DNA from: Paenibacillus sp. PvR098
GTDB taxonomy: Bacteria > Bacillota > Bacilli > Paenibacillales > NBRC-103111
DNA length: 64,000 bases
Reading direction: 5' to 3'
Assembly: GCF_017833255.1 (NCBI RefSeq)
Contig: NZ_JAFIBU010000001.1
Location: forward strand, 1,798,001-1,862,000
Shown: positions 1-64,000 of the stretch, piece after piece
Layout: each line of letters opens with the position of its first letter
Position numbering within the stretch: position 1 is the first letter of the stretch
Made by a program: the position numbers and the translations under genes
The notes under the pieces: model-generated
Seen by the model: the letters and a program-made list of their open reading frames with translations, nothing else
Database searches by the model: none
Told to the model about the DNA's origin: nothing

Positions 1-132
1 GGGGAGTGCGCCCTCTATTGTACAAAACCGCTGGGGTCCTGACAGAAGCTGATGAATAATTAACCCGATCCAACGTTTGCTTATGATTTGCATACCTCTC
101 TCAAATCTGGGGCATAATGAAGATTGTTCCAT
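1..132 (-). CDS. HxlR-family winged-helix regulator, N-terminal part (cut by window edge)
   Basis: Reading leftwards from an ATG at 132, 44 codons stay open to the window edge. The peptide starts MEQSSLCPRFERGM and continues with KRWIGLIIHQLLSGPQRF, which matches the start of HxlR/MarR-type helix-turn-helix regulators (early Cys, then the KRW-x-LI-x-LL-x-GP-x-RF pattern). HxlR proteins often sense thiol-reactive or quinone stress through that N-terminal Cys (family knowledge). A good ribosome binding site (GAGGTGA) lies 6 nt upstream. It is divergent from the CDGSH protein gene, across an AT-rich spacer that probably holds both promoters. The C-terminal part lies outside the window. Confidence 0.8.
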   Translation of the reverse strand, partial: MEQSSLCPRFERGMQIISKRWIGLIIHQLLSGPQRFCTIEGALP

Positions 133-291
133 TTTAATCACCTCACCTATACTTTTATTATAACAAAAATTGTCCCAACAACAAGCTAACATAAATAAAT
201 TTATTTATATTAATTTATTTATTTATAATTTTATATTTAATTACGAAAAGTAAATAATATAATCTTCTTTGGATGCAAGGGAGGTGATAAC

Positions 292-492
292 ATGTCCGAT
301 GTAAAGATAACGGTTTCAGACAATGGACCTTTGGTCGTGAATGGCGAAATTCAGCTTCTTGATGGCGAAGGCAATCCATTTGAAACTAAACAAGCGACTT
401 ACTTGTGCCGCTGTGGTTTGTCCGCCAATAAGCCATTCTGTAACGGGGCGCACCAAGGAAAATTTGAAAGTAAGGTGAGAGCTTCTTCATAA
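292..492 (+). CDS. CDGSH-type iron-sulfur protein
   Basis: A 66-residue protein with one CDGSH-type zinc-finger-like motif, C-R-C-G-x5-KPFCNGAH, at residues 39-54. The three Cys and the His are the expected ligands of a 2Fe-2S cluster. The usual Asp of CDGSH is Asn here (CNGAH), a substitution in the loop and not in a ligand. Small stand-alone members occur in many Bacillales and are thought to take part in redox or iron-sulfur handling; the substrate is unknown. A perfect GGAGGTGAT ribosome binding site precedes the ATG. It is a single-gene unit followed by a hairpin terminator at 503-524. Confidence 0.88.
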   Translation: MSDVKITVSDNGPLVVNGEIQLLDGEGNPFETKQATYLCRCGLSANKPFCNGAHQGKFESKVRASS

Positions 493-502
493 GCCGGACA
501 AA

Positions 503-524
503 GGCAGACCCGCAAGAGTCTGCC
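503..524. terminator. Hairpin between convergent genes
   Basis: The arms GGCAGAC and GTCTGCC are separated by 8 nt. The hairpin lies between the CDGSH gene (+) and the MATE gene (-), so it can serve both, although the T-tracts are short. Confidence 0.6.
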
Positions 525-533
525 TCTTGAGGT

Positions 534-1940
534 TTATGTTACCCTCACTGCCGGTTGAGCCGGTGCTTCTTTATGGACTTCAGCCATAAACCTTTTTGAC
601 CTCCAGCGGTACAGAACAAGCCCCCCGCGCAATAATTCATCGAGAATCATCGCAATATAGATACCGAGCAAGCCCCAACCCAGCCGTATCCCCAGATAAT
701 AAGAGAGTCCTACGGAAACGCCCCACATCGAAATAAATCCAATGATCATGATAAACCGGGTTTCTCCAACAGCAGTCAACGCGCTTCCGATAGCCATATT
801 GAGCATCTTGGCCGGCTGAAGTAGCAGATTAACCGCCAGTAGGGATACGCCCAGAGCTGCAATTTCCGGATCGGTTGTGAACAATCGGATCGCTTCATTT
901 CCAAACCCATAGATCAGAAGAGCATTCGCTTGGACCAGCGCAAGTCCGATCCACAAAACCTGATAAGCACCTCGATAAGACTTCTGATGCTCACCGGAAC
1001 CGTATAAATGGGCGATGCGAATTTGCCCCGCCATAGCGATGGAGTAGCCGATCAAAAAACATAAAGATTCCATCGTATTCATGTAAGTCCGGGCACTCAG
1101 CTCCTTGGCTCCAATCATAGCAATAAAAGCAAAGATAACCAGCTGCGTAATGCACCAAGAAGACATATTCACGCCTAGGGGCCAGCTCAATTTCATGGTT
1201 TCCTTGAACAATCGCTTATCAAATAAACGTAAATCCTTCCATTCAATCCGCTGTCGAAACGCCTTGCGATAAATGACCAGCATCGTCACAGCACCGAGCA
1301 AGCGGCTAATTGTCGTGGACCAGGCGACCCCTTCTATCCCCATTGGAGGAAAGCCAAAGGCACCGAAGATGACGACGTAGTTGAGCACAATGTGAACCAC
1401 ATTCATTCCCATCGCTATGTACATAGGGCTTCGCGTGTTTCCGGTGTTACGGATGATGGTACCCAGCGCAGCCATCGCCGCCATAAACACCATCCCCCCG
1501 CCGACAACGGAAATATAGATTTCACCAAGCGGCTGCAATGCTTCAGGCAGTTGCAGCATGCGGGCGATCAGCCCCGCTCCAAAGTAGAGGATAACACTAA
1601 GAAACACACCGATCCCCAAGCAAACATTCGCGCCGATGATGCCAATGGTTCGCGCTTCCTCTTCTTTATTCGCTCCAAGCTTTTGTGCAACAAGTATACC
1701 TGCTCCGCTGGCCACCGCCATAAACAAGATATTAACAGCTGCAAACAATTGATTGGAAATGCCCACCACCGCTACAGCATCATCAGATATGTGGCTCACC
1801 ATCAATGTATCTGCGGTTCCGAGCAGAAACTGCAGGAACATTTCGATAAAAATAGGCCACGCGAGCAGCCAAAGCGACATTTTCTTTTCCTTTTGCACCA
1901 ACATTTTCCCCCTGATCTCTTGTTGCATGAAGACTCTCAT
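534..1940 (-). CDS. MATE-family multidrug efflux transporter
   Basis: A 468-residue polytopic membrane protein of MATE type, expected to export cationic drugs or metabolites using Na+ or H+ gradients. The opening LAWPIFIEMFLQFLLGTADTLMV is the typical first helix, followed by about twelve hydrophobic segments in two similar halves (the second begins near LSWPLGVNM). Length is normal for the family (about 450). The start is uncertain: ATGs at 1940, 1928 and 1904 all have G-rich sequence just upstream, and AGGGGG before 1904 is the closest to a ribosome binding site but sits very near the codon. It is divergent from the AraC regulator at 2050, a plausible but unproven regulator. Confidence 0.9.
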   Translation of the reverse strand: MRVFMQQEIRGKMLVQKEKKMSLWLLAWPIFIEMFLQFLLGTADTLMVSHISDDAVAVVGISNQLFAAVNILFMAVASGAGILVAQKLGANKEEEARTIGIIGANVCLGIGVFLSVILYFGAGLIARMLQLPEALQPLGEIYISVVGGGMVFMAAMAALGTIIRNTGNTRSPMYIAMGMNVVHIVLNYVVIFGAFGFPPMGIEGVAWSTTISRLLGAVTMLVIYRKAFRQRIEWKDLRLFDKRLFKETMKLSWPLGVNMSSWCITQLVIFAFIAMIGAKELSARTYMNTMESLCFLIGYSIAMAGQIRIAHLYGSGEHQKSYRGAYQVLWIGLALVQANALLIYGFGNEAIRLFTTDPEIAALGVSLLAVNLLLQPAKMLNMAIGSALTAVGETRFIMIIGFISMWGVSVGLSYYLGIRLGWGLLGIYIAMILDELLRGGLVLYRWRSKRFMAEVHKEAPAQPAVRVT

Positions 1941-2049
1941 CTTCCACCAAGTTGGCTAACTCACATTATAAACGTTATACTGAAATCGATGTGTCAGTTT
2001 CTGAACCAAAACTTTCATTATTCCAACTTCATGAGATCGGAGGAGGCGG

Positions 2050-2919
2050 ATGTCCATACTTCAATTTACGGCCCCGCCATTGCCGTACTATATTGTCAGT
2101 GATTACACTTTATTTCAGCCCGGACAAAAGCATTTGAATCGGCGGAACATCGGAGTTTTTGATTTGCTGGTAGTCACAAGCGGTTGTATTTATATAGGGG
2201 AGGAAGACCAGCGCTACGAAATTTCGGCAGGTCATGCGCTCATTCTCCGTCCTGACCGATATCATTACCCGACGGAAGCGTGCCGTGCGGAAACAAGGTA
2301 TTACTGGCTCCATTTCAATACGACCGGTAGTTGGGGAAGCACCGAGAGTGCGGATGCAGCACCGCAAGGGGAAGCTACGAATTTCAGCACTTATACAATG
2401 CAAACCTTTACAATGGCGATCCCTCAATTTGTTAAGCTGCTGCAGCCGACATCCGTATACGACATGCTTCAACAGCTAACCGAGCTGGAGCGCAAATCTC
2501 ATAACAACTGGGCGCGTTGGAAGCATCAGCTAATGTTTCAAAACATCCTCGAGCAGTTGAATGCCTCTTTTGATTTACGTGCGGTGATGCCCGGGACGAA
2601 TGTTGCGGACCGAGCCGCCTCTTACCTGCGCATGCATTATAAAGAGGATATTACAGCGCAAACTCTCGGGGAGGCGATGAACTTTCACCCTGTTTATATT
2701 GCGCGCTGTATGCAGAAGGAGTTCGGCTGCTCTCCATTCGAATATCTCATGAGGTACCGATTGGAGCAAGCCAAGCTGCTTCTCCTCCAAACCGATCTGC
2801 AAATCGCCCGGATCGCTGAGGATGTCGGTTTTCACCAGCCTTCCTACTTCAGCTCCAGCTTTACTAAATACGAAGGCCTCTCGCCCCGAGAATACCGTAG
2901 AGGATTTCGGAATATCTAA
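2050..2919 (+). CDS. AraC-family transcriptional regulator with cupin-type sensor domain
   Basis: A 289-residue protein. Residues about 1-150 form a cupin-like sensing region (GCIYIGEEDQRYEISAGHALILRP). Residues about 185-285 carry the double helix-turn-helix of AraC proteins, ending in the classical signature IAEDVGFHQPSYFSSSFTKYEGLSPREYR. Such proteins activate nearby genes in response to a small ligand, often a sugar or stress signal; the ligand cannot be read from the sequence. A strong GGAGGAGG ribosome binding site sets the ATG at 2050. It is transcribed away from the MATE gene across about 110 bp. Confidence 0.9.
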   Translation: MSILQFTAPPLPYYIVSDYTLFQPGQKHLNRRNIGVFDLLVVTSGCIYIGEEDQRYEISAGHALILRPDRYHYPTEACRAETRYYWLHFNTTGSWGSTESADAAPQGEATNFSTYTMQTFTMAIPQFVKLLQPTSVYDMLQQLTELERKSHNNWARWKHQLMFQNILEQLNASFDLRAVMPGTNVADRAASYLRMHYKEDITAQTLGEAMNFHPVYIARCMQKEFGCSPFEYLMRYRLEQAKLLLLQTDLQIARIAEDVGFHQPSYFSSSFTKYEGLSPREYRRGFRNI

Positions 2920-2936
2920 ATGGCATCATCTATCGT

Positions 2937-2976
2937 CAAAAAAGATCGGACTGCAGCAGCAGCCCGATCTTTTTGA
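2937..2976. terminator. Bidirectional intrinsic terminator
   Basis: AAAAAGATCGG pairs with CCGATCTTTTT around a GC-rich loop. A-tract and T-tract flank both sides, so it can end both the AraC gene (+) and the oxidoreductase gene (-). Confidence 0.85.
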
Positions 2977-3001
2977 CCTATTGGGGATAAGATTTACTTC
3001 T

Positions 3002-3985
3002 TTACAGTTTAACTACGATTTTTCCTCGTACATGTCTTTGAGATAATCGGATAAGCGCTTCTGGAACTTGTTCCAAGGATATGACCTCATTCACCATCGG
3101 ATCCACTTTCTTATCCAGCATCAGCTTCATGAATTCTTCTGCCATCCGAGCAAGGTCTCTCTCTGCCCTGTCGTCTCCTGACACATGAGCTCCGCCTAAC
3201 ATCAATTTGTGAACCGTGAACGTTTTGTGCGAAGGCTGAAAATCGGCAACCGTCTCAGGCGCTCCTGCGATACACGCCAATTGACCTCCAAACGCCAGCA
3301 TAGACAAATCGGCCTGTGCAGTCACCCGGTTAATGGAATTCAGAATAAGGTCGACCCCTAAACCATCAGTAACTTCCATGACTCGATCATGCACGTTCTC
3401 GTTGTTGTAGTCGATCACAACATGGGCGCCTAAGGTCTTGACATAATCCAAGCTGCCGGGTGATGCCGTCGTCATGATGTTGGAAGCGCCGAATGCTTTG
3501 GCCAGTTGGATCGCATAGCCGCCGACACCCCCGGCACCGGCGTGAATCAGGATAGAATGGCCCTTTTGCATATGCATTTTTCTATGTAGAGCTTGATAAG
3601 CCGTTAGCCCCGCACACGGGAAAGCTGCCGCTTCCACAAACGATATCCCATCCGGTACAGCGGCAACCGTATGTGCTGTTGTTACGCTATACTCTGCATA
3701 CCCACCTGGCTTAGAGAAGTTCCCGTGATATACAATCCGATCTCCGACAGACCAGTTCGTGACTCCTTCTCCAATTTCATCTATTGTCCCAGCTACATCC
3801 ACGCCGAGCACAAATGGATACACCCAATCCGGATGGCCGTTTAAAGAGACCTTATAGTCAATTGGATTCAAGCTTGCCGCCCCTACACGCACCCGAATTT
3901 CACCCGTTCCGGGCTTGGGCAGAGGTAATTCCGTTATTGTCAGAGTATCCGGTTTCCCCGGTTCGTTTAATACTAATGCTTTCAT
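3002..3985 (-). CDS. Zinc-independent MDR oxidoreductase (quinone reductase-like alcohol dehydrogenase)
   Basis: A 327-residue medium-chain dehydrogenase/reductase. The N-terminal GroES-like fold (to about 120) lacks the Cys/His zinc ligands. The Rossmann domain carries the NADPH-binding AGAGGVGGYAIQLAKAFGA at about 148. This places it with NADPH:quinone reductase-like enzymes that reduce quinones or alpha,beta-unsaturated carbonyls; the substrate is unknown. GGAGAATGCT upstream of the ATG supports the start. It is a single-gene unit between the AraC terminator and the haemoglobin gene. Confidence 0.88.
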   Translation of the reverse strand: MKALVLNEPGKPDTLTITELPLPKPGTGEIRVRVGAASLNPIDYKVSLNGHPDWVYPFVLGVDVAGTIDEIGEGVTNWSVGDRIVYHGNFSKPGGYAEYSVTTAHTVAAVPDGISFVEAAAFPCAGLTAYQALHRKMHMQKGHSILIHAGAGGVGGYAIQLAKAFGASNIMTTASPGSLDYVKTLGAHVVIDYNNENVHDRVMEVTDGLGVDLILNSINRVTAQADLSMLAFGGQLACIAGAPETVADFQPSHKTFTVHKLMLGGAHVSGDDRAERDLARMAEEFMKLMLDKKVDPMVNEVISLEQVPEALIRLSQRHVRGKIVVKL

Positions 3986-4083
3986 AGCATTCTCCTTTTG
4001 AAAATTTTCTTCATCCTACCAGAATTCACTCAATTAAAAAAACGGTAGATTAGCAGAAGAGTAGACTTGAAGTGAAGTCTTGC

Positions 4084-4449
4084 TTATTTGTAAAGGATGT
4101 CATCCTTCAAGGTGGCCACTTGACTTAATACTTGATCAATATCTTGTTCACTAACGTTAAAGTGGGCAAGCGCATCATGAAGATGTTTTGCAATCGCGTT
4201 GAAATGAACAGGCTGCAGGTTTAATCCTTCATGAGCTTTGGCCATCGAATGCCCTGAATATGAGTTGGGTCCGCCCAATGCATAGCTGATGAATTTCGTT
4301 TGATGCCTACGCTGCTTTTCCATATCGGTATTTATAAAATATTGATTTACCGTATCATCCGCTAAAATAAGCTTGTAAAAATAATCGACCACTTTGGTGA
4401 TGGCTTCCTCTCCTCCCAATTTGTTATATAAGTTTGATTCCGTCGACAT
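4084..4449 (-). CDS. Truncated haemoglobin, group I type
   Basis: A 121-residue protein with the 2-on-2 globin pattern: LYNKLGGEEAITKVVDYFY at the start, then HQTKFISYALGGPNSYSG and a proximal histidine in the segment MAKAHEGLNLQPVHFNAI. Length matches group I (about 115-125). Members bind O2 or NO and are linked to NO detoxification or oxygen chemistry in Firmicutes. An AGGTGC-type ribosome binding site lies before the ATG. It is a stand-alone gene. Confidence 0.88.
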   Translation of the reverse strand: MSTESNLYNKLGGEEAITKVVDYFYKLILADDTVNQYFINTDMEKQRRHQTKFISYALGGPNSYSGHSMAKAHEGLNLQPVHFNAIAKHLHDALAHFNVSEQDIDQVLSQVATLKDDILYK

Positions 4450-4588
4450 TTTGCAGCACCTCTTTTTTTTATTGGACTACTATGGATATTATTTCTAGCC
4501 CTATCCACCTTATTCAAACACAACACTTGAAACAATAGAAGGATTATTTTTTGAGATTCATTTAAAGGGGAATTGGGAGAGGATTACT

Positions 4589-4708
4589 ATGGAAGCTGTG
4601 AGAGCCATCAAATCAATCGCGAAAGCCTTTGGTTTTGCAATTATCTCCATTGGCGCGTTACCATTTTTATTCATTAAAAGTCCTAATTTTCAGGGGCAAG
4701 CATCATGA
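4589..4708 (+). CDS. Small single-pass membrane peptide, 39 aa
   Basis: A short reading frame (39 codons, stop TGA at 4706) behind a good GGGAGAGG ribosome binding site 5 nt from the ATG. The peptide has a basic N-terminus (VRAIKSIAKAF), one hydrophobic stretch of about 17 residues (FAIISIGALPFLFI) and a short polar tail. I recognise no family. It sits 54 nt upstream of the coat-like peptide gene on the same strand, so the two may be co-transcribed. Size and context are compatible with a small sporulation membrane peptide; this is inference only. Confidence 0.5.
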   Translation: MEAVRAIKSIAKAFGFAIISIGALPFLFIKSPNFQGQAS

Positions 4709-4762
4709 TTCATCTGCGGTGCATAACTTGTTATCATCTTATAGTTATGAGGAGAGGATTAG

Positions 4763-4954
4763 ATGGCTTTTATGCCTTACGCATACCCTTATGGTCCCTA
4801 TCCGTTAACCACTTATTCGGTTCCTTATCCATCCTACTACCCCGGCGCTATGGGTGTACATCCATACGGCGGTTACTATGGCGGTTATCATCCAGGCTGG
4901 CCCGGCGTTCACGGGATACACGGCACCCATGGGGTCCATGGTGCTCATCGATGA
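4763..4954 (+). CDS. Tyr/Pro/Gly/His-rich small protein, spore-coat-like
   Basis: A 63-residue protein of very low complexity. The first half is Tyr/Pro-rich (MPYAYPYGPYP, PYPSYYPG). The middle has GGYYGGYHPG. The tail is a three-residue repeat of the type H-G-x (VHGIHGTHGVHGAH). This composition is typical of small Bacillales spore-coat or exosporium proteins and of His-rich metal-binding tails. A strong GAGGAGAGG ribosome binding site 5 nt before the ATG argues that it is translated. It is followed by a terminator at 4976. The coat role is inferred from composition only. Confidence 0.65.
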   Translation: MAFMPYAYPYGPYPLTTYSVPYPSYYPGAMGVHPYGGYYGGYHPGWPGVHGIHGTHGVHGAHR

Positions 4955-4975
4955 AACCATAATCCATAAAAACCA

Positions 4976-5016
4976 AAAACGCCCCCCGACGGAAAGATCC
5001 ATCTGGGTGGCGTTTT
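4976..5016. terminator. Bidirectional intrinsic terminator
   Basis: AAAACGCC pairs with GGCGTTTT, extended by C/G-rich inner pairs. A- and T-tracts flank both sides. It lies between the coat-like gene (+) and the Nudix gene (-). Confidence 0.82.
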
Positions 5017-5029
5017 GTTTAGTCTCAAA

Positions 5030-5587
5030 TTAAACCCGGAATAAGACATTGCCAGCGAGAGGAACGATCGGCTGCTCATCCGCTACCAACCCTACCGTTT
5101 TGGCCCGTACGGCTACGTCGACGAGCCAACGTGTAAACGGCGCGACATTCATCGTCTCCATCTCCTGCAGTGTGTAGAAACCGGCAGCATCTACTTCCAC
5201 ACCATCCGGTGTCGGTTCACCTCCCACATATTCCATGGTGAAGGCGATATAGACGTTATGTATATTTCTCGGTTGATCCCGGACGGCTACCACGCTTTTC
5301 ACTACAGCCTCGACGCCCGATTCCTCCAGTACTTCCCTTCGGATCGTTTCATGGATCATTTCAAACTGTTCAATATATCCACCCGGGTTGGTCCAATATC
5401 CTTTCCCCGGATCCTGGGCTCTGCGAACGAGCAGCACCTTGCCGTCTTTTACCACGAGCGCCCCGACGCCAATACTGTAATTTCCCCAATGAACGAAGCT
5501 GCACTCGGGGCAAGCCCTTCTCGAAATACCTTCAATCTCCCTTATTTCCAATGCGCATCCGCATGACATGCAATATTTTGCTTCCAA
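5030..5587 (-). CDS. Nudix hydrolase with N-terminal zinc ribbon (NudC/ADP-ribose pyrophosphatase-like)
   Basis: A 185-residue protein. Residues 6-30 form a zinc ribbon (C-x2-C ... C-x2-C: CMSCG and CPECS). The Nudix box G-x5-E-x7-REVLEESGV follows at about 69-91, with all catalytic Glu present. Enzymes of this layout cleave nucleoside diphosphates linked to another moiety (NADH, ADP-ribose, capped nucleotides); the exact substrate is open. The start codon is TTG at 5587, chosen because GAGGTG lies about 8 nt upstream and the zinc ribbon starts right after it. Confidence 0.87.
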   Translation of the reverse strand: MEAKYCMSCGCALEIREIEGISRRACPECSFVHWGNYSIGVGALVVKDGKVLLVRRAQDPGKGYWTNPGGYIEQFEMIHETIRREVLEESGVEAVVKSVVAVRDQPRNIHNVYIAFTMEYVGGEPTPDGVEVDAAGFYTLQEMETMNVAPFTRWLVDVAVRAKTVGLVADEQPIVPLAGNVLFRV

Positions 5588-5805
5588 GACAACACACCTC
5601 TTTTTTACGTTAAATGAGTGCTACACTCTGCTGGCTCAGCCTATTATACTCTATAACAAATAAAATGAATATCCGATGTTTCATCCGGAGCAAATAACGA
5701 CAAAACCTCTTATTTTACATCGTATCATTTTTGATTTTTATCATGTATAATACTTTTTCGGAACACCATATATTTCCAAAATGAAAGGGTGAAGATGTTT
5801 ATTTT

Positions 5806-6297
5806 ATGCCCAACCTCACATTAGAAAAACTGTATTTTATTGAGAGACAATGCTTGAATCCCCAGGATGCCATTATCATTCGCTTGCTCATGGAAGGGGT
5901 AGAAATTCATGAGATGGTTTATTTGAAAAAAAATTCATTAGATGTATCAATCAGGATCCTGACCGTTAAAGATAGTTTGGGACAAAAACGATTTTTAAAG
6001 GTCAGCGAACGGTGCGCTGAACTATATCAACATGCCGTGAAGCAGACCCATTATTGCTTTTACAACGATTACGACCCCATCCATCGAAAATTTGTCACAT
6101 TAAAAGATAGCCCCTATCTTATCAGAGTCTGTCTACAGGATTACATAGCCAATGAGAGCATGATTATTGAAATAGACTCTGTTATATTACGGACTATTTA
6201 CACTAGGCTTCGTTCTTTGGCTACATTCTTTTCCCTTCCTCAGATTTCATATTTGACTACAGTAAGGCTTGACCAGGAACAAAAAGCTTTCGCTTAA
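5806..6297 (+). CDS. Unknown protein; possible catalytically dead tyrosine-recombinase-like fragment
   Basis: A 163-residue protein behind AAGGGTGAAG. I do not firmly recognise it. The segment NPQDAIIIRLLMEGVEIHEMVYLKK and the following LTVKDSLGQKRFLKVSERCAEL resemble the start of the catalytic domain of phage-type tyrosine recombinases (helix pair, then a beta hairpin). The Arg-His-x-x-Arg and Tyr part is absent, and the protein ends where that domain would continue. It could be a decayed integrase from an older insertion or a domesticated relative. It ends with a clean terminator at 6313. Confidence 0.6.
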   Translation: MPNLTLEKLYFIERQCLNPQDAIIIRLLMEGVEIHEMVYLKKNSLDVSIRILTVKDSLGQKRFLKVSERCAELYQHAVKQTHYCFYNDYDPIHRKFVTLKDSPYLIRVCLQDYIANESMIIEIDSVILRTIYTRLRSLATFFSLPQISYLTTVRLDQEQKAFA

Positions 6298-6312
6298 TGA
6301 GATCATAAAGAA

Positions 6313-6356
6313 AAGAACGCCACGGGCGAAAGGAGCCTCCGCTGAGTGGCGTTCTT
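6313..6356 (+). terminator. Intrinsic terminator after the 5806 gene
   Basis: Perfect 11-bp arms AAGAACGCCAC and GTGGCGTTCTT around a GC-rich loop, 15 nt after the stop codon. Confidence 0.82.
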
Positions 6357-6608
6357 ATTAGCACATTATGCGATTGGTTTTCGTTCCATTCGGTTCATAC
6401 ATATCAAACGACAGCACGTTAGGGGATTGCACTTTATTTTTTACTAAACAAATTTCACCTTACCAATCTTAGCAGATATAAATAAGCCTACGCCTAGGGG
6501 GGGTGTGAGAATCCAATAGATAGATTTTTTTCATCAGAACACTTCCTTCCCCCAACGTCGTTGAGTCCCGTTATATCCAGTAAACCCTAGATAGCCTGAT
6601 AATACGAA

Positions 6609-6632
6609 AAACACGCCTGGTCCGGCGTGTTT
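6609..6632 (-). terminator. Hairpin downstream of the tRNA-Ala remnant
   Basis: Perfect 9-bp arms AAACACGCC and GGCGTGTTT with a 6-nt loop. On the minus strand a T-rich run follows. It sits where a terminator for the tRNA-like sequence would be expected. Confidence 0.75.
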
Positions 6633-6645
6633 CGTAATTCTGTTA

Positions 6646-6731
6646 TGGTAGAGCCTAGGGGCTCGAACGAACCCCTCACCGGATCGCTGCCAGTGATGCG
6701 CTCTACCACAGTGGTTTAGTTTTACTGCCCC
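6646..6731 (-). pseudogene. Decayed tRNA-Ala copy
   Basis: Read on the minus strand, this starts GGGGCAGTA, keeps the anticodon arm with CTGGCAGCGAT (anticodon GGC) and keeps an AGGGG/CCCCT T-stem plus an AGGCTC acceptor end. It is clearly related to the intact tRNA-Ala at 20693-20765. The D-arm side is altered, the T-loop has about three extra bases and the acceptor stem no longer pairs. It is therefore not a working tRNA. It ends in an encoded CCA, unlike the intact gene. Confidence 0.65.
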
Positions 6732-6750
6732 AATACAGTTCAACCGCCAA

Positions 6751-7100
6751 ATGTGCTGCGCAGATACAACCGATGAAACCATCTCTTTGTTGGAGCGCTT
6801 TATACCGGGCCTGCTGGATGACGTTTTTCCAAAAGAGATCAAACATATGCGGTATTTACCTATTGAGGAAGCAGATACATATTACCAATTACTTGCGAGT
6901 GTTTCTCCGCGTGAAGCGCTTATTCTTATTATGAAATGGTCGGTATTATCATTACAGACATGATCATTCATCATACTGCGGGTCTTCGCTTTGTCATCGT
7001 GACAACCTATGAACAGACGAACGAGCTGCTTCGGAATGCTGAGCGGCTACAACATAAGTCGTGCTACATACTTTCGCTCTCGAAAAGAGGCCATTCTTAA
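6751..7100 (+). pseudogene. Unrecognised gene remnant in two overlapping frames
   Basis: Frame one (6751-6963) gives 70 residues (LLERFIPGLLDDVFPKEI, then LPIEEADTYYQLLASVSPRE). It stops in a TGA that overlaps an ATG (ATGA at 6960) opening a second frame of 46 residues to 7100 (HHTAGLRFVIVTTYEQTNELL). Either a frameshift split one gene or two tiny frames are coupled. No family was recognised and the 5' end abuts the tRNA remnant. Most likely this is debris of an integrated element. Confidence 0.3.
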
Positions 7101-7342
7101 CCTCAAAAACATACTTATCAGGAGTTATCATTGAACAATTTTAATTATCTCAGTACTTATTTATACGATACCTAAGGGGATATCTTGAGCTGACCGAGAC
7201 TTTGATCAGATGCTTACGAAGCTTACTCGGGGTGAGGACTACTTTTAGCGGTAGATTCAGACGTTGCCCTCCTCCGCATTCGCTCCATCCGCGCGAACTG
7301 AACTCCGGGTTCGCCCCCTCTGGGCATTCCATCACGCAAAAA

Positions 7343-7362
7343 AACCACGTCTTGACGTGGTT
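7343..7362 (-). terminator. Probable original terminator of the tRNA-Ala gene
   Basis: Perfect 8-bp arms AACCACGT and ACGTGGTT with a 4-nt loop and an A-tract on the + strand (T-tract on the minus strand), 16 bp beyond the tRNA-derived repeat. Integration at the tRNA 3' end would push the original downstream terminator here. Confidence 0.65.
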
Positions 7363-7378
7363 ATGTTCTTATGTGTGG

Positions 7379-7420
7379 TGGAGCCTAGGGGGATCGAACC
7401 CCTGACCTCATCGCTGCCAG
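7379..7420 (+). repeat. Left attachment-site repeat (orphan 3' half of tRNA-Ala)
   Basis: 42 bases identical to 20693-20734, starting TGGAGCCTAGG and ending CGCTGCCAG. Both flanking bases differ, so the identity ends sharply. Confidence 0.9.
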
Positions 7421-7433
7421 GGTTCATCAACCC

Positions 7434-7567
7434 GTTATCGCTGGTTATCTGAAAGTCTCGGAAGGCTTGTCCCGCAATGTTTTTTGGCGCTTTTTATTAT
7501 TTTTGGTTATCGCAAAATCTAGGGCATTATCGGTATTTTGTTACCGGATTGTTACCGCGTTGTTACC
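7434..7567 (+). promoter_or_regulatory. Left-end motifs, candidate integrase arm sites
   Basis: GTTATCGCTGGTTAT (7434-7448) and GTTACCGGATTGTTACCG (7540-7557), followed by a further GTTACC. Near-identical motifs in the same orientation occur at the other end (20515-20529 and 20564-20581). Matching short repeats inside both ends are what arm-type binding sites of tyrosine integrases look like. Confidence 0.4.
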
Positions 7568-8454
7568 CCCCCATGATCTAATGAAGGTTCCTTTTGATGC
7601 TCCATTTCAAATTTAAGAACATCAATCTTTTTAGAAAGTTCCGTCATTTTCTCTGTCATGTCATTTAGATATTGCAATTGAACGGGTTCAAACTTGCGCT
7701 GTTGCTGTACGTTTTTAGATAACTCGTTAAGTTCGGCTAAAACTGATTTAACTTCATTTATTGCTGTATTAGTTTTTGCATGGACATTACTTATTTCATT
7801 CAATACTTTGTCATTATTACTTGTAGTCGGTATAATGAAGCTAGAAGTTGTAATCAATAACAAAAGCCCTACACAGACAAGGGAATTTCGTAATGAGGTA
7901 TTACTTGCTATTACATAATTACTAAGCTTTAAGTTGTCATACATTTTCAGCTCATAATTACGAGCAATTAAGTAAACTTTTTCCTTTAACATATTATCTT
8001 CATTTCCACTTAAAGTAACTAGATATTCCAAGTCATCCAAAGAAAAATCATTAGTAGGACGACTATTAAGAGTTTTTAGTGAATACCATCCACTGACAAT
8101 TAAGTAAAATACAAGTATTAATAATGCCAAGATTAATGAGATGTTAAAAAAATTATGATCTAGAAACTTTTCTCTTAAATTCAGAAGATATCCTGCCATC
8201 CCCCCAAATAATGTAAAGGAGACTGTTACCGCTACGGCAGTAACCTTTGCTTTATCTTCAAGCGATTTTCTATTATCTGAAAGATTTTCAAAAATCGAAT
8301 TCGCATCTTCAACAGATACCCCACGAAATTTATTCATTAGCGGAGTGTTCTCGTTCTGATTAATCTTTTCGAATGCCTTATTGATATCTTCTTGTATACT
8401 TTTCTCAGCACGATTTACTTTAATAAACGGTAAGAGCCCTTCAACTATTTTCAT
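7552..8454 (-). CDS. Membrane protein with three TM helices and C-terminal coiled coil, third gene of the graspetide-like operon
   Basis: A 300-residue protein with no recognised family. It has a soluble charged N-terminus (1-70), TM helices at about 73-92, 103-122 and 192-210, and a heptad-rich C-terminal tail (about 220-285) likely to form a coiled coil, with ELNELSKNVQQQ and MTEKMTELSKKI. Its ATG overlaps the end of the ATP-grasp gene by 14 nt, so translation is coupled. Position suggests a role in export, anchoring, immunity or effector action for the modified peptide. It is not an ABC transporter: no ATPase motif is present. The stop codon lies inside the left-end TTACC repeats. Confidence 0.75.
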   Translation of the reverse strand: MKIVEGLLPFIKVNRAEKSIQEDINKAFEKINQNENTPLMNKFRGVSVEDANSIFENLSDNRKSLEDKAKVTAVAVTVSFTLFGGMAGYLLNLREKFLDHNFFNISLILALLILVFYLIVSGWYSLKTLNSRPTNDFSLDDLEYLVTLSGNEDNMLKEKVYLIARNYELKMYDNLKLSNYVIASNTSLRNSLVCVGLLLLITTSSFIIPTTSNNDKVLNEISNVHAKTNTAINEVKSVLAELNELSKNVQQQRKFEPVQLQYLNDMTEKMTELSKKIDVLKFEMEHQKEPSLDHGGVTTR

Positions 8455-9400
8455 TATTTTTCCTCATTATCAAATTACAAATGCTTTCTGGTATTGCAAA
8501 GTTTGCTGATTCTACAAGCCATGCCCACTCACCAGTCGGATTGACTTCAATGAAATAATACTTACTGTCACTTTCGATTAAATCAATTGCACCAAAGGAT
8601 AATCCGAATGATTCCACAAGTTTAATACATTTCTGTGAAATATCTTGAGGTAATGAAAAAGGAGTAAACTGAACGTCATCTTTATGCAATCTCCAATCCC
8701 CTTCAACTCCTTTATTATCTTTAACAATTTTAACTGAAAAAACCTCATTTCCGACTACAGTAACACGAACATCAATTTTATTACCTATATATTCTTGTAC
8801 AATAATCGGTGATAAACTAAGATCAGAATTAGTAAATTCTTCGAAATTGACTATATTGGAATATACAAAAGCTTCTTTACCATCAACATTTAATAGAGCC
8901 GTATCAATTGATTTTACAATAAACTCATCTTCATCAATTACTCTCTGACTTGAAGTATTGGTTACAATCGTTTTCGGACATAAGAAGCCCAGCTCCGAAG
9001 CATATTTAAGTTGTAACAGCTTATTCTCAGCTTTAAAAGTTGAAATCGGGTTGTTTACCCAATTAACTTTTTCAAATATAGTTAGGTTTCTAATGAAAGC
9101 CATCCATTGTGAACGATATAACTGTTCTTCAGCTCCAAGTGACCCATTATTTAATTCTCGCAAATAAATCGGCGCTCGAAAATAAACACTTTTTAAATGA
9201 CTTTCGTTTATTAAGTACGTCTTTTCATTGAATTCGACCTTTAATGATAATGGATTAATGGTCAAAGTAATTTTGTAATAGTTAAACTCATCACGGTTTA
9301 TCCTGAAGTATGAAACTTTTCTATTCTTAAGTTCGAGACAGACGTAATCTGTAGTAAAATCCATCTTGTCCGAAATGATAAGTATATCGAGAGGAGTCAC
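8441..9400 (-). CDS. ATP-grasp peptide maturase of MvdD/TgmB type (graspetide macrocyclase-like)
   Basis: A 319-residue protein with the ATP-grasp layout of RiPP macrocyclases. It has an N-terminal domain with VYFRAP at 72, W-x2-NP at 114-118, an adenine/phosphate-binding part with VKSID at 162 and QEYI at 202, then DVRVTVVG (210), DWR (235), the Mg-binding GAIDL (270) and the EVNPTGEWAWL signature at 285-295. Family enzymes form side-chain ester or amide bonds between Asp/Glu and Thr/Ser/Lys of a precursor peptide. It starts with GTG in a GTGA overlap with the preceding 66-codon precursor-like gene, preceded by AGGTGA. The function of this member is inferred from motifs and operon. Confidence 0.85.
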   Translation of the reverse strand: MTPLDILIISDKMDFTTDYVCLELKNRKVSYFRINRDEFNYYKITLTINPLSLKVEFNEKTYLINESHLKSVYFRAPIYLRELNNGSLGAEEQLYRSQWMAFIRNLTIFEKVNWVNNPISTFKAENKLLQLKYASELGFLCPKTIVTNTSSQRVIDEDEFIVKSIDTALLNVDGKEAFVYSNIVNFEEFTNSDLSLSPIIVQEYIGNKIDVRVTVVGNEVFSVKIVKDNKGVEGDWRLHKDDVQFTPFSLPQDISQKCIKLVESFGLSFGAIDLIESDSKYYFIEVNPTGEWAWLVESANFAIPESICNLIMRKNNENS

Positions 9401-9597
9401 TTGCGGTCTTCACCTGTTTCTACGTCAGCCTTTTTTGTCATAGGCTTTGGTCTATTATTGTCCTTAACGAAAGGAGTACCCGTATCATTAATAACCCAAA
9501 AGCCTGCTTCTCCATCGAAATTGCAGTCATCAATTTGCGGGTTAATCCTGTTCGTTGGGTAAATATAAGCTTTAGCTAGCAATAAGTGATTTTTCAT
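9397..9597 (-). CDS. Candidate graspetide precursor peptide, 66 aa
   Basis: A small acidic/lysine-rich peptide encoded immediately before the ATP-grasp gene and overlapping it by 4 nt. Residues 1-20 are a hydrophobic/basic segment (HLLLAKAYIYP). The middle has DDCNFDGEAGFW and NDTGTPF. The last 16 residues (about 51-66) hold Thr54, Lys55, Lys56 and Thr61 next to Asp58, Glu60, Glu63 and Asp64, the donor/acceptor mix that ATP-grasp macrocyclases join. A good ribosome binding site (GGGAGAAG) supports the ATG. Which part is leader and which is core cannot be told from one sequence; a C-terminal core is the usual arrangement. Confidence 0.7.
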   Translation of the reverse strand: MKNHLLLAKAYIYPTNRINPQIDDCNFDGEAGFWVINDTGTPFVKDNNRPKPMTKKADVETGEDRK

Positions 9598-9718
9598 GGT
9601 ATCTTCTCCCTGTTATAAAGAATAAATTAAGGTAAATTCAACTATTTATATTCAAAAAAGTCATTCACTGATCTAATACCAGTTAACACACAATGTTCAT
9701 CCCATATTTATTTATTTA

Positions 9719-10477
9719 TTATTCTAAGCTCATCATCTGATCATAAAACAGTAGGGTATGAATTAATTTTCGTTTATCAGTCCCTTTATTATGGGCAGAA
9801 AAAGCCCATTCGACTTGAGATCGAGATATCCCGCTGGTCCAATTTACAGATGTCATCATTTTTTCCTCGATAACAACTTCGCCCTCTTTATTTTTATTTT
9901 TTACAGGAGATAGGTAATCGACGTAGATGTTGTGCTTTCTAGCATCCTTAAGATAATACTCAATGACTCCATTTTTCCACAAATTTATGCAATCCTCACT
10001 GATGACACACCCAGACCAATCATATATCCCTTCTTCAGTGTATGCTTTTACTAAAGCCTTGCCTACGAGCGTTATACGACCGACATCAAAATTGTGGTTC
10101 TCATTTTCTTTTTTTTGAAAGATGATAGGTCCTTTAGTAACAATTCCTCTTAGAGGAATTCCCGCCTTCATTCCTTCACTCAATATAATTCTAGTTGCTT
10201 CTGTGATTTCCAACAGTCCCCAAATATTATCATGATTTGTCCAAAGCATTATGCTGTCGGATATGACAAGCGAATTAATCATTGCGAATCTTGCATCATC
10301 GCCAAAATATTCAGATTTCCGATTCGTTATTCCTTTTAAAACAATCTTATCAAGTACATCGGTGTAGAGATTGCTTAGATACTCGTTCTCGTTATTCAAA
10401 ATTAGATTCTTAAAACCTAGAATATCCATGTAAGCAAAAAAAACATCTTGATTTTGATAAATTTTTGGCGAATTCAC
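9719..10477 (-). CDS. Class III nucleotidyl-cyclase-like protein (Pycsar-cyclase-like?), last gene of the hsd-NTase operon
   Basis: A 252-residue protein matching the cyclase homology pattern. Strand 1 is VFFAYMDILGF (Asp18 in the place of the first metal ligand). The hairpin ISDSIML has Asp74 as second ligand. GIPLRGIVTKG (106-116) and LVGKALVKAYTEE (137-149) correspond to the dimer-interface strand and helix, followed by CVISED. Single-domain class III cyclases of this kind include the cUMP/cCMP synthases of Pycsar anti-phage systems (established family knowledge); whether this one is active is inference. The start GTG at 10477 was chosen over an upstream ATG at 10504 because GGGAGGT lies 5 nt before it. 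It follows the nuclease-like gene by about 55 nt. Confidence 0.6.
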   Translation of the reverse strand: MNSPKIYQNQDVFFAYMDILGFKNLILNNENEYLSNLYTDVLDKIVLKGITNRKSEYFGDDARFAMINSLVISDSIMLWTNHDNIWGLLEITEATRIILSEGMKAGIPLRGIVTKGPIIFQKKENENHNFDVGRITLVGKALVKAYTEEGIYDWSGCVISEDCINLWKNGVIEYYLKDARKHNIYVDYLSPVKNKNKEGEVVIEEKMMTSVNWTSGISRSQVEWAFSAHNKGTDKRKLIHTLLFYDQMMSLE

Positions 10478-10532
10478 ATGCACCTCCCAAAGGCGCAATA
10501 ACATAGTTTATAAACGTTTCATTTTTCACAAG

Positions 10533-11264
10533 CTATATCGAATCCAGCGCTTTAGCATATTCTGAAATATCAAGAGCAGGGATAGTCCCTAGCTTTTGCA
10601 AGTCAATTAAAAGTTTTAAAAAGAAAAATATAAGCGTTTCCTGTTGTGAACTTTTTTCAATTTGCAACTCTTCTCCATAGACTGTTCGAAATGAACCGGA
10701 TTTTAATGCGCACCCAATATCAAGTTGTTCTTCAACATCTAACGATTTAATCACATTTTCAAAGCTATCGCCTAATGGGGGATTCCAGGAACTTTCTAAG
10801 CAAAGTATTCCCGATATAATTTTTGAATGAGCTTTTGGTGGAAGTATGCCGCCGGCATGATGTATTGGAGCAGATGTTCTAATTAGCTGCCTAGCACTTT
10901 TAGTTTTCTGTCCCGCATACTCAATATATTGTTTATTCAACTCAGGTTTCACTTCAAAAATTGCATAAACACTTTCGGCAGGTATATACACAGCTCCATC
11001 TTGATTGAAGACAAATGGGGTATATTGCTGGTCATAAATAACAACATCAATTTGGTCACTAATGTTATTTTGTGAATCGATAAGAAACGCCCTATCTACC
11101 TGGTATCTTTTTGGCAGATATACTTTTAGCCATTTTATCCAATTGATTTCAAAGGAATCACCTTTGGTAGTTGGGTGTGTCAATATACTTCGATTAGCTG
11201 CTAATTGAGAAATCATTTGATTTTGTAATTCATAAAATATTGTCCTTAAATCAGGCTTTTTCAT
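10533..11264 (-). CDS. PD-(D/E)XK-nuclease-like protein (resembles DUF6602 proteins)
   Basis: A 243-residue protein. In the N-terminal half: GDSFE (Glu39), then QIDVVIYD (Asp73) and YAIFEVKPEL (Glu104-x-Lys106). This E...D...ExK order on alternating strands is the PD-(D/E)XK nuclease core. The C-terminal half is helical and unassigned. I recall similar proteins as DUF6602, often beside nucleotidyltransferases, but cannot verify that here. The ATG at 11264 was chosen because TAGGTGA lies 5 nt upstream; a GTG at 11273 directly abuts the stop of the nucleotidyltransferase gene. Either way the two genes are translationally linked, suggesting an enzyme-effector pair. Confidence 0.65.
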   Translation of the reverse strand: MKKPDLRTIFYELQNQMISQLAANRSILTHPTTKGDSFEINWIKWLKVYLPKRYQVDRAFLIDSQNNISDQIDVVIYDQQYTPFVFNQDGAVYIPAESVYAIFEVKPELNKQYIEYAGQKTKSARQLIRTSAPIHHAGGILPPKAHSKIISGILCLESSWNPPLGDSFENVIKSLDVEEQLDIGCALKSGSFRTVYGEELQIEKSSQQETLIFFFLKLLIDLQKLGTIPALDISEYAKALDSI

Positions 11265-11273
11265 TTTCGTCAC

Positions 11274-12032
11274 CTACCAGATTATTTCACTCCAATATTT
11301 TTTAGCTAGCGCTTGTTCAGCAAGTTGAACAATTTTTCTTTTTTCTTGCTTGTTTAAGTCATCTGAGATTATGTTGTTCGTGTTTGATGGATCTACAATA
11401 CGCTTATCTAAAAAATCATTTTTCAAATAATGAAAAACCTTCCATACATTTGTGGCGCATTGGTTCTTATTTGAATGTTTTAATGCTTCAAGTACAGAGA
11501 GTTCAAGGAATATAGAAGGAAAATCAAGATTGTTAATATGTCTCCATATCTTCATGACCCTAATTTCATCACATCTTCCGGATTCACTCACAATTTTAAT
11601 GTGATTTTTCACATTTGTTTGAGTCCAAGTATCAGTTTTGCTCTTGTAAAGACTATGATAATTTGTGTTTCCTTTTTGTTTCTTTCCTGGGACAAGGTCA
11701 ATATCAAGACCGTTATATTTAATTCCTATTGACACATTTTGTCTGCGTGAAGGTATTTCATTCTTATAATTATCAAAGAGTGAGTCGAAAATATATTGCA
11801 AGGTGTATGGTGTATCTGATTTCAAAGAGATAAACAGATCTAAATCGGCACTTCCTTTCACACCAGTCCCCTTCGCATATGACCCAGAGAAATGAACCTC
11901 ATTCAGAAAATCTCCAGCCCAACTTTTAATCGAACTGAATAACAAGTTTGCTGTCTTATGTGCAGGGGAATTCACTCCTGCATGCTGCTGATATTTCCGA
12001 ACAACTGAAAGCACATATTCTTCCGCAGTCAT
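11274..12032 (-). CDS. CD-NTase/OAS-like nucleotidyltransferase
   Basis: A 252-residue polymerase-beta-fold nucleotidyltransferase. GSYAKGT at 50-56 is the nucleotide-binding GS motif, DLDLF at 63-67 holds the two catalytic Asp, and LDIDLVP at 109-115 gives the third carboxylate. The C-terminal part has DPSNTNN (214-220) and a closing helix, a pattern shared by OAS and bacterial CD-NTases that make oligonucleotide signals in CBASS. It is shorter than most CD-NTases (about 300-400), so a mini-CD-NTase or a distinct NTase is possible. AGGAGA precedes the ATG. It begins 25 nt after hsdR, so it is part of the hsd operon. Confidence 0.75.
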   Translation of the reverse strand: MTAEEYVLSVVRKYQQHAGVNSPAHKTANLLFSSIKSWAGDFLNEVHFSGSYAKGTGVKGSADLDLFISLKSDTPYTLQYIFDSLFDNYKNEIPSRRQNVSIGIKYNGLDIDLVPGKKQKGNTNYHSLYKSKTDTWTQTNVKNHIKIVSESGRCDEIRVMKIWRHINNLDFPSIFLELSVLEALKHSNKNQCATNVWKVFHYLKNDFLDKRIVDPSNTNNIISDDLNKQEKRKIVQLAEQALAKKYWSEIIW

Positions 12033-12057
12033 CTATTTCTCCTGTTCTTATTGACGC

Positions 12058-15000
12058 CTAGTATTGTCCTTTACTTTCAGCAGCCAATGAATGATTGTAG
12101 TTGTTAGCTTTAAAATCATACGGATTGTATTTCATCTGCAACTCTGCCTGTTTTATTACAAGCTCAGTTGCCTCAGGAATTTCATCAGGTGGGTATTTGT
12201 ATTTTTTAAGCAAGCGTTTGATGAGTGAGCGCATGTTTGCTTTGGCATCATTACGTTTGTACCAATCTGGTGTCTTGTTCTCAGAAATAAGTTGAATAAG
12301 GTTCTTCGCCATCTCCCGAAGCACATCAGATTGATAATGTTCCTTAACCAGTTCAGGCTTTGCTAGAGCGTCATAGAAAGCTTGTTCTTCCGGTGATAAC
12401 TGCATATCGATTCCTTCATTTAATGCTGACTCGATTTCCTTAGCAATATCAATCATCTGTGTAATCAGCACATCAATGTCTTCAGCCTGATTGTACCGCT
12501 CAACAATGTTCTTCAATTTCTCGGAGAAGAAGCCAGAGCGAACAATGTTGGTTTGCTCGAACCATTTAATTTTATCGTCAATTAACTTTTTTAATATTGT
12601 TGCAGCGACATTCTTACGTTTCATTGCCATAATCTTTTCTAAATTTTCGACAGACAGAAGACTCTTTTCCTTTTTAGCGGAGATGGATACAACTTCGTCA
12701 CCGTCTCTAATAATTGCTTGCTCGATCATCGCAGTTATTTTCTTCTTAAAAGCTTCTACATCTGGCATTCCATCACGTTCAACCTTGACGATAAATGATT
12801 TTACTGCCATGAAAAAGCTTACTTGTACCCGAACGGCAAAATCCAAAGCAGTCGCACAGATGTTATAAGCACTTTGGAGCCTCGTTACATGCTTAAGAAA
12901 CACTTCCTTAGTACGCTCTTTAAGCACATGCTCTACGCCGTCTTGAATCAATTCAAACCGCTCTCTGGGCGTTGCATTCATGTACTTGCTGAAATCAAAG
13001 CCATGGAACATACCCTCAAGAATTTCTACTTCCGTCATAAGGATTTCCTTAGCTTTTTCAATCTCAGGAATACTATTTTTATCCCGGCTTGTATAAGTGT
13101 TAAGTGCTTCTTTCAAATACTTACTAAGCCCGATATAATCAACAATCAGTCCAGCTTGTTTATCTTTATATACACGATTAACCCTTGCGATCGCTTGCAT
13201 CAAATTATGTTCTTTCATAATTTTATCGATGTACATGGTATCTAGGCTTGGAACATCGAAGCCAGTTAGCCACATATCAACGACGATAGCGATCTTCATA
13301 TCACTGTTATCGTCCTTGAACTGATTGGCGAGCGTCTGACGATGTTGCTTGTTGCCGATGATATCTCTCATTTCCTGATTCGTGTCTTTGTTGCTGTCGC
13401 TCAGCACCAAACCGATTTTGTTACCAATTTCAGGAGACTTTTCTTTGATAAGCTGATACATTCGATAGGCGATTTTTCTGGAGTAAGCAACAATCATAGC
13501 TTTACCTTTGAGCATGTTCTTGCGGATCTCGTAATGCGCAAGTATATCGTCTACAACCAGCTTGAGCCGGTCTTCATCCCCGATGACGGCTTCCATCGTG
13601 ACAAGATCCTTCTTCAGCTTCTCGATTTTCTCAGGAGTTAATCCTTGAGATTCAATCTTCGCAACTTCAGCATCAATTTGATCGAGAATGCCCTCATCCA
13701 AATGTACCTTTGCAAGGCGATTCTCATAATGCAAATCAACGGTTGCTCCGTCCAGTTTTGCTTGTGTCATGTCATACACATCAATGAGTTCACCAAATAC
13801 GCCGATGGTCGATTTATCATTCGAGTCAATAGGTGTACCGGTAAATCCGATGAAAGTAGCGTTTGGCAGCGCATCTCTCAAATATTTGGCATAACCGTAC
13901 ACAAGCTCGGCTTCGAGAGTCTTTTTATCAATCTTCATATCAGGGTCGATTCCATACTGGGAACGATGCGCTTCGTCAGCAATGACGATAATATCATGAC
14001 GATTTGAGAGCAGACCGGTCTCCTCCGTAAACTTCTGTATGGTCGTAAAGAAGATACCGCCCACAGAACGGTTCTCTAGCAGCTCAATCAGGTTTTCCCG
14101 AGACTCTGCACGAACAGGCGCTTGTCGGAGAAAATCCGCCGCGCTACTGAATGTGCCATGTATTTGCTCATCGAGGTCATTTCGGTCGGTTACTACAACA
14201 ATCGTCGGATTATTTAATCGCTGAATAAGTCCATCAGAGAGAAAGACCATTGAGAATGACTTGCCTGAGCCTTGTGTGTGCCAAACGACCCCACCACGCT
14301 TATCGGCATCTATCGCACGAACAACGCTATCAATGGCTTTGTTCATACCGAAATATTGATGATAACCGGCAATGATTTTGGCTTTGCCGCCAGCGAAGAA
14401 AGTAAAGTTGCGAACAATGTCCAGCAAACGCTCTTTTTGCAGCATTCCTTTAAGCAGCGTAGTAATTTGTGCAATATGCGGTTCATCAACAATGGGAGAG
14501 TTGCGATCCACTTGTTTCCACTGCATATACCGATCATAGTCGGCGGTAATGGAACCAACTCTCGCGTTTACGCCATCGCTTATTATGCTGAAAGCATTGT
14601 AATGAAACAAAGGCTTGATGATGTCCTGATATGTCTTGATCTGAAGATAGCCGTCATGAATGGTCGCATCTTCTCTAACTGTTGATTTCAACTCGATGAC
14701 AACGAGTGGCAATCCATTGACGAACACAACGACATCCGGTCTCTTCTCAGCTTTGTGAATGACAGTGAATTGGTTGATTGCCAAGAACGTGTTATTATTC
14801 GGATGATCGAAATCGATGACCTTTACGATACGGGAGGGGACATCCTCGCCGTAAACTTCAATACTAACGCCTTCGATCAGGTATTTCTGAAATTGTTGGT
14901 TCGCGGCGAACAGACTCGCATCGTCAATGTATGTGAGCTTGCGAAGCGCAGCTTCAATGATTTCTTCCGGCAGGGAAGGATTCAACGAGAAAAGTGCATC

Positions 15001-15129
15001 ACGCAAATCATGTTCAAGCACGACAAAATGATAGTCACGCTCGAAATCGTAGCCGTTTAGTATAGAATAGCCAAGCTCATCTTGCAAAAGTTCGAGAACA
15101 ACCGATTCCAGACTATCTTCGGTAAACAT
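12058..15129 (-). CDS. hsdR: Type I restriction endonuclease subunit R
   Basis: 1023 residues, a normal length. The N-terminal nuclease domain carries the PD-(D/E)XK end motif VVIELKS at about 147. The SF2 translocase has Walker A HTQGSGKS (about 286), DEAHRSQYG (about 388), GFTGTPID and the downstream motif QAIARVNR. The C-terminal helical domain binds the methylase core. The subunit cuts unmodified DNA after ATP-driven translocation. The ATG at 15129 lies 15 nt after the hsdS stop with GGTGGTGATC upstream. No frameshift or missing motif is seen, so it should be active. It is followed without a terminator by the nucleotidyltransferase gene. Confidence 0.96.
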   Translation of the reverse strand: MFTEDSLESVVLELLQDELGYSILNGYDFERDYHFVVLEHDLRDALFSLNPSLPEEIIEAALRKLTYIDDASLFAANQQFQKYLIEGVSIEVYGEDVPSRIVKVIDFDHPNNNTFLAINQFTVIHKAEKRPDVVVFVNGLPLVVIELKSTVREDATIHDGYLQIKTYQDIIKPLFHYNAFSIISDGVNARVGSITADYDRYMQWKQVDRNSPIVDEPHIAQITTLLKGMLQKERLLDIVRNFTFFAGGKAKIIAGYHQYFGMNKAIDSVVRAIDADKRGGVVWHTQGSGKSFSMVFLSDGLIQRLNNPTIVVVTDRNDLDEQIHGTFSSAADFLRQAPVRAESRENLIELLENRSVGGIFFTTIQKFTEETGLLSNRHDIIVIADEAHRSQYGIDPDMKIDKKTLEAELVYGYAKYLRDALPNATFIGFTGTPIDSNDKSTIGVFGELIDVYDMTQAKLDGATVDLHYENRLAKVHLDEGILDQIDAEVAKIESQGLTPEKIEKLKKDLVTMEAVIGDEDRLKLVVDDILAHYEIRKNMLKGKAMIVAYSRKIAYRMYQLIKEKSPEIGNKIGLVLSDSNKDTNQEMRDIIGNKQHRQTLANQFKDDNSDMKIAIVVDMWLTGFDVPSLDTMYIDKIMKEHNLMQAIARVNRVYKDKQAGLIVDYIGLSKYLKEALNTYTSRDKNSIPEIEKAKEILMTEVEILEGMFHGFDFSKYMNATPRERFELIQDGVEHVLKERTKEVFLKHVTRLQSAYNICATALDFAVRVQVSFFMAVKSFIVKVERDGMPDVEAFKKKITAMIEQAIIRDGDEVVSISAKKEKSLLSVENLEKIMAMKRKNVAATILKKLIDDKIKWFEQTNIVRSGFFSEKLKNIVERYNQAEDIDVLITQMIDIAKEIESALNEGIDMQLSPEEQAFYDALAKPELVKEHYQSDVLREMAKNLIQLISENKTPDWYKRNDAKANMRSLIKRLLKKYKYPPDEIPEATELVIKQAELQMKYNPYDFKANNYNHSLAAESKGQY

Positions 15130-15144
15130 GTGATCACCACCAAT

Positions 15145-16425
15145 CTATAGTTCAATTTCCGATATGTCGATTTCTCCGGACATGAGTTTAGGAAGAAGGG
15201 CGTCGCGTAAGTAGGACAATACCTTAACTTCATCACCATTCCTTTTCATTCGTTGAAGGAAACTATCCGTTATTAGTCCAAATTGTTCGAGGATATAACT
15301 CGGCGGTAGTGCCATTAAATAAAATTCAAAACACGATTCAGGTACTCTTTGCCTCCCTGATGATCCAGACATATTTCTAATTGCATGATTCCGAAAATCT
15401 TCGGTTCTGGCTAGAAAATATGCAAATCCAAGAGCATGTTCATTTTTACTTCTCAATACAATAAATTCTGTTGAACCCCACCCAACTTCATCAGCATCAA
15501 GAAAATCAACAATTATTGTTTTTCCGTTTTCCAAACAAGGTGTTATTCTTGCCAACAAAACATCGCCATTAATAAACTTGCTTCCAGATGTAAATTCTCT
15601 TTCAATCCAGTCAGTTGCTCTCGCTGAGAATGAGGGAAGGTTTTTCATTTCCAGATATACAGCGTTTGTTCCTTTTTTCAAAGATCTCTTGGGATTGATA
15701 TGTAATACATCGGTTACTTTCCCTACTCTCCATCCCTTGGGAATCTCTTTTCCAAGTTCCTCACACCATTCCATCTCGCCGCCGCTGGACTTGTAAGGTT
15801 CACCGTCTTCATTCGGAAACTCAAAATCAACGAACCATTGCTTGAAAATTGCCTGAGCCATTTGTTCAAGGACTTTGTTTAAACGGTTGTTGAGTTCGAT
15901 TTTTTCGTCAAGAGCGGAGAGGAATGACGCGATTTTTTTCTGGCTTGGGAGTTTCGGTATGGTTATTTCAATTTCACCAATTTGTTTTAAATTAATATTT
16001 GGTTGAGCTGATTGAGCAGAAGAACTATTTACATATTCTATAACGCTCTTTTGGTTTAAATAATAATAAATATAGTTATGATCAGCTAATTTTTGATCCA
16101 ATCTAATTAACGCCACAGCCTGGTTAATATTTGATGGTATGTCGGATTTTGTCACTACAGCTGTTTTACCAAGGAACATACCAGCCATTGAGAAAAGAAT
16201 ATCATACTCATTCAATTGAGATCTTCGCATTTTTTCTTGAGTTGAATCATTAATAAATTTCAGTTTGCTCTTATCCAAATATTTGCTATCAGTTAGAGAT
16301 TCAGCTCTAAAAAATTTAACACCTTCGTTAGTAAAACCGCTACCTATGGTAGATGGAGTTGTCCCTTTGGTTATCTTTAGCGAAAGATCTCCTAATTTTA
16401 CGGGTTTCCAATCATCAAAACTCAT
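15145..16425 (-). CDS. hsdS: Type I restriction-modification specificity subunit S
   Basis: 426 residues with two target-recognition domains (about 1-150 and about 215-370). Each is followed by a conserved helical spacer: LPSQKKIASFLSALDEKIEL with LNKVLEQMAQAIFKQWF after the first, and VLSYLRDALLPKLMSGEI at the C-terminus. It sets the bipartite DNA target for HsdM and HsdR. The ATG at 16425 (MSFDDWKPVKLGD) was chosen because the recognition domain begins there; it overlaps the hsdM end by 11 nt. The central part is more AT-rich than hsdM and hsdR, as usual for exchangeable recognition domains. Confidence 0.95.
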   Translation of the reverse strand: MSFDDWKPVKLGDLSLKITKGTTPSTIGSGFTNEGVKFFRAESLTDSKYLDKSKLKFINDSTQEKMRRSQLNEYDILFSMAGMFLGKTAVVTKSDIPSNINQAVALIRLDQKLADHNYIYYYLNQKSVIEYVNSSSAQSAQPNINLKQIGEIEITIPKLPSQKKIASFLSALDEKIELNNRLNKVLEQMAQAIFKQWFVDFEFPNEDGEPYKSSGGEMEWCEELGKEIPKGWRVGKVTDVLHINPKRSLKKGTNAVYLEMKNLPSFSARATDWIEREFTSGSKFINGDVLLARITPCLENGKTIIVDFLDADEVGWGSTEFIVLRSKNEHALGFAYFLARTEDFRNHAIRNMSGSSGRQRVPESCFEFYLMALPPSYILEQFGLITDSFLQRMKRNGDEVKVLSYLRDALLPKLMSGEIDISEIEL

Positions 16426-17911
16426 ACCCGATAGCCCCCAGACTCTTCTTGATCTTCTCATCCAGCACAGAAGAATCCGACATCAAATCTGCAAGCTCTG
16501 AAACAAGCTTCTCCATCTTTTCCTCAAACGGCTCATCATCTGTAATTTCCTTCACACCAACGTACCGCCCAGGTGTAAGTACATTATTATGCTTTTGAAT
16601 CTCTTCCAGATTTGCCGACTTGCAAAAACCAATTTCATCTTGATATCCGTCATTGTTCAGCCATTTGTGGTACGTATCTGCAATCGATTTAATGTCATCT
16701 TCATTCAATTCACGCAACTTGCGGCTGATCAACGTTCCCTTATCACGGGCATCAATAAACAGCACTTCGCCTTTGCGTTTCTTGCCGCGACGCAGGAACC
16801 ATAAACAAACCGGAATACCCGTAGTAAAGAAGAGCTTATCCGGCAGCGCCACAATACAATCGACCAAATCTTCCTCAATAAACTTGGCACGGATATTGCC
16901 TTCACCAGAAGTTTGGGACGATAAAGAACCGTTTGCCAGTACAATACCGGCAACACCTTTGGACGGTTTCAGCTTCGAAATCATATGAGAGAGCCAACCA
17001 TAGTTCGCATTCCCTTTTGCCGGAATGCCCCATTTCCAGCGCGAATCGTTCAGGAGGCTGTCTTGTCCCCAATCGCTGATATTGAATGGGGGATTAGCCA
17101 AGATATAATCAAATTTCACATCCTTAAATTGATCGTCATGGAAGGTGTCCGCGTGAATTTTTCCAAGATTCGCTTCAATTCCACGAATGGCAAGGTTCAT
17201 CGTCGCAAGTCGGCGTGTCTCCGCATTTAGTTCTTGACCATAGACGGATAGCTTGTATGCATTGCCGCCATGCGCTTGCACGAACTTCTGCGCTTGAACG
17301 AACATACCTCCTGAACCACAGCAGGGGTCATAAATGGTGCCTTCAAATGGTTCAATCATTTCAACCAGTAATTTAACAACGCTGCTGGGCGTATAAAACT
17401 CACCGCCGCCTTGTCCGAGCATAAAGGCGAATTTGCCGAGGAAATATTCGTATACGCGACCAAGCGCATCTTCTTCAATCAGCAACGTATCGGCGTTTTC
17501 AAACACCATCACGACTTCGCCAACTCTGCGTTGGTCAACATCGGCACCGGAATAAATCTTCGGAAGGACCCCGGCAAGCTTCTTATTTTCTTTCTCGATG
17601 GCAATAAAGGCTTCATCAATGATTTGTCCGATATTTGGCTTCGTTGCGTTCTCGATAATATGCTTCCAGCGAGCCTTTTCCGGCACATAAAATACATTGA
17701 AACGTTCGTATTCATCGCGATCATCTTCAAAACCGTCGCCTTCTGCCACAAGCTCGTTGTAGCGATGGTCGAACCGGTCCGATATGTATTTAAGAAAAAT
17801 GATGCCGAGTACGACATCTTTGTATTTGGAAGAGGCGATACTGCCTCTGAGCTTATCTGCGGCTGCCCATAGTTTATCTTCTAAGCTCGTAACAAGATTT
17901 TCCTTTGCCAT
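16415..17911 (-). CDS. hsdM: Type I restriction-modification methyltransferase subunit M
   Basis: 498 residues. The N-terminal HsdM helical domain (LEDKLWAAADKLRGSIASSKYK) is followed by an N6-adenine methyltransferase with the SAM motif IYDPCCGSGGMF and catalytic NPPF (YILANPPFNISDWG). With HsdS it methylates the target and protects the host DNA. The ATG at 17911 was chosen over an upstream TTG because GGAGG lies 11 nt before it. It is the first gene of the operon hsdM-hsdS-hsdR-NTase-nuclease-cyclase. Upstream, TATAAT-like hexamers around 17943-17965 may be its promoter. Confidence 0.96.
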   Translation of the reverse strand: MAKENLVTSLEDKLWAAADKLRGSIASSKYKDVVLGIIFLKYISDRFDHRYNELVAEGDGFEDDRDEYERFNVFYVPEKARWKHIIENATKPNIGQIIDEAFIAIEKENKKLAGVLPKIYSGADVDQRRVGEVVMVFENADTLLIEEDALGRVYEYFLGKFAFMLGQGGGEFYTPSSVVKLLVEMIEPFEGTIYDPCCGSGGMFVQAQKFVQAHGGNAYKLSVYGQELNAETRRLATMNLAIRGIEANLGKIHADTFHDDQFKDVKFDYILANPPFNISDWGQDSLLNDSRWKWGIPAKGNANYGWLSHMISKLKPSKGVAGIVLANGSLSSQTSGEGNIRAKFIEEDLVDCIVALPDKLFFTTGIPVCLWFLRRGKKRKGEVLFIDARDKGTLISRKLRELNEDDIKSIADTYHKWLNNDGYQDEIGFCKSANLEEIQKHNNVLTPGRYVGVKEITDDEPFEEKMEKLVSELADLMSDSSVLDEKIKKSLGAIGYEF

Positions 17912-18156
17912 TACGTTTGAATCCTCCAATGATTGTTTGTCTTTAATTATAACTGATATTATAGACGATAAGATGTCAGGAAACGGATGTTCCGGTGGTA
18001 ATTAAATGATACGATAAATCCGACACGATCTTTATTGTTTCGACTAACTGCTTCCAATTTCCTGCTTATATAGGAAAAAAGCCCCGCATCAATTCAAGCG
18101 GAGCGTAGAACATAGATTCTCGAAAATTAATCTTTTTTCTCTAAAAGAAAAAATAA

Positions 18157-18582
18157 TTAGCACTTAAGCAAAGACTGGACGGTAGTAATGAAAGAGTTAT
18201 TATGAATACCGAAATCCACCTTATTTAGGAGAAGTTGAGATCCATCTTGAAAGGTCAATTCCAACTGTACGTCTTTAAACCTACTAAATGCCGTTATTTC
18301 CCCATGAGATATTGTCATCATTTGAATATTTTTTTGAGTAATATCACTAATTTTCCTAACAGTAAATTGAACATCCGGATTTTCATTAAAAAAATTAATT
18401 GTCCCATTTACAATGAATGATTGGTTATGGGCGAGAAATACTATTGGCATATTATTATCTCGGTCTGTTTTCAAAAATACGGTTTCTTCGCCTTCCGGGA
18501 CCGTCGCTTCAAGTAATGATTGTAGCTGTCTTCCACATTCAAACCGTTTTAACCAATCAATAAAATTATGGTAAGAGTCCAT
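18157..18582 (-). CDS. Unknown 141-aa protein paired with the SEFIR/TIR gene
   Basis: No recognised family. It has an N-terminal helical part (FIDWLKRFECGRQLQSLLEA) and then an alternating strand pattern (VFLKTD, MPIVFLAHNQSFIVNG, VQFTVRKI, VQLELTFQDG), suggesting a small beta-barrel or PH-like fold. There is no signal peptide or TM helix. It lies 21 nt downstream of the SEFIR/TIR gene with AGGGAGAA before its ATG, so it is co-transcribed. A partner, sensor or antitoxin of the TIR protein is plausible by position only. Downstream A/T-rich inverted repeats near 18127-18157 may end the unit. Confidence 0.7.
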   Translation of the reverse strand: MDSYHNFIDWLKRFECGRQLQSLLEATVPEGEETVFLKTDRDNNMPIVFLAHNQSFIVNGTINFFNENPDVQFTVRKISDITQKNIQMMTISHGEITAFSRFKDVQLELTFQDGSQLLLNKVDFGIHNNSFITTVQSLLKC

Positions 18583-18603
18583 ATGTAATTCTCCCTAATG
18601 CGT

Positions 18604-19587
18604 CTATATTTTCAAGGCAGTTAGAATATGGTTCTTCCAAATCGTACGCACGATTGTCTCGGGTGTTGTCGATTCATCGCGGTCATAGAAATTCATTGTC
18701 ATCCTGAGAGATAGGGTATCATTTTTAACTTCACTATAAATCATCTCATTCATTGAATTATCATTAAAGGAATGTGCTCCATAATGGAAATTTATTGATG
18801 GAGATGAATGGCTAAACCCACCGACCCACATTTTAAGCCCTGTTTTCAGTTGTCCATCTACGTAAGAATTAAACATGCATTTTTGGCTACTGTCCTCAAC
18901 AAGAGTAAACTTGAAATTTGGATTTACGGACTGAACATGCTCGAACAATTGGATAAAGAGATCTTTCACCTCTTTATAACTTCGTTTAAGATGTTCTTCT
19001 TTATCGAGATCCGTGTATTTTTTTAGATTTGGCATTTGAATATCTGCAAACAAAGATTTTGCTGACTTAGTTGGTACTGATGGTGTAATCACTGCTGAAT
19101 CAAATTGTGGTATTTCCCCTAAAGGCGCTTTTTGATAAGGACTAACTCGGTAAATCCGGCGTATCAATTCCTGTAGCTTGTTTTCAAATTGTTCCTCATT
19201 CGAAAAGTCAATCGCATAATAGTCCTGCATATGGAAAGGAAATACTACATCGAAATCCCCTGAATGTCGCATTATTAAAATAATTTTATCTTTATTTCTA
19301 CGTAGCGTTGGTAATAGTAACTCCGATTCAAAACCAACTCCACCAGTAAATGAATTTGCCTTATTAGCGTAATTTTCTGTTAGGACAACAACTACATAGT
19401 CATAATCATGCATAGCCTCGATCATCATTTGGTTTAAATTAACTGTTTTCTCGTATAACACAAACTTGTCAATTTGTGCATCGATTCCACCATCAGCACG
19501 TAACCGATTGGCGAGATCTACGACCCATTGTTCATGCTGGCGATTATCCCAACTATAGCTAAAAAAAGCTTTTATTCGCTCTTTCAT
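18604..19587 (-). CDS. SEFIR/TIR-domain protein, probable NADase-type defence effector
   Basis: 327 residues. Residues 4-150 form a SEFIR/TIR domain: KAFFSYSWDNRQHEQWV at the start, then DYVVVVLTENYA and TGGVGFESELL, with Glu87 in the position of the catalytic Glu of TIR NADases. Residues about 190-327 are an unassigned C-terminal domain, perhaps the sensor. Bacterial TIR/SEFIR proteins usually deplete NAD+ or make cyclic ADP-ribose signals in anti-phage defence (family knowledge). It starts at an ATG behind GAAGGGG. It lies just upstream of the hsd operon but has its own unit with the 141-aa gene. Role here inferred. Confidence 0.78.
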   Translation of the reverse strand: MKERIKAFFSYSWDNRQHEQWVVDLANRLRADGGIDAQIDKFVLYEKTVNLNQMMIEAMHDYDYVVVVLTENYANKANSFTGGVGFESELLLPTLRRNKDKIILIMRHSGDFDVVFPFHMQDYYAIDFSNEEQFENKLQELIRRIYRVSPYQKAPLGEIPQFDSAVITPSVPTKSAKSLFADIQMPNLKKYTDLDKEEHLKRSYKEVKDLFIQLFEHVQSVNPNFKFTLVEDSSQKCMFNSYVDGQLKTGLKMWVGGFSHSSPSINFHYGAHSFNDNSMNEMIYSEVKNDTLSLRMTMNFYDRDESTTPETIVRTIWKNHILTALKI

Positions 19588-19739
19588 ACGAACCCCTTCT
19601 TTCGGGTGTTAAGATTGTATGGGTATTACAATAATGGCACATCAAGAAACATACGTTCCTATAATTTATTATAAGAATTATTGATTCTCGGGTCAATGTG
19701 TACTACAACATCCGTGATTCATTAGACCAACCCTTCCAT

Positions 19740-20138
19740 TTACCCGGTTGCAAAAGAAAAAAGCCCCACATCAGCAGAGCAATGATTCAACTCAAATACA
19801 ACATTTATATTTAAATTGGCGTAATGGTGGCTTAGCTTAAATTCAATTCGTGGCACCCCATCTGATGGATAATCCGGAATAATACATTCAACATATTTAT
19901 CCAATCCTTCAGATTGAATCAATTGAAAAGCCCTCCTCATAGCTTCGGGGCAATAACGCTGTTTTTCTCCCTTTAGAACGTATAGGTTAAGTTTATGTGC
20001 TTTACCACTGATTTTTTCATAATCCATATAGGAAAAGGATAGTGGGGGATGCGAAATTTTATCTTTGTCCGTTACGTATGTAAAACCATGACGTTTTAGC
20101 AAGTTTGTAATCTTAGAGCGTAATTCTTTTCTGTTCAT
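19740..20138 (-). CDS. Unknown 132-aa protein at the edge of the integrase remnant
   Basis: No recognised family. The first 20 residues (MNRKELRSKITNLLKRHGFT) are basic and helical; the rest is mixed alpha/beta with VPRIEFKLSHHY and INVVFELNHC. A good ribosome binding site (GAGAGGCG) supports the ATG at 20138. The sequence encoding this upstream region, read on the other strand, belongs to the integrase fragment, so the gene appears to have been joined to it by a deletion or insertion that removed the integrase N-terminal part. The A-rich end near 19750 resembles the end of the TIR operon. Confidence 0.6.
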   Translation of the reverse strand: MNRKELRSKITNLLKRHGFTYVTDKDKISHPPLSFSYMDYEKISGKAHKLNLYVLKGEKQRYCPEAMRRAFQLIQSEGLDKYVECIIPDYPSDGVPRIEFKLSHHYANLNINVVFELNHCSADVGLFSFATG

Positions 20139-20140
20139 GT

Positions 20141-20470
20141 TTATTCGCCTCTCGATATGCTCAAGAGCTTTATCAGGAACATAATTTGGTCTGCCCCACG
20201 TCTGTCGGCACTCCGATTAATCCAAGTAATTTAAGACGAAGTTTATACCGCATTATCAAAAAAGCAAGCGTTACTCGTGTTACATTTCATGAATTAAGGC
20301 ATAGTCATTTAACTCATTTATTAATGGCTGGAGTCGATTCAAAAATAGCTGCCTCTAGAGGTAGACATAGTTCCACAAGGGTTACCAATGACATTTATCG
20401 ACATGTCATAAAAGGTGTCCAGCGGGATGCACTTACAAAGTACCGAGAAATTATTCCCACAAAAAAATAA
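20141..20470 (+). pseudogene. C-terminal fragment of a tyrosine-recombinase integrase
   Basis: From about 20141 the + frame reads ...QELYQEHNLVCPTSVGTPINP, then VTFHELRHSHLTHLL (box II His-x-x-Arg-His), GRHSST and the Tyr box VTNDIYRHV. These are the catalytic H-x-x-R, H and Tyr of phage/ICE integrases. The N-terminal arm-binding and core domains and the box I Arg are missing, and no start codon is evident, so it is dead. Its position next to the tRNA attachment site is that of the element's own integrase. Confidence 0.85.
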
Positions 20471-20474
20471 GTTT

Positions 20475-20503
20475 GAACAAGCTTTCGGGCTTGTTCTTTT
20501 TTT
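20475..20503 (+). terminator. Terminator of the integrase remnant
   Basis: GAACAAGC and GCTTGTTC arms around a 6-nt loop, followed by a run of eight T. Confidence 0.88.
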
Positions 20504-20514
20504 ATTTATCCTTT

Positions 20515-20581
20515 GTTATCGCTGATTATTTTATGTACTCGCGGGTATTTATTTTTACCTCGTGTTACCGGATTCTTACCG
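20515..20581 (+). promoter_or_regulatory. Right-end motifs, candidate integrase arm sites
   Basis: GTTATCGCTGATTAT (20515-20529) and GTTACCGGATTCTTACCG (20564-20581), each one mismatch from the left-end motifs and in the same orientation. A short inverted repeat (ATTGCAT...ATGCAAT) follows before the tRNA. Confidence 0.4.
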
Positions 20582-20654
20582 GGCAATTCGCATATTGCAT
20601 TTTTATGCAATACCATTAGATTATTATGCAAAACCAATTCAACATAATAACAAA

Positions 20655-20679
20655 AGAAAAAAGCCTTCTAAGAAGGCTT
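20655..20679 (-). terminator. Terminator of tRNA-Ala supplied by the island
   Basis: On the minus strand AAGCCTTC and GAAGGCTT pair around 3 nt and are followed by a T-tract, 14 nt beyond the tRNA 3' end. It lies on the island side of the repeat, so the element brought its own terminator. Confidence 0.85.
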
Positions 20680-20692
20680 AATTCTTGTTTTA

Positions 20693-20734
20693 TGGAGCCT
20701 AGGGGGATCGAACCCCTGACCTCATCGCTGCCAG
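20693..20734 (+). repeat. Right attachment-site repeat inside tRNA-Ala
   Basis: 42 bases identical to 7379-7420, covering the tRNA from discriminator base to anticodon loop. Confidence 0.9.
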
Positions 20735-20765
20735 CGATGCGCTCTCCCAGCTGAGCTAAGGCCCC
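20693..20765 (-). tRNA. tRNA-Ala, anticodon GGC
   Basis: 73 nt on the minus strand. The acceptor stem GGGGCCT/AGGCTCC has one G-U pair. There is a D-arm GCTC...GAGC, an anticodon stem CATCG/CGATG with loop CTGGCAG (anticodon GGC), a T-arm AGGGG-TTCGATC-CCCCT and discriminator A. The 3' CCA is not encoded. The 3' half is the island attachment site and remains intact after integration. Confidence 0.97.
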
Positions 20766-20858
20766 GTGATGTTGTTATCGTCATTCTCTCGATCGGCGAC
20801 AAAAATAAAGATAACATAGGGGGAAGGGGCTTGTCAATATTTTTTTAGAAAGTTATTT

Positions 20859-21335
20859 TTAGCCGCCGTTCCCGCCTACATGATGCTTGGACAGAAGCTC
20901 GTTGAGCTCCTTCATGAACATATTGATGTCTTTAAATTGCCTGTACACCGAGGCAAAACGAATGTAGGCCACCTCGTCAACGGGATACAATTCAGACATG
21001 ACGATCTCGCCGATCTCGCGGCTGTCCACCTCCGCTTGGGCGGTGTTGCGGATCTGCTTCTCGACCTCGGAGACGATCATTTCCAGTCTTTCTACGGACA
21101 CAGGGCGCTTCTCACAAGCACGGATAAGGCCGCGGAGCATCTTCTCCCGGCTGAACTCCTCACGGCTGCCGTCCTTCTTAATCACGATGAGCGGAGTTTC
21201 TTCAACCATCTCAAACGTAGTAAAGCGCTTTTGGCACTTCTCACACTCCCGACGGCGTCTTATGGATTTATTCTCGTTCGCGGCACGTGAGTCCAACACT
21301 TTAGTACCGGAATAATCGCAGTATGGGCATTTCAT
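20859..21335 (-). CDS. nrdR: Transcriptional repressor NrdR
   Basis: 158 residues, the family length. The N-terminal zinc ribbon ([17 protein letters not shown] ... [10 protein letters not shown]) is followed by an ATP-cone domain ([19 protein letters not shown]). NrdR senses (d)ATP and represses ribonucleotide reductase genes through NrdR boxes. The ATG start gives the canonical MKCPYC. It follows the tRNA-Ala gene and is the first core gene beyond the island. Confidence 0.96.
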
Positions 21336-21371
21336 CGGTTATTCTCCTTTCCAAAATTCCCAACAGCTCCC

Positions 21372-21402
21372 TGACATGAGATCCTTGTAAACGCGCATAA
21401 TA
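21372..21402 (+). promoter_or_regulatory. Candidate sigma-G-type promoter for the SASP gene
   Basis: TGACAT, 18 nt, then CATAATA, close to the forespore sigma-G pattern TGAATA-N17/18-CATACTA. It lies 31 nt before the SASP start codon, a typical distance. The -10 element is good and the -35 element partial. Confidence 0.5.
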
Positions 21403-21432
21403 GGTTTACCAACGACAAGGAGGTGAACAGAC

Positions 21433-21657
21433 ATGGGTGCAGGTCAATCCCGCAGCAATAACATATTGGTGGTTCCTCAAGCCAATGCGGCACTAGATCA
21501 AATGAAATACGAAGTAGCTCAAGAGCTGGGTATTGCCATCCCACAAGATGGCTACTACGGTAACATGGCTACTCGTGATACTGGTGCAATCGGTGGTCAC
21601 ATTACTCGCCGCTTGGTGCAAATCGCCGAGCAGCAATTGGCAGGTCAATTCAAATAA
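21433..21657 (+). CDS. Alpha/beta-type small acid-soluble spore protein
   Basis: 74 residues with both SASP signatures: the germination-protease region KYEVAQELGIAIP at 25-37 and the DNA-binding GGHITRRLVQIAEQQL near the C-terminus. It coats forespore DNA and protects it from UV and heat, and is degraded by Gpr at germination. A strong AAGGAGGTGA ribosome binding site supports the ATG. It has its own promoter and terminator. Confidence 0.96.
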   Translation: MGAGQSRSNNILVVPQANAALDQMKYEVAQELGIAIPQDGYYGNMATRDTGAIGGHITRRLVQIAEQQLAGQFK

Positions 21658-21682
21658 TAACACGTTTTGAAGAATAGGAGAA

Positions 21683-21738
21683 GAAGCAGCCCGGACAACA
21701 CTCCACATCAGGAGTGCCTGTCCGGCGCTTCTTTATTT
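21683..21738 (+). terminator. Terminator of the SASP gene
   Basis: A long hairpin: outer arms GAAGC/GCTTC, then CCGGACA/TGTCCGG, then ACTCC/GGAGT, followed by TTTATTT. Confidence 0.85.
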
Positions 21739-21753
21739 CAGCTAGAATACATA

Positions 21754-22329
21754 TCAACGGATTTCCCAATCCTCCGCATAGGTTTTGTAATACTTGTCAT
21801 AATAATACGTAACGCGTTGGACGTAGCGTTTCGTTTCTCCATAAGGAATTTGATCTGTATTGTCGAGCGTTCCATCCCATTGTCCCTCCTGCAGCCAGCG
21901 GCTCACTTTGCCATGTCCTGCGTTATACCCGGCAAGAACAGCGAAGGTGTTGCCGTCAAACTGCTTGTACATCCAGTTCAAGTACCATGAACCTAGCTCA
22001 ATGCTCACTGCAGGGTCGTCCAAACGATTTTTGAACGTACTGGGGAAAGATGCTTTCTCAATAATCCAATCCGATGTATCCGGCATCAGCTGCATTAGTC
22101 CATACGCGCCTTTATTGGACGTCACATCAGTCCTGTAATTGGTTTCTACCCGAATAACGGCCGCAATCAAAAAGGGATCCAGCTGGTACTTCTGTGCGCT
22201 TTGGCGAATCTCCTGTTCAAATTGGATCGGATAAAGTATACGTCCCAATACATTGCTGCCTAGAAACAAAAATAGCAAAAACGTCAGAAGCAGTAGGGCG
22301 AACACGCGCTTTTTGCGCCAAAAGCTCAT
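21754..22329 (-). CDS. Membrane-anchored lytic transglycosylase (SLT domain)
   Basis: 191 residues. A basic N-terminus and one TM/signal-anchor helix (VFALLLLTFLLFLFLGSNV) precede an SLT domain with the catalytic Glu in IAAVIRVETNYRTDVTSNKG, then YGLMQLMPDT and the terminal AGYNAGHGKVSRWL. It cleaves murein glycan strands on the outer face. The ATG at 22329 forms an ATGA overlap with coaE and gives a clean MSFWRKKR start; an upstream ATG inside coaE is unlikely. Confidence 0.9.
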   Translation of the reverse strand: MSFWRKKRVFALLLLTFLLFLFLGSNVLGRILYPIQFEQEIRQSAQKYQLDPFLIAAVIRVETNYRTDVTSNKGAYGLMQLMPDTSDWIIEKASFPSTFKNRLDDPAVSIELGSWYLNWMYKQFDGNTFAVLAGYNAGHGKVSRWLQEGQWDGTLDNTDQIPYGETKRYVQRVTYYYDKYYKTYAEDWEIR

Positions 22330-22922
22330 GACATCCCCCTTTCCAGCCAAAACCGTTCGATTTGCATCTCCGTTTCCTCTATCGTACCCGAGTTATCGAT
22401 GACGATATCGGCCAATTCCTTTTTCGTTTCGATCGGCATTTGCGAGTTCAATCGCTTGTCTGCCTGTTCCTTCGTTAAACCGTCCCGCACCATCAGACGC
22501 TCCATTTGGATGCTCCGAGGCACGTAGACTACCATCACCTGCTTGTACAAAGCCTGTAAACCTGATTCGTACAACAGCGGTACATCCACTACAACCAGCT
22601 TGTCCGGATGCTCTGCTTCATAAGCGTGCATCCGCTCGCGCATGGTTGCGCGAATCGGCGGATGCAGCAAGCCTTCGAGATCCTTCAGCGCACCCGCGTT
22701 CCCGAAGACGCGTTCGCCGAGCTTTTTCCGGTCAAGTGTGCCGTCCGGCAGCAGCAAGTTTGCTCCAAACCGGTCAATCACTTGAGCTAAGACGGGGGTG
22801 CCCGGCTCCACCACTTCTCTGGCAATGCGGTCCGCATCAATCAGCAGCGCTCCGCGGCGGACAAGCATGGAAGCAACTGTACTCTTGCCGCAGGCAATGC
22901 CCCCGGTTAATCCGATGTTCAA
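22326..22922 (-). CDS. coaE: Dephospho-CoA kinase
   Basis: 198 residues. P-loop GLTGGIACGKST at the N-terminus, then LIDADRIAREVV and the lid region HPPIRATMRERM. It catalyses the last step of coenzyme A synthesis. The start is TTG at 22922, preceded by AGGGGGAG at 5 nt, which yields the canonical (M)NIGLTGGIACGKS. It is coupled to the transglycosylase gene by a 4-nt overlap. Confidence 0.95.
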   Translation of the reverse strand: MNIGLTGGIACGKSTVASMLVRRGALLIDADRIAREVVEPGTPVLAQVIDRFGANLLLPDGTLDRKKLGERVFGNAGALKDLEGLLHPPIRATMRERMHAYEAEHPDKLVVVDVPLLYESGLQALYKQVMVVYVPRSIQMERLMVRDGLTKEQADKRLNSQMPIETKKELADIVIDNSGTIEETEMQIERFWLERGMS

Positions 22923-22958
22923 TGGGTCTCCCCCTAAACCAAGATAAGAAAACAATCA

Positions 22959-23639
22959 TTAGAATAATTTCACAATTCCCATGAGGATTAGAAGAAATCC
23001 TGGTAAAATGGAAAGCTTGCGAATCCACCTCAGCTCCGCATACCGAAAACCGATCTGCAGGCCGATACCTAGGAACGTCCCGCTGGCCAGTGCAATCACC
23101 GCCGCGGTAAGCCACGGTGTGAAGCCGAGCATCGCTGCCCCAATTCCCGCACCGAACGCATCCAGTGACAGAGCGACACCAAGAAGTACAGCTTCGTACG
23201 CCGAAATATTCCCTGACCGGTCCACATCGGCGATTGACGGCGTCCGTAAGATTTGAATTACCAGCCCCAACCGCTTCAGCTCAATATACCATATAGCTTT
23301 AGCCCCTGCCGGCGCCGATTCAAGCACTACGGGTGTCCTTGAGGTTTCCTCTTTCCCCTCTTCGTCCTTTTTGCCGGAGAAGATTTGATAGACCGCCCAA
23401 ACGCCAATTCCCATCAGAATTATTGCTCCGACGTATTGTGCAACTGCCGGATCGACGACACGTGCCATCAGCACGCCAACCTGCATGGAAGTATAAATAA
23501 TAAGGCCGGAACAAAAAGAAATAATAACAATCGACAGCAGCGGAATACGGATCTTGCGAAACCCATACATGACACCGACGCCGAAACCGTCCAGACTGAC
23601 AGCAAACGCCAGAAGTATCAATGAGACGACAGGCAGCAT
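22959..23639 (-). CDS. ytaF: Sporulation membrane protein YtaF (MntP-related)
   Basis: 226 residues with six hydrophobic segments in two similar halves. Each half begins with a conserved pattern: FAVSLDGFGVGVMYG and ALSLDAFGAGIGAAM. A cytoplasmic loop lies around 90-130. The family is related to the MntP manganese exporter and is expressed in sporulating Bacillales. GGGAGGGA precedes the ATG. It sits between mutM and coaE, as in related genomes. Confidence 0.9.
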   Translation of the reverse strand: MLPVVSLILLAFAVSLDGFGVGVMYGFRKIRIPLLSIVIISFCSGLIIYTSMQVGVLMARVVDPAVAQYVGAIILMGIGVWAVYQIFSGKKDEEGKEETSRTPVVLESAPAGAKAIWYIELKRLGLVIQILRTPSIADVDRSGNISAYEAVLLGVALSLDAFGAGIGAAMLGFTPWLTAAVIALASGTFLGIGLQIGFRYAELRWIRKLSILPGFLLILMGIVKLF

Positions 23640-23750
23640 GCCATTCCCTCCCTTTCCAGATCATCTTCACTCCATACTATATGGAAGATCTGGGCGGGGG
23701 GTGCATCACTGTACCCTTCCCTCTCGATGTGCTATTTTACGTCAGACGCT

Positions 23751-24596
23751 TCACTGGATCCTTTTGCGTTTTAACGGTTGGCACTTAGGACAATAATGGG
23801 TCCCGCGTCCTGCAACGACCGTTTTTTCGATGCTGTGCCCGCACTGGAAACAAGGCTCTGCTTTGCGGCCATACATTTTGAACTGATGTTGAAACATGCC
23901 GATTTCACCTTGACCGTTCACATACGATTTTATGGTAGAGCCGCCTACAGCTACAGCACTTTTCAGAGTCGTCACAACCGCCTCATACAGCTTGGCCAGC
24001 TCTTGCTTGCTTAAGCTGTGGGCTTCGCGCTCAGGATGGATCCCGGCCAGGAACAGCGATTCATCTACATAAATATTCCCGAGTCCGACAATGTATTCCT
24101 GGTTTAGTAGCAGCGGCTTGATTTTCGTTGAACGCTTCCCGATCCGCTCCCGAAAGGCCTCGAACGTAAATCCGTCGTCCAAAGGCTCAAGACCCAGCTT
24201 CTTCAGCGGAGCTTCCAATAGATCTTGGTCTTTTGGGTAAAGATGCATGGTCCCGAATTGACGCACATCCTTATATCTCAGTTCGGTGCCATCCGTAAAA
24301 TGAAACACGACATGCGTGTGCAATTCCATCGGCTCTTCCCCGCCATATAAACCGTATCTGCCCTCCATACGAAGATGCGAGACCAGCGTATAATGGTCGA
24401 ATATAAACCGCAGAAACTTGCCTCTGCGCTCCACCGATCGGATAGTTTCCCCGCACAATAGCATTTGAAATGCCTCAATGTCATCCGGATGCTGAATGAT
24501 CCGCGGCAGCAGCACCGAAACGCGCTCCACCGTCTTGCCGATCACTAGTTGTTTCAGTGTCCTTCGGACAGTTTCAACCTCAGGCAGCTCTGGCAT
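23751..24596 (-). CDS. mutM: Formamidopyrimidine-DNA glycosylase (Fpg)
   Basis: 281 residues. It starts MPELPEVETVRR, with the catalytic Pro2/Glu3. Lys of KRRGKF lies near 60, a helix-two-turn-helix region follows, and the C-terminal zinc finger is CFQCGH...HYCPKCQ. It removes oxidised purines such as 8-oxoG. It lies 21 nt downstream of polA with GGGAGGGAAG before the ATG, so the two are co-transcribed. Confidence 0.97.
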   Translation of the reverse strand: MPELPEVETVRRTLKQLVIGKTVERVSVLLPRIIQHPDDIEAFQMLLCGETIRSVERRGKFLRFIFDHYTLVSHLRMEGRYGLYGGEEPMELHTHVVFHFTDGTELRYKDVRQFGTMHLYPKDQDLLEAPLKKLGLEPLDDGFTFEAFRERIGKRSTKIKPLLLNQEYIVGLGNIYVDESLFLAGIHPEREAHSLSKQELAKLYEAVVTTLKSAVAVGGSTIKSYVNGQGEIGMFQHQFKMYGRKAEPCFQCGHSIEKTVVAGRGTHYCPKCQPLKRKRIQ

Positions 24597-24617
24597 GATG
24601 TCTTCCCTCCCTGCAGA

Positions 24618-27317
24618 TTACTTGGCCTCGTACCAGTTCTCCCCGTCATCTACGTCCACCTTCAGCGGCACATCGAGCGGAAGCGCGCTTTCCATGACTT
24701 CGGCAACCATCTTTTTCATGGTTTCCAGCTCGTCCTCCGGCACCTCAAGTACTAATTCATCATGTACCTGAAGCAGCAGCCGGCTTTTCACACCCGTTTC
24801 CTTCATCTGCTTGTCCAGCTGGACCATCGCCAGCTTGATGATATCCGCCGCGGTACCCTGGATGGGTGTATTCATTGCCGTCCGCTCCGCGAAAGAACGA
24901 AGATTGAAGTTGGACGCCGTAATCTCCGGTAAATAGCGACGGCGATGAAGCAGTGTAGTCACGTATCCATCCTGACGAGCTTTCTTGACAATATCGTCCA
25001 TATATTGGCGAACCCCTTGGAATACGGCAAAATATTGCTCAATAAACTTGGCCGCATCCTTGCGGGTGATGTTCAGATTCTGTGATAAACCGTAATCGCT
25101 GATACCATAGACGATACCGAAGTTAACGGCTTTCGCCTGCCGGCGCATATTGGAATCGACGCTGTCCTCCGGTACTCCGAATACGTCCATCGCGGTTTTC
25201 GTATGAATGTCCATGTTCTGCTGAAACGCTTCGATCAGCTTCTCATCCTGCGAAATGTGCGCCAGCACGCGCAGCTCGATTTGCGAATAATCCGCGGTCA
25301 GAATGTGCCAGCCAGGCTCTGAGGGCTTGAACACCTTGCGGATTTTTCGCCCTTCCTCGAGCCGAATCGGAATGTTTTGCAGATTCGGATATTGGCTGCT
25401 TAACCGTCCTGTCGCCGCAATCGTCTGTTTGTAGTAAGTGTGCACTTTCCCGGTGTCGGGACGCACCTCTTTAAGCAAGCCTTCCACATAAGTGGACTGG
25501 ATCTTCGCTAGCGTACGGTAATGAAGAATATGTCCGACCATCGGATGATAAGGCTCAAGCTTTTCGAGTACTTCTGCGTCGGTAGAATAACCCGTCTTTG
25601 TCTTCTTAATCACCGGCAGCTGAAGCTTCTCAAACAAAATTTCCCCTAGCTGCTTCGGGGAGTTGATGTTAAACTCCGTTCCCGCCGCATCGTAGATCGA
25701 CTGCATGATCGTCCCGAGCTGTTTGCCAAGCTCCGCACCGTAAGCTTTGAGTTCATCCACGTCGACTTTGATGCCTTTGCGCTCCATAGAGGCAAGCACC
25801 AGCGCCAAAGGCAGTTCGAGCTCATGCAACAGCTCGTTCATCCCGTTGGATTCGAGTGCAGCTTGCAATGTCTCTGCCAGCCCCTGCACGGTCAACGCCT
25901 TACGGCACATCAAGCTGCTGAGCACGCCTGCTTCCGGCAGCTTGAATTTGGCGCCTTTGCCGAAGACCTCTTCGTCGGCGGGTAAGGCAGGCAAACCATA
26001 CCGAGCGCAGAGCCCGTGTAAGGTCAGCGCGGATTCCGTCGGGTCGAGCAAATAACCGGCAAGCAGCACATCGAAGCTGACGCCGCGCAGCTCCAGTCCC
26101 TGCCAGAAGAGCGCCACCACCGCTCGGTGAAGATCATATACGGCGACGGACTTGTTCTCGTCCGCCAGCCACTCGCGCACGCTGCGTGCCCCTTCTTCCT
26201 CCTGCTTAAGGAGATCAAACGACAAATAATAGCCTACCGGATCCGTTTCAGTTTCTAACCTGCTATAAAATGATAAGCCGAGCACTTCCCCCGTATGGGG
26301 GTTATCCCCGATCACTTCAACGTGCATCGCCCGAACGTTAGGCAGCGCTTCGACCAACTCGCTGAACCGCTCCGGCGTAACCTGAATGGACACGATCTTG
26401 GCCTCAGCTTTGATCGCAGCTCCTTCACCCGCAGAAGCGTCTCCGCTTCCTACTCCAGGCAAGTCCAGCCGTTCCAGCAAGGATTTGAACTCCAGCTTGC
26501 GGAACATGTCTCCCAAGGATTGTCCTTCATATCCGTTGTACGTCAGCTCGTCCCAAGGAATATCAACCGGAACCTCGCGGAAGATCGTCGCCAGCTCCTT
26601 GCTCATCCGTGCATCATCCGTGTGAGCGGCTACCTTCTCGCCCATCTTCCCCTTAATTTTCGAAGCATTCTCCAGCACATTCTCAACTGATCCGTATTCG
26701 TGAAGCAGCTTCAGCGCCGTTTTCTCCCCAACGCCCGGAATACCCGGAATATTATCGCTGGTGTCACCCATCAAGCCTTTGAGATCAATGATTTGAAGAG
26801 GCTTTAGCCCATACTTTTCTTCGATGTGGGCGGGATCGTAGAGCTCCACCTCGCTAATTCCTTTCCGGGTCAACGCAATCTTAACGCGCTCGGAGGCAAG
26901 CTGCAGCATGTCTTTATCACCGGTCACGACGAGCACTTCCATACCGTCCTGCTTGTCCGCGATACGCGTCAGGGTACCTATGATGTCGTCAGCTTCATAC
27001 CCGTCTATTTGGAAGTGGCGAATGCCAAAGGATTCCAGAAGCTCCCTAAGCACGGGAAACTGCTCGGAAAGCTCCGGTGGGGTCTTTTCCCTTCCCCCCT
27101 TGTATTCTGCGTAATCTTTATGTCGAAACGTCGCCTTCCCGGCATCGAACGCCACGAGAAAATGCGTCGGTTTTTGCTCTTCCAGAAGCCTTAACAGCAT
27201 CGTTGTAAAGCCGTAGACTGCATTCGTATGCAAGCCTTTCGAATTGCTGAGCAGCGGCAGCGCAAAAAATGCGCGGTACGCAATGCTGTTACCATCGATC
27301 AAAATCAACTTGGACAA
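24618..27317 (-). CDS. polA: DNA polymerase I
   Basis: 899 residues. The N-terminal 5'-3' exonuclease begins LILIDGNSIAYRAFFALP with the H3TH region IPGIPGVGEKTALKLL. The middle proofreading-like domain (about 310-490) lacks the DEDD acidic set, as in Bacillus stearothermophilus Pol I. The polymerase domain has motif A DYSQIELRVLAH, motif B RRQAKAVNFGIVYG and motif C QVHDELVLEVP. It does primer removal and gap repair. The start is TTG at 27317 with GGGGTG upstream. Confidence 0.97.
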   Translation of the reverse strand: MSKLILIDGNSIAYRAFFALPLLSNSKGLHTNAVYGFTTMLLRLLEEQKPTHFLVAFDAGKATFRHKDYAEYKGGREKTPPELSEQFPVLRELLESFGIRHFQIDGYEADDIIGTLTRIADKQDGMEVLVVTGDKDMLQLASERVKIALTRKGISEVELYDPAHIEEKYGLKPLQIIDLKGLMGDTSDNIPGIPGVGEKTALKLLHEYGSVENVLENASKIKGKMGEKVAAHTDDARMSKELATIFREVPVDIPWDELTYNGYEGQSLGDMFRKLEFKSLLERLDLPGVGSGDASAGEGAAIKAEAKIVSIQVTPERFSELVEALPNVRAMHVEVIGDNPHTGEVLGLSFYSRLETETDPVGYYLSFDLLKQEEEGARSVREWLADENKSVAVYDLHRAVVALFWQGLELRGVSFDVLLAGYLLDPTESALTLHGLCARYGLPALPADEEVFGKGAKFKLPEAGVLSSLMCRKALTVQGLAETLQAALESNGMNELLHELELPLALVLASMERKGIKVDVDELKAYGAELGKQLGTIMQSIYDAAGTEFNINSPKQLGEILFEKLQLPVIKKTKTGYSTDAEVLEKLEPYHPMVGHILHYRTLAKIQSTYVEGLLKEVRPDTGKVHTYYKQTIAATGRLSSQYPNLQNIPIRLEEGRKIRKVFKPSEPGWHILTADYSQIELRVLAHISQDEKLIEAFQQNMDIHTKTAMDVFGVPEDSVDSNMRRQAKAVNFGIVYGISDYGLSQNLNITRKDAAKFIEQYFAVFQGVRQYMDDIVKKARQDGYVTTLLHRRRYLPEITASNFNLRSFAERTAMNTPIQGTAADIIKLAMVQLDKQMKETGVKSRLLLQVHDELVLEVPEDELETMKKMVAEVMESALPLDVPLKVDVDDGENWYEAK

Positions 27318-27513
27318 AGACTACACCCCATTTTTCGTGAAACTATTGCTTCTTACATGATAGCATAGGACGGCCACAGAAAAAAACCTTACCTTCCTCA
27401 CTGAAAAAAGGGGTGTGCGCTCTCTTTGCCGCATAAAATGTACTAACTTTGATCCCTACCCGTCTGCACGAAATGCAAGTATAGCGCGAAAGGGAGATCG
27501 GAGGAACCATCCT

Positions 27514-28278
27514 ATGAACGAAACGGTACGATTACGCGGCAAACGCATCATTTTTTTCGATGTGAATCAAACCCTGGTGCAGCAAAACTTAAGCTTTGAG
27601 GAATGCTTTGGACGTGTATGGGAGCACTTCACGGGCAGATGGGCTCAGGAGGAGAAGCCAATGGCCGATCAGTTGTGGGCCCAATACATTGCGAAGTGGC
27701 AGCAGCGCAAAAAATCGCGGATCACCTTCAAACAGCTTGACGAGCTCCAGCAGCAGTGCTTGAGGGAAGCGATGGAGGCGATGGATGTTCCGGTAACGGC
27801 CGGTATGACGCGCGGCTTCATGCAGGAAATCAGGCGACTGCAGGTCGAAGCCAAGACCATGCCCCCGCGAACGCAGGAAATGCTGGCAACCCTGTCTCGA
27901 AGCTATCGGCTCGCTATTATCAGCAACAGTCCCCGTTCAGATGTGCTGCTGATGTTGAAGCGGTTTGATCTTGACGCTTGTTTTCCTCCCGAGCATGTAT
28001 TTACCGCGCTAAAGCCCGCCGACAAGAAACCCGCTCCATATTTGTTCAAAAGAGCGCTTAAAGCCATGCAGCTCTCACCCAAACAGGCCGTAATGGTAGG
28101 TAATTCTTGGAAGCACGATGTGTGCGGCGCGGTAAAAGCAGGGCTGGATGCGGTGTGGCTAAACCCAACCGATACAGAAGCAGGTCCCGATTACAAAAAA
28201 ATAACCCAGCAGCGGCTGGGCAAGCGAAAAGTATTTTTGATCAAGCAATTGGATCAGCTATCCGATTTATTCTCTTGA
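27514..28278 (+). CDS. HAD-superfamily hydrolase
   Basis: 254 residues. Motif I is FFDVNQTL (nucleophile Asp; the second Asp of DxD is Asn), motif II is IISNSPRSD, the Lys of motif III lies in KPAPYLFKRAL, and motif IV is VGNSWKHDVCGA (GNS in place of GDS). The helical cap is inserted after motif I. These Asn substitutions occur in dehalogenase-type HADs, so a phosphatase role is likely but not sure. The ATG at 27514 has CGGAGG 9 nt upstream. The gene is divergent from polA. Confidence 0.85.
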   Translation: MNETVRLRGKRIIFFDVNQTLVQQNLSFEECFGRVWEHFTGRWAQEEKPMADQLWAQYIAKWQQRKKSRITFKQLDELQQQCLREAMEAMDVPVTAGMTRGFMQEIRRLQVEAKTMPPRTQEMLATLSRSYRLAIISNSPRSDVLLMLKRFDLDACFPPEHVFTALKPADKKPAPYLFKRALKAMQLSPKQAVMVGNSWKHDVCGAVKAGLDAVWLNPTDTEAGPDYKKITQQRLGKRKVFLIKQLDQLSDLFS

Positions 28279-28450
28279 TCGCTTCTAACTTCGAGCGGCA
28301 TGCCGACAAAATCACAAAAGAAGACGCTGCCCCGGTATGCCTTCGAACCCTTCTTTACCTTGGTGCTGCCTGGGAAAGAGTTATCAAATAGAAATCCCTA
28401 ACCTAACTGATGATGTATGAAGTTTCTGTAACTCTCCAATAGGGCAAAAA

Positions 28451-28488
28451 ATAACCGGATCCACATCAAACAGCGGAAATCCGGTTAT
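28451..28488 (-). terminator. Terminator of the pst-phoU operon
   Basis: ATAACCGGAT pairs with ATCCGGTTAT around an 18-nt loop. On the minus strand it is followed by TTTTTTG. Confidence 0.82.
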
Positions 28489-28494
28489 CCTTAT

Positions 28495-29154
28495 CTATAC
28501 ATTTAAGTCTTTACGCTTCCCTGTCACCATATAAATGACGCCTTCTCCGATGTTCGTCGTGTGATCCGCTACACGCTCCAGGAAGAGAGCAGTCATCATC
28601 AACTGAGAGAGCTGGCGGTTTCGCCCGAAATCGTTGGTCATGATCCCTATGATTTCATTAACCACAGTGCTGTAGAGCTTATCGACCTCATCATCCTTCT
28701 CCGCCAGTGCCGCGGCACGATGAATGTCCCGCTCGGTGTAAGCCAGCAAGCTTTCATGAAGCATATCCTTGGCAAGCAGCGCCATGCGCGGGATGACCTC
28801 AAGCGGCTTCACGAGCTCTTCTCCCGACATGCGAATCGCGATCTTCGCGATATCTACAGCATGATCTCCAATACGTTCAAGGTCCGTGGAGATTTTGAGC
28901 GCCATGCCGATAATCCGCAAATCGCTTGCCATCGGCTGCTGCAGCGCAATCAACCGTAGGCAATTTTCCTCAATTTGAAGCATTAAATCGTCAATTTCAT
29001 CGTCCTGCTCGATAATTTTCCTTGCCAGTTGTTCATCCCTTGCAGCCAAAGCCTCTACCGCGAGAGAAATGTGATTTTCAACCAATCCGCCCATCTTAAG
29101 CAAATCCGATTGCAATCCTTCTACCGCTTGATGAAAAGTGGATCTTGTGTCCAT
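28495..29154 (-). CDS. phoU: Phosphate signalling protein PhoU
   Basis: 219 residues, two repeats of a three-helix bundle with the metal-binding patterns DDEIDDLMLQIEE, RIGDHAVDIAKI and RVADHTTNIGEGVIYMVTG. PhoU links the Pst transporter to PhoR and limits phosphate uptake. It is the last gene of pstS-pstC-pstA-pstB-phoU, 30 nt after pstB. Confidence 0.96.
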   Translation of the reverse strand: MDTRSTFHQAVEGLQSDLLKMGGLVENHISLAVEALAARDEQLARKIIEQDDEIDDLMLQIEENCLRLIALQQPMASDLRIIGMALKISTDLERIGDHAVDIAKIAIRMSGEELVKPLEVIPRMALLAKDMLHESLLAYTERDIHRAAALAEKDDEVDKLYSTVVNEIIGIMTNDFGRNRQLSQLMMTALFLERVADHTTNIGEGVIYMVTGKRKDLNV

Positions 29155-29184
29155 GTTAGCATCCCCTTTGTTTTCAGTAGTTCA

Positions 29185-29937
29185 TTAACCGAATCGGCCT
29201 GTAATATAATCTTCCGTCCTTTGGTCTGTTGGAGTGGTGAAAAGCTTCTCTGTCTGATCCGATTCAATCACTTCCCCGTTCAAGAAAAAGGAGGTAAAAT
29301 CAGAAATTCTCGCCGCTTGCTGCATGTTATGTGTCACGATGACGATCGTATATTTTTCTCGAAGTTCGCGGATCAACTCTTCGATTTTTAACGTTGAAAT
29401 CGGATCAAGCGCCGACGTAGGTTCGTCCATAAGCAGAATCTGAGGATTGACCGCCAAAGCACGAGCGATACATAAACGCTGCTGCTGCCCCCCGGACAAA
29501 CCATAAGCGGATTTCTTCAAATTATCATTCACTTCAGTCCACAACGCGGAAGCCTTTAAGCTGCTTTCGACGATATGATCGAGCTGAGCCTTGTCCGTGA
29601 TGCCGTGAATGCGAGGACCATAGGCAATATTATCATAAATCGATTTGGGAAAAGGATTCGGCTGTTGAAACACCATACCGATATTTTTGCGCAGCAGCTC
29701 TACGTTGACGTCAGGATCATAAATGTTATGGCCATCGATGATCACGTCTCCTTCTATACGTATGCCTTTGATCATGTCATTCATGCGATTTAATGTACGA
29801 AGCAGGGTCGATTTCCCACAGCCGGATGGACCAATAAACGCTGTGATCGACTTCTCCTGAACTTCCATATCGACGTTCTTCAGGGCATGAAACTCGGAAT
29901 AATGCAGGTTCAACTTATTTATACTGACGATTGACAT
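29185..29937 (-). CDS. pstB: Phosphate ABC transporter ATP-binding protein
   Basis: 250 residues. Walker [11 protein letters not shown]-loop [11 protein letters not shown], signature LSGGQQQRL, Walker [14 protein letters not shown] and H-loop VTHNM are all intact. It powers high-affinity phosphate import through PstC/PstA. GGGAGGAAAA precedes the ATG. Confidence 0.97.
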
Positions 29938-29966
29938 ATGCGGTTTTCCTCCCGTGTCCGTTGGTT

Positions 29967-30836
29967 CTACAATTTCTTCTGATATTTATTACGCAAATAA
30001 ATGGCGAATGCATTCATGCTAAGCAGCATGATTAGCAAGATAATAATACCCGCCGCGGCCACATTCTGAAACTCAGCTTGCGGTTGGCTTGCCCAGTTGA
30101 AGATTTGGATCGGCATAACTGTAAAGCTGTCCAAAGGAGATCTTGGTAAAAATGCAATATAAGAGACGGCTCCGATCACGATGAGCGGAGCAGTTTCCCC
30201 GATCGCTCTGGACATCGATAAGATGGATCCGGTCAAGATTCCCGGTAGGGATGAAGGTAATACGACGCGAACAATCGTCTGCCAACGGTTGGCTCCCAGA
30301 GCAAACGAGGCGTTGCGCAGCGATTGCGGTACGGTTCTAATCGCTTCTTGTGAGGCAACGATAATGATCGGAAGCACCAGCAGCGTCATCGTTAACGCTC
30401 CGGATAATAGGCTTCGTTCGAGATGAAGCATACGGACAAATACGGTAAGCCCCAGAAGACCATAAACAATGGAAGGAACTCCTGCCAGGTTAGCGATATT
30501 GGTTTGAATAAAACGGCTGAACCGTGTGTCCTTCGCATACTCCTCCAAATATATTGCGGTGGTCACACCAACGATAAACGTCAGGGGTGCGGTGATCAGC
30601 ATCAGGTAAAAGGTGCCGACCAAGGCAGCCTTGATCCCGGCATTCTGGGGAATACGGGACGCATACTCCGTCAAAAACTGCCAGTCGAGCCAACCCAATC
30701 CTTGAACAAGCACTTGTATTAATAACAAAGCGAGCGCTACAATCCCAAAACAGGTGGAGACAAAAAACAACTGATGGAAAAGCTTGTTTTTTCTATTTCT
30801 TTTAGCGACGTGCTGTATATTCTCATTCGTTGCCAT
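29967..30836 (-). CDS. pstA: Phosphate ABC transporter permease PstA
   Basis: 289 residues with about six TM helices and the ABC permease EAA-type loop ([25 protein letters not shown]). It forms the membrane channel with PstC. Its ATG overlaps the pstC stop (TGATG), so translation is coupled. Confidence 0.96.
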
Positions 30837-31756
30837 CAGTATTCCTCCCTGAACTTTTTGGAGATGTATTTCGCCAGTATATTCATTGCCAGTGTCATGA
30901 CAAACAAGGTCATCCCTACGGCATAAATGGTTAAGTACTCAACCGAACCGTAACGAGTATCCCCTCCACTGACGGAAACGATAAAAGCGGTTAGTGTTTG
31001 AATACTTTCCAACGGATTGTAAGCCATTTGAGCCAAATTCCCCGCGGCCAAGGTCACGATCATCGTTTCGCCTACGGCCCGTGAAAGTCCAAGTACGAAG
31101 GAGGCAACGATACCCGAGAGTGCCGCAGGAACTACGATTTTTACAGCCACTTCAAACTTCGTAGACCCCAAAGCGTAAGCTCCGTTGCGGAGGGAAGTCG
31201 GAACGGCGACCATCGCGTCCTCGCTGAGAGAGCAAATGATTGGAATGATCATGATACCTACAACGATCCCTGCACTGAGCGCATTAAAAATTTCCGTTTG
31301 CGGTATTAAAAATTGCAACACCGGTGTTACGAAATTTAGAGCAAAGAAACCATATACGATCGTAGGAATACCAGCCAAAATTTCCAAGATCGGCTTGATC
31401 ACATTGCGAACTCTCGACGGAGCATATTCACTTAAATAAATAGCGCTGCCCAGCCCAATCGGAATAGCCACTATACTTGCAATCAAGGTAACAAGCAAGG
31501 TTCCCGATATGAGCGGAAGCACGCCGAATTTGGGATCGCTGAACAGCGGCGTCCACTCCGTTCCCGTAATAAACTCCCAAAATGGAACCTGTCTGAAGAA
31601 CCCAAATGATTCGACCACTAATATCAGCACGATGCCTACCGTCGTCAATATGGAGATAACAGCAAAAAAAGCTAATATTTTGGGTATTAGCACATCTGAT
31701 GAAATCACGCTTTTTTTCTTTTTGTAATTCACTTTTTGTATTTGATCCGTTTCCAT
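30836..31756 (-). CDS. pstC: Phosphate ABC transporter permease PstC
   Basis: 306 residues with about six TM helices and the permease loop SEDAMVAVPTSLRNGAYALGSTKFE. It has the large PstC-type periplasmic-face segment after TM1. It lies 101 nt after pstS, with a strong hairpin in between. Confidence 0.96.
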   Translation of the reverse strand: METDQIQKVNYKKKKSVISSDVLIPKILAFFAVISILTTVGIVLILVVESFGFFRQVPFWEFITGTEWTPLFSDPKFGVLPLISGTLLVTLIASIVAIPIGLGSAIYLSEYAPSRVRNVIKPILEILAGIPTIVYGFFALNFVTPVLQFLIPQTEIFNALSAGIVVGIMIIPIICSLSEDAMVAVPTSLRNGAYALGSTKFEVAVKIVVPAALSGIVASFVLGLSRAVGETMIVTLAAGNLAQMAYNPLESIQTLTAFIVSVSGGDTRYGSVEYLTIYAVGMTLFVMTLAMNILAKYISKKFREEY

Positions 31757-31790
31757 AGCTTATCCCCCGCGTAAAGCAATGATATTGGGA

Positions 31791-31834
31791 AATCCGCGGC
31801 ATCCACCGCTTGATTGCTGTGGATGCCACGGATT
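31791..31834 (-). terminator. Strong hairpin between pstS and pstC
   Basis: 16-nt arms with one mismatch (AATCCGCGGCATCCAC against GTGGATGCCACGGATT) and no long T-tract on the minus strand. It is probably a partial terminator or an RNA stabiliser that lets pstS be made in excess of the membrane components. Confidence 0.65.
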
Positions 31835-31857
31835 TCATTCCATATATTGAATGCTTC

Positions 31858-32838
31858 TTATTTCAATGCTTCAAGGTTTTTGTTCATTTGCTCTTGTGGA
31901 AGCTTGATGTATTTAACGGCTTCAACCAAAGCCCCGCCCTCTTCGCTGTTGTAGTATTTCAGGAATTCTTTAACTTGTGGCTCTTCGATTGCCTTTTTCG
32001 TAGGGTACACATATACATAACGGGACAACGGAGCATACGACATGTCCTCAATCGTCTCATTCGTAGGCAATACAGCAGGAGAACTAGCATCCTTCTTGAT
32101 GGCTACAGCATTTAAATTCGCTTCATTCTCTTTATAGTAGGAGAAGCCAAAGTAACCCATTGCGAACTCATCGCCTTGTACGCCTTTTACGAGTACATTG
32201 TCATCCTCGGAAGGTGTATAATCCGAACGAGATTCTTTCGCTGTTCCGTTGATAGCTTCCGTGAAGAACTCGAACGTTCCAGACGCCGTGCCAGGACCAT
32301 ACAGCTTAATTTCTTTATCTGGCCATTCCGGGCGAATTTCGTTCCATTTTTTCACTGTGCTTTCTTTGGACCAAATCTTCTTCAACTCTTCAACCGTCAT
32401 TTCTTTGGCAAACGTATTTTTCTTGTTGACTACAACGGTTATGCCGTCCAGCGCGACGGGCATTTCAATAACCTCGGTGTTTTGTTTCGCTTTCAGCTCA
32501 TCCATTTCTTCTGTCTTGAAATGACGAGACATATTTGCAATATGAATTTCACCGGAAATCAGCTTCTTCGCTCCATTACCAGACCCGGATTCGCCTACTG
32601 TGATTCTTACATCATTGTGTTTTTTCATGAACTCTTCGGCAACGGCTTGGGAGATCGGGAAAACTGTAGAAGAGCCGTCGATTTTGATTTCGCCTTTCAG
32701 AGCAGCTGTACCGTCAGACGGAGCAGCACCTTGATTCGGCTGGGTTTCCGTTTGCGTCCCACATGCAGCCAGAGACAAAGCCAATACGACGGAAGATATT
32801 GCGAATGTGCTTTTACGAGCAAAACCTTTAAACAACAT
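31858..32838 (-). CDS. pstS: Phosphate-binding lipoprotein PstS
   Basis: 326 residues. A signal peptide ends in the lipobox SLAAC. The mature protein has the phosphate-loop motifs IKIDGSSTVFPISQAV and GESGSGNG, and later PGTASGTFEFF. It captures phosphate outside the membrane for PstCAB. The ATG at 32838 was chosen because GAGGAG lies 5 nt upstream; a GTG two codons earlier falls too close to it. Expression is probably PhoP-controlled (box at 32917). Confidence 0.97.
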   Translation of the reverse strand: MLFKGFARKSTFAISSVVLALSLAACGTQTETQPNQGAAPSDGTAALKGEIKIDGSSTVFPISQAVAEEFMKKHNDVRITVGESGSGNGAKKLISGEIHIANMSRHFKTEEMDELKAKQNTEVIEMPVALDGITVVVNKKNTFAKEMTVEELKKIWSKESTVKKWNEIRPEWPDKEIKLYGPGTASGTFEFFTEAINGTAKESRSDYTPSEDDNVLVKGVQGDEFAMGYFGFSYYKENEANLNAVAIKKDASSPAVLPTNETIEDMSYAPLSRYVYVYPTKKAIEEPQVKEFLKYYNSEEGGALVEAVKYIKLPQEQMNKNLEALK

Positions 32839-32916
32839 GACCACTCCTCAAAAGTTTATGTTTGTCGTTCACAATGACAATATTACGCCCCTTTTGTTTT
32901 CGTCAAATATGAGTTT

Positions 32917-32933
32917 TGTTAACGGAATGTAAA
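32917..32933 (-). promoter_or_regulatory. Pho box upstream of pstS
   Basis: On the minus strand TTTACA-N5-TTAACA, an exact PhoP-type repeat at 11-bp period, with a weaker TTTCGA unit one period upstream. A TAATAT hexamer lies downstream towards pstS. Confidence 0.7.
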
Positions 32934-32996
32934 AATTATCGAAAAATATGATGGTAACGTTGACATGATGAATTGATATCTCGGCTTTCGTCAAGT

Positions 32997-33013
32997 TTTA
33001 CAAAGAATTTACA
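32997..33013 (+). promoter_or_regulatory. Pho box facing the chemoreceptor gene
   Basis: On the + strand TTTACA-N5-TTTACA, with a weaker TTTCGT unit 11 bp earlier (32986). It points away from pstS towards the gene at 33092. Confidence 0.6.
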
Positions 33014-33091
33014 AAATGCGAACTTGAATTTAATTGATCCATAGTACATTCGTAGTATATCCAAAAGACTACTATACATGTGGAGGTAATT

Positions 33092-34930
33092 ATGAAGAGA
33101 CTGCGGAACGTTACCTATGTGCGGGTTACCATGAGAACGAAACTGATTATGGCGTTTTCTTTTATCACAATCCTTTTTGCCGGAGTTTCAGCCTTTAATC
33201 TATTGCAGGTAGACAGCATTAGGCAGCAGTTCCAATATCAAAATGAGCAAACGGATAAACAGAAGCTGGCTCTGCAGTTGAAGCAGCAGGCGAATTCACT
33301 TGCTTCCATTTATGCCGCTTATGTATTGACCAAACAGCCTGAGCTGGTTGATCAATATAATAGTGAAAGAGAAGGCTTTTACCGGTCTGTGGAAAGTCTG
33401 GCTCTAACCGCATCCAATGCGGATGAACGCAATTGGAGCGCCAAATTGACGAATACCTCCAAAGAATTTACGGGAACGTTCGATAAAGCGCAGCAGATTG
33501 TGGGTAATACACTCCAGCCTCAAGTGATAGATCATCAGCTGAAATCCACGTACAAGGAATCGGAGCTATTTAAAGAATACATATTTGAGCTCGTTGATCA
33601 TTTCAATGAAGCTTACAATCAGTACGCCTTAATGGCTGTAAGCAGCACCGACCGTCAATTGAACGATTCCGCCCGGTTCGCTATTCTCACGCCCTTGCTC
33701 GTTATGATGATCAGCACCGTAACCGCATTTCTGCTAATCCGTTCGTTTATGCGTCCGATTCAGCGTCTGCAGCGTGCCGTAAAGCAAGTTGCAGAAGGGG
33801 ATTTACGCCATAAAATTAACAGCTCATCACAAGATGAACTCGGAAAGCTGAGCCAAAGCTTCGATCTGATGATTGATCAAATCAAAGAAATGCTGGCGAA
33901 TACCCAAACGATCGCTTCCTCGTTGTCCGAGCATTCCCGATCTTTTCAAGAGTTCTCCGGGGCAACGGCCTCTGCTAACAAGGACATTGTTCGCGCTATA
34001 GAAGAAATATCGTCAGGCAGTGAGGAGCAAGCCCGTTATTCAGAAGACAGCGCATTTATTATTAACGATTTAACCAAAGAAATTCGCGAAATTTCCGATT
34101 ATACAGGCTTGATGCAGAGCAAGAGCCGGGAAGCCGCCTTCAACACCCATAGCGGTACGCAATCCATGGAAGGACTCAAATCAGCCGTCGAACAATCGGA
34201 AGAGGTCTTGCATCAAGTTTATCTGACGATGGAAACCTTGTCCGGCAGCTCAGCTAAAATCGGTAGAATCGTAGGTACCATTACTGAGATTTCTACACAA
34301 ACCAACGTCCTTGCGCTGAATGCGGCGATTGAAGCGGCCAGAGCAGGTGTGCACGGCAAAGGATTTTTTGTTATCGCTGAGGAAGTACGGCTCCTGTCGG
34401 CACAAACAAATGAATCTTCCAAATCAATCACTCTCATCGTCCAATCGCTGCTTGTGCATATGAGAGAAATGGAAGCTTCGCTAAACAACGTCAAACAATC
34501 TTTCGATCTGCAGAACGGCAGAATGAATGAAAGTATGCGTGCGTTTAGTGATATCCGTGTATCGATGGATGGGCTCTCCGGCCACATCGAGCAAATCCAC
34601 ACGCTAATCGCCGCGGCCGAGGACAAGAACGACAAGCTAGTCACTTCCGTCCAGCATGTTGCTGCCATCGCACAGGAAACAGCCGCCGGCGTCGAAGAAG
34701 TGAATTCAGCATCGCAGCAGCAGGATGCGGCTATCCACCGGATCGCCTCACAATCCGACGATATTTTGTCCCTTGCCCAGAGATTGTTCGACGAAATTAA
34801 CCATTTCAAAATTTCCGACATGTCAGGGATAGAGAACGACGGCTCTGGGGAGAAACAGCCCTCCAGTCAGGTGAGCGATGAGGCACAAAATGGCGATGAA
34901 AGCCGTATACGTCCTCTTCCCCTCTGTTAG
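33092..34930 (+). CDS. Methyl-accepting chemotaxis protein
   Basis: 612 residues. TM1 is at about 15-35, followed by an extracellular helical sensor of about 150 residues, TM2 at about 195-215, a HAMP domain ([22 protein letters not shown]) and a long coiled-coil signalling domain with the hairpin tip [21 protein letters not shown]. It signals to CheA/CheW. The ATG at 33092 follows GGAGGT; the GTG at 33080 overlaps that site. The Pho box in front and the divergent pstS suggest a receptor used under phosphate starvation (inference). Confidence 0.93.
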
Positions 34931-34968
34931 GCTGATCATACCCCTGTCAAGTAGACATAAGAAAAAAG

Positions 34969-35262
34969 CTATGCCGCCAGCGCGTGCCGATACTCAATCG
35001 GCGCGCGCTGTTTAAGTTTTGCTTGAAATCGCTGATAGTTATAGAAGTAAATATAATCTTCAATGGCTTGATGTATTTCTGCTTCTGACTTAAACTGGTG
35101 GAGATACAACTTCTCTGTTTTGAGATGCGAGAAGAAGGATTCGATGCATGCGTTATCCAGGGAGGTTGCTTTGCGAGAGTGGCTGCCTTTGACGCTGAGT
35201 GCTTCTAATCGTTTCTTGTACGCTTGAGACGTGTACTGGAAGGCCTGGTCCGAATGGAGCAC
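34969..35262 (-). pseudogene. IS3-family transposase OrfB, C-terminal fragment
   Basis: 97 codons of the integrase core end: LHSDQAFQYTSQAY (second Asp region), then SLDNACIESFFSHLKTE with the catalytic Glu, and QAIEDYIYFYNYQRFQ. The first catalytic Asp and the N-terminal half are missing, so it is inactive. Confidence 0.88.
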
Positions 35263-35605
35263 AGCCCCGCCAACGTCTCTTTTTCTTGTCCACTTCTCGA
35301 TCGACCAGATTTGGATACCGCTTTTTTAAGTAGTCTACCTGCGCTTTCAGGTAATCTCGCTCTTGCTCTATGCTGGCGAAGCTTGTCCGAGGGCGGCATT
35401 TTAGTGGGTTGGCCACACCCTTACGCTCATCAAACTTGACTCCGTTTTTCCACTTCTTTACCCACACCTTTAACTGGGAACAATTACGTATCTTCATTTG
35501 CTCTGCGATTATCTTGTAACTAGAAGATCCCTCTAAATAAGCTTTAACCGCCGCCACCTTAAATTCTTCTGTATAGGTCTGAAATATCTGTCCCTTTTTA
35601 GCCAT
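35153..35605 (-). pseudogene. IS3-family transposase OrfA, fused out of frame to the OrfB remnant
   Basis: It starts MAKKGQIFQTYTEEFKVAAVKAY with the OrfA helix-turn-helix (KIIAEQMKIRNCSQLKVWVKKW) and the leucine-zipper-like LKAQVDYLKKRYPNL. Beyond about residue 110 the frame runs into deleted orfB sequence and is meaningless. The ATG follows a GGAGGGG-type site. Confidence 0.8.
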
Positions 35606-35724
35606 AAAGAAATCCCCTCCAAGTATTCACTCGTTCCTCATGATAACATGACGGTTTTTTTCGAGTGTCTACTTAAAGGGGATAATACTATCGCAGCAAA
35701 AGCGAACAGGTTTTTTATTATGCT

Positions 35725-36807
35725 CTAGTTGAAGTATACGGCTTTGCCGGTCTTTGAGGACTCGTAAATGGCTTCGAGAATCTCCGATACGACGCAGGCC
35801 TGCTCAGGCGTCACAACTGGATCAATGTCCTTCTCAACAGCCTCCAGCCACAGCCGCGCTTCCAGATCGGCCGGACTCTCCGTCTGGCCGTCGTAGAAAT
35901 CTACGCCTTTGGCGTCCAACTGAATTTCGTTCATATAGAGACGACTGTGTTTCTCGCCGTTGATGCGCAGACCGTCGTGCATATCGGCACCGCCCTCTGT
36001 ACCGCAAAGCGTCGTTTTGGCTTCGCCAGTTTGCAGCATATTGATGGCCCAGCTCGATTCGAGCACGATAGTAGCTCCATCCTCCATGGTAATCATACCA
36101 AAGGCAGAATCCTCCACTGTAAATTGCTTGGGATCCCATGGCCCCCAAGCATTGGCTGCGTTCTCTTTTTGGGAGAGCTTGTGGAATGCCGTCCCAAGTA
36201 CGGCCTTAGGCTTGTAATTATCCATCATCCAGAGCGTCAGATCAAGCGCGTGTGTTCCAATATCGATAAGCGGACCCCCGCCTTGCTTCTCTTCATCCAG
36301 GAATACGCCCCAAGTCGGAACGGCACGGCGGCGAATCGCATGCGCCTTCGCGTAATAAATATCGCCAAGCTCGCCGTCAGAGCAAAGCTGTTTCAGATAT
36401 TGGCTGTCTGAGCGAAAACGGTTTTGATAGCCGACTGTCAGCTTTTTACTCGTCCGCTTTGCCGCTTCGACCATACGTCGAGCGTCAGCAGCGGTTTTGG
36501 CCATCGGCTTCTCACACATGACATGCTTGCCGGCTTCCAAGGACGCGATAGAAATATCCGCATGAGAATCGTTTGGAGTACATACATGAACGATATCAAG
36601 CGAAGCGTCCGCGAGTAGCTCACGATAGTCCGTATATACTTTAGCGCCTTCAGCGCCGAACTGTTTTGCCGCCTCATGAGCTCTCTCTTCCACAATATCG
36701 CAGAATGCCACCATTTCCGCATTTGGCTGATTTTTCAAAGCCGGCATATGCTTACCGTTCGCAATCCCGCCGCAACCAATGATTCCGATTCTATATACTT
36801 TAGACAT
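35725..36807 (-). CDS. Gfo/Idh/MocA-family oxidoreductase
   Basis: 360 residues. The Rossmann motif IGIIGCGGIANGKHMPAL lies at the N-terminus, the catalytic Lys in MCEKPMAKTAADAR at about 100, and a C-terminal alpha/beta domain contains GGPLIDIGTHALDLTLW. Members oxidise or epimerise sugars, inositols or related compounds with NAD(P); the substrate is unknown. The ATG at 36807 follows AGGAGG. It stands alone, with a palindromic operator candidate upstream. Confidence 0.9.
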   Translation of the reverse strand: MSKVYRIGIIGCGGIANGKHMPALKNQPNAEMVAFCDIVEERAHEAAKQFGAEGAKVYTDYRELLADASLDIVHVCTPNDSHADISIASLEAGKHVMCEKPMAKTAADARRMVEAAKRTSKKLTVGYQNRFRSDSQYLKQLCSDGELGDIYYAKAHAIRRRAVPTWGVFLDEEKQGGGPLIDIGTHALDLTLWMMDNYKPKAVLGTAFHKLSQKENAANAWGPWDPKQFTVEDSAFGMITMEDGATIVLESSWAINMLQTGEAKTTLCGTEGGADMHDGLRINGEKHSRLYMNEIQLDAKGVDFYDGQTESPADLEARLWLEAVEKDIDPVVTPEQACVVSEILEAIYESSKTGKAVYFN

Positions 36808-36871
36808 TACCAAAAACCTCCTTCATTCAGTAAACCGTAATGAACTAATCAGTAACACTGAAGTATAGTAT

Positions 36872-36885
36872 AGACAAATTTGTCT
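36872..36885. promoter_or_regulatory. Perfect 14-bp palindrome, candidate operator of the Gfo/Idh gene
   Basis: AGACAAATTTGTCT. On the minus strand it is followed by two overlapping TATACT hexamers, so it sits in the -35 region, about 65 nt before the start codon. Confidence 0.45.
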
Positions 36886-37093
36886 TAAAAAGATATTTCG
36901 TATCTGGCGCTCCTTTTATGCAATTTTGTCCTTTCCTTCTTAAATCTTCGTCCTTCAGCTGCTCACCGACAACTCCAGGGCTCTCCCCTTTCTCAATACT
37001 TCACCCTGTACATAGGACACCCAAACGTATGCTGCAAGTCAAATTGAGAAAACTTTCTTTCGATAGATTTCCCGGGAAATCAACTAACAAAAA

Positions 37094-37118
37094 AGAGACT
37101 AGCCTGCGGCCAGCCTCT
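37094..37118 (-). terminator. Terminator of phoP
   Basis: On the minus strand AGAGGCTGGCC and GGCTAGTCTCT pair with mismatches around a 3-nt loop, followed by TTTTTTG. Confidence 0.75.
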
Positions 37119-37132
37119 CTTCAGTCCATATT

Positions 37133-37852
37133 CTACGCTTTTTTTCCCGCCGCATTTACCAGCTTATAGCCTACTCCGCGGATCGATTCAATTTGTACGG
37201 ATTGCTGATTCATTTCCAATTTCTTCCTCAATGAACTGACGTGCACATCTACAGTCCGTTGGCCGCCAATATAATCGAAGCCCCACACAATATTCATCAG
37301 GTCATCCCGTGTGACAACAACACCGGGACGCTGCACAAGATGCAGCAGCACCTCAAACTCTTTGGGCCTTAGCGGAATGGACTCGCCATGCAGAATGACC
37401 TCATATTTTTCCGGGTATATATACAGATCGCCAGCTGTTATCACTTTTTCTCCGCTGCCGGTCTTTTCTAGAAACGCATCCTCCGACGTTGTACGACGAA
37501 GCACTGCGGATACACGCGCAAGCAGCTCCGCTACTCCAAATGGTTTGGTAATATAATCATCTGCGCCGTATTTAAGCCCCTGCACGATTTCTTCCTCTGC
37601 GTTGCGTGCAGTCAGGATGATCACTGGTATCTTGATCCCCTTCTGACGAAGCTTCGATAAAATTTCAAAACCGTTCATCCCTGGAAGCATGATGTCCAGA
37701 ATAATTAAATCGAAGGGCTGATGAAGCGCAGCCTGCAATCCGTCGCTGCCGTGGTCGATCACTTTAATCTCATAGCCTTCTTGCGTTAAGTTATAGGAAA
37801 GCAGTCTCGCTAATGTAGGCTCGTCCTCTATGACTAATATTTTATGTGACAT
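37133..37852 (-). CDS. phoP: Phosphate response regulator PhoP (OmpR family)
   Basis: 239 residues. The receiver domain has the phospho-accepting Asp in DLIILDIMLPGMNGFE and Lys in YITKPFG. The C-terminal winged helix ends IESIRGVGYKLV. It activates phosphate-starvation genes through TTTACA-type repeats. The ATG at 37852 gives the canonical MSHKILVIEDE; upstream ATGs lie in the Pho box region. The call as PhoP rests on the neighbouring PhoR-like kinase and the Pho boxes. Confidence 0.9.
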   Translation of the reverse strand: MSHKILVIEDEPTLARLLSYNLTQEGYEIKVIDHGSDGLQAALHQPFDLIILDIMLPGMNGFEILSKLRQKGIKIPVIILTARNAEEEIVQGLKYGADDYITKPFGVAELLARVSAVLRRTTSEDAFLEKTGSGEKVITAGDLYIYPEKYEVILHGESIPLRPKEFEVLLHLVQRPGVVVTRDDLMNIVWGFDYIGGQRTVDVHVSSLRKKLEMNQQSVQIESIRGVGYKLVNAAGKKA

Positions 37853-37914
37853 GGGAAAACCCCCGAGATCCATTCTATATTTCAAATTTATCATAGCATG
37901 AATTATGAATGAAA

Positions 37915-37943
37915 TGTTAAGAACTTTGTAAAAGTTTTGTAAA
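37915..37943 (-). promoter_or_regulatory. Pho box directly upstream of phoP
   Basis: On the minus strand TTTACA-N5-TTTACA-N6-TTAACA. A TATGAT -10-like hexamer follows at 37895-37890, about 19 bp downstream. It lies in the 102-bp gap after phoR. Confidence 0.7.
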
Positions 37944-37954
37944 GGGCTGCACAA

Positions 37955-39751
37955 TCATTGGATTAACGGCATGTCGATAATAAACTTCGTACCAACCAAG
38001 ACCTCGCTCTCGACCCGAATCGTGCCCTTGTGAAGCTCAACCAAGTGCTTGACGATCGATAACCCGAGCCCCGTTCCGCCTGAGATTCGTGACCTTCCTT
38101 TATCCACGCGGTAAAAGCGCTCGAAAATCCGGGGAAGATCCTTCCTAGGGATGCCTATCCCCGTATCCATAATCGTAAAACGAATTGTATCGACCTCCAT
38201 GGACTCCGGTCCGGAAGTCAATTGCTCCACCTTCACCTTCACTTTACCGCCTTCGGGCGTGTAATTGATGCCGTTAGAAAGCAGGTTCATCAAAATTTGC
38301 CTCAGCCGATCCTCATCCGCTTCCATATAGCTGTTTTGCGGAACCTCTACCTCCAGCTCGATTGACTTCTTCTTCGCTTCGGTTTTCATCAAATGAAGGC
38401 AGTTGCCGATGAACGATTCCAGATGAATTGGAGAGTATTGAAGCGGTATCCGCTTCGATTCTATTTTGGACAGCTCCAGGATGTCGCCAATCAGCCGGTT
38501 AAGCCGTTCACTTTCATCAAAAATGATTTTCAAAAACGACCTGGCTGTCTCTTTATCGTCGAGCGCACCGGCAAGAAGCGTCTCGGTAAAGCCTTTGACC
38601 GCGGCGATGGGTGTCTTCAGTTCATGTGATACATTGGCTACGAACTCTGAGCGCATTCTTTCCAGTCTCCGGACGGACGTAATATCATGCAGGACGATGA
38701 GCAGACCTGCCCATTGCTTATCCGACTGAAAGATCGGGTTCAAATTGATCTCTAATATACGTTCTTCAGGATAATAAAAAATCATTTCATCACGAATATT
38801 CTCTCGAGTATCAATACATTCCTGAATGAGCTGCGTAAATTCGAACTGCTGCTTCGCTTGATCAAACTTTTTACCCAACAGCTCTTTAGAGGAAAACCCT
38901 AGAAATTCTTCAGCCGACCGGTTCAGCAGCACGATCTCACCTTCCCCATCAATCATGACAACGCCGCTAATCAGATTCTCAAGAACGCTTTTGAGTCGAT
39001 TCTCGTCTTCAAGAATGCGGTTCATCTGCAGCTGCAGGCTATCCGCCATATGGTTAATAGCATCGCCAAGCTTTCCGATCTCGTCTTTCTTCTTCAGCCG
39101 CACGCGATACTTGTAATTCATGTCCGTAATTTGCTGGGCCACACTGGTCATGAGTTCAATCGGCCGGGTAATGCCATAAGCCACACGGTAACTGATTAAA
39201 CCCGCAACAAGAAACACCGTCAAGAGCCCGAGTATCAGTGCAAACCACAGGTTGCGAACCGAAGCCTCTACGTCCTCTAGACTCATGGCTAACCGTAAAA
39301 AGCCAATTGTTTGTCCTTCCTCTATCACCGGAACGGCGACATAAAGCAAGTTACGATCCACTGTACTGCTGTGACGTGTTGCATAGCCTACCTTCGAAGA
39401 AGCCGCTTCGACTATTTCCTCCCTGTCCAAGTGGTTCTCCATCTGATCAGGATTGCTGTCAGAGTCTCCCATGACTTTGCCATCCGCGCGAATAAAAGTG
39501 ACCCGCGCATCCGCCGATTGCTTGAGCATCTTGGCCATGTCCGTAAAATAACGCGATTGTTGGGATTCTGTCCCCTGCCTGTTCCAGTTCATCGTTACCA
39601 GCATGATGTGCAGTTCTCTCTCCATATTGGCAGTCAAAGAGTCAATATGCGAGCGCTCCAGCATTTTGGCCATAAAAATACCCGCGATCAGAACCGAAGA
39701 ACCGATCAAGGCAATAAAAATCAAAGTTAATCGTGCACGGAACTTATTCAT
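37955..39751 (-). CDS. phoR: Sensor histidine kinase PhoR
   Basis: 598 residues. TM1, an extracellular sensor of about 130 residues, TM2, HAMP (TRPIELMTSVAQQI), PAS (VLENLISGVVMIDGEGEIVLLNRSA in parts), the H-box FVANVSHELKTPIAAVKGF, N-box NLLSNGINYTPEGG and G-boxes DTGIGIPRKDL and GGTGLGLSIVKH. It phosphorylates PhoP when phosphate is low. The ATG at 39751 follows GGAGGG. It lies upstream of phoP, the reverse of the B. subtilis phoP-phoR order. Confidence 0.93.
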   Translation of the reverse strand: MNKFRARLTLIFIALIGSSVLIAGIFMAKMLERSHIDSLTANMERELHIMLVTMNWNRQGTESQQSRYFTDMAKMLKQSADARVTFIRADGKVMGDSDSNPDQMENHLDREEIVEAASSKVGYATRHSSTVDRNLLYVAVPVIEEGQTIGFLRLAMSLEDVEASVRNLWFALILGLLTVFLVAGLISYRVAYGITRPIELMTSVAQQITDMNYKYRVRLKKKDEIGKLGDAINHMADSLQLQMNRILEDENRLKSVLENLISGVVMIDGEGEIVLLNRSAEEFLGFSSKELLGKKFDQAKQQFEFTQLIQECIDTRENIRDEMIFYYPEERILEINLNPIFQSDKQWAGLLIVLHDITSVRRLERMRSEFVANVSHELKTPIAAVKGFTETLLAGALDDKETARSFLKIIFDESERLNRLIGDILELSKIESKRIPLQYSPIHLESFIGNCLHLMKTEAKKKSIELEVEVPQNSYMEADEDRLRQILMNLLSNGINYTPEGGKVKVKVEQLTSGPESMEVDTIRFTIMDTGIGIPRKDLPRIFERFYRVDKGRSRISGGTGLGLSIVKHLVELHKGTIRVESEVLVGTKFIIDMPLIQ

Positions 39752-39955
39752 CAAATGAATATCCCTCCATAGATGAGACCCTAGGTTTCAAGAACAACTT
39801 CCGTTGTAAGGAAAATTCTTTGGGGTTGCTTAATCATAGGTTTGTCTTAGTACAAACATATTACACCATATCGTACCTGTTCACCATGCGGAACACCAGT
39901 TATTTTTTTGTAAAGGAGTTACTGCACACTTCATCTGTACAACGCAACTCAGCAC

Positions 39956-39986
39956 AAAAAAGCCCAAGTATCACAGATACATGGGC
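39956..39986 (-). terminator. Terminator of the fumarase gene
   Basis: GCCCAAGTATC and GATACATGGGC pair around 3 nt. On the minus strand a run of six T follows. Confidence 0.85.
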
Positions 39987-40009
39987 AAGTTTAGATATAT
40001 ATTTATTTC

Positions 40010-41548
40010 TTATACGAATACAGGCTCTTTGAACTGGGACAGCTTTTCGCGTGAATCTTTCTCTACTTCAGCGTGCAAGCTGTTTCCGTGGGAGTCCATC
40101 GTGACGATGGCCGCAAAGCCTTCCGTCTGCAGGTGCCACATCGCTTCCGGAATACCGAATTCCATGAAATCGACGCCTTCTACCTTTTTGAAGCATTGAG
40201 CATAATATTGTGCTGCTCCGCCAATGGCATTCAAATATACGGCGCCGTGCTCTTGGAGCGCTTTTAGCGTTTTCGGGCCCATGCCGCCTTTACCGATCAC
40301 AGCGCGTATTCCGAATTTTTTGATGATATCGCCTTGATAAGGTTCCTCGCGAATGCTCGTAGTCGGGCCGGCAGCCTTCACTACCCACTCACCGTTCGCA
40401 TCTTTAGCCATTACGGGTCCACAGTGGTAGATGACAGAACCGTTAAGATCAATTGGAGAATCGTGATCCATCAAATATTTGTGCAGCGCATCCCGGCCCG
40501 TATGCATGGGTCCGTTGATGATAACCACATCACCAACGCGCAGCTGACGGATTTGCTCTTCCGAAATCGGCGTCTGCAATACGATCTCACGGCGCGCTTC
40601 GCGGCCTTCCACTGCTGCCGCTGGTTCTTCCTTCTGCATAGGCACTTCTTCACCCTTAGGGTATACCCAGTCGGTAATCTCGCCTGTACCCTGATCAATC
40701 AGCACGCCTTGTCTGCGGAACGCCCAGCAGTTGTATGCCACCGACACGAAGAAACTAGCGGGCAAACGATTCATGACGCCGACCTTACAGCCGAGCAGCG
40801 TGACTTGTCCGCCAAAGCCCATCGTACCGATTCCGAGCTTATTGGCATTATCCATCACATATTCCTCAAGCTTGCGAAGCTCTTCGTTCGGATTCACATC
40901 ATCCGCTGCACGGAACAATTGATGCTTAGCCAGTTCGTAGCCTGTCGTTCGGTCTCCGCCGATGCCTACGCCAATGAAGCCGGCGCTGCAGCCCTGCCCT
41001 TGCGCCTGATACACGGCATGCATGATGCACTTGCGAATGCCGTCCAGGTCGCGGCCTGCTTTGCCAAGCCCTTCGAGCTCGGTCGGAAGGCTGTATTGAA
41101 TGTTTTTATTTTCACAGCCGCCGCCTTTAAGAATCAGCTTGGCTTCAATCTGATCCTTCTCCCACTGTTCAAAGTGGATGACCGGAGTCCCTGGACCGAT
41201 GTTGTCGCCGCTGTTAGCCCCGGTCAGGGAATCGACGGAGTTCGTCCGCAGCTTACTGTCCTTGGTCGCTTGGGCAACCGCAGCAATAATTTGCTTTCTC
41301 ATCTCAATCTGGTTGGCGCCGACCGGAGTATGCACGATAAACGTTGGCATCCCCGTGTCTTGACAGATTGGAGATACGTTGCACTCCGCCATATGAATGT
41401 TATCTGCGATCGTCGAAAGGGACAGCGCAGAACGCGTGCCGGCATCTTCTCGTGCCTGAGCTTGCTGAATGGCTTGACGCACGTCTGCCGGAAGGTTTGT
41501 GGATGTTTCGACAATCAGTTTATAAATGCTCTCTTGAAACTGCTGCAT
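40010..41548 (-). CDS. fumA: Fumarate hydratase, class I (Fe-S)
   Basis: 512 residues with both parts of class I fumarase fused. The N-terminal iron-sulfur catalytic part has cluster Cys in SPICQDTGMP, GGGCENKN and GQGCSAGFIGVGIGGDRTTGYE. The C-terminal beta part has GPTTSIREEPYQ and VIGKGGMG. It hydrates fumarate to malate in the TCA cycle with an oxygen-sensitive 4Fe-4S cluster. The ATG follows AAAGGAG at 11 nt. It is a single-gene unit. Confidence 0.94.
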   Translation of the reverse strand: MQQFQESIYKLIVETSTNLPADVRQAIQQAQAREDAGTRSALSLSTIADNIHMAECNVSPICQDTGMPTFIVHTPVGANQIEMRKQIIAAVAQATKDSKLRTNSVDSLTGANSGDNIGPGTPVIHFEQWEKDQIEAKLILKGGGCENKNIQYSLPTELEGLGKAGRDLDGIRKCIMHAVYQAQGQGCSAGFIGVGIGGDRTTGYELAKHQLFRAADDVNPNEELRKLEEYVMDNANKLGIGTMGFGGQVTLLGCKVGVMNRLPASFFVSVAYNCWAFRRQGVLIDQGTGEITDWVYPKGEEVPMQKEEPAAAVEGREARREIVLQTPISEEQIRQLRVGDVVIINGPMHTGRDALHKYLMDHDSPIDLNGSVIYHCGPVMAKDANGEWVVKAAGPTTSIREEPYQGDIIKKFGIRAVIGKGGMGPKTLKALQEHGAVYLNAIGGAAQYYAQCFKKVEGVDFMEFGIPEAMWHLQTEGFAAIVTMDSHGNSLHAEVEKDSREKLSQFKEPVFV

Positions 41549-41770
41549 AATGTAGAAAAACTCCTTTCGATTCGTAAAAAGATACTCTATTAACTTGCTA
41601 AGACATATTATAATAATAGCACATTACAGCTGGTACCAAAACATCGTTTTCACAAGAAAGCATAGATTGGTGTGTACGTTTCCAAGGCGCGCAATCGGTG
41701 CACAAATCGTGTATAATCCTACTGTATATAGTACCCTGCAGCGCAAATTCAGAACTAGGATGATGATAGA

Positions 41771-42352
41771 ATGGACAGCCACTTTTTTGCCTATATGTAT
41801 CGGCTCCGATATATCGAACGCTGGAGCCTGATGAGGAATGTCGTAAAAGAGAACGTAGCAGAGCACTCGTTCCATGTGGCGATTTTGACTCACGTTTTAT
41901 GTACGATTGCGAACGAGGTATTTGATCGGCAGGTGCCGACGGATCGCGTCGTTAGCATGGCGCTTTTCCATGATGCAACGGAGGTGTTTACAGGCGATAT
42001 TCCGACTCCGGTGAAGCATCACAATGCGAAGATCTTGTCCAACTTCCGTGAGATCGAGCATTTGGCCGCGGAGCGCCTGCTCGATATGGTTCCCGAACCT
42101 CTGCGAAGCGTCTATAACCCGCTCATCGGCATGAAAACAGAAGCGGACGCAGAACTGAAAAAGTACGTCAAAGCCGCGGACCTTCTCGATGCCTATTTGA
42201 AGTGCGTCACTGAGCTGTCTGCCGGCAACAGGGAATTCGCGATGGCCAAGAAGCAAATCGAACAGACGATGGAAGCATTAAACATGCCGGAAATCCATTA
42301 CTTTTTGAAGCATATGGCCCCCAGTTTAGAAAAAACGCTGGACGAGCTGTAG
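41771..42352 (+). CDS. yfbR: YfbR-like 5'-deoxynucleotidase (HD domain)
   Basis: 193 residues. HD-domain metal ligands are in NVAEHSFHVAIL (His) and ALFHDATEVFTGDIPTPVKH (His-Asp), with a later Asp in VKAADLLDAYLK. It is the same length and pattern as E. coli YfbR, which dephosphorylates deoxynucleoside monophosphates. AGGATG lies before the ATG, and a TATAAT at 41712 may be its -10 box. Confidence 0.9.
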   Translation: MDSHFFAYMYRLRYIERWSLMRNVVKENVAEHSFHVAILTHVLCTIANEVFDRQVPTDRVVSMALFHDATEVFTGDIPTPVKHHNAKILSNFREIEHLAAERLLDMVPEPLRSVYNPLIGMKTEADAELKKYVKAADLLDAYLKCVTELSAGNREFAMAKKQIEQTMEALNMPEIHYFLKHMAPSLEKTLDEL

Positions 42353-42390
42353 ACCCTCGACCCTTGCCTCCGATTTTTGTTACAAACAAA

Positions 42391-42412
42391 AAGACCGGGA
42401 TGCCCCGGTCTT
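42391..42412. terminator. Bidirectional terminator
   Basis: AAGACCGGG and CCCGGTCTT arms with a 4-nt loop, between yfbR (+) and the membrane protein gene (-). Confidence 0.82.
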
Positions 42413-42427
42413 CAAAAGGTAGATTCA

Positions 42428-42853
42428 TTAGCGCATAAACGGAAAATTCATCAATGTGAGGACGATGAAGAAAAGAATGCCATTGATCGCGCTGAGTGTT
42501 TTGATTGAGCCAATTTGTTGAGAAATCGCACTGCCAGAGGTTTCAGCCAAGGCCAATCGCATCCTTTTGCCCATGATGCCCGAAAGCGCAGCAATAGCCA
42601 AAAACAAAATGATCGAAAGTGCCATCCATAGAACCGAATATGGAGCTTTACTCACCATATAGCCTCCGGTTAAGAATGCGATCGCCAGCGCATATTGCGC
42701 TGCACGGTTCATCGCGAACAGCACGTGCAAAAATCCGTACTGCGCCGTTCCAGATTCCAAAGCTTGAACTCGCTTGGCCAGAAACGGAAGCAACAAGTAA
42801 ATCCCCAACATAACAGCACTTACCACATGTAAGTACAAAATAAAATCCTGCAT
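42428..42853 (-). CDS. Four-TM membrane protein of unknown function
   Basis: 141 residues with four hydrophobic segments (about 3-23, 45-67, 74-93 and 117-138) and a basic loop. It resembles small DUF2269-like inner-membrane proteins, but no signature decides it. It lies 89 nt downstream of the RND gene on the same strand with GGGAGG before the ATG. It may be co-transcribed with the pump, but no functional link can be read. Confidence 0.7.
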   Translation of the reverse strand: MQDFILYLHVVSAVMLGIYLLLPFLAKRVQALESGTAQYGFLHVLFAMNRAAQYALAIAFLTGGYMVSKAPYSVLWMALSIILFLAIAALSGIMGKRMRLALAETSGSAISQQIGSIKTLSAINGILFFIVLTLMNFPFMR

Positions 42854-42942
42854 AATTCGTGTTGCCTCCCCATTTTTCCATAATTATCGATTATACCTAG
42901 TATAACGGAATGCAGTGCCTCGAAGCAACTGCATCCACGGAA

Positions 42943-45900
42943 CTACAAATGCTCGCTTTTTCCCGCTTTGGCAGCCCTTTGATCCCGCCATTTAGCCAGT
43001 GTCACAAACAAAGAAGGAACCACGATCAACGTCAGTAGGGTGGAGTAGATCAAGCCAGAGATAATGGTGATGCCCATTGGCCGCCAAAGGTTCCCGCCCA
43101 TGATAGTCATCGGAAGCAGTCCGCCGATAGCCGTTGCCGTCGTCAGCAATATGGGCCTCAGTCGGGCCTTCCCCGCCTCCGCCACCGCATCATACAGCGG
43201 AAGTCCACGCTCCCTAGCCTGCTCGATGAATTCAATCAGAATAATCCCGTTCCGCACTACAATCCCCGCCAAGCTGACAAGTCCCATCAATGCCATGAAG
43301 CCTATAGGCGACCCTGTCAGGAACAACCCAATAACTGCTCCTCCGGCAGCCAAGTAAACGGTCGATAGAATCAACAACGGAATGGAAAGAGAATAAAATT
43401 GCATCACCATAATCATGTAAATCAAAAGAAGAACAATGATCGACAGCTTTCCAATCGAAGCAAACGCATCATTACGTTCCTCGTTCTCTCCGCCGAATTC
43501 AACGGAGTAGCCAGCAGGAAGAGGGTACTGTTGAAGCTTGACCTGAAGCTCCTTGACAATCTCCTCCGAGAGCCGATCCTGCGTATAGCTTCGAACCGTC
43601 ATCGTTCGGGTCAAGTTCCGGTGGTGTATGGATTGAATCATTCGGCTTTCCTTGATCTCTCCCAGCTCTCGTATGGCGGCGGTTCCGCCCTGCAGCGCAG
43701 GCACGTACATGTCCTTGATTGTCCCTACAGGATCATGTGATTTCTTATCCGCATACAGCGTCACATCGATGATATTCTTTCCCTTCTGCATCTCCGCAAT
43801 TTCCAGTCCTTCAGTAGCGATACGGAGAGTCATGGAGAGATCCTTCTCGTTCACCCCGTACAGACTCAGCTTCGCCGGATCCGGTTCCACCTCGAATGTG
43901 TTCATATCGGAGCCAACGTCATCCGATACGCTCACCGTACCAGGGATTTCCTTGAGCAGTTCCTGTATATCCGTGGAGATTTGCCGAAGTTGCGGCAGCT
44001 CGGTCCCGCTGATACGCAAAGCGATCGGGGCTCCAACAGGCGGGCCTTGCTCCAGCTCTCGCGGTGTAATTTCCACGTCTGGCGGGAACAACGCCTTGAG
44101 CTCTTCCCTCCACTTGGATACGACTTCTTTCGTTTGGATGACCTTCGGATCAATCTTTACGAACAATTGACCCACATGTGTCCCCGACAAATCAGCTTCG
44201 GAATAATAGAACTTTGGAGTGGAGCGCCCAGCATAAGAAGACACGAAACGCACGCCTGGCTGCTGCTCCACCCAAGCCGCCGCTTTAAACACTGTATATT
44301 CCGTTTCCGAAAACAATCTGCCCTTCGGCAGCTTAAAATCGATTAGCATTTCCTCCTTCTCTGCCGGAGGGAAATACTGTACGCCAAGCAGCGGCAGCAA
44401 ACCGAAGGCGCTTGTTCCCACAAGAAGCGCAGCCATTCCTGTCAGCAGCGGTCTCCTCAAAAATCGGTGAATCTGTTTACCGTACATCTCGCTCAACTGC
44501 TGGATTGGCTTACCTAGGAGACCGGGGGCTGGCTGCTCCTTCATCTCAGAATGTGCCCTCTGGGAAGTGTGCACTGCAAGCGTCCCCGGCGAGCTTCGAC
44601 GCTTAAGCTTACGCTCCGCCACCCATGTACGGAATATCGGGATGATCGTTAAAGACATGGCCATCGACGCGGCCAGCGTAAACGTGATCACAACCGGCAG
44701 CGGACGAATGAAACTGCCGATGTTGCCCTGAAGAAAGAACAGCGGCAGAAAAGCCGCGGCGGTAGCAACCGTCGCTGTCAAGATGGAGATGGCGACATCA
44801 CGGCTTCCTTCAAGCGATGCAGTCCGCGGGTCGTCTCCCAGCTGAAGCCGACGCTGAATGTTATCGTTGACAACGATGGCGTCATCTACCAAAATCCCCA
44901 GAACGATGACAATCGCCACAATGGTGATCTGATTTAAGTCGATCCCCATGAATTCGACGGGGATAAAGCCCACCGTAATGGAAATTGGAATGGCAAGCGC
45001 AACGATCAGTGATGTCCCGAACGTAAGACCAAGCGAACAAACTACGATGACCGCCAAGATCCCAAACATGAGTTCTTTCGAAAGCTCTTTAAACAAGTGA
45101 TCAAGGCTTTCCTTTTGTGTAAATAGTGACTGAAGTTCGACATTCTCCGGAAGCTTCGGCTTTAGCTCCGCCACCTTGTGATCGATCCGCTCTTGCAAAT
45201 CGGGTATATCCGCACCCTTCTCCGCATTAATAACCAAATCCAGCGTCGGTTTTCCGTTATGTAAGATGCTGACTTCCCTTTTCTTCGGCTGAAGCTTAAC
45301 ATCAGCGACATCCCCGATTCTAAGCGTTCTTCCTCCGGGCAATCCGAAAATTTCCGTATTTGCGATATCTTCTGCCGATGTCCATTCCCCGCTCATGTTT
45401 ACAAAATATTGCTTTGTGCCTTTATCGACCATCCCAAGGGGCACACGATTCTGTTTATTCTGGAGCGCCTGCGCGACGATTCCCCATGGCAAACGGAAGG
45501 TATCCAGCTTATCCGTATCCAGCGTAACGGCCACTTCCTGCTCCTGTAAGCCGACGATCTCTACATTGCTGACGCCTTGGATCGTACCGAGCTGTTCTTT
45601 CCACGTTTCCATGGTCAGTCTGAGCGGCTCCAGCTCCTCCGGTGTCTCAACTACAAAATGCAGTATTTGCTCCGCAATCTTACCCAAATCGTCATTCACT
45701 TCCGGCTGATGCGCGTCCTGTGGCAGCTCGCTGACCGCAGATTGCACCTTCTGGCGCAGCGTGTCCCATGCCCTCTGGATATCGGTATCCGCTTTGACCT
45801 CCACCTGAATAACGGATACATTCGCCGATGAAGTGGAGCTGATGACGGAGATATCGCTCATCTCTTTAATTTTATCCTCTAACGGCCGTGTAACGAACTG

Positions 45901-46074
45901 CTCTACTTTTTCCGGGGAGGCTCCAGGATATATCGTTTTGATGACGGCCACCGTCAGATCAATCTCCGGATTTTCCCTTTGTTTCATCGTAACTATATTA
46001 AATATACCAAGCAGCACAGCCATGACAAAGAAAAGCAGCGTCACTTTACGATACTTCAGTATTTTATCGATCAT
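42943..46074 (-). CDS. RND-family efflux transporter (AcrB/SwrC-like)
   Basis: 1043 residues, the full length of AcrB-type pumps. TM1 is at the N-terminus, with two large extracellular loops and the TM4 proton-relay region VIVLGILVDDAIVVNDNIQRRL (Asp-Asp). A second-half TM bundle contains MALMGLVSLAGIVVRNGIILIEFIEQ. It exports drugs, surfactants or lipids using proton motive force. No membrane-fusion adaptor gene is adjacent, as in B. subtilis SwrC. The ATG at 46074 overlaps the TetR stop (ATGA). Confidence 0.93.
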   Translation of the reverse strand: MIDKILKYRKVTLLFFVMAVLLGIFNIVTMKQRENPEIDLTVAVIKTIYPGASPEKVEQFVTRPLEDKIKEMSDISVISSTSSANVSVIQVEVKADTDIQRAWDTLRQKVQSAVSELPQDAHQPEVNDDLGKIAEQILHFVVETPEELEPLRLTMETWKEQLGTIQGVSNVEIVGLQEQEVAVTLDTDKLDTFRLPWGIVAQALQNKQNRVPLGMVDKGTKQYFVNMSGEWTSAEDIANTEIFGLPGGRTLRIGDVADVKLQPKKREVSILHNGKPTLDLVINAEKGADIPDLQERIDHKVAELKPKLPENVELQSLFTQKESLDHLFKELSKELMFGILAVIVVCSLGLTFGTSLIVALAIPISITVGFIPVEFMGIDLNQITIVAIVIVLGILVDDAIVVNDNIQRRLQLGDDPRTASLEGSRDVAISILTATVATAAAFLPLFFLQGNIGSFIRPLPVVITFTLAASMAMSLTIIPIFRTWVAERKLKRRSSPGTLAVHTSQRAHSEMKEQPAPGLLGKPIQQLSEMYGKQIHRFLRRPLLTGMAALLVGTSAFGLLPLLGVQYFPPAEKEEMLIDFKLPKGRLFSETEYTVFKAAAWVEQQPGVRFVSSYAGRSTPKFYYSEADLSGTHVGQLFVKIDPKVIQTKEVVSKWREELKALFPPDVEITPRELEQGPPVGAPIALRISGTELPQLRQISTDIQELLKEIPGTVSVSDDVGSDMNTFEVEPDPAKLSLYGVNEKDLSMTLRIATEGLEIAEMQKGKNIIDVTLYADKKSHDPVGTIKDMYVPALQGGTAAIRELGEIKESRMIQSIHHRNLTRTMTVRSYTQDRLSEEIVKELQVKLQQYPLPAGYSVEFGGENEERNDAFASIGKLSIIVLLLIYMIMVMQFYSLSIPLLILSTVYLAAGGAVIGLFLTGSPIGFMALMGLVSLAGIVVRNGIILIEFIEQARERGLPLYDAVAEAGKARLRPILLTTATAIGGLLPMTIMGGNLWRPMGITIISGLIYSTLLTLIVVPSLFVTLAKWRDQRAAKAGKSEHL

Positions 46075-46670
46075 ACGGCGTTCACATCCGTTCGCGGCTT
46101 GCAATTGATGTTTACGCCGACTAATACCTCTGTGAGCAAGTCGATATGCTCCGATCCGCATTTCTTTTCAATAAACCACTGATAGGCCGCCATCTCCACC
46201 ATGCCGATTTTGGCATATGCAGTCATCTCTAATTGTTCATCAGTGTATCCTGGATAGGCCTGATACTGTGCTAGAATCCCTTTGATGACGGTTGCCATTT
46301 TACCGTAAAAATGTTTAGAGATATCGCCGATTTCTGGTGATGCCGATCCATGCTGATTGATAATGTTCAAAATCGTCCGGTTGTCATAGTAAATAATAAG
46401 CGTTTGTCGGATAATCCGATACAGCATCCGATCCTCAAAGGATCCGTCTGTCTCTGATGACCCTTCTGCCAATGCACCTACAATCTCATCTAAGCATGCT
46501 TCGGCCACATGGCGAAACATATCCTCTTTACTCTTGAAATAAAGATAAAATGTTCCCTTCGCCATCCCTGCATCCTGCACGATATCCGATATTTTCGTAC
46601 TGTGATACCCTTTTTCTTCAAAAAGCTTAAGCGCCGATTCGATGATTTTGTCACGCTTGTCTGCCCCCAC
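46071..46670 (-). CDS. TetR-family transcriptional regulator
   Basis: 199 residues. N-terminal helix-turn-helix: IIESALKLFEEKGYHSTKISDIVQDAGMAKGTFYLYFKSKED. A ligand-binding helical domain follows. The start is GTG at 46670 behind GGGGGGAG. It is translationally coupled to the RND pump (4-nt overlap), so it very likely represses its own operon and responds to pump substrates. The 50-bp palindrome at 46721 is the obvious operator. Confidence 0.92.
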   Translation of the reverse strand: MGADKRDKIIESALKLFEEKGYHSTKISDIVQDAGMAKGTFYLYFKSKEDMFRHVAEACLDEIVGALAEGSSETDGSFEDRMLYRIIRQTLIIYYDNRTILNIINQHGSASPEIGDISKHFYGKMATVIKGILAQYQAYPGYTDEQLEMTAYAKIGMVEMAAYQWFIEKKCGSEHIDLLTEVLVGVNINCKPRTDVNAV

Positions 46671-46720
46671 AAAGCTCCCCCCTATAATGAACTGAACTTA
46701 TTTAATCATTCTGTTAACCA

Positions 46721-46770
46721 CATGCTATTATCATTATGACTGACTGGTCAGTCATAATGATAATAGCATG
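46721..46770. promoter_or_regulatory. Perfect 50-bp palindrome, probable TetR operator
   Basis: 24-bp arms match without a mismatch around a central TG. The core TGACTGAC-TG-GTCAGTCA is a typical TetR/AcrR-type operator; the outer arms are AT-rich. It lies 51 bp upstream of the TetR start codon. Confidence 0.8.
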
Positions 46771-46834
46771 ATTTACCAGCCATTTCAATAATGGTTTTTA
46801 GCAGGAAATTCTTCTGGATACAAATCAGCACAAA

Positions 46835-46870
46835 CAAAAAACCAGCCTCGGCAGGTGCCGAATGGCTGGT
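46835..46870 (-). terminator. Terminator of the citZ-icd-mdh group
   Basis: ACCAGCC pairs with GGCTGGT, with an inner CGGC/GCCG stem. On the minus strand a T-tract follows. Confidence 0.82.
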
Positions 46871-46887
46871 CTTAGTTATTAGCAAAA

Positions 46888-47829
46888 TTAGCCGGTTACG
46901 ACTTTAATGACATTGCGTACGGAATCAGCGGATTTGTCCAACGCCGCTTTCTCTTCCGGAAGCAGTTCCAGTTCAAATACTTTCTCGATGCCGTTGCCGC
47001 CAAGAAGCGTCGGAACGCCCATGAACAGGTTGTCATATCCGTACTCGCCTTGAAGCAGAGCAATAGAAGGAATAATACGTTTCTTGTCTTTAAGAATCGC
47101 TTCTGTCATTTGCACGAGCGATGCCGCCGGTGCATAGTAAGCAGAACCGTTGCCAAGCAGATTGACGATTTCGCCACCGCCGGTACGTGTACGCTTCACG
47201 ATAGCTTCGATGCGATCAGCAGGGATCAGCTTCTCAATAGGAATACCGCCTACGTTAGAGTAACGAACGAGAGGTACCATATCGTCACCGTGACCGCCAA
47301 GCACGAAGCCGCGAACGTCTTCAACCGACACGCTCAGTTCTTGTGCGATGAATGTGCAATAACGTGCTGTATCCAGAACACCGGATTGACCAATAACGCG
47401 GTTTTTCGGGAAACCAAGTGTCTCGAATGCAACATAAGTCATTGCATCTACCGGGTTGCTGAGAATAATAACGATCGATTCCGGGCTAGTTCTTTTGACG
47501 TTCTCACAAACCGACTTCACAATGCCGGCATTCGTATTGACGAGGTCGTCACGGCTCATGCCCGGCTTACGAGCAATCCCTGCCGTAATGATCACAACAT
47601 CCGAATTACTCGAATCATCATAGTTGGAAGTACCGATGATATTAGAGTCAAATCCTTGTACAGGAGAAGCCTCCATCATATCCAGTGCTTTTCCTTTTGT
47701 CGGGTTCTCAAGCTGAGGGATGTCCAGCAGCACCACGTCGCCAAGTTCTTTTTGAGCCAGCATAAGCGCCGTAGTCGCACCTGTGAAGCCTGCGCCTACA
47801 ACAGTAATCTTTTTGCGTTGAATCGCCAT
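46888..47829 (-). CDS. mdh: Malate dehydrogenase
   Basis: 313 residues. NAD-binding [17 protein letters not shown], Asp35 for NAD, substrate Arg in [13 protein letters not shown] and catalytic His in [16 protein letters not shown]. It is of the LDH-like MDH type found in Bacillus. It oxidises malate to oxaloacetate. GGGAGG precedes the ATG. Last gene of citZ-icd-mdh. Confidence 0.97.
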
Positions 47830-47916
47830 GATATATTGCCTCCCAAAATTTTAGGTATTGGTTAGTAATTTCATTCCATAGCTGTGATATCGCATTCCAA
47901 GGGATAACCCCCCGAG

Positions 47917-47937
47917 ATCCCCCTTAAGAAGGGGGAT
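47917..47937. terminator. Hairpin between icd and mdh
   Basis: Perfect 9-bp arms ATCCCCCTT and AAGGGGGAT with a 3-nt loop and no T-run. It is more likely a partial terminator or RNA processing/stability element than a full stop. Confidence 0.5.
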
Positions 47938-47954
47938 ATAGAGGCTTGACCGCT

Positions 47955-49250
47955 CTAGAAATTTTTGATAATCTCATCCGCAAACGCCGAGCATTTCACT
48001 TCGGTTGCGCCTTCCATCAAACGTGCAAAATCGTAAGTAACCGTTTTGTTGTTAATTGCAGTTTCCATGCCTTTGTAAATCAGTTCAGCCGCTTCAAGCC
48101 AGCCCAAGTGCTCAAGCATCATGACGCCGGACAGAATAACAGAGCCTGGATTTACTACGTCGAGACCTGCATATTTCGGAGCTGTACCATGCGTTGCTTC
48201 GAAGATCGCATGACCTGTAACATAGTTAATGTTTGCGCCTGGAGCGATACCGATTCCGCCTACTTGGGCAGCCAGTGCATCGGACAGGTAGTCACCGTTC
48301 AGGTTCAGCGTAGCGATGACGTCAAAATCGGTCGGACGGGTCAATACTTGTTGCAATGCGATATCCGCAATCGCGTCTTTTACGATGATTTTGCCAGCAG
48401 CTTCAGCGTCTTTTTGTGCTTTGTTTGCTGCATCTGTGCCTTGCTCTTCTTTAATTTTATCGTACTGCGCCCATGTGAAGGTTTTGTCACCAAACTCCTG
48501 TTCTGCAAGCTCGTAGCCCCAGTTTTTGAACGCACCCTCAGTGAACTTCATGATATTTCCTTTATGAACCAAAGTCACGGTCTTGCGGTTATGCTCAATA
48601 GCATATTCGATCGCCGCACGAACCAGACGCTTGGAGCCCTCGGAGGAAACCGGCTTGATACCGATACCGGACGTTTCCGGGAAACGGATCTTGTTTACAC
48701 CCATTTCGTTCTTCAGGAACGCGAGTACTTTTTTCACTTCGTCAGAGCCTGCAGCCCACTCGATACCTGCATAGATGTCCTCTGTGTTCTCGCGGAAAAT
48801 GACCATATCCACAAGCTCAGGACGTTTCACTGGGGAAGGAACGCCATTGAAATAGCGGACCGGACGGGAGCAAACGTACAGATCCAGCTCTTGACGAAGA
48901 GCTACGTTCAGGGAACGGATACCTCCGCCGATCGGCGTAGTCAAAGGTCCTTTAATCGCAACAATGTATTCGCGAATAGCTGTAAGCGTATCGGCTGGCA
49001 GCCAGTTGTTAAATTTATTGAAGGCTTTCTCTCCGGCAAATACTTCGTACCATGCGATTTTCTTCTCGCCTTTGTATGCTTTCTCAACCGCAGAGTCCAG
49101 CACTCGCTTAGATGCTGTCCAAATGTCCGGACCAATACCGTCGCCTTCGATGAAAGGAATAATCGGGTTGTTTGGAACGTTTAATTTACCATTCGTGATC
49201 GTGATGCGCTCGCCCTCTGTCGGCTGTGTATATTGTTCGAATTGTGCCAT
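47955..49250 (-). CDS. icd: Isocitrate dehydrogenase (NADP+)
   Basis: 431 residues. Signature parts: [13 protein letters not shown], the substrate loop [31 protein letters not shown] and the metal-binding region [26 protein letters not shown] specificity is inferred from overall similarity to Bacillus Icd. GAGGAGG precedes the ATG. It lies between citZ and mdh. Confidence 0.97.
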
Positions 49251-49415
49251 GGATATGTAAACCTCCTCGTAAAATTGGAGTCAGTTTGCACTGACCCTAG
49301 GAATTAGGGATACCCTCAAAAATATACGGGAGCCGCGGCACTTGCCCCGAGCCTTGATTAAGGTCGAGATGGAAGAGCCGCAGCAGCCCGACTAGGTAAC
49401 TAAAATCTGCACTAA
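49251..49415. other. citZ-icd spacer
   Basis: 165 bp with several short GC-rich inverted segments but no clean terminator or promoter that I can support. Confidence 0.4.
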
Positions 49416-50528
49416 TTAACGCTGCTCGATCGGAACGAACGCTTGATGCGAAGGACCCGTGTATTCAGCACGCGGACGGATTAGACGGTTGTTGTCATAC
49501 TGCTCGAGAATATGAGCTGTCCAACCGGACGTACGGCTGATCGCAAAAATTGGAGTAAACAGGTCACGCGGAATTTCCAGTGACGTGTATACCGATGCGG
49601 AGTAGAAATCTACGTTTGGTTTCAGACCTTTTTGACCTGTAACCATTTCTTCGATTTGAATGGACATGTCGTACCAGTTCATATTGTTTGTAATTTTACC
49701 CAATTCCTGAGACATCTTCTGAAGATGCTTCGCACGCGGATCGCCATTTTTGTAAACGCGATGACCAAAGCCCATAACCTTTTCTTTGTTATTCAGCTTC
49801 TCTGTGATATAGGCTGTAACGTTATCAGCTGTACCGATTTCCTCCAGCATCGCCATAACTGCCTCATTTGCTCCGCCGTGCAGAGGTCCTTTGAGCGCAC
49901 CGATCGCTGAAGTAACACCAGAATAAATATCGGAGAGAGTAGCAACTGTAACGCGAGCCGCAAAAGTGGAAGCGTTCAGCTCATGGTCAGCGTGGAGCAC
50001 AAGAGCTTTGTCCAACGCTTCAACAGCAATTTTTTCCGGATTTTTGCCAGTCAGCATGTATAGGAAGTTCTCGGCAATAGAAACGCCAGCCTTCGGAGCG
50101 ATTGGCTCCTTTCCTTCACGAATACGTGCAAATGCGGCAATGATCGTTGGGAGTTGAGCCTGCAGCTTGATCGCCTTATGCAGGTTGGACTCCTTGCTCA
50201 TATCATTTGCTTCTGCATCGTACAGAGCCAAGCTGGACACGGCGCTGCGCAGAGCAGCCATAGAATTAACGTCTTCCGGATACAGCTTGATTTGGCTAAT
50301 GATTTCGGCCGGAACCGAAGCGTTATCGCTCAAATCTTTTAGCAAACCGTCCAGTTCGGAGCGATTAGGAAGCTTGCCATACCATAACAAATATACGACC
50401 TCTTCGAATGTTGCATTCTCCGCTAGGTCGTCAATATTGAAACCGCGATAGGTAAGTACACCGTCAATAATGGAGCTAACGGAAGAGGTTGTGGCTACAA
50501 TTCCTTCCAATCCTTTGGTAGCAGTCAA
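49416..50528 (-). CDS. citZ: Citrate synthase
   Basis: 370 residues. Catalytic His in LKGPLHGGANEAV and GFGHRVYKNGDPRA, Asp region in NVDFYSASVY. It condenses oxaloacetate and acetyl-CoA. The start TTG at 50528 was chosen because AGGAGAG lies 6 nt upstream and it yields the canonical (M)TATKGLEGIVATTSSVSS; a GTG ten codons earlier overlaps no ribosome binding site. Confidence 0.96.
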   Translation of the reverse strand: MTATKGLEGIVATTSSVSSIIDGVLTYRGFNIDDLAENATFEEVVYLLWYGKLPNRSELDGLLKDLSDNASVPAEIISQIKLYPEDVNSMAALRSAVSSLALYDAEANDMSKESNLHKAIKLQAQLPTIIAAFARIREGKEPIAPKAGVSIAENFLYMLTGKNPEKIAVEALDKALVLHADHELNASTFAARVTVATLSDIYSGVTSAIGALKGPLHGGANEAVMAMLEEIGTADNVTAYITEKLNNKEKVMGFGHRVYKNGDPRAKHLQKMSQELGKITNNMNWYDMSIQIEEMVTGQKGLKPNVDFYSASVYTSLEIPRDLFTPIFAISRTSGWTAHILEQYDNNRLIRPRAEYTGPSHQAFVPIEQR

Positions 50529-50855
50529 GATAATCTCTCCTTTTGCGTTCAATTTCACATAAGTCTAATATAAAGGATTTACCTAGCGATGTGAACAAAT
50601 TTAGACATAAAAGTTCATTATCAGTACAATAAGAAAAACTTCTTTCGATGAAAGATCGAGATGAATACCCGTGTTTAACGGAAATATTATCGTTTTCAAA
50701 GCTGGAGAAAACGGTCCCTGTAAAAGCATTTCTTAACCATTGTAAATTTATTCTTCAAAGTTTTGCAGGCGGAGCAAACGATGATAAAATAGATGTAATC
50801 TTTTGCTTACCAAATCAAGTCTTGCTCCGGCAAAACTCTTTAGGAGGAGAAAGCC
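50529..50855. other. citZ-ppx divergent intergenic region
   Basis: It must contain promoters for citZ (-) and ppx (+). A + frame from 50648 runs on into ppx in another frame but has no ribosome binding site. No operator or riboswitch could be recognised. Confidence 0.5.
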
Positions 50856-52397
50856 ATGAACAACAGCCGAAGAATCGGCATCATCGACATCGGTTCCAAC
50901 TCCATCCGCTTAGCCATCTATGAGCTACATGACTCCGGGGCCTACCAGGTCATCGGCGAATTCAAAGAATCCGCCCGGTTAAGTCAGCGGATCGGACCTG
51001 ACGGGGCGCTGCCTCCCGCGGAAATCCAAAACATCGTGCGTATGCTGACGCACTTTAAACGCATCTGTCACGCTCATGGGGTAACCCATTATCGCGCGGC
51101 CGCCACAGCTGCCATACGCAACGCTTCGAACGCTCAGCAAATTGCAGAGGCTTTGTCCAAGCATAGCGGCTTTCACGTTGAAATTTTGTCCGGGAAGGAT
51201 GAAGCCCGACTCGGTTTTCTTGGCATGATGCAAACCATGGACATAACCGATGGCTTTCTAGTCGATATCGGAGGCGGCAGCACGGAAATCAGCCTGTTTC
51301 GCGACCGAAAATTGCTTCAGAGCGTCTCATTCCCATTCGGCGCGGTAAATACGACCCGCAGGTTCGCTCCGGGCGGCGAGTTTCAGTCAGACCAGCTTAA
51401 CGCTATCCGGCAAATGGTACTACAGGCACTCTCCGAGCAGCCATGGATCAGCAAGTCCCCCGGACTTCCGCTCGTTGGTCTTGGGGGAGGCGTCCGAACG
51501 CTTAGTAAAATCGACCAACGCAAGCGTAAATATTCACTGCCCATCACCCATAATTACGTCCTCTCCTCTGCCGATATGGACGAACTGGCCATATGGTTAC
51601 CAAGCTTACCGGCGGAGAGGCGTAAGAAAGTTGACGGTCTCTCCAAAGACCGTTACGATATCATCGTTCCCGGTCTGATCATCCTGCAAACGATTTTTCA
51701 GACAACAGGCGCAATGCATTACGTCGTGAGCGGGGCCGGCCTACGGGACGGACTCTTTTTCGAAAGCTTTTGCCCCCCCGATTCAGGGCATGTACATATC
51801 GCAGAACGCAGTGCCGACCATTTCCTAAGCTTGCATTCGACGGCTCCTGCAGCCCATATCGCTCGTGTAAAAGAAACCGCTTTGAAGCTTTTTGACGTCT
51901 TGGCTCAAGCTCAGGCTCATCATTACGATTCAAGGCAGAGGCTTTGCCTAAGTATTGCCGCTAGGCTGTATCGGATCGGCGCTTCCTTACAATATTACCA
52001 ATTTCCCAAGCATACGTTCCATATGATTGCGCACACACGAATCGATGGGCTGTCCCATCGCGAACTGCTTTCCTGCGCTCTTATCGCAACATACAAAGCA
52101 AAGAACAGAACCCAGCACGCTGTGCTGCAGTATAAAGATATTATTTCAGATTCTGACGTTGAGCAAATCTGGAAACTGGGAACCTTAGTGCGACTGGCCA
52201 TCGCGCTCGATGCCAGTGAAACGAATGCCCTTGAGCTTGAATCCGCAACCGTCGAAGGCTCTTCGATGAACCTGCACCTGAAAAGAAAACACGACCCCTC
52301 TGCCGAATACAGGGAGGTCGAGGGACTGCAAAAGGAATTCAAAAAAATATGGGGTCTTCAGCTTACGTTTCAAGAAAAGTCGTTTTCCACGACCTGA
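50856..52397 (+). CDS. ppx: Ppx/GppA-family exopolyphosphatase
   Basis: 513 residues. ASKHA-type phosphate motifs GIIDIGSNSIRLAIYE and FLVDIGGGSTEISLF, the catalytic Glu region YRAAATAAIRNASN, and a C-terminal HD-like helical domain. It releases phosphate from polyphosphate or hydrolyses pppGpp. TTAGGAGGAG precedes the ATG. It converges on ppk with a 35-bp overlap of the two 3' ends. Confidence 0.94.
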   Translation: MNNSRRIGIIDIGSNSIRLAIYELHDSGAYQVIGEFKESARLSQRIGPDGALPPAEIQNIVRMLTHFKRICHAHGVTHYRAAATAAIRNASNAQQIAEALSKHSGFHVEILSGKDEARLGFLGMMQTMDITDGFLVDIGGGSTEISLFRDRKLLQSVSFPFGAVNTTRRFAPGGEFQSDQLNAIRQMVLQALSEQPWISKSPGLPLVGLGGGVRTLSKIDQRKRKYSLPITHNYVLSSADMDELAIWLPSLPAERRKKVDGLSKDRYDIIVPGLIILQTIFQTTGAMHYVVSGAGLRDGLFFESFCPPDSGHVHIAERSADHFLSLHSTAPAAHIARVKETALKLFDVLAQAQAHHYDSRQRLCLSIAARLYRIGASLQYYQFPKHTFHMIAHTRIDGLSHRELLSCALIATYKAKNRTQHAVLQYKDIISDSDVEQIWKLGTLVRLAIALDASETNALELESATVEGSSMNLHLKRKHDPSAEYREVEGLQKEFKKIWGLQLTFQEKSFSTT

Positions 52398-54453
52398 CAC
52401 GCATCGCTTCGAACTGACTTCGCCGGGGCGGCTCATCTTTTAAGCGGACAGGCTCATACATGCCGTTCGACTGAAGCTGTCTCGCTTTGACATTATCTTG
52501 CAAGCTTAATTGCAAAATGTTAATCAGGGACTGAACGTTCTGCTTGTCGAATACGGGACACATCAGTTCCACTCGGCGAGTTAAGTTCCGGGTCATCCAG
52601 TCGGCGCTGGCAATATAAACCTCAGGGTCGCCCCCGTTCTCGAAGTAAAAAATACGCGAGTGTTCAAGAAAACGGTCAACGATGCTGCGGACTCTAATAT
52701 GCTCGCTTAAGCCAGGGACCCCGGGTCTTAAGCAGCATACTCCCCGTACGATCAAATCGATGCTTACTCCAGCCTGAGATGCCGCATACAGCTCATCAAT
52801 CATCTGCTGGTTGGAAATCGAGTTCATCTTCGCGATAATATGAGCCGGCTTGCCTTCGGAGGCGTTCTTCGCCTCCCTGCGTATTTTCTCGAAAAACTTC
52901 TCCATCATGTCGGTAGGCGCTACTCCGAAGGCTTTCCAGTTATGTGGAGCAGAATAGCCGGTCACCTCGTTAAACAGTGCCGATGCATCCTCCCCAACAA
53001 TTCTATGAGAGGTAAATAGTCCTACGTCCGTATAGAGCTTTGCCGTGTTATCATTGTAATTGCCCGTTCCTACGTGTACGTACCTCCGAAGCCCGTCCGC
53101 TTCTTGACGTACGACCAGCGTGATCTTACAGTGCGTCTTAAGCCCCACCAAACCGTACACCACATGACATCCGGACTGTTCTAGCTTTCTCGCCCACGCA
53201 ATATTTCGCTCTTCGTCGAAACGCGCCTTCAGCTCCACTACGACCGTCACCTGCTTGCCTGATTCCGCCGCGCGAGCAAGCGCCTGAATCAGCGGAGAAT
53301 TACCGCTGACCCGGTACAGCGTCATCTTTATCGCGAGTACCTGCGGATCGTAGGCCGCCTCACATATAAAATCAGTCATCGCATCGAATGACTCGTAAGG
53401 GTGATAGACGAGCACATCCTGCCCACGCAATTTAGCGAACAGATCCTCGACATCCTCCAACTCAATAGGATAGATAGGCTTAATCGGAGGATAGCGCAGA
53501 TGTTCAAATCCCTGCAGTGATCCTACAAATCTCATGAAATAAGTCAAGTCGAGCGGTCCGTCGATTTCGAATATATGATCCGCAATCTCAAACTCATCTA
53601 TTAACTGTTTCAGAGCATAAGGGTGTATCCCTTTTTGTACCTCCAGGCGAACCGGGTCACCCCAACGCCGTTTCCGCAACTGATTCTCGATTTCCTCAAG
53701 CAGGTCCTCCGCTCCTTCTTCATTGAGCGTAAGATCTGCATTTCTCGTTACCCGGAAACCATGTACCGACACCGGACTGTAACCGCTGAATAGCGTATGA
53801 ATGTGCTTCTCGATCAAAACCTCCATCTGAATGAATTCATGCTTCTTGCTGTTGGTTCGTCCCGGAACGGCAATATAACGACTTAAATTCGAAGGCACCT
53901 GGAGAATGGCAAAATAAGGCTCATCCTCCTCATTATCTCCTTCCTTTTTTAAGACGACCGCCAAATAAAGCGCCTGTGTATGCACTAGAGGAAATGGACG
54001 CGCCTGGTCCACCGCCATAGGAGTCAGGACAGGGAACACGATATCGTGATAATATTCGTCCATCGCATTACGCTGTGTGGCGTTTAAATCATCATACTGC
54101 GTAAAGATAATTCCTTCTTTGCCCAATTGCCGCATGAGATCCCGATATGTCTTGTACTTTTCCGCCACCATCCTGTCCGACCGCTTCATAATCCGCTTGA
54201 ACAATCCGGCCGGAGTATAGCCTGTAAAGTCTTTTTTGGTATAACCTGCTTTCATCTGATCAATGATGCCGGCTACCCGCACACTCATAAACTCATCCAA
54301 ATTGGAGGACACGATCGAAAGAAATTTCACGCGCTCCAGTAGCGGCGTCCCCGCGTCCTGTGCCTCTTGCAGCACACGCCAGTTGAATTCTATCCAGCTC
54401 AAATCGCGGTTCAAATATTTGTTCGACGTTTCACGGACCGTTGTACCCTTCAT
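52363..54453 (-). CDS. ppk1: Polyphosphate kinase 1
   Basis: 696 residues. N-terminal YLNRDLSWIEFNWRVL, catalytic His in LKTHCKITLVVRQE followed by YVHVGTGNYN, and the second conserved His region near FLEHSRIFYFENGG. It makes polyphosphate from ATP on the membrane. The ATG at 54453 was chosen because homologues begin about 12 residues before NRDLSW and GGAGGTC lies 11 nt upstream. The longer open frame upstream would run into fxsA. Confidence 0.95.
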   Translation of the reverse strand: MKGTTVRETSNKYLNRDLSWIEFNWRVLQEAQDAGTPLLERVKFLSIVSSNLDEFMSVRVAGIIDQMKAGYTKKDFTGYTPAGLFKRIMKRSDRMVAEKYKTYRDLMRQLGKEGIIFTQYDDLNATQRNAMDEYYHDIVFPVLTPMAVDQARPFPLVHTQALYLAVVLKKEGDNEEDEPYFAILQVPSNLSRYIAVPGRTNSKKHEFIQMEVLIEKHIHTLFSGYSPVSVHGFRVTRNADLTLNEEGAEDLLEEIENQLRKRRWGDPVRLEVQKGIHPYALKQLIDEFEIADHIFEIDGPLDLTYFMRFVGSLQGFEHLRYPPIKPIYPIELEDVEDLFAKLRGQDVLVYHPYESFDAMTDFICEAAYDPQVLAIKMTLYRVSGNSPLIQALARAAESGKQVTVVVELKARFDEERNIAWARKLEQSGCHVVYGLVGLKTHCKITLVVRQEADGLRRYVHVGTGNYNDNTAKLYTDVGLFTSHRIVGEDASALFNEVTGYSAPHNWKAFGVAPTDMMEKFFEKIRREAKNASEGKPAHIIAKMNSISNQQMIDELYAASQAGVSIDLIVRGVCCLRPGVPGLSEHIRVRSIVDRFLEHSRIFYFENGGDPEVYIASADWMTRNLTRRVELMCPVFDKQNVQSLINILQLSLQDNVKARQLQSNGMYEPVRLKDEPPRRSQFEAMRVRSWKTTFLET

Positions 54454-54530
54454 AATGGCAATAAGACCTCCATGAAAATCCACTATTTCTTTTGTTAATT
54501 TTATGTAAACGTCTAGAGAAATAATCAAAC

Positions 54531-54926
54531 CTATCTCCGCCAAATAAAAGGACGATTTCCCCGTTCTGCCACTTTGCGTAATAGCGAGTAAATCCAACCT
54601 TTAAACAACGGACGAGTAACTGGAAGCACGAACAGCAACCCGAATACATCGGTCAAAAGGCCCGGAGTCAGCAACAGCATCCCTCCGGTGAAAATGCAAA
54701 TGCCGTCCAAGATCGAATCTCCGGGAGGCTGACCTAAAGAAAGCTGATTCTGCGCCTGCTTCCACACCTTCAGACCTTCCCTTCGCGCAAGCCAAGCGCC
54801 CACAAAACCGGTCATGATAATCAATCCGAACGTTGACCAGCCACCAATAAGCTTGCCCATTTGAAACAAAACAATGATCTCCAAAGCCGGGATCACAATC
54901 AATGCGATAATGATGTAACGAAACAT
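54531..54926 (-). CDS. fxsA: FxsA-family membrane protein
   Basis: 131 residues with about three hydrophobic segments and the FxsA pattern PALEIIVLFQMGKLIGGWSTFGLIIMTG in parts, then DGICIFTGGMLLLTPGLLTDVFG. E. coli FxsA suppresses F exclusion of phage T7; its housekeeping role is unclear. It starts 7 nt after the thioesterase gene. Confidence 0.92.
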   Translation of the reverse strand: MFRYIIIALIVIPALEIIVLFQMGKLIGGWSTFGLIIMTGFVGAWLARREGLKVWKQAQNQLSLGQPPGDSILDGICIFTGGMLLLTPGLLTDVFGLLFVLPVTRPLFKGWIYSLLRKVAERGNRPFIWRR

Positions 54927-54933
54927 GGACGGA

Positions 54934-55341
54934 TCAGCTCCATTCCTTGATCAGCGCGTACAAATCAGGCGCTTCTTTATCGATTCGGACCGGTTTCCAT
55001 TCGCGGTTCAGCCACACATGCCGGGTTCCTCCGCTAACTAATAGATCGCTATCCCTGTGGATCTCGCTGGCAAACCGAATCCGCAGATTACTGAACTCGG
55101 TGATTCGGGTAAGGATAGTAATCGAATCATCATAACGGGCAGGTTGATGAAATTTCAGCTCTGCTTCGAGGACAGGCAGCAGCAGTCCTTTGGCCTCCAG
55201 TGTTCGATAGGACATCCCCATCTCACGGATCATTTCCGTTCGACCGATTTCAAACCAATTTAAATAATTCGCGTGATACACGACACCCATTTGGTCTGTT
55301 TCCTGATAACGCACGCGTATTTCGTGACGAAAAGTTCTCAT
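54934..55341 (-). CDS. YbgC/4HBT-type acyl-CoA thioesterase
   Basis: 135 residues with hot-dog fold. The active-site region RVRYQETDQMGVVYHANYLNWFE contains the catalytic Asp in DQMGVVYH. It hydrolyses acyl-CoA thioesters. The ATG at 55341 is preferred because AGAGGTG upstream overlaps the alternative GTG at 55353. Confidence 0.92.
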   Translation of the reverse strand: MRTFRHEIRVRYQETDQMGVVYHANYLNWFEIGRTEMIREMGMSYRTLEAKGLLLPVLEAELKFHQPARYDDSITILTRITEFSNLRIRFASEIHRDSDLLVSGGTRHVWLNREWKPVRIDKEAPDLYALIKEWS

Positions 55342-55402
55342 GTTACGTTTCACCTCTCATTCGGTTAGGCACAAGGATGTCCATGATGAAAAACGGGAAG
55401 TG

Positions 55403-55440
55403 AAAAAAGAGCGTCCCCGTAAGCAGGTCCGCTCTTTTTG
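55403..55440 (-). terminator. Terminator of the acc-pyk operon
   Basis: AAAAAGAGCG and CGCTCTTTTT pair around a 16-nt loop. On the minus strand T-rich sequence follows. Confidence 0.82.
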
Positions 55441-55459
55441 TATGCCCGGGGTCAATCTC

Positions 55460-57217
55460 TTACAATACCCGAGCCCGTCCGGAGTAGATGACGCCCACTT
55501 CAGGGTAGATGGAGACTTCCGCATCGTCCTTCAGGATGTTCAGCGCATTCACTACGCCAACGATGACTGGCTTGCCGAGGCTGATGCCTACCACTGCAGC
55601 GTGAGACGTAATTCCTCCGGTTTCCGTGATGACAGCTGCTGCCTTCTGGAATGCAGGCATATACTCTTTATCGGTCGTAGGAGTGACCAAGATACAGCCC
55701 TCTGTCGCTTTGGCGAGCGCTTCTTCCGGGCTTCTCGCAGTAACGACTTTACCGGTAGCGATTTGGGTGCCGATCCCTTGTCCTTTAGCTATCATTTCTC
55801 CGATTTGATGCACTTTGATGAGATTCGTTGTTCCGGAGCGACCTACAGGTACACCCGCTGTGATGATAACGAGGTCTCCAAGGCTAACCAATCCCGTTTT
55901 GACGCTGGAGTCAACCGCATGCTCGAACAATTGGTCCGTGGAGGAGCAAGATTCACCCTTGACCGGTACAACGCCCCATACGAGAGACAAGCGGCGCAAT
56001 ACCCGTTCATCTGGCGTAACCGCGATAATCGGTGCTTTTGGGCGGTATTTGGAAACCATTCTTGCCGTATAGCCGCTTTCGGTAGCCGTCAAAATCGCCT
56101 TTGCATCCAGCTCCAAAGCGGAGTTAGCAACGGATTGGCTGATCGCTTCCGTTACGGTTGTTTGCTGCGCCTTGCTTTGGCGGACGAGAATTTCACGGTG
56201 TTCCATAGCTTGCTCTGCGCGCTCAGCAATACGTGCCATAGTCTGCACGGACTCAATAGGATATTTCCCTGCAGCCGTTTCTCCAGACAGCATTACAGCA
56301 TCCGATCCGTCGAAAATGGCGTTGGCCACGTCACTTGCTTCCGCACGGGTTGGACGCGGATTGCGCTGCATCGAATCCAGCATCATCGTTGCCGTGATGA
56401 CCGGCTTGCCCACTTGATTACATTTTTTGATCATTGCTTTTTGAACGATCGGTACATCCTCTGCCGGAATTTCCACACCGAGGTCGCCGCGTGCTACCAT
56501 CAATCCGTCGGATACTTCCAGAATCTCGTCGAGGTTGTCTACGCCTTCTTGATTTTCGATTTTGGAGATGATTTGAATTTGGGCTGCGTTGTAGCGCTCC
56601 AAAATTTCACGAATTTCGATCACATCGCTCGCTTTACGTACGAAAGAAGCAGCGATAAAATCGACTCCCTGCTGAATACCGAATATTATATCGTTCGCAT
56701 CTTTTTCTGTGATCCCTGGCAAATTGATTTTCACGCCCGGTACGTTCACGCCTTTCTTTCCGCCAAGCAATCCACCGTTCTTAATCCGGCACACAATATC
56801 GGTGCCGCGAATATCTTCAACGCTCAACCCGATTAAGCCGTCATCGATCAGGATAGTGGATCCGATTCTTACATCTTTGTACAGATCCCTATATGTAATG
56901 GATACCCGTTCAGCATCTCCGAGTACTTCTTCTGTAGTAAGGGTAATAAGGTTATCTTGAATAAGCTCGACCTTCTGATCGTCCTTTAGCTTGCCAGTGC
57001 GAATCTCCGGTCCTTTCGTATCAAGCAGAATTGCAATGCTTTTTCCCATCTCTTGAGAAGCTTGGCGAACGGTCTTGATCCGGTTGCCGTGCTCTTCAAA
57101 GTCGCCATGGGAGAAGTTAAGGCGTGCGACGTTCATTCCAGCATCGATCAGCTTCTTGAACATGTCCAGCGATTCGCTGACCGGTCCGATGGTACAAACA
57201 ATTTTGGTTTTACGCAT
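55460..57217 (-). CDS. pyk: Pyruvate kinase
   Basis: 585 residues. [12 protein letters not shown] at the start, the active-site Lys region [17 protein letters not shown] and [12 protein letters not shown], and the C-terminal regulatory domain. As in Bacillus, an extra PEP-utiliser-like domain follows (about 475-585) with [17 protein letters not shown]. It makes pyruvate and ATP from PEP. Its ATG overlaps the accA end by 8 nt, with AGGAGGG 10 nt upstream. Confidence 0.97.
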
Positions 57218-58190
57218 GGTAGTGGTTACCCTCCTGAATGGTTGTGAACCGACCGATTTCTCTAAATTTTCTATAGCGGTCTTCAGTTAACTCTTTCTCT
57301 GTCATTTCCATCAATTCCTGCAAATGCACCCACAAAATTTGTTTGATGGACTCAGCTTGCATGACAACGTCCCGATGGGCCCCGCCCTTCGGTTCCGGGA
57401 TGATGGCGTCAATCACGCCGAGCTTCAGTATCTCATCCGCCGTGATCTTCATAGCCTCTGCCGCTTCCATCGATTTCGATGCATCTTTATATAGTATCGA
57501 GGCCGCGCCCTCAGGACTAATCACAGAGTAAATCGAATTCTCGAGCATAAACACACGGTTGCCCACGCCAAGCGCAAGCGCCCCTCCGCTGCCGCCTTCA
57601 CCGATAACAACGCATAAAATCGGCACTCGCATCGATGCCATCTCGAGCAGGTTGCGGGCGATCGCTTCCCCTTGGTTTCGTTCTTCCGCCGCATTTCCAG
57701 GATAAGCTCCTTTGGTGTCGATCAAAGTGATGATCGGGCGTCTGAATTTATCGGCTTGCTTCATGAGACGCAGCGCCTTACGGAATCCTTCAGGGTGAGG
57801 GCTGCCGAAGTGGCGGGCAATATTGTCTTTCGTATCCTTCCCCTTCTGGTGTCCAACGACCGTCACGGGAATACCGTTAAGCCTGCCGATGCCACCAACA
57901 ATGGCAAGATCATCTCCGTACACACGGTCTCCATGGAGTTCAATAAAATCCGTGAATAAGTGTTGAATGTAATCGAGCGTCGTTGGACGCTGCGGATGGC
58001 GGGCCACCTGCATTTTTTGCTTTGTGGTCATGCCGGCATACAGCTCCGCCTCCAACTGGTGGTAACGCTGCTCCAAACGGGCAATTTCGTCCGAGAAATC
58101 GATTTGCTTGTCCACTCCGAATTTTCGCAGCTCGTCGATTTTCGCGCGAAGCTCGACAAGCGGCATTTCAAAAGGCAATTCAGTTGCCAC
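57210..58190 (-). CDS. accA: Acetyl-CoA carboxylase carboxyltransferase subunit alpha
   Basis: 326 residues. [31 protein letters not shown], and the oxyanion region [18 protein letters not shown], then [18 protein letters not shown]. With AccD it transfers carboxyl from biotin to acetyl-CoA. The start is GTG at 58190, with AAGGAGGAG upstream, and overlaps accD by 11 nt. Confidence 0.97.
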
Positions 58191-59106
58191 TGGCCGTCTC
58201 CTCCTTTACGGTATGCATGCTGAGCAGCTTGGTCAGCGTATTCCGCATTTCTTTGCGATGTCCCACCAAATCAACTTGTCCATGCTTCAGGTTAAATTCC
58301 GCTGTCTGAAAGTTATCCGGAAGCTTCTGGCGGATTGTTTGCTCGATCACCCGGCGTCCTGTAAAACCAAAAGCTGCTCCCGGCTCGGCAATAATATAGT
58401 CGCCCAGGGTGGCAAAGCTCGCCGACACTCCTCCGAAGGTCGGGTCCGTGATAACAGAGACGTACAGTCCTCCCTGCTCGTTCAGTTTGGCCAGAGCCGC
58501 GCTCGTTTTGGCCATCTGCATCAAGCTGAGAATGCTCTCCTGCATCCGCGCTCCGCCCGATGTTGAAAAAATAATGATCGGCCGCTCTTTGGCGATCGCC
58601 TGCTCAATAGCCTTGGTCACTTTTTCCCCTACAACTGATCCGAGCGAGCCTCCCATAAAATCAAAGCTCATTACCGCTACAACCACAGAATATCCTCCAA
58701 TGGTTCCTTCGCCGGTAATCACCGCATCCTGCATTCCCGTAGCTTCAACAGCTTTGTTATATTTATTCACGTAATCGGGAAAGCCGAGCGGATCTTCAGA
58801 GCCCATTTCACTATCGTATTCCGTAAACTCTCCATCATCCATCGTCATCTGGATGCGCTCAACCGCATTGAGCTTATAATGATAATCGCACGCGGTGCAA
58901 ACCTTCAGGTTCTTGTCCAGCTCTTTGTTATACTGGATCGTCCCGCATCTCGGGCATTTGTTCACTAGACCTTCCGGAATTTCGCGCTTCGGACGTTCCT
59001 CAGGAACGTCGATCGCCCCATCCACGGGTGGATTAGGAGCTCGCCTGTCCGTTGACGGAACAGTAGCATATTTTCTTTTCTTCTGAAACAAATCTTTGAA
59101 TTGCAC
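58180..59106 (-). CDS. accD: Acetyl-CoA carboxylase carboxyltransferase subunit beta
   Basis: 308 residues. The zinc ribbon NKCPRCGTI ... CTACDYHY precedes the crotonase-like carboxyltransferase core with [19 protein letters not shown] and [12 protein letters not shown]. The start is GTG at 59106 behind GAGGTG. First gene of accD-accA-pyk. Confidence 0.97.
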
Positions 59107-59167
59107 GACTACACCTCACTTGCGAATGATGGACTTGTCCGTGTCCGTGCCCAAACGGTACTTGTAA

Positions 59168-59359
59168 TTATGATCTATGCAAAATGGAGTTTAGCACCTC
59201 TTGAACCTCTTCCAATTCGCCTTCGGGAACTAAAATCTCAAATTGATTTTTTGTCATGTTGATAGCGCGCACCTGTACAAGAAAGCCCTCTTCCGTCAGC
59301 CTTTGCTTGATTCTTTCAGCGATTTTGGCGGTCGGAGCGATATAGATTACCGTCCACAT
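59168..59359 (-). CDS. Small conserved protein, 63 aa, upstream of accD
   Basis: 63 residues, one beta-alpha-beta unit: WTVIYIAPTAKIAERIKQRL, then FLVQVRAI and FEILVPEGELEEVQEVLNSI. It resembles small DUF2007-like or ferredoxin-fold proteins; no biochemical function is known to me. The ATG at 59359 was chosen because GGGGAGG lies 10 nt upstream. It lies 61 nt before accD on the same strand and is probably co-transcribed. Confidence 0.75.
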   Translation of the reverse strand: MWTVIYIAPTAKIAERIKQRLTEEGFLVQVRAINMTKNQFEILVPEGELEEVQEVLNSILHRS

Positions 59360-59628
59360 GAAAAAAAAGACCTCCCCAAGGTTAAAACGGCAGCGCTGTC
59401 CTATAAGTTTGCACAAGCAAAATCTTATTCATAAGGGTAAGCTGAGGACGCGAGCGTTTGTCAAAGTGATTCAGTGACTTTGGATAGAGCCTTGACGGTC
59501 CACGTTCTGAATCACGGACATAATGAAATAATGATATCATAAGTGCTCTTTTACCCGCAACAGGGCCTTAACGCTAGTGGGGAGGCCTATCTTCTAATAA
59601 ATCAGCGGCTTTTCGCCATAATATGACT

Positions 59629-60123
59629 TCATTCATCCGGCGCATGGCTATCCAGTTCATCCTGGTGCTTATGGGCGATGCGGGCTGAAGCGGCCGCCGC
59701 AAGTCCCGCGACAAGATCGTCCAGAAACACGTGAATGCCTGTCTTATGATCATTCAAGTCCCGAATAATACCGATTTTTTGCTTGTCCAGAAAACCGAAG
59801 CTGGTCAGACCGATCATCCCGTACACATGAACGATTCCGAGCGCAAGCGTTTCGTCCACGCCATACAGGGAGGCATCCATTTCCATTAGGCCCTGCAGCG
59901 GCTCCGGAAGCAGTTTTTTCTCCGCCAATTCATCAAGCGCAATACCGGTGTAAAGCACATATTGCACTTCCCTTTTGGTCAGAACGGTCAGAACGCTTTC
60001 GATACAGGCTTCCATGGAAAGCGCCGGATTATAGGGATGCTGCAGCTTGTACACGATATCGGCAATACTTTCGACGGTCACGCCCCGCTTCTCCAAATAT
60101 TCGACAATTGATTGATGCGGCAT
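59629..60123 (-). CDS. pgpA: Phosphatidylglycerophosphatase A-like protein (PgpA/YutG)
   Basis: 164 residues. The C-terminal part carries FLDKQKIGIIRDLNDHKTG and VFLDDLVAGLAAA, matching the PgpA active-site region (VFLDDxxAG). In Bacillales the YutG subgroup lacks the TM helices of E. coli PgpA. It dephosphorylates PGP to make phosphatidylglycerol (family knowledge). The ATG at 60123 follows GAGGAGG at 10 nt. Confidence 0.85.
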   Translation of the reverse strand: MPHQSIVEYLEKRGVTVESIADIVYKLQHPYNPALSMEACIESVLTVLTKREVQYVLYTGIALDELAEKKLLPEPLQGLMEMDASLYGVDETLALGIVHVYGMIGLTSFGFLDKQKIGIIRDLNDHKTGIHVFLDDLVAGLAAAASARIAHKHQDELDSHAPDE

Positions 60124-60227
60124 AATAACAACGCCTCCTCGAGTTCCATTCAGATCCGCCATGATGCGGCCGGCTGTAAATCGCCGATGCTGTACGGGTT
60201 ACTAAATGTATGCGAAGGAGGCTGGAA

Positions 60228-63200
60228 TTATTTCACTTTTACACATTCTTTACCGAGCAGTTCTTCAATCCGGTGGAACAGGTCCGGGGATGGCTTTACC
60301 TTGTACTTGTCGCTTAATCCCAGCATCTTTTGGTTTTTTTCGTAATAAAGCACAACAGACAGCGGCCCAATATGCTGCGCAATAAGCCTTTTTAACTCGG
60401 AGAGCACAGCCGGCTGCTCATGCTGCGGGGAGATCCGAATGTAAACCCGCTGGGTTGAATGGGCCGGCACCACCGCCGCTGCCAACTTCGGCGTTGCAGC
60501 CGGTTGCCGGGCCGATGAAGTAGTTCTTTGCCCTCCTCTTGATGGCTGACCTCCTGCCGCCCCAGCAACGGGCTTGACTGCCTTCTGCTCCAGGTTCGGA
60601 TCGTCCAGTGCCAAGAGCTGGTCGGCAAGAAGCTTGTAGTCCTCGTCGCCGAGCTGCAGCTTGGCCATGACCAGCACCGGCTTTCCCTTCTGCACGAGCG
60701 GAGCGTATTTCTTCCACACTTCGGGGAAGAGTACGACCTCAGTCTTGCCTACCCGATCTTCCAACTCCATAAACGCCATCGGCTGTCCTTTCTTGGTAAC
60801 GATCGTTTTGCTTGCCGTGACAAGCCCAGCTACCATCACATCGCTACCGTCGGGGTATTCATGCAGTGAGGACAGCGGATCTATCACCAACTTATGCAGC
60901 CTGGACTCGAAATCGTCAAGCGGACTGCCTGAGATATAAAGACCGGTCAGCTCCCGCTCCAGCTCAAGCTGCTCCGTCATCGTGAATGGAGAAATATCCG
61001 GATACTCGACCTCCCAGTTCACCTCTTCCGTAAAGCCGAAGCCCTCCAGCACAAGCTGCAAATCTTCGCGATCCTTGCGCCATTTGACCGCCGCATCGAG
61101 AGCTTCCTCCAACATGGCGAGCTTCTGGGCGCGGTGTCCCGGCAGCGAATCTAGCGCGCCCCCTTGGATCAGCGATTCCATCACGCGTTTGTTGCAAACA
61201 CGCAGGTCTACTCTGCGGCAGAAGTCAATCAAACTTTGGTAGGCACCCGTTCCTCGTTTTTCCATAATCGATTCAATGGCGTGCGTACCGACGTTTTTGA
61301 TAGCCGCGAGTCCAAAACGAATCGCAGGGCCTTCCTGAGCCTCGACCGGAGTAAACAGGAAGCCGCTCTCGTTCACATCGGGCGGCAGTACCGCAATGCC
61401 CATCCGGCGGCACTCGTCCGCGTATTCCGCCACCTTATGGTGGCTGCCCATCACCGCCGTAAGCATCGAGGCCATGAACTGCACCGGGTAATGCGCCTTC
61501 AGATAGGCCGTCTGAAACGCCAAAACACCGTAAGCCGTCGCATGGGCGCGCGGAAAGCCATAGTCGGCGAAACGGACGATCATGTCATAAACCCGGTTCG
61601 CCTCGGCTTCGCTGTAACCTTGGCCCAAGCTTCCCTGAACGAAGTGGGACCGCTCCTCGTCCAACACCTCGCGCTTCTTCTTACTGACTGCTCGACGCAG
61701 CAAATCCGCTTCTCCCAGGCTAAAACCGGCCATCAGTGAGGCGATCTGCATGATTTGTTCCTGGTAAACGATGATTCCATAGGTATCCCGGAGAATCGGT
61801 TCCAGCGCTTCATGCGGGTATTCCACCTGCAGCTGTCCGTGCTTACCCCCGATGTACTTCGGAATAAACTCCATCGGACCTGGCCGGTACAACGCAAGCA
61901 CCGAGATGATATCTTCGAAATCCGACGGCCTCAGCTCTTTTAGCACGCGCCGCACCCCCGGCGATTCAAGCTGAAATATGCCCGTCGTGTCCCCACGGCC
62001 AAGCAGCTCGTAGGTATCCGGATCATCCATGGGCACTTGTGTCCAATCCGGCGCCGCTCCGGTCTGCTCACGAATCCACTCCAGCGTTCTCTCAATAATG
62101 GATAACGTACGCAGTCCCAGAAAATCCATCTTAAGCAGTCCGATCGCTTCCAGATGCTCCATCGGGTACTGCGTCAACGCCGTCTGCTCGTTTCCCTCCT
62201 GCAAAGGAACGTACTGTGTCAGGGGCTCGCGTGAAATGATGACACCCGCAGCGTGTGTAGATGCATGCCTCGGCATGCCCTCTACCTTCATGGCAAGCGC
62301 CAGCAGCTCTGCCGTCTTCGGCTGCCGGTCGGCTAACGCCTTCAGCTCGGGACTGACTCGCAGCGCTTCCTCCAGCGTCATCCCGAGCTGATTCGGAATG
62401 AGCTTCGCGGCGCGGTCCACTTCGTTATACGGCACATTAAGCGCCCGTCCCACGTCCCGCACGGCCGCTTTGGCGGCCATCGTACCGAACGTAATGATCT
62501 GGGCAACCCGATCCCGGCCGTACTTGTGAACAACATAGTCAATTACTTCATCGCGTCTCAGATCGCTGAAATCAATATCGATATCAGGCATCGACACCCG
62601 CTCCGGATTAAGAAACCGTTCAAAAAGTAGATTGTAGCGGATAGGGTCGACATCCGTGATATTTAGCGTGTAGGCGACCAGACTGCCTGCGGATGAGCCG
62701 CGACCAGGACCGGTTGCAATGCCCTGCTCATGAGCAAAACAGATGAAATCCCACACGATCAGAAAATAATCGGAATATCCCATCCGCTCGATGACGCCGA
62801 GCTCATATTGCAGCCTCTGCTCCACCTCGTTCCTCCACGTCGCATCCTGCCATTCCTTAAGCGCCGAGTATCGTCTTAGAAGTCCTTTCCCGCAAAGCTC
62901 GGCCAGATAGGCGGCAGCTGTTAAGCCTTCGGGTATCGGATTGAATTGAGGAAGGATGGACCGCCCAAATTCCAGCTCCAGTTGACACCGCTCGGCAACA
63001 GCCGCCGTGTTTACAATTGCCTCCGGGACGTGGACGAACATCCGTGCCATCTCATCGGCACTCTTGAGATACAGCTGTGTCGAATGGAAGCGGAGACGCT
63101 CCTCATCCTCCACGGTTTTGCCGGTGCCGATGCAAAGCAAAATATCTTGAACCGCATGATCCGGCTCCCGCACGTAATGCACGTCATTTGTGGCAATCAG

Positions 63201-63803
63201 CGGAATTCCGGTCTCGCGGCCAAGCTTAATCATCTCCTGCATCACTTTCTTTTGCTCCGGAAGCCCGTGGTCCTGCAGCTCCAGAAAAAAGTCGTCTCCG
63301 AATATGGCTTGATACCTCAGCGCCGCAGCCTTCGCTTCTTCATAGCGTCCGTGGAGCAAATGCTGGGACACCTCGCCACCAAGGCAGGAGCTCGTGCACA
63401 CAAGCCCCTCCGAGTAACGTTCCAAGTGTTCCAAATCGATTCTGGGCTTATAGTGATAGCCTTCAATATGAGCGATGGAGCTGAGCTTCATCAGGTTTTG
63501 ATAGCCGGTCTGATTTTTGGCGAGCAGGATTAAGTGATAGATAGGCTGTTCCTGTCGGGTTCCCTTGGTCCGTAAAGAGCCTGCCGTAAAATACATTTCA
63601 CAGCCGATAATCGGCTTGATGCTCCGTTCTTTGCATGCGCGATAAAATGGAATGGCGCCGTACATCACTCCATGGTCCGTGAGCGCCAGCGCCTTCATCC
63701 CAAGCTTGGCTGCTTGATCAACCAGATCGTGGATGCGCGCGGCACCGTCAAGCAAGCTGTATTCGCTGTGGACATGCAAATGGACAAAGTCTATATCGCC
63801 CAT
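60228..63803 (-). CDS. dnaE: DNA polymerase III subunit alpha
   Basis: 1191 residues. PHP domain at the N-terminus (FVHLHVHSEYSLLDGAARI in parts, LTDHGVMYG), palm with the catalytic PDIDIDFSD, then GTMAAKAAVRDVGR, the finger/tau-binding region, and a C-terminal OB fold (VMVAGLVTASKTIVTKKGQPM in parts). This is the DnaE type used beside PolC in Firmicutes. GGGGGCGG precedes the ATG. Confidence 0.97.
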   Translation of the reverse strand: MGDIDFVHLHVHSEYSLLDGAARIHDLVDQAAKLGMKALALTDHGVMYGAIPFYRACKERSIKPIIGCEMYFTAGSLRTKGTRQEQPIYHLILLAKNQTGYQNLMKLSSIAHIEGYHYKPRIDLEHLERYSEGLVCTSSCLGGEVSQHLLHGRYEEAKAAALRYQAIFGDDFFLELQDHGLPEQKKVMQEMIKLGRETGIPLIATNDVHYVREPDHAVQDILLCIGTGKTVEDEERLRFHSTQLYLKSADEMARMFVHVPEAIVNTAAVAERCQLELEFGRSILPQFNPIPEGLTAAAYLAELCGKGLLRRYSALKEWQDATWRNEVEQRLQYELGVIERMGYSDYFLIVWDFICFAHEQGIATGPGRGSSAGSLVAYTLNITDVDPIRYNLLFERFLNPERVSMPDIDIDFSDLRRDEVIDYVVHKYGRDRVAQIITFGTMAAKAAVRDVGRALNVPYNEVDRAAKLIPNQLGMTLEEALRVSPELKALADRQPKTAELLALAMKVEGMPRHASTHAAGVIISREPLTQYVPLQEGNEQTALTQYPMEHLEAIGLLKMDFLGLRTLSIIERTLEWIREQTGAAPDWTQVPMDDPDTYELLGRGDTTGIFQLESPGVRRVLKELRPSDFEDIISVLALYRPGPMEFIPKYIGGKHGQLQVEYPHEALEPILRDTYGIIVYQEQIMQIASLMAGFSLGEADLLRRAVSKKKREVLDEERSHFVQGSLGQGYSEAEANRVYDMIVRFADYGFPRAHATAYGVLAFQTAYLKAHYPVQFMASMLTAVMGSHHKVAEYADECRRMGIAVLPPDVNESGFLFTPVEAQEGPAIRFGLAAIKNVGTHAIESIMEKRGTGAYQSLIDFCRRVDLRVCNKRVMESLIQGGALDSLPGHRAQKLAMLEEALDAAVKWRKDREDLQLVLEGFGFTEEVNWEVEYPDISPFTMTEQLELERELTGLYISGSPLDDFESRLHKLVIDPLSSLHEYPDGSDVMVAGLVTASKTIVTKKGQPMAFMELEDRVGKTEVVLFPEVWKKYAPLVQKGKPVLVMAKLQLGDEDYKLLADQLLALDDPNLEQKAVKPVAGAAGGQPSRGGQRTTSSARQPAATPKLAAAVVPAHSTQRVYIRISPQHEQPAVLSELKRLIAQHIGPLSVVLYYEKNQKMLGLSDKYKVKPSPDLFHRIEELLGKECVKVK

Positions 63804-63928
63804 CCGGGCCGCCCCCTATACTTACTGAATCCCTCAAAAAAATTCTTGTACCTATTTTAGCATAATTACGAACAAGTGTGCCATATATTTAGAGAAGGAA
63901 GCGTGGAAGGGCTTGGTCCGGCCGGCTA

Positions 63929-63969
63929 CTTACGGCGGACAACCCCTCCCAAGCATAGTTGGCCGTAAG
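63929..63969. other. Inverted repeat upstream of dnaE
   Basis: CTTACGGC and GCCGTAAG, 8-bp arms around a 25-nt loop, near the window end. Role unknown; the next gene is outside the window. Confidence 0.35.
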
Positions 63970-64000
63970 CGAACTAAAGAACGGGAAAGGGTGGAAGCTG

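Follow-up and report, generated by a model that had tools for sequence, protein, structure and literature searches.

The closest described systems are CBASS with a NucC effector, type I restriction operons with embedded defence genes, Pycsar and, for one part, GmrSD-type DUF262 proteins. Known NucC enzymes respond to cyclic tri-adenylate, and the CBASS of E. coli MS115-1 includes HORMA and TRIP13 genes. PrrC is a defence gene embedded in type I restriction operons. Class III cyclases select the base with a Lys (adenylyl) or Glu (guanylyl) four residues before the second Asp; a second base-contacting residue in strand 5 is an Asp, or a Ser, Thr or Cys in guanylyl cyclases. Further embedded defence systems are TgvAB in V. 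cholerae (PMC11411939) and DarTG2 in the hsd operon of EPEC; the DarTG2 paper names the gap between hsdS and hsdR as a potential recombination hotspot (PMC12255303). For the Pycsar cyclase PycC, the base-recognition sets given are F100, R142 and Q144 in clade E and F60, K104 and F109 in clade D (PMC11224242).

The window, the whole stretch of 64,000 nucleotides that was analysed, includes a cluster of six ORFs on the minus strand in the order hsdM-hsdS-hsdR-NTase-nuclease-cyclase-like. These and the features around them are:

7372-7420: 49-nt direct repeat of the tRNA-Ala 3' end (94% identity with 20686-20734), marking a probable attachment site at the island's far end
9719-10474, minus: CYC, class III nucleotidyl cyclase-fold protein (predicted) of an undescribed family, 251 aa from GTG 10474
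10533-11264, minus: NucC, PD-(D/E)XK DNase effector of CBASS (DUF6602); PADLOC PDLC00745 'Endonuclease (NucC)' 8.8e-99
11274-12032, minus: CBASS CD-NTase (cyclic oligonucleotide synthase), 252 aa; PADLOC PDLC00803 1.7e-87 over 1-252
12058-15129, minus: hsdR, type I restriction/translocase subunit; NCBIfam hsdR 1.5e-183, PADLOC REase_I 3.2e-295
15145-16461, minus: hsdS, type I specificity subunit; Pfam Methylase_S 1.6e-29, PADLOC Specificity_I 1.9e-103
16415-17929, minus: hsdM, type I methyltransferase subunit; Pfam N6_Mtase 3.4e-107, HsdM_N 1.3e-26, PADLOC MTase_I 1.5e-191
18604-19587, minus: SEFIR/TIR-domain defence protein of a neighbouring module; PADLOC bSEFIR 2.8e-54
20186-20470, plus: tyrosine recombinase C-terminal fragment, island integrase remnant; Pfam Phage_integrase 6.8e-12
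20686-20734: tRNA-Ala 3' end, probable attachment site (tRNA gene 20693-20765, minus)

The locus is very probably a mosaic island at the tRNA-Ala gene, in which hsdMSR is followed by a two-gene CBASS and then by CYC, most likely as an independent passenger. The ORF map and the gap scan agree with an earlier note that had listed six minus-strand genes in this order with short gaps and no terminator, and family searches bear out its naming of hsdM, hsdS, hsdR, the CD-NTase and the PD-(D/E)XK (NucC-type) nuclease. As in a type I restriction-modification system, hsdM, hsdS and hsdR lie side by side with their family domains. The hsdM start is likely ATG 17911. The hsdS ORF overlaps hsdM; for hsdS, translation more likely begins at an internal ATG near 16425 than at the ORF start. 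Gaps of 15 nt (hsdS-hsdR) and 25 nt (hsdR-NTase) follow, and no terminator-like site was detected in any gap of the six-ORF cluster. The recombinase fragment covers only positions 102-168 of the 172 in the Phage_integrase profile.

Judged by sequence, CD-NTase and NucC are a two-gene CBASS unit of a described kind. A PADLOC run, proposed earlier, matched CBASS models to the NTase (PDLC00803) and the nuclease (PDLC00745) nearly end to end; as in other CBASS with a NucC effector, the genes are adjacent and the catalytic residues conserved. An effector kind responsive to cyclic oligonucleotides thus adjoins the CD-NTase. Further matches of the CD-NTase are Pfam SMODS (2.6e-7) and the CdnC structure 6p80 (3.5e-6), and its GS..DxD..D catalytic residues do not vary across an alignment of 32 sequences that contains the window's own. 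NucC also matches Pfam DUF6602 (1.3e-33) and the solved NucC 6p7o (5.5e-54) over residues 6-240. This alignment takes in the SDQID and FEVK stretches, which we take to be the active site; residue numbers for NucC were sought in PMC8682760, and none were found. The NucC ORF is open from GTG 11273, abutting the NTase stop, with an ATG 9 nt further on. Unlike the E. coli MS115-1 CBASS, the window has no HORMA or TRIP13 genes.

The pair recurs: NucC follows the CD-NTase in 18 of 24 fetched loci, namely 7/11 from the genome search, 9/11 plasmid loci (11 of 23 plasmid matches were fetched) and both viral contigs. Loci without NucC are L106 and L107, with a CD-NTase of a different clade, L108 and L109, where downstream genes resemble by eye type II CBASS ancillary genes, and the most distant loci, L153 and L154. 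The position of the window's pair behind hsdR differs from NucC-type CBASS elsewhere; it was otherwise seen in 1/24 CD-NTase loci (L102).

In the proposed mechanism, hsdMSR type I restriction-modification would be the first barrier of a mosaic defence island integrated at the tRNA-Ala gene. Upon infection, the CD-NTase would produce a cyclic oligonucleotide. Cyclic tri-adenylate is the probable product, as it is the ligand of known NucC enzymes. The signal would assemble NucC into its active form, which would degrade the cell DNA and abort the infection. CYC may perform its own defence-related nucleotide chemistry as a passenger.

The cyclase-fold family of CYC is undescribed; the CBASS pair is of a known kind. 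A search of titles and abstract openings, covering few subscription papers, found no description of the CYC family or of CBASS directly behind hsdR. The CYC ORF spans 9719-10504. GTG 10474 lies behind GGGAGGTG, 58 nt after the nuclease stop; the alternative start ATG 10504 would shorten this distance to 28 nt. CYC had no family match in Pfam, PADLOC or NCBIfam and no match among PDB sequences at E<=1. When PDB sequences were searched with a profile (A1), three weak matches came up, the best to a dynein light chain (E 0.027), and these were taken as chance. The earlier class III cyclase call gained no sequence-family match at E<=1, but structure prediction confirms a class III cyclase (cyclase homology-domain) fold, and Foldseek matches include, at rank 45, the cytidylate cyclase structure 8jsf (E 3.3e-6).

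The active site of CYC, as read from the alignments, is non-canonical with both metal-binding Asp present. Asp D18 is found in 43/44 aligned sequences (1 gap) and 78/80 genome loci (2 gaps), and D74 in all 44 and all 80. The transition-state Asn and Arg of class III cyclases, which we assume to lie in the helix after strand 5 and mapped onto CYC by alignment, occur as a pair in 0/44 and 0/80 sequences. The window has V and T there; singly, Asn is present in 1/80 and Arg in 2/80. Catalytic conservation, on which the earlier reading depended, therefore extends to the CD-NTase and to the metal site of CYC and not to this pair. A base-selecting Lys or Glu was absent from the 44 aligned sequences; among the 80 loci, Lys occurs in 2 and Glu in 0. 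The window has L, and Arg takes this position in 1/44 and 6/80. At the second base-contacting position the window has T; among the aligned sequences, 22/44 have S or T and 16/44 have I, V, A or L.

Like CYC, PycC has the class III cyclase fold, two metal Asp and, two positions ahead of the first of them, an aromatic residue. In contrast, Y16, L70, I72 and M77 of CYC fit the clade D and E sets given for PycC only at the aromatic first position (PMC11224242), and CYC had no PADLOC match at the above threshold. Neither of the two genes downstream of CYC had a PADLOC effector match, in a library whose coverage of Pycsar models is unconfirmed.

The CYC family comprises 656 database proteins at E<=1e-3. 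The nearest relative, P0002 (69% identity), is on a 1.7-kb contig. The chances are about even that CYC is a CBASS-independent defence enzyme of an undescribed family, found mainly with restriction-modification genes and proviruses, with its CBASS neighbours incidental. Restriction-modification genes adjoin CYC in 5/80 loci: inside an hsd operon or one gene behind it (L038, L086, L077), immediately after a type IIG-like gene that matches Eco57I and HSDR_N and overlaps CYC by 7 nt (L031), and immediately after an Eco57I-type methylase that itself follows a helicase (L081). An N-terminal GmrSD_N/DUF262 domain, as in GmrSD-type DUF262 proteins, is common to five relatives with 37-40% identity (P0137, P0139-P0142), four of them named Bacillus cereus-group proteins; the window's CYC lacks it. 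Six viral contigs carry CYC relatives, and in two (L168, L169) CYC lies between apparent terminase and portal genes. Against this reading, 75/80 loci have no restriction-modification neighbour, and four of the five GmrSD_N matches, all but P0141, fall short of Pfam's current cut-off. CYC queries had no match in plasmids (P0001, P0010) or phage records (P0011); for the fusions, no plasmid record covered more than 43% of P0142, and P0141 was not found in the viral scan.

A recurrent CYC partner was rejected, as no neighbour family occurs in more than four loci (550 neighbours clustered, 80 loci). Five families reach four loci. One is HsdM-like (L031, L038, L081, L086). Scanned members of others (L041, L053, L063, L064, L075) are repeat, surface or sensor proteins with beta-hexosaminidase C-terminal, Sel1, LRR and PAS/GAF histidine kinase domains; repeats or widespread domains likely hold these families together. 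The last of the five families looked generic by eye. The CYC family combines a predicted cyclase fold and a conserved metal site with active-site residues that depart from the classical pattern, and it has links both to restriction-modification genes and to GmrSD_N.

The place behind hsdR takes various genes. Three genomes (L107, L128, L129) encode HsdR with 90-92% identity and have other genes directly downstream; DNA similarity to the window ends 11-61 nt before the hsdR end. Apart from the case in the window, CBASS operons immediately follow hsdR in 3 of 17 loci with HsdR relatives, each of a type other than the window's: a patatin effector and CD-NTase (L132), CD-NTase, E2 and SAVED-HNH (L133), and a 2TM effector, QueC, TGT and CD-NTase (L139). 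L102 has hsdM-hsdS-hsdR-CD-NTase-NucC with a divergent restriction system. These loci would fit a co-selected two-tier unit of hsdMSR and CBASS, with the hsdR 3' end as the preferred docking place in this order. We consider this unlikely. CBASS behind hsdR was rejected as a general rule, as a phmmer search with four CD-NTases found no CD-NTase in the phylum-wide sample of 24 HsdR loci; 5 of these loci had less than 3.5 kb downstream. (The sample covers 24 of 25 places; the 25th is another contig piece of a gene already counted.) Four relatives of the L102 HsdR (L164-L167) lack the CD-NTase-NucC pair, and the first gene behind hsdR in L164 and L165 had no PADLOC match. Only 2/25 CD-NTase loci are behind hsdR, the window included; kinase, DUF262, TIR and candidate genes are also found there, and the usual clustering of genes in defence islands may be explanation enough.

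The hsd operon and the CBASS pair are not a fixed unit: each occurs without the other. One operon with a restriction barrier, as the earlier note had it, is possible at this locus. In the type I operons with embedded defence genes, a second defence unit likewise lies within or against the hsd operon; the window differs in that its cargo is CBASS and lies 3' of hsdR, not between hsdS and hsdR. If the CBASS preference behind hsdR holds in a larger survey, coupling of restriction and abortive infection becomes testable.

CYC as a functional third CBASS part, making or destroying a nucleotide that tunes or guards NucC (e.g., as a decoy or second signal), is improbable. It has the same direction as NucC, 58 nt behind it with no terminator-like site between, and a nucleotide-handling fold with both metal Asp. 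But the CD-NTase-NucC-CYC trio, claimed earlier as a new composite system, was rejected as recurrent: CYC is in 0/24 CD-NTase loci, 18 of which have the pair, and relatives of this CD-NTase or NucC are in 0/90 CYC loci (80 genome, 4 phylum, 6 viral). The absence is firmer for the 57/80 genome loci with at least 3 kb on both sides of CYC than for the others, which have less than 3 kb on one or both sides; as only relatives of the window's own proteins were sought, other CD-NTase clades near CYC could be missed. The earlier note would have called the cassette a chance cluster if its homologues were never neighbours elsewhere. This applies to the trio, which never recurs, and not to the pair, which does. 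The tempting reading as a new trio is thereby corrected: defence islands create such trios where a restriction operon has exchangeable cargo at its 3' end. CYC may be co-transcribed with the cluster because the gaps are short and without terminator-like sites, and a co-transcribed CYC could have gained a local role.

Also improbable is a co-transcribed two-tier immune unit, with restriction and cyclic-nucleotide suicide acting together, for which unrelated CBASS types were repeatedly acquired at the hsdR 3' end in this bacterial order and to which CYC, from an undescribed restriction-associated family with GmrSD_N fusions elsewhere, would contribute a further nucleotide signal in the window. 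A chance pile-up of defunct genes is highly improbable: the integrase is a remnant, but none of the six ORFs is interrupted, CD-NTase and NucC retain their catalytic residues, and CYC retains its metal site.

The product of the second gene downstream of CYC resembles a membrane protein. Membership of CYC in the adjacent ATP-grasp module was not supported. CYC was absent within the fetched 20 kb of the ATP-grasp in both L162 and L163. At the CYC locus L078, a gene overlaps that of an ATP-grasp with 31% identity to the one in the window, but this overlapping gene had no BLASTP match to the window's membrane protein. The window's ATP-grasp type is present in 3 of 217 genomes, the window's own included.

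The six-gene cluster described in the earlier note was confirmed. All six genes lie on the minus strand. Their intergenic gaps do not exceed 58 nt, and none contains a terminator-like site.

17929..12058 (-): hsdM, hsdS and hsdR
11274..12032 (-): nucleotidyltransferase (CD-NTase)
10533..11264 (-): nuclease (NucC)
9719..10474 (-): cyclase-like gene with a class III nucleotidyl cyclase fold (CYC), last of the six

The core of this cluster is a known kind of CBASS, sitting in the cargo place of a restriction operon. The nucleotidyltransferase matched the PADLOC CBASS cyclase model PDLC00803 end to end (1.7e-87) and also Pfam SMODS; E. coli CdnC was a weak PDB match. The GS, the DxD and the third Asp of the CD-NTase are invariant across 32 aligned sequences, the window's included, picked from the best 120 of 1435 relatives. 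Attention had been drawn earlier to a DPSNTNN stretch, and its D, P and two N are invariant in the same alignment. The nuclease was identified as NucC by PADLOC PDLC00745 (8.8e-99). Residues 6-240 matched solved NucC structures with E values down to 5.5e-54, and the SDQID and FEVK stretches, which we take to be the NucC active site, align. Because of these model and structure matches, the pair is a CBASS kind already covered by curated models. NucC responds to cyclic tri-adenylate and, by analogy, the window's NucC would be expected to do likewise.

The recurrence of the pair was followed at 24 loci with CD-NTase relatives: 11 in genomes, 11 on plasmids (taken from 23 matches) and 2 on viral contigs. 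The genome loci came from searches of 392 genomes of the order and 398 of the phylum, with the window's genome and some others in both. NucC follows the CD-NTase at 18 loci, comprising 7/11 in genomes, 9/11 on plasmids and both viral contigs (L174, 7944-9493; L175, 1530-3036). For L149 and L152 it was counted via the DUF6602 annotation in the record, the ORF filter having dropped the gene; in L147 it is interrupted by an IS21 element. Of the six loci without NucC, L153 and L154 are the most distant, L106 and L107 have a CD-NTase of another clade, and the genes that come next in L108 and L109 resemble, by eye, ancillary genes of type II CBASS. One of the 24 loci, L102, has hsdM-hsdS-hsdR ahead of the CD-NTase in the window's gene order, but its restriction system is divergent.

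The earlier note had proposed hsdMSR with the CD-NTase, nuclease and cyclase trio as a candidate new composite defence system. As a recurrent system, the trio was not borne out. CYC was present at none of the 24 CD-NTase loci. Conversely, no relatives of the window's CD-NTase or NucC were found near CYC at 80 genome loci (the best 80 of 151; at least 3 kb on both flanks in 57). Four loci from a phylum search (CYC in 5/299 genomes, window's included) and six viral contigs brought this to 0/90. On viral contigs L168 (3005-3793) and L169 (7920-8708), CYC is flanked by apparent terminase and portal genes, as judged by eye.

CYC lies beside restriction-modification genes at 5/80 genome loci, three of them with genes resembling the window's hsd genes (the first three below). 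No such neighbour was seen in 75/80, and no neighbour family recurred in more than 4/80.

L038: hsdM-hsdS-CYC-hsdR
L086: hsdM-hsdS-DUF6414 gene-CYC-hsdR
L077: hsdM-hsdS-DUF2971 gene-hsdR-158-aa gene-CYC
L031, 5963-9783: 1001-aa type IIG-like protein (Eco57I and HSDR_N matches) directly upstream, with a 7-nt overlap with CYC
L081, 2532-8780: helicase, 972-aa Eco57I-type methylase, CYC directly behind

A profile search gave 656 CYC relatives. Among the best 120, five proteins of 431-472 aa (P0137, P0139-P0142) have an N-terminal GmrSD_N/DUF262 domain. These fusions are 37-40% identical to CYC, and four are named Bacillus cereus-group proteins. The GmrSD_N match in P0141 reaches 38.2 bits, above the current Pfam cut-off of 33.2; the other four are weaker. 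These ties to restriction and GmrSD suggest a defence role for CYC but fall short of proof. CYC is a member of an undescribed cyclase-fold family, which merits biochemistry.

Close HsdR relatives were found in 18/246 genomes of the order, window's included. In L107, L128 and L129, HsdR is 90-92% identical, and the downstream genes differ from the window's and from one another; DNA similarity to the window stops 11-61 nt ahead of the hsdR end. The window and L107 share upstream SEFIR and Enas-like genes ahead of related hsdMSR. L128 and L129 are without these genes, and their hsdS is more divergent. At 14 of the 17 other loci (one 78-aa ORF left out), hsdR has a co-directional gene beginning no more than 100 nt behind it. 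Cargo genes scanned in 13 loci gave a PADLOC match at E<=1e-3 in 12, weak or partial in L129, L135 and L137; those of L107 gave none at this threshold. The matches include Stk2 kinase, DUF262 proteins, TIR proteins and candidate families. Putative CBASS operons of three unrelated types stand directly behind hsdR at 3/17 loci:

L132: patatin effector and CD-NTase
L133: CD-NTase, E2, SAVED-HNH
L139: 2TM effector, QueC, TGT, CD-NTase

A gene of about 530-570 aa precedes hsdM; in L132 (3975-5582), the one scanned, it matches N6_Mtase and Methylase_S, and L133-L140 have similar-looking genes.

A phylum-wide sample was drawn with the L132 HsdR, which was found in 23/199 genomes (window's included). 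Four CD-NTase queries (phmmer) detected no CD-NTase behind hsdR at the 24 loci taken, 5 of which have less than 3.5 kb downstream; several continue into apparent housekeeping genes. Likewise, no CD-NTase-NucC was present at the loci of four HsdR proteins related to that of L102, one of them 91% identical. The CBASS preference thus rests on 3/17 loci and the window, within one order. Ordinary defence-island clustering may explain it.

Defence genes within type I operons have precedents. Two studies describe DarTG2 embedded between hsdS and hsdR, a gap termed a potential recombination hotspot (PMC12255303), and TgvAB as further embedded defence genes; the TgvAB study also names homologues of RloF and GmrSD at type I loci (PMC11411939). 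Our literature search by listings found no published description of CBASS directly behind hsdR.

The 3' end of a tRNA-Ala gene (gene 20693-20765; repeat 20686-20734) recurs at 7372-7420 (49 nt, 94%), and an integrase fragment lies near the gene. A third copy at 6645-6693, only 61% like that at 7372-7420, may mark an older insertion. The measured island genes have a G+C of 0.32-0.37, except hsdM (0.455) and hsdR (0.423); outside, polA has 0.53 and nrdR 0.52 (both named by eye). A 41-nt direct repeat, 78% identical, occupies 18051-18091 and 19733-19773. The segment 18157-19587 (-) encodes a SEFIR-domain protein (PADLOC bSEFIR) and, behind it, a protein of 141 aa whose Pfam Enas match is weak and below the cut-off. 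The genes at 7552-9597 resemble a ribosomal-peptide cluster within the defence island. First is a 66-aa peptide ORF at 9597 (-). It is followed by an ATP-grasp protein (8441-9400, -), like MvdC/MvdD graspetide maturases but below their NCBIfam cut-offs, and an apparent membrane protein (7552-8454, -). An overlapping gene follows the ATP-grasp gene in loci L162 and L163 as well.
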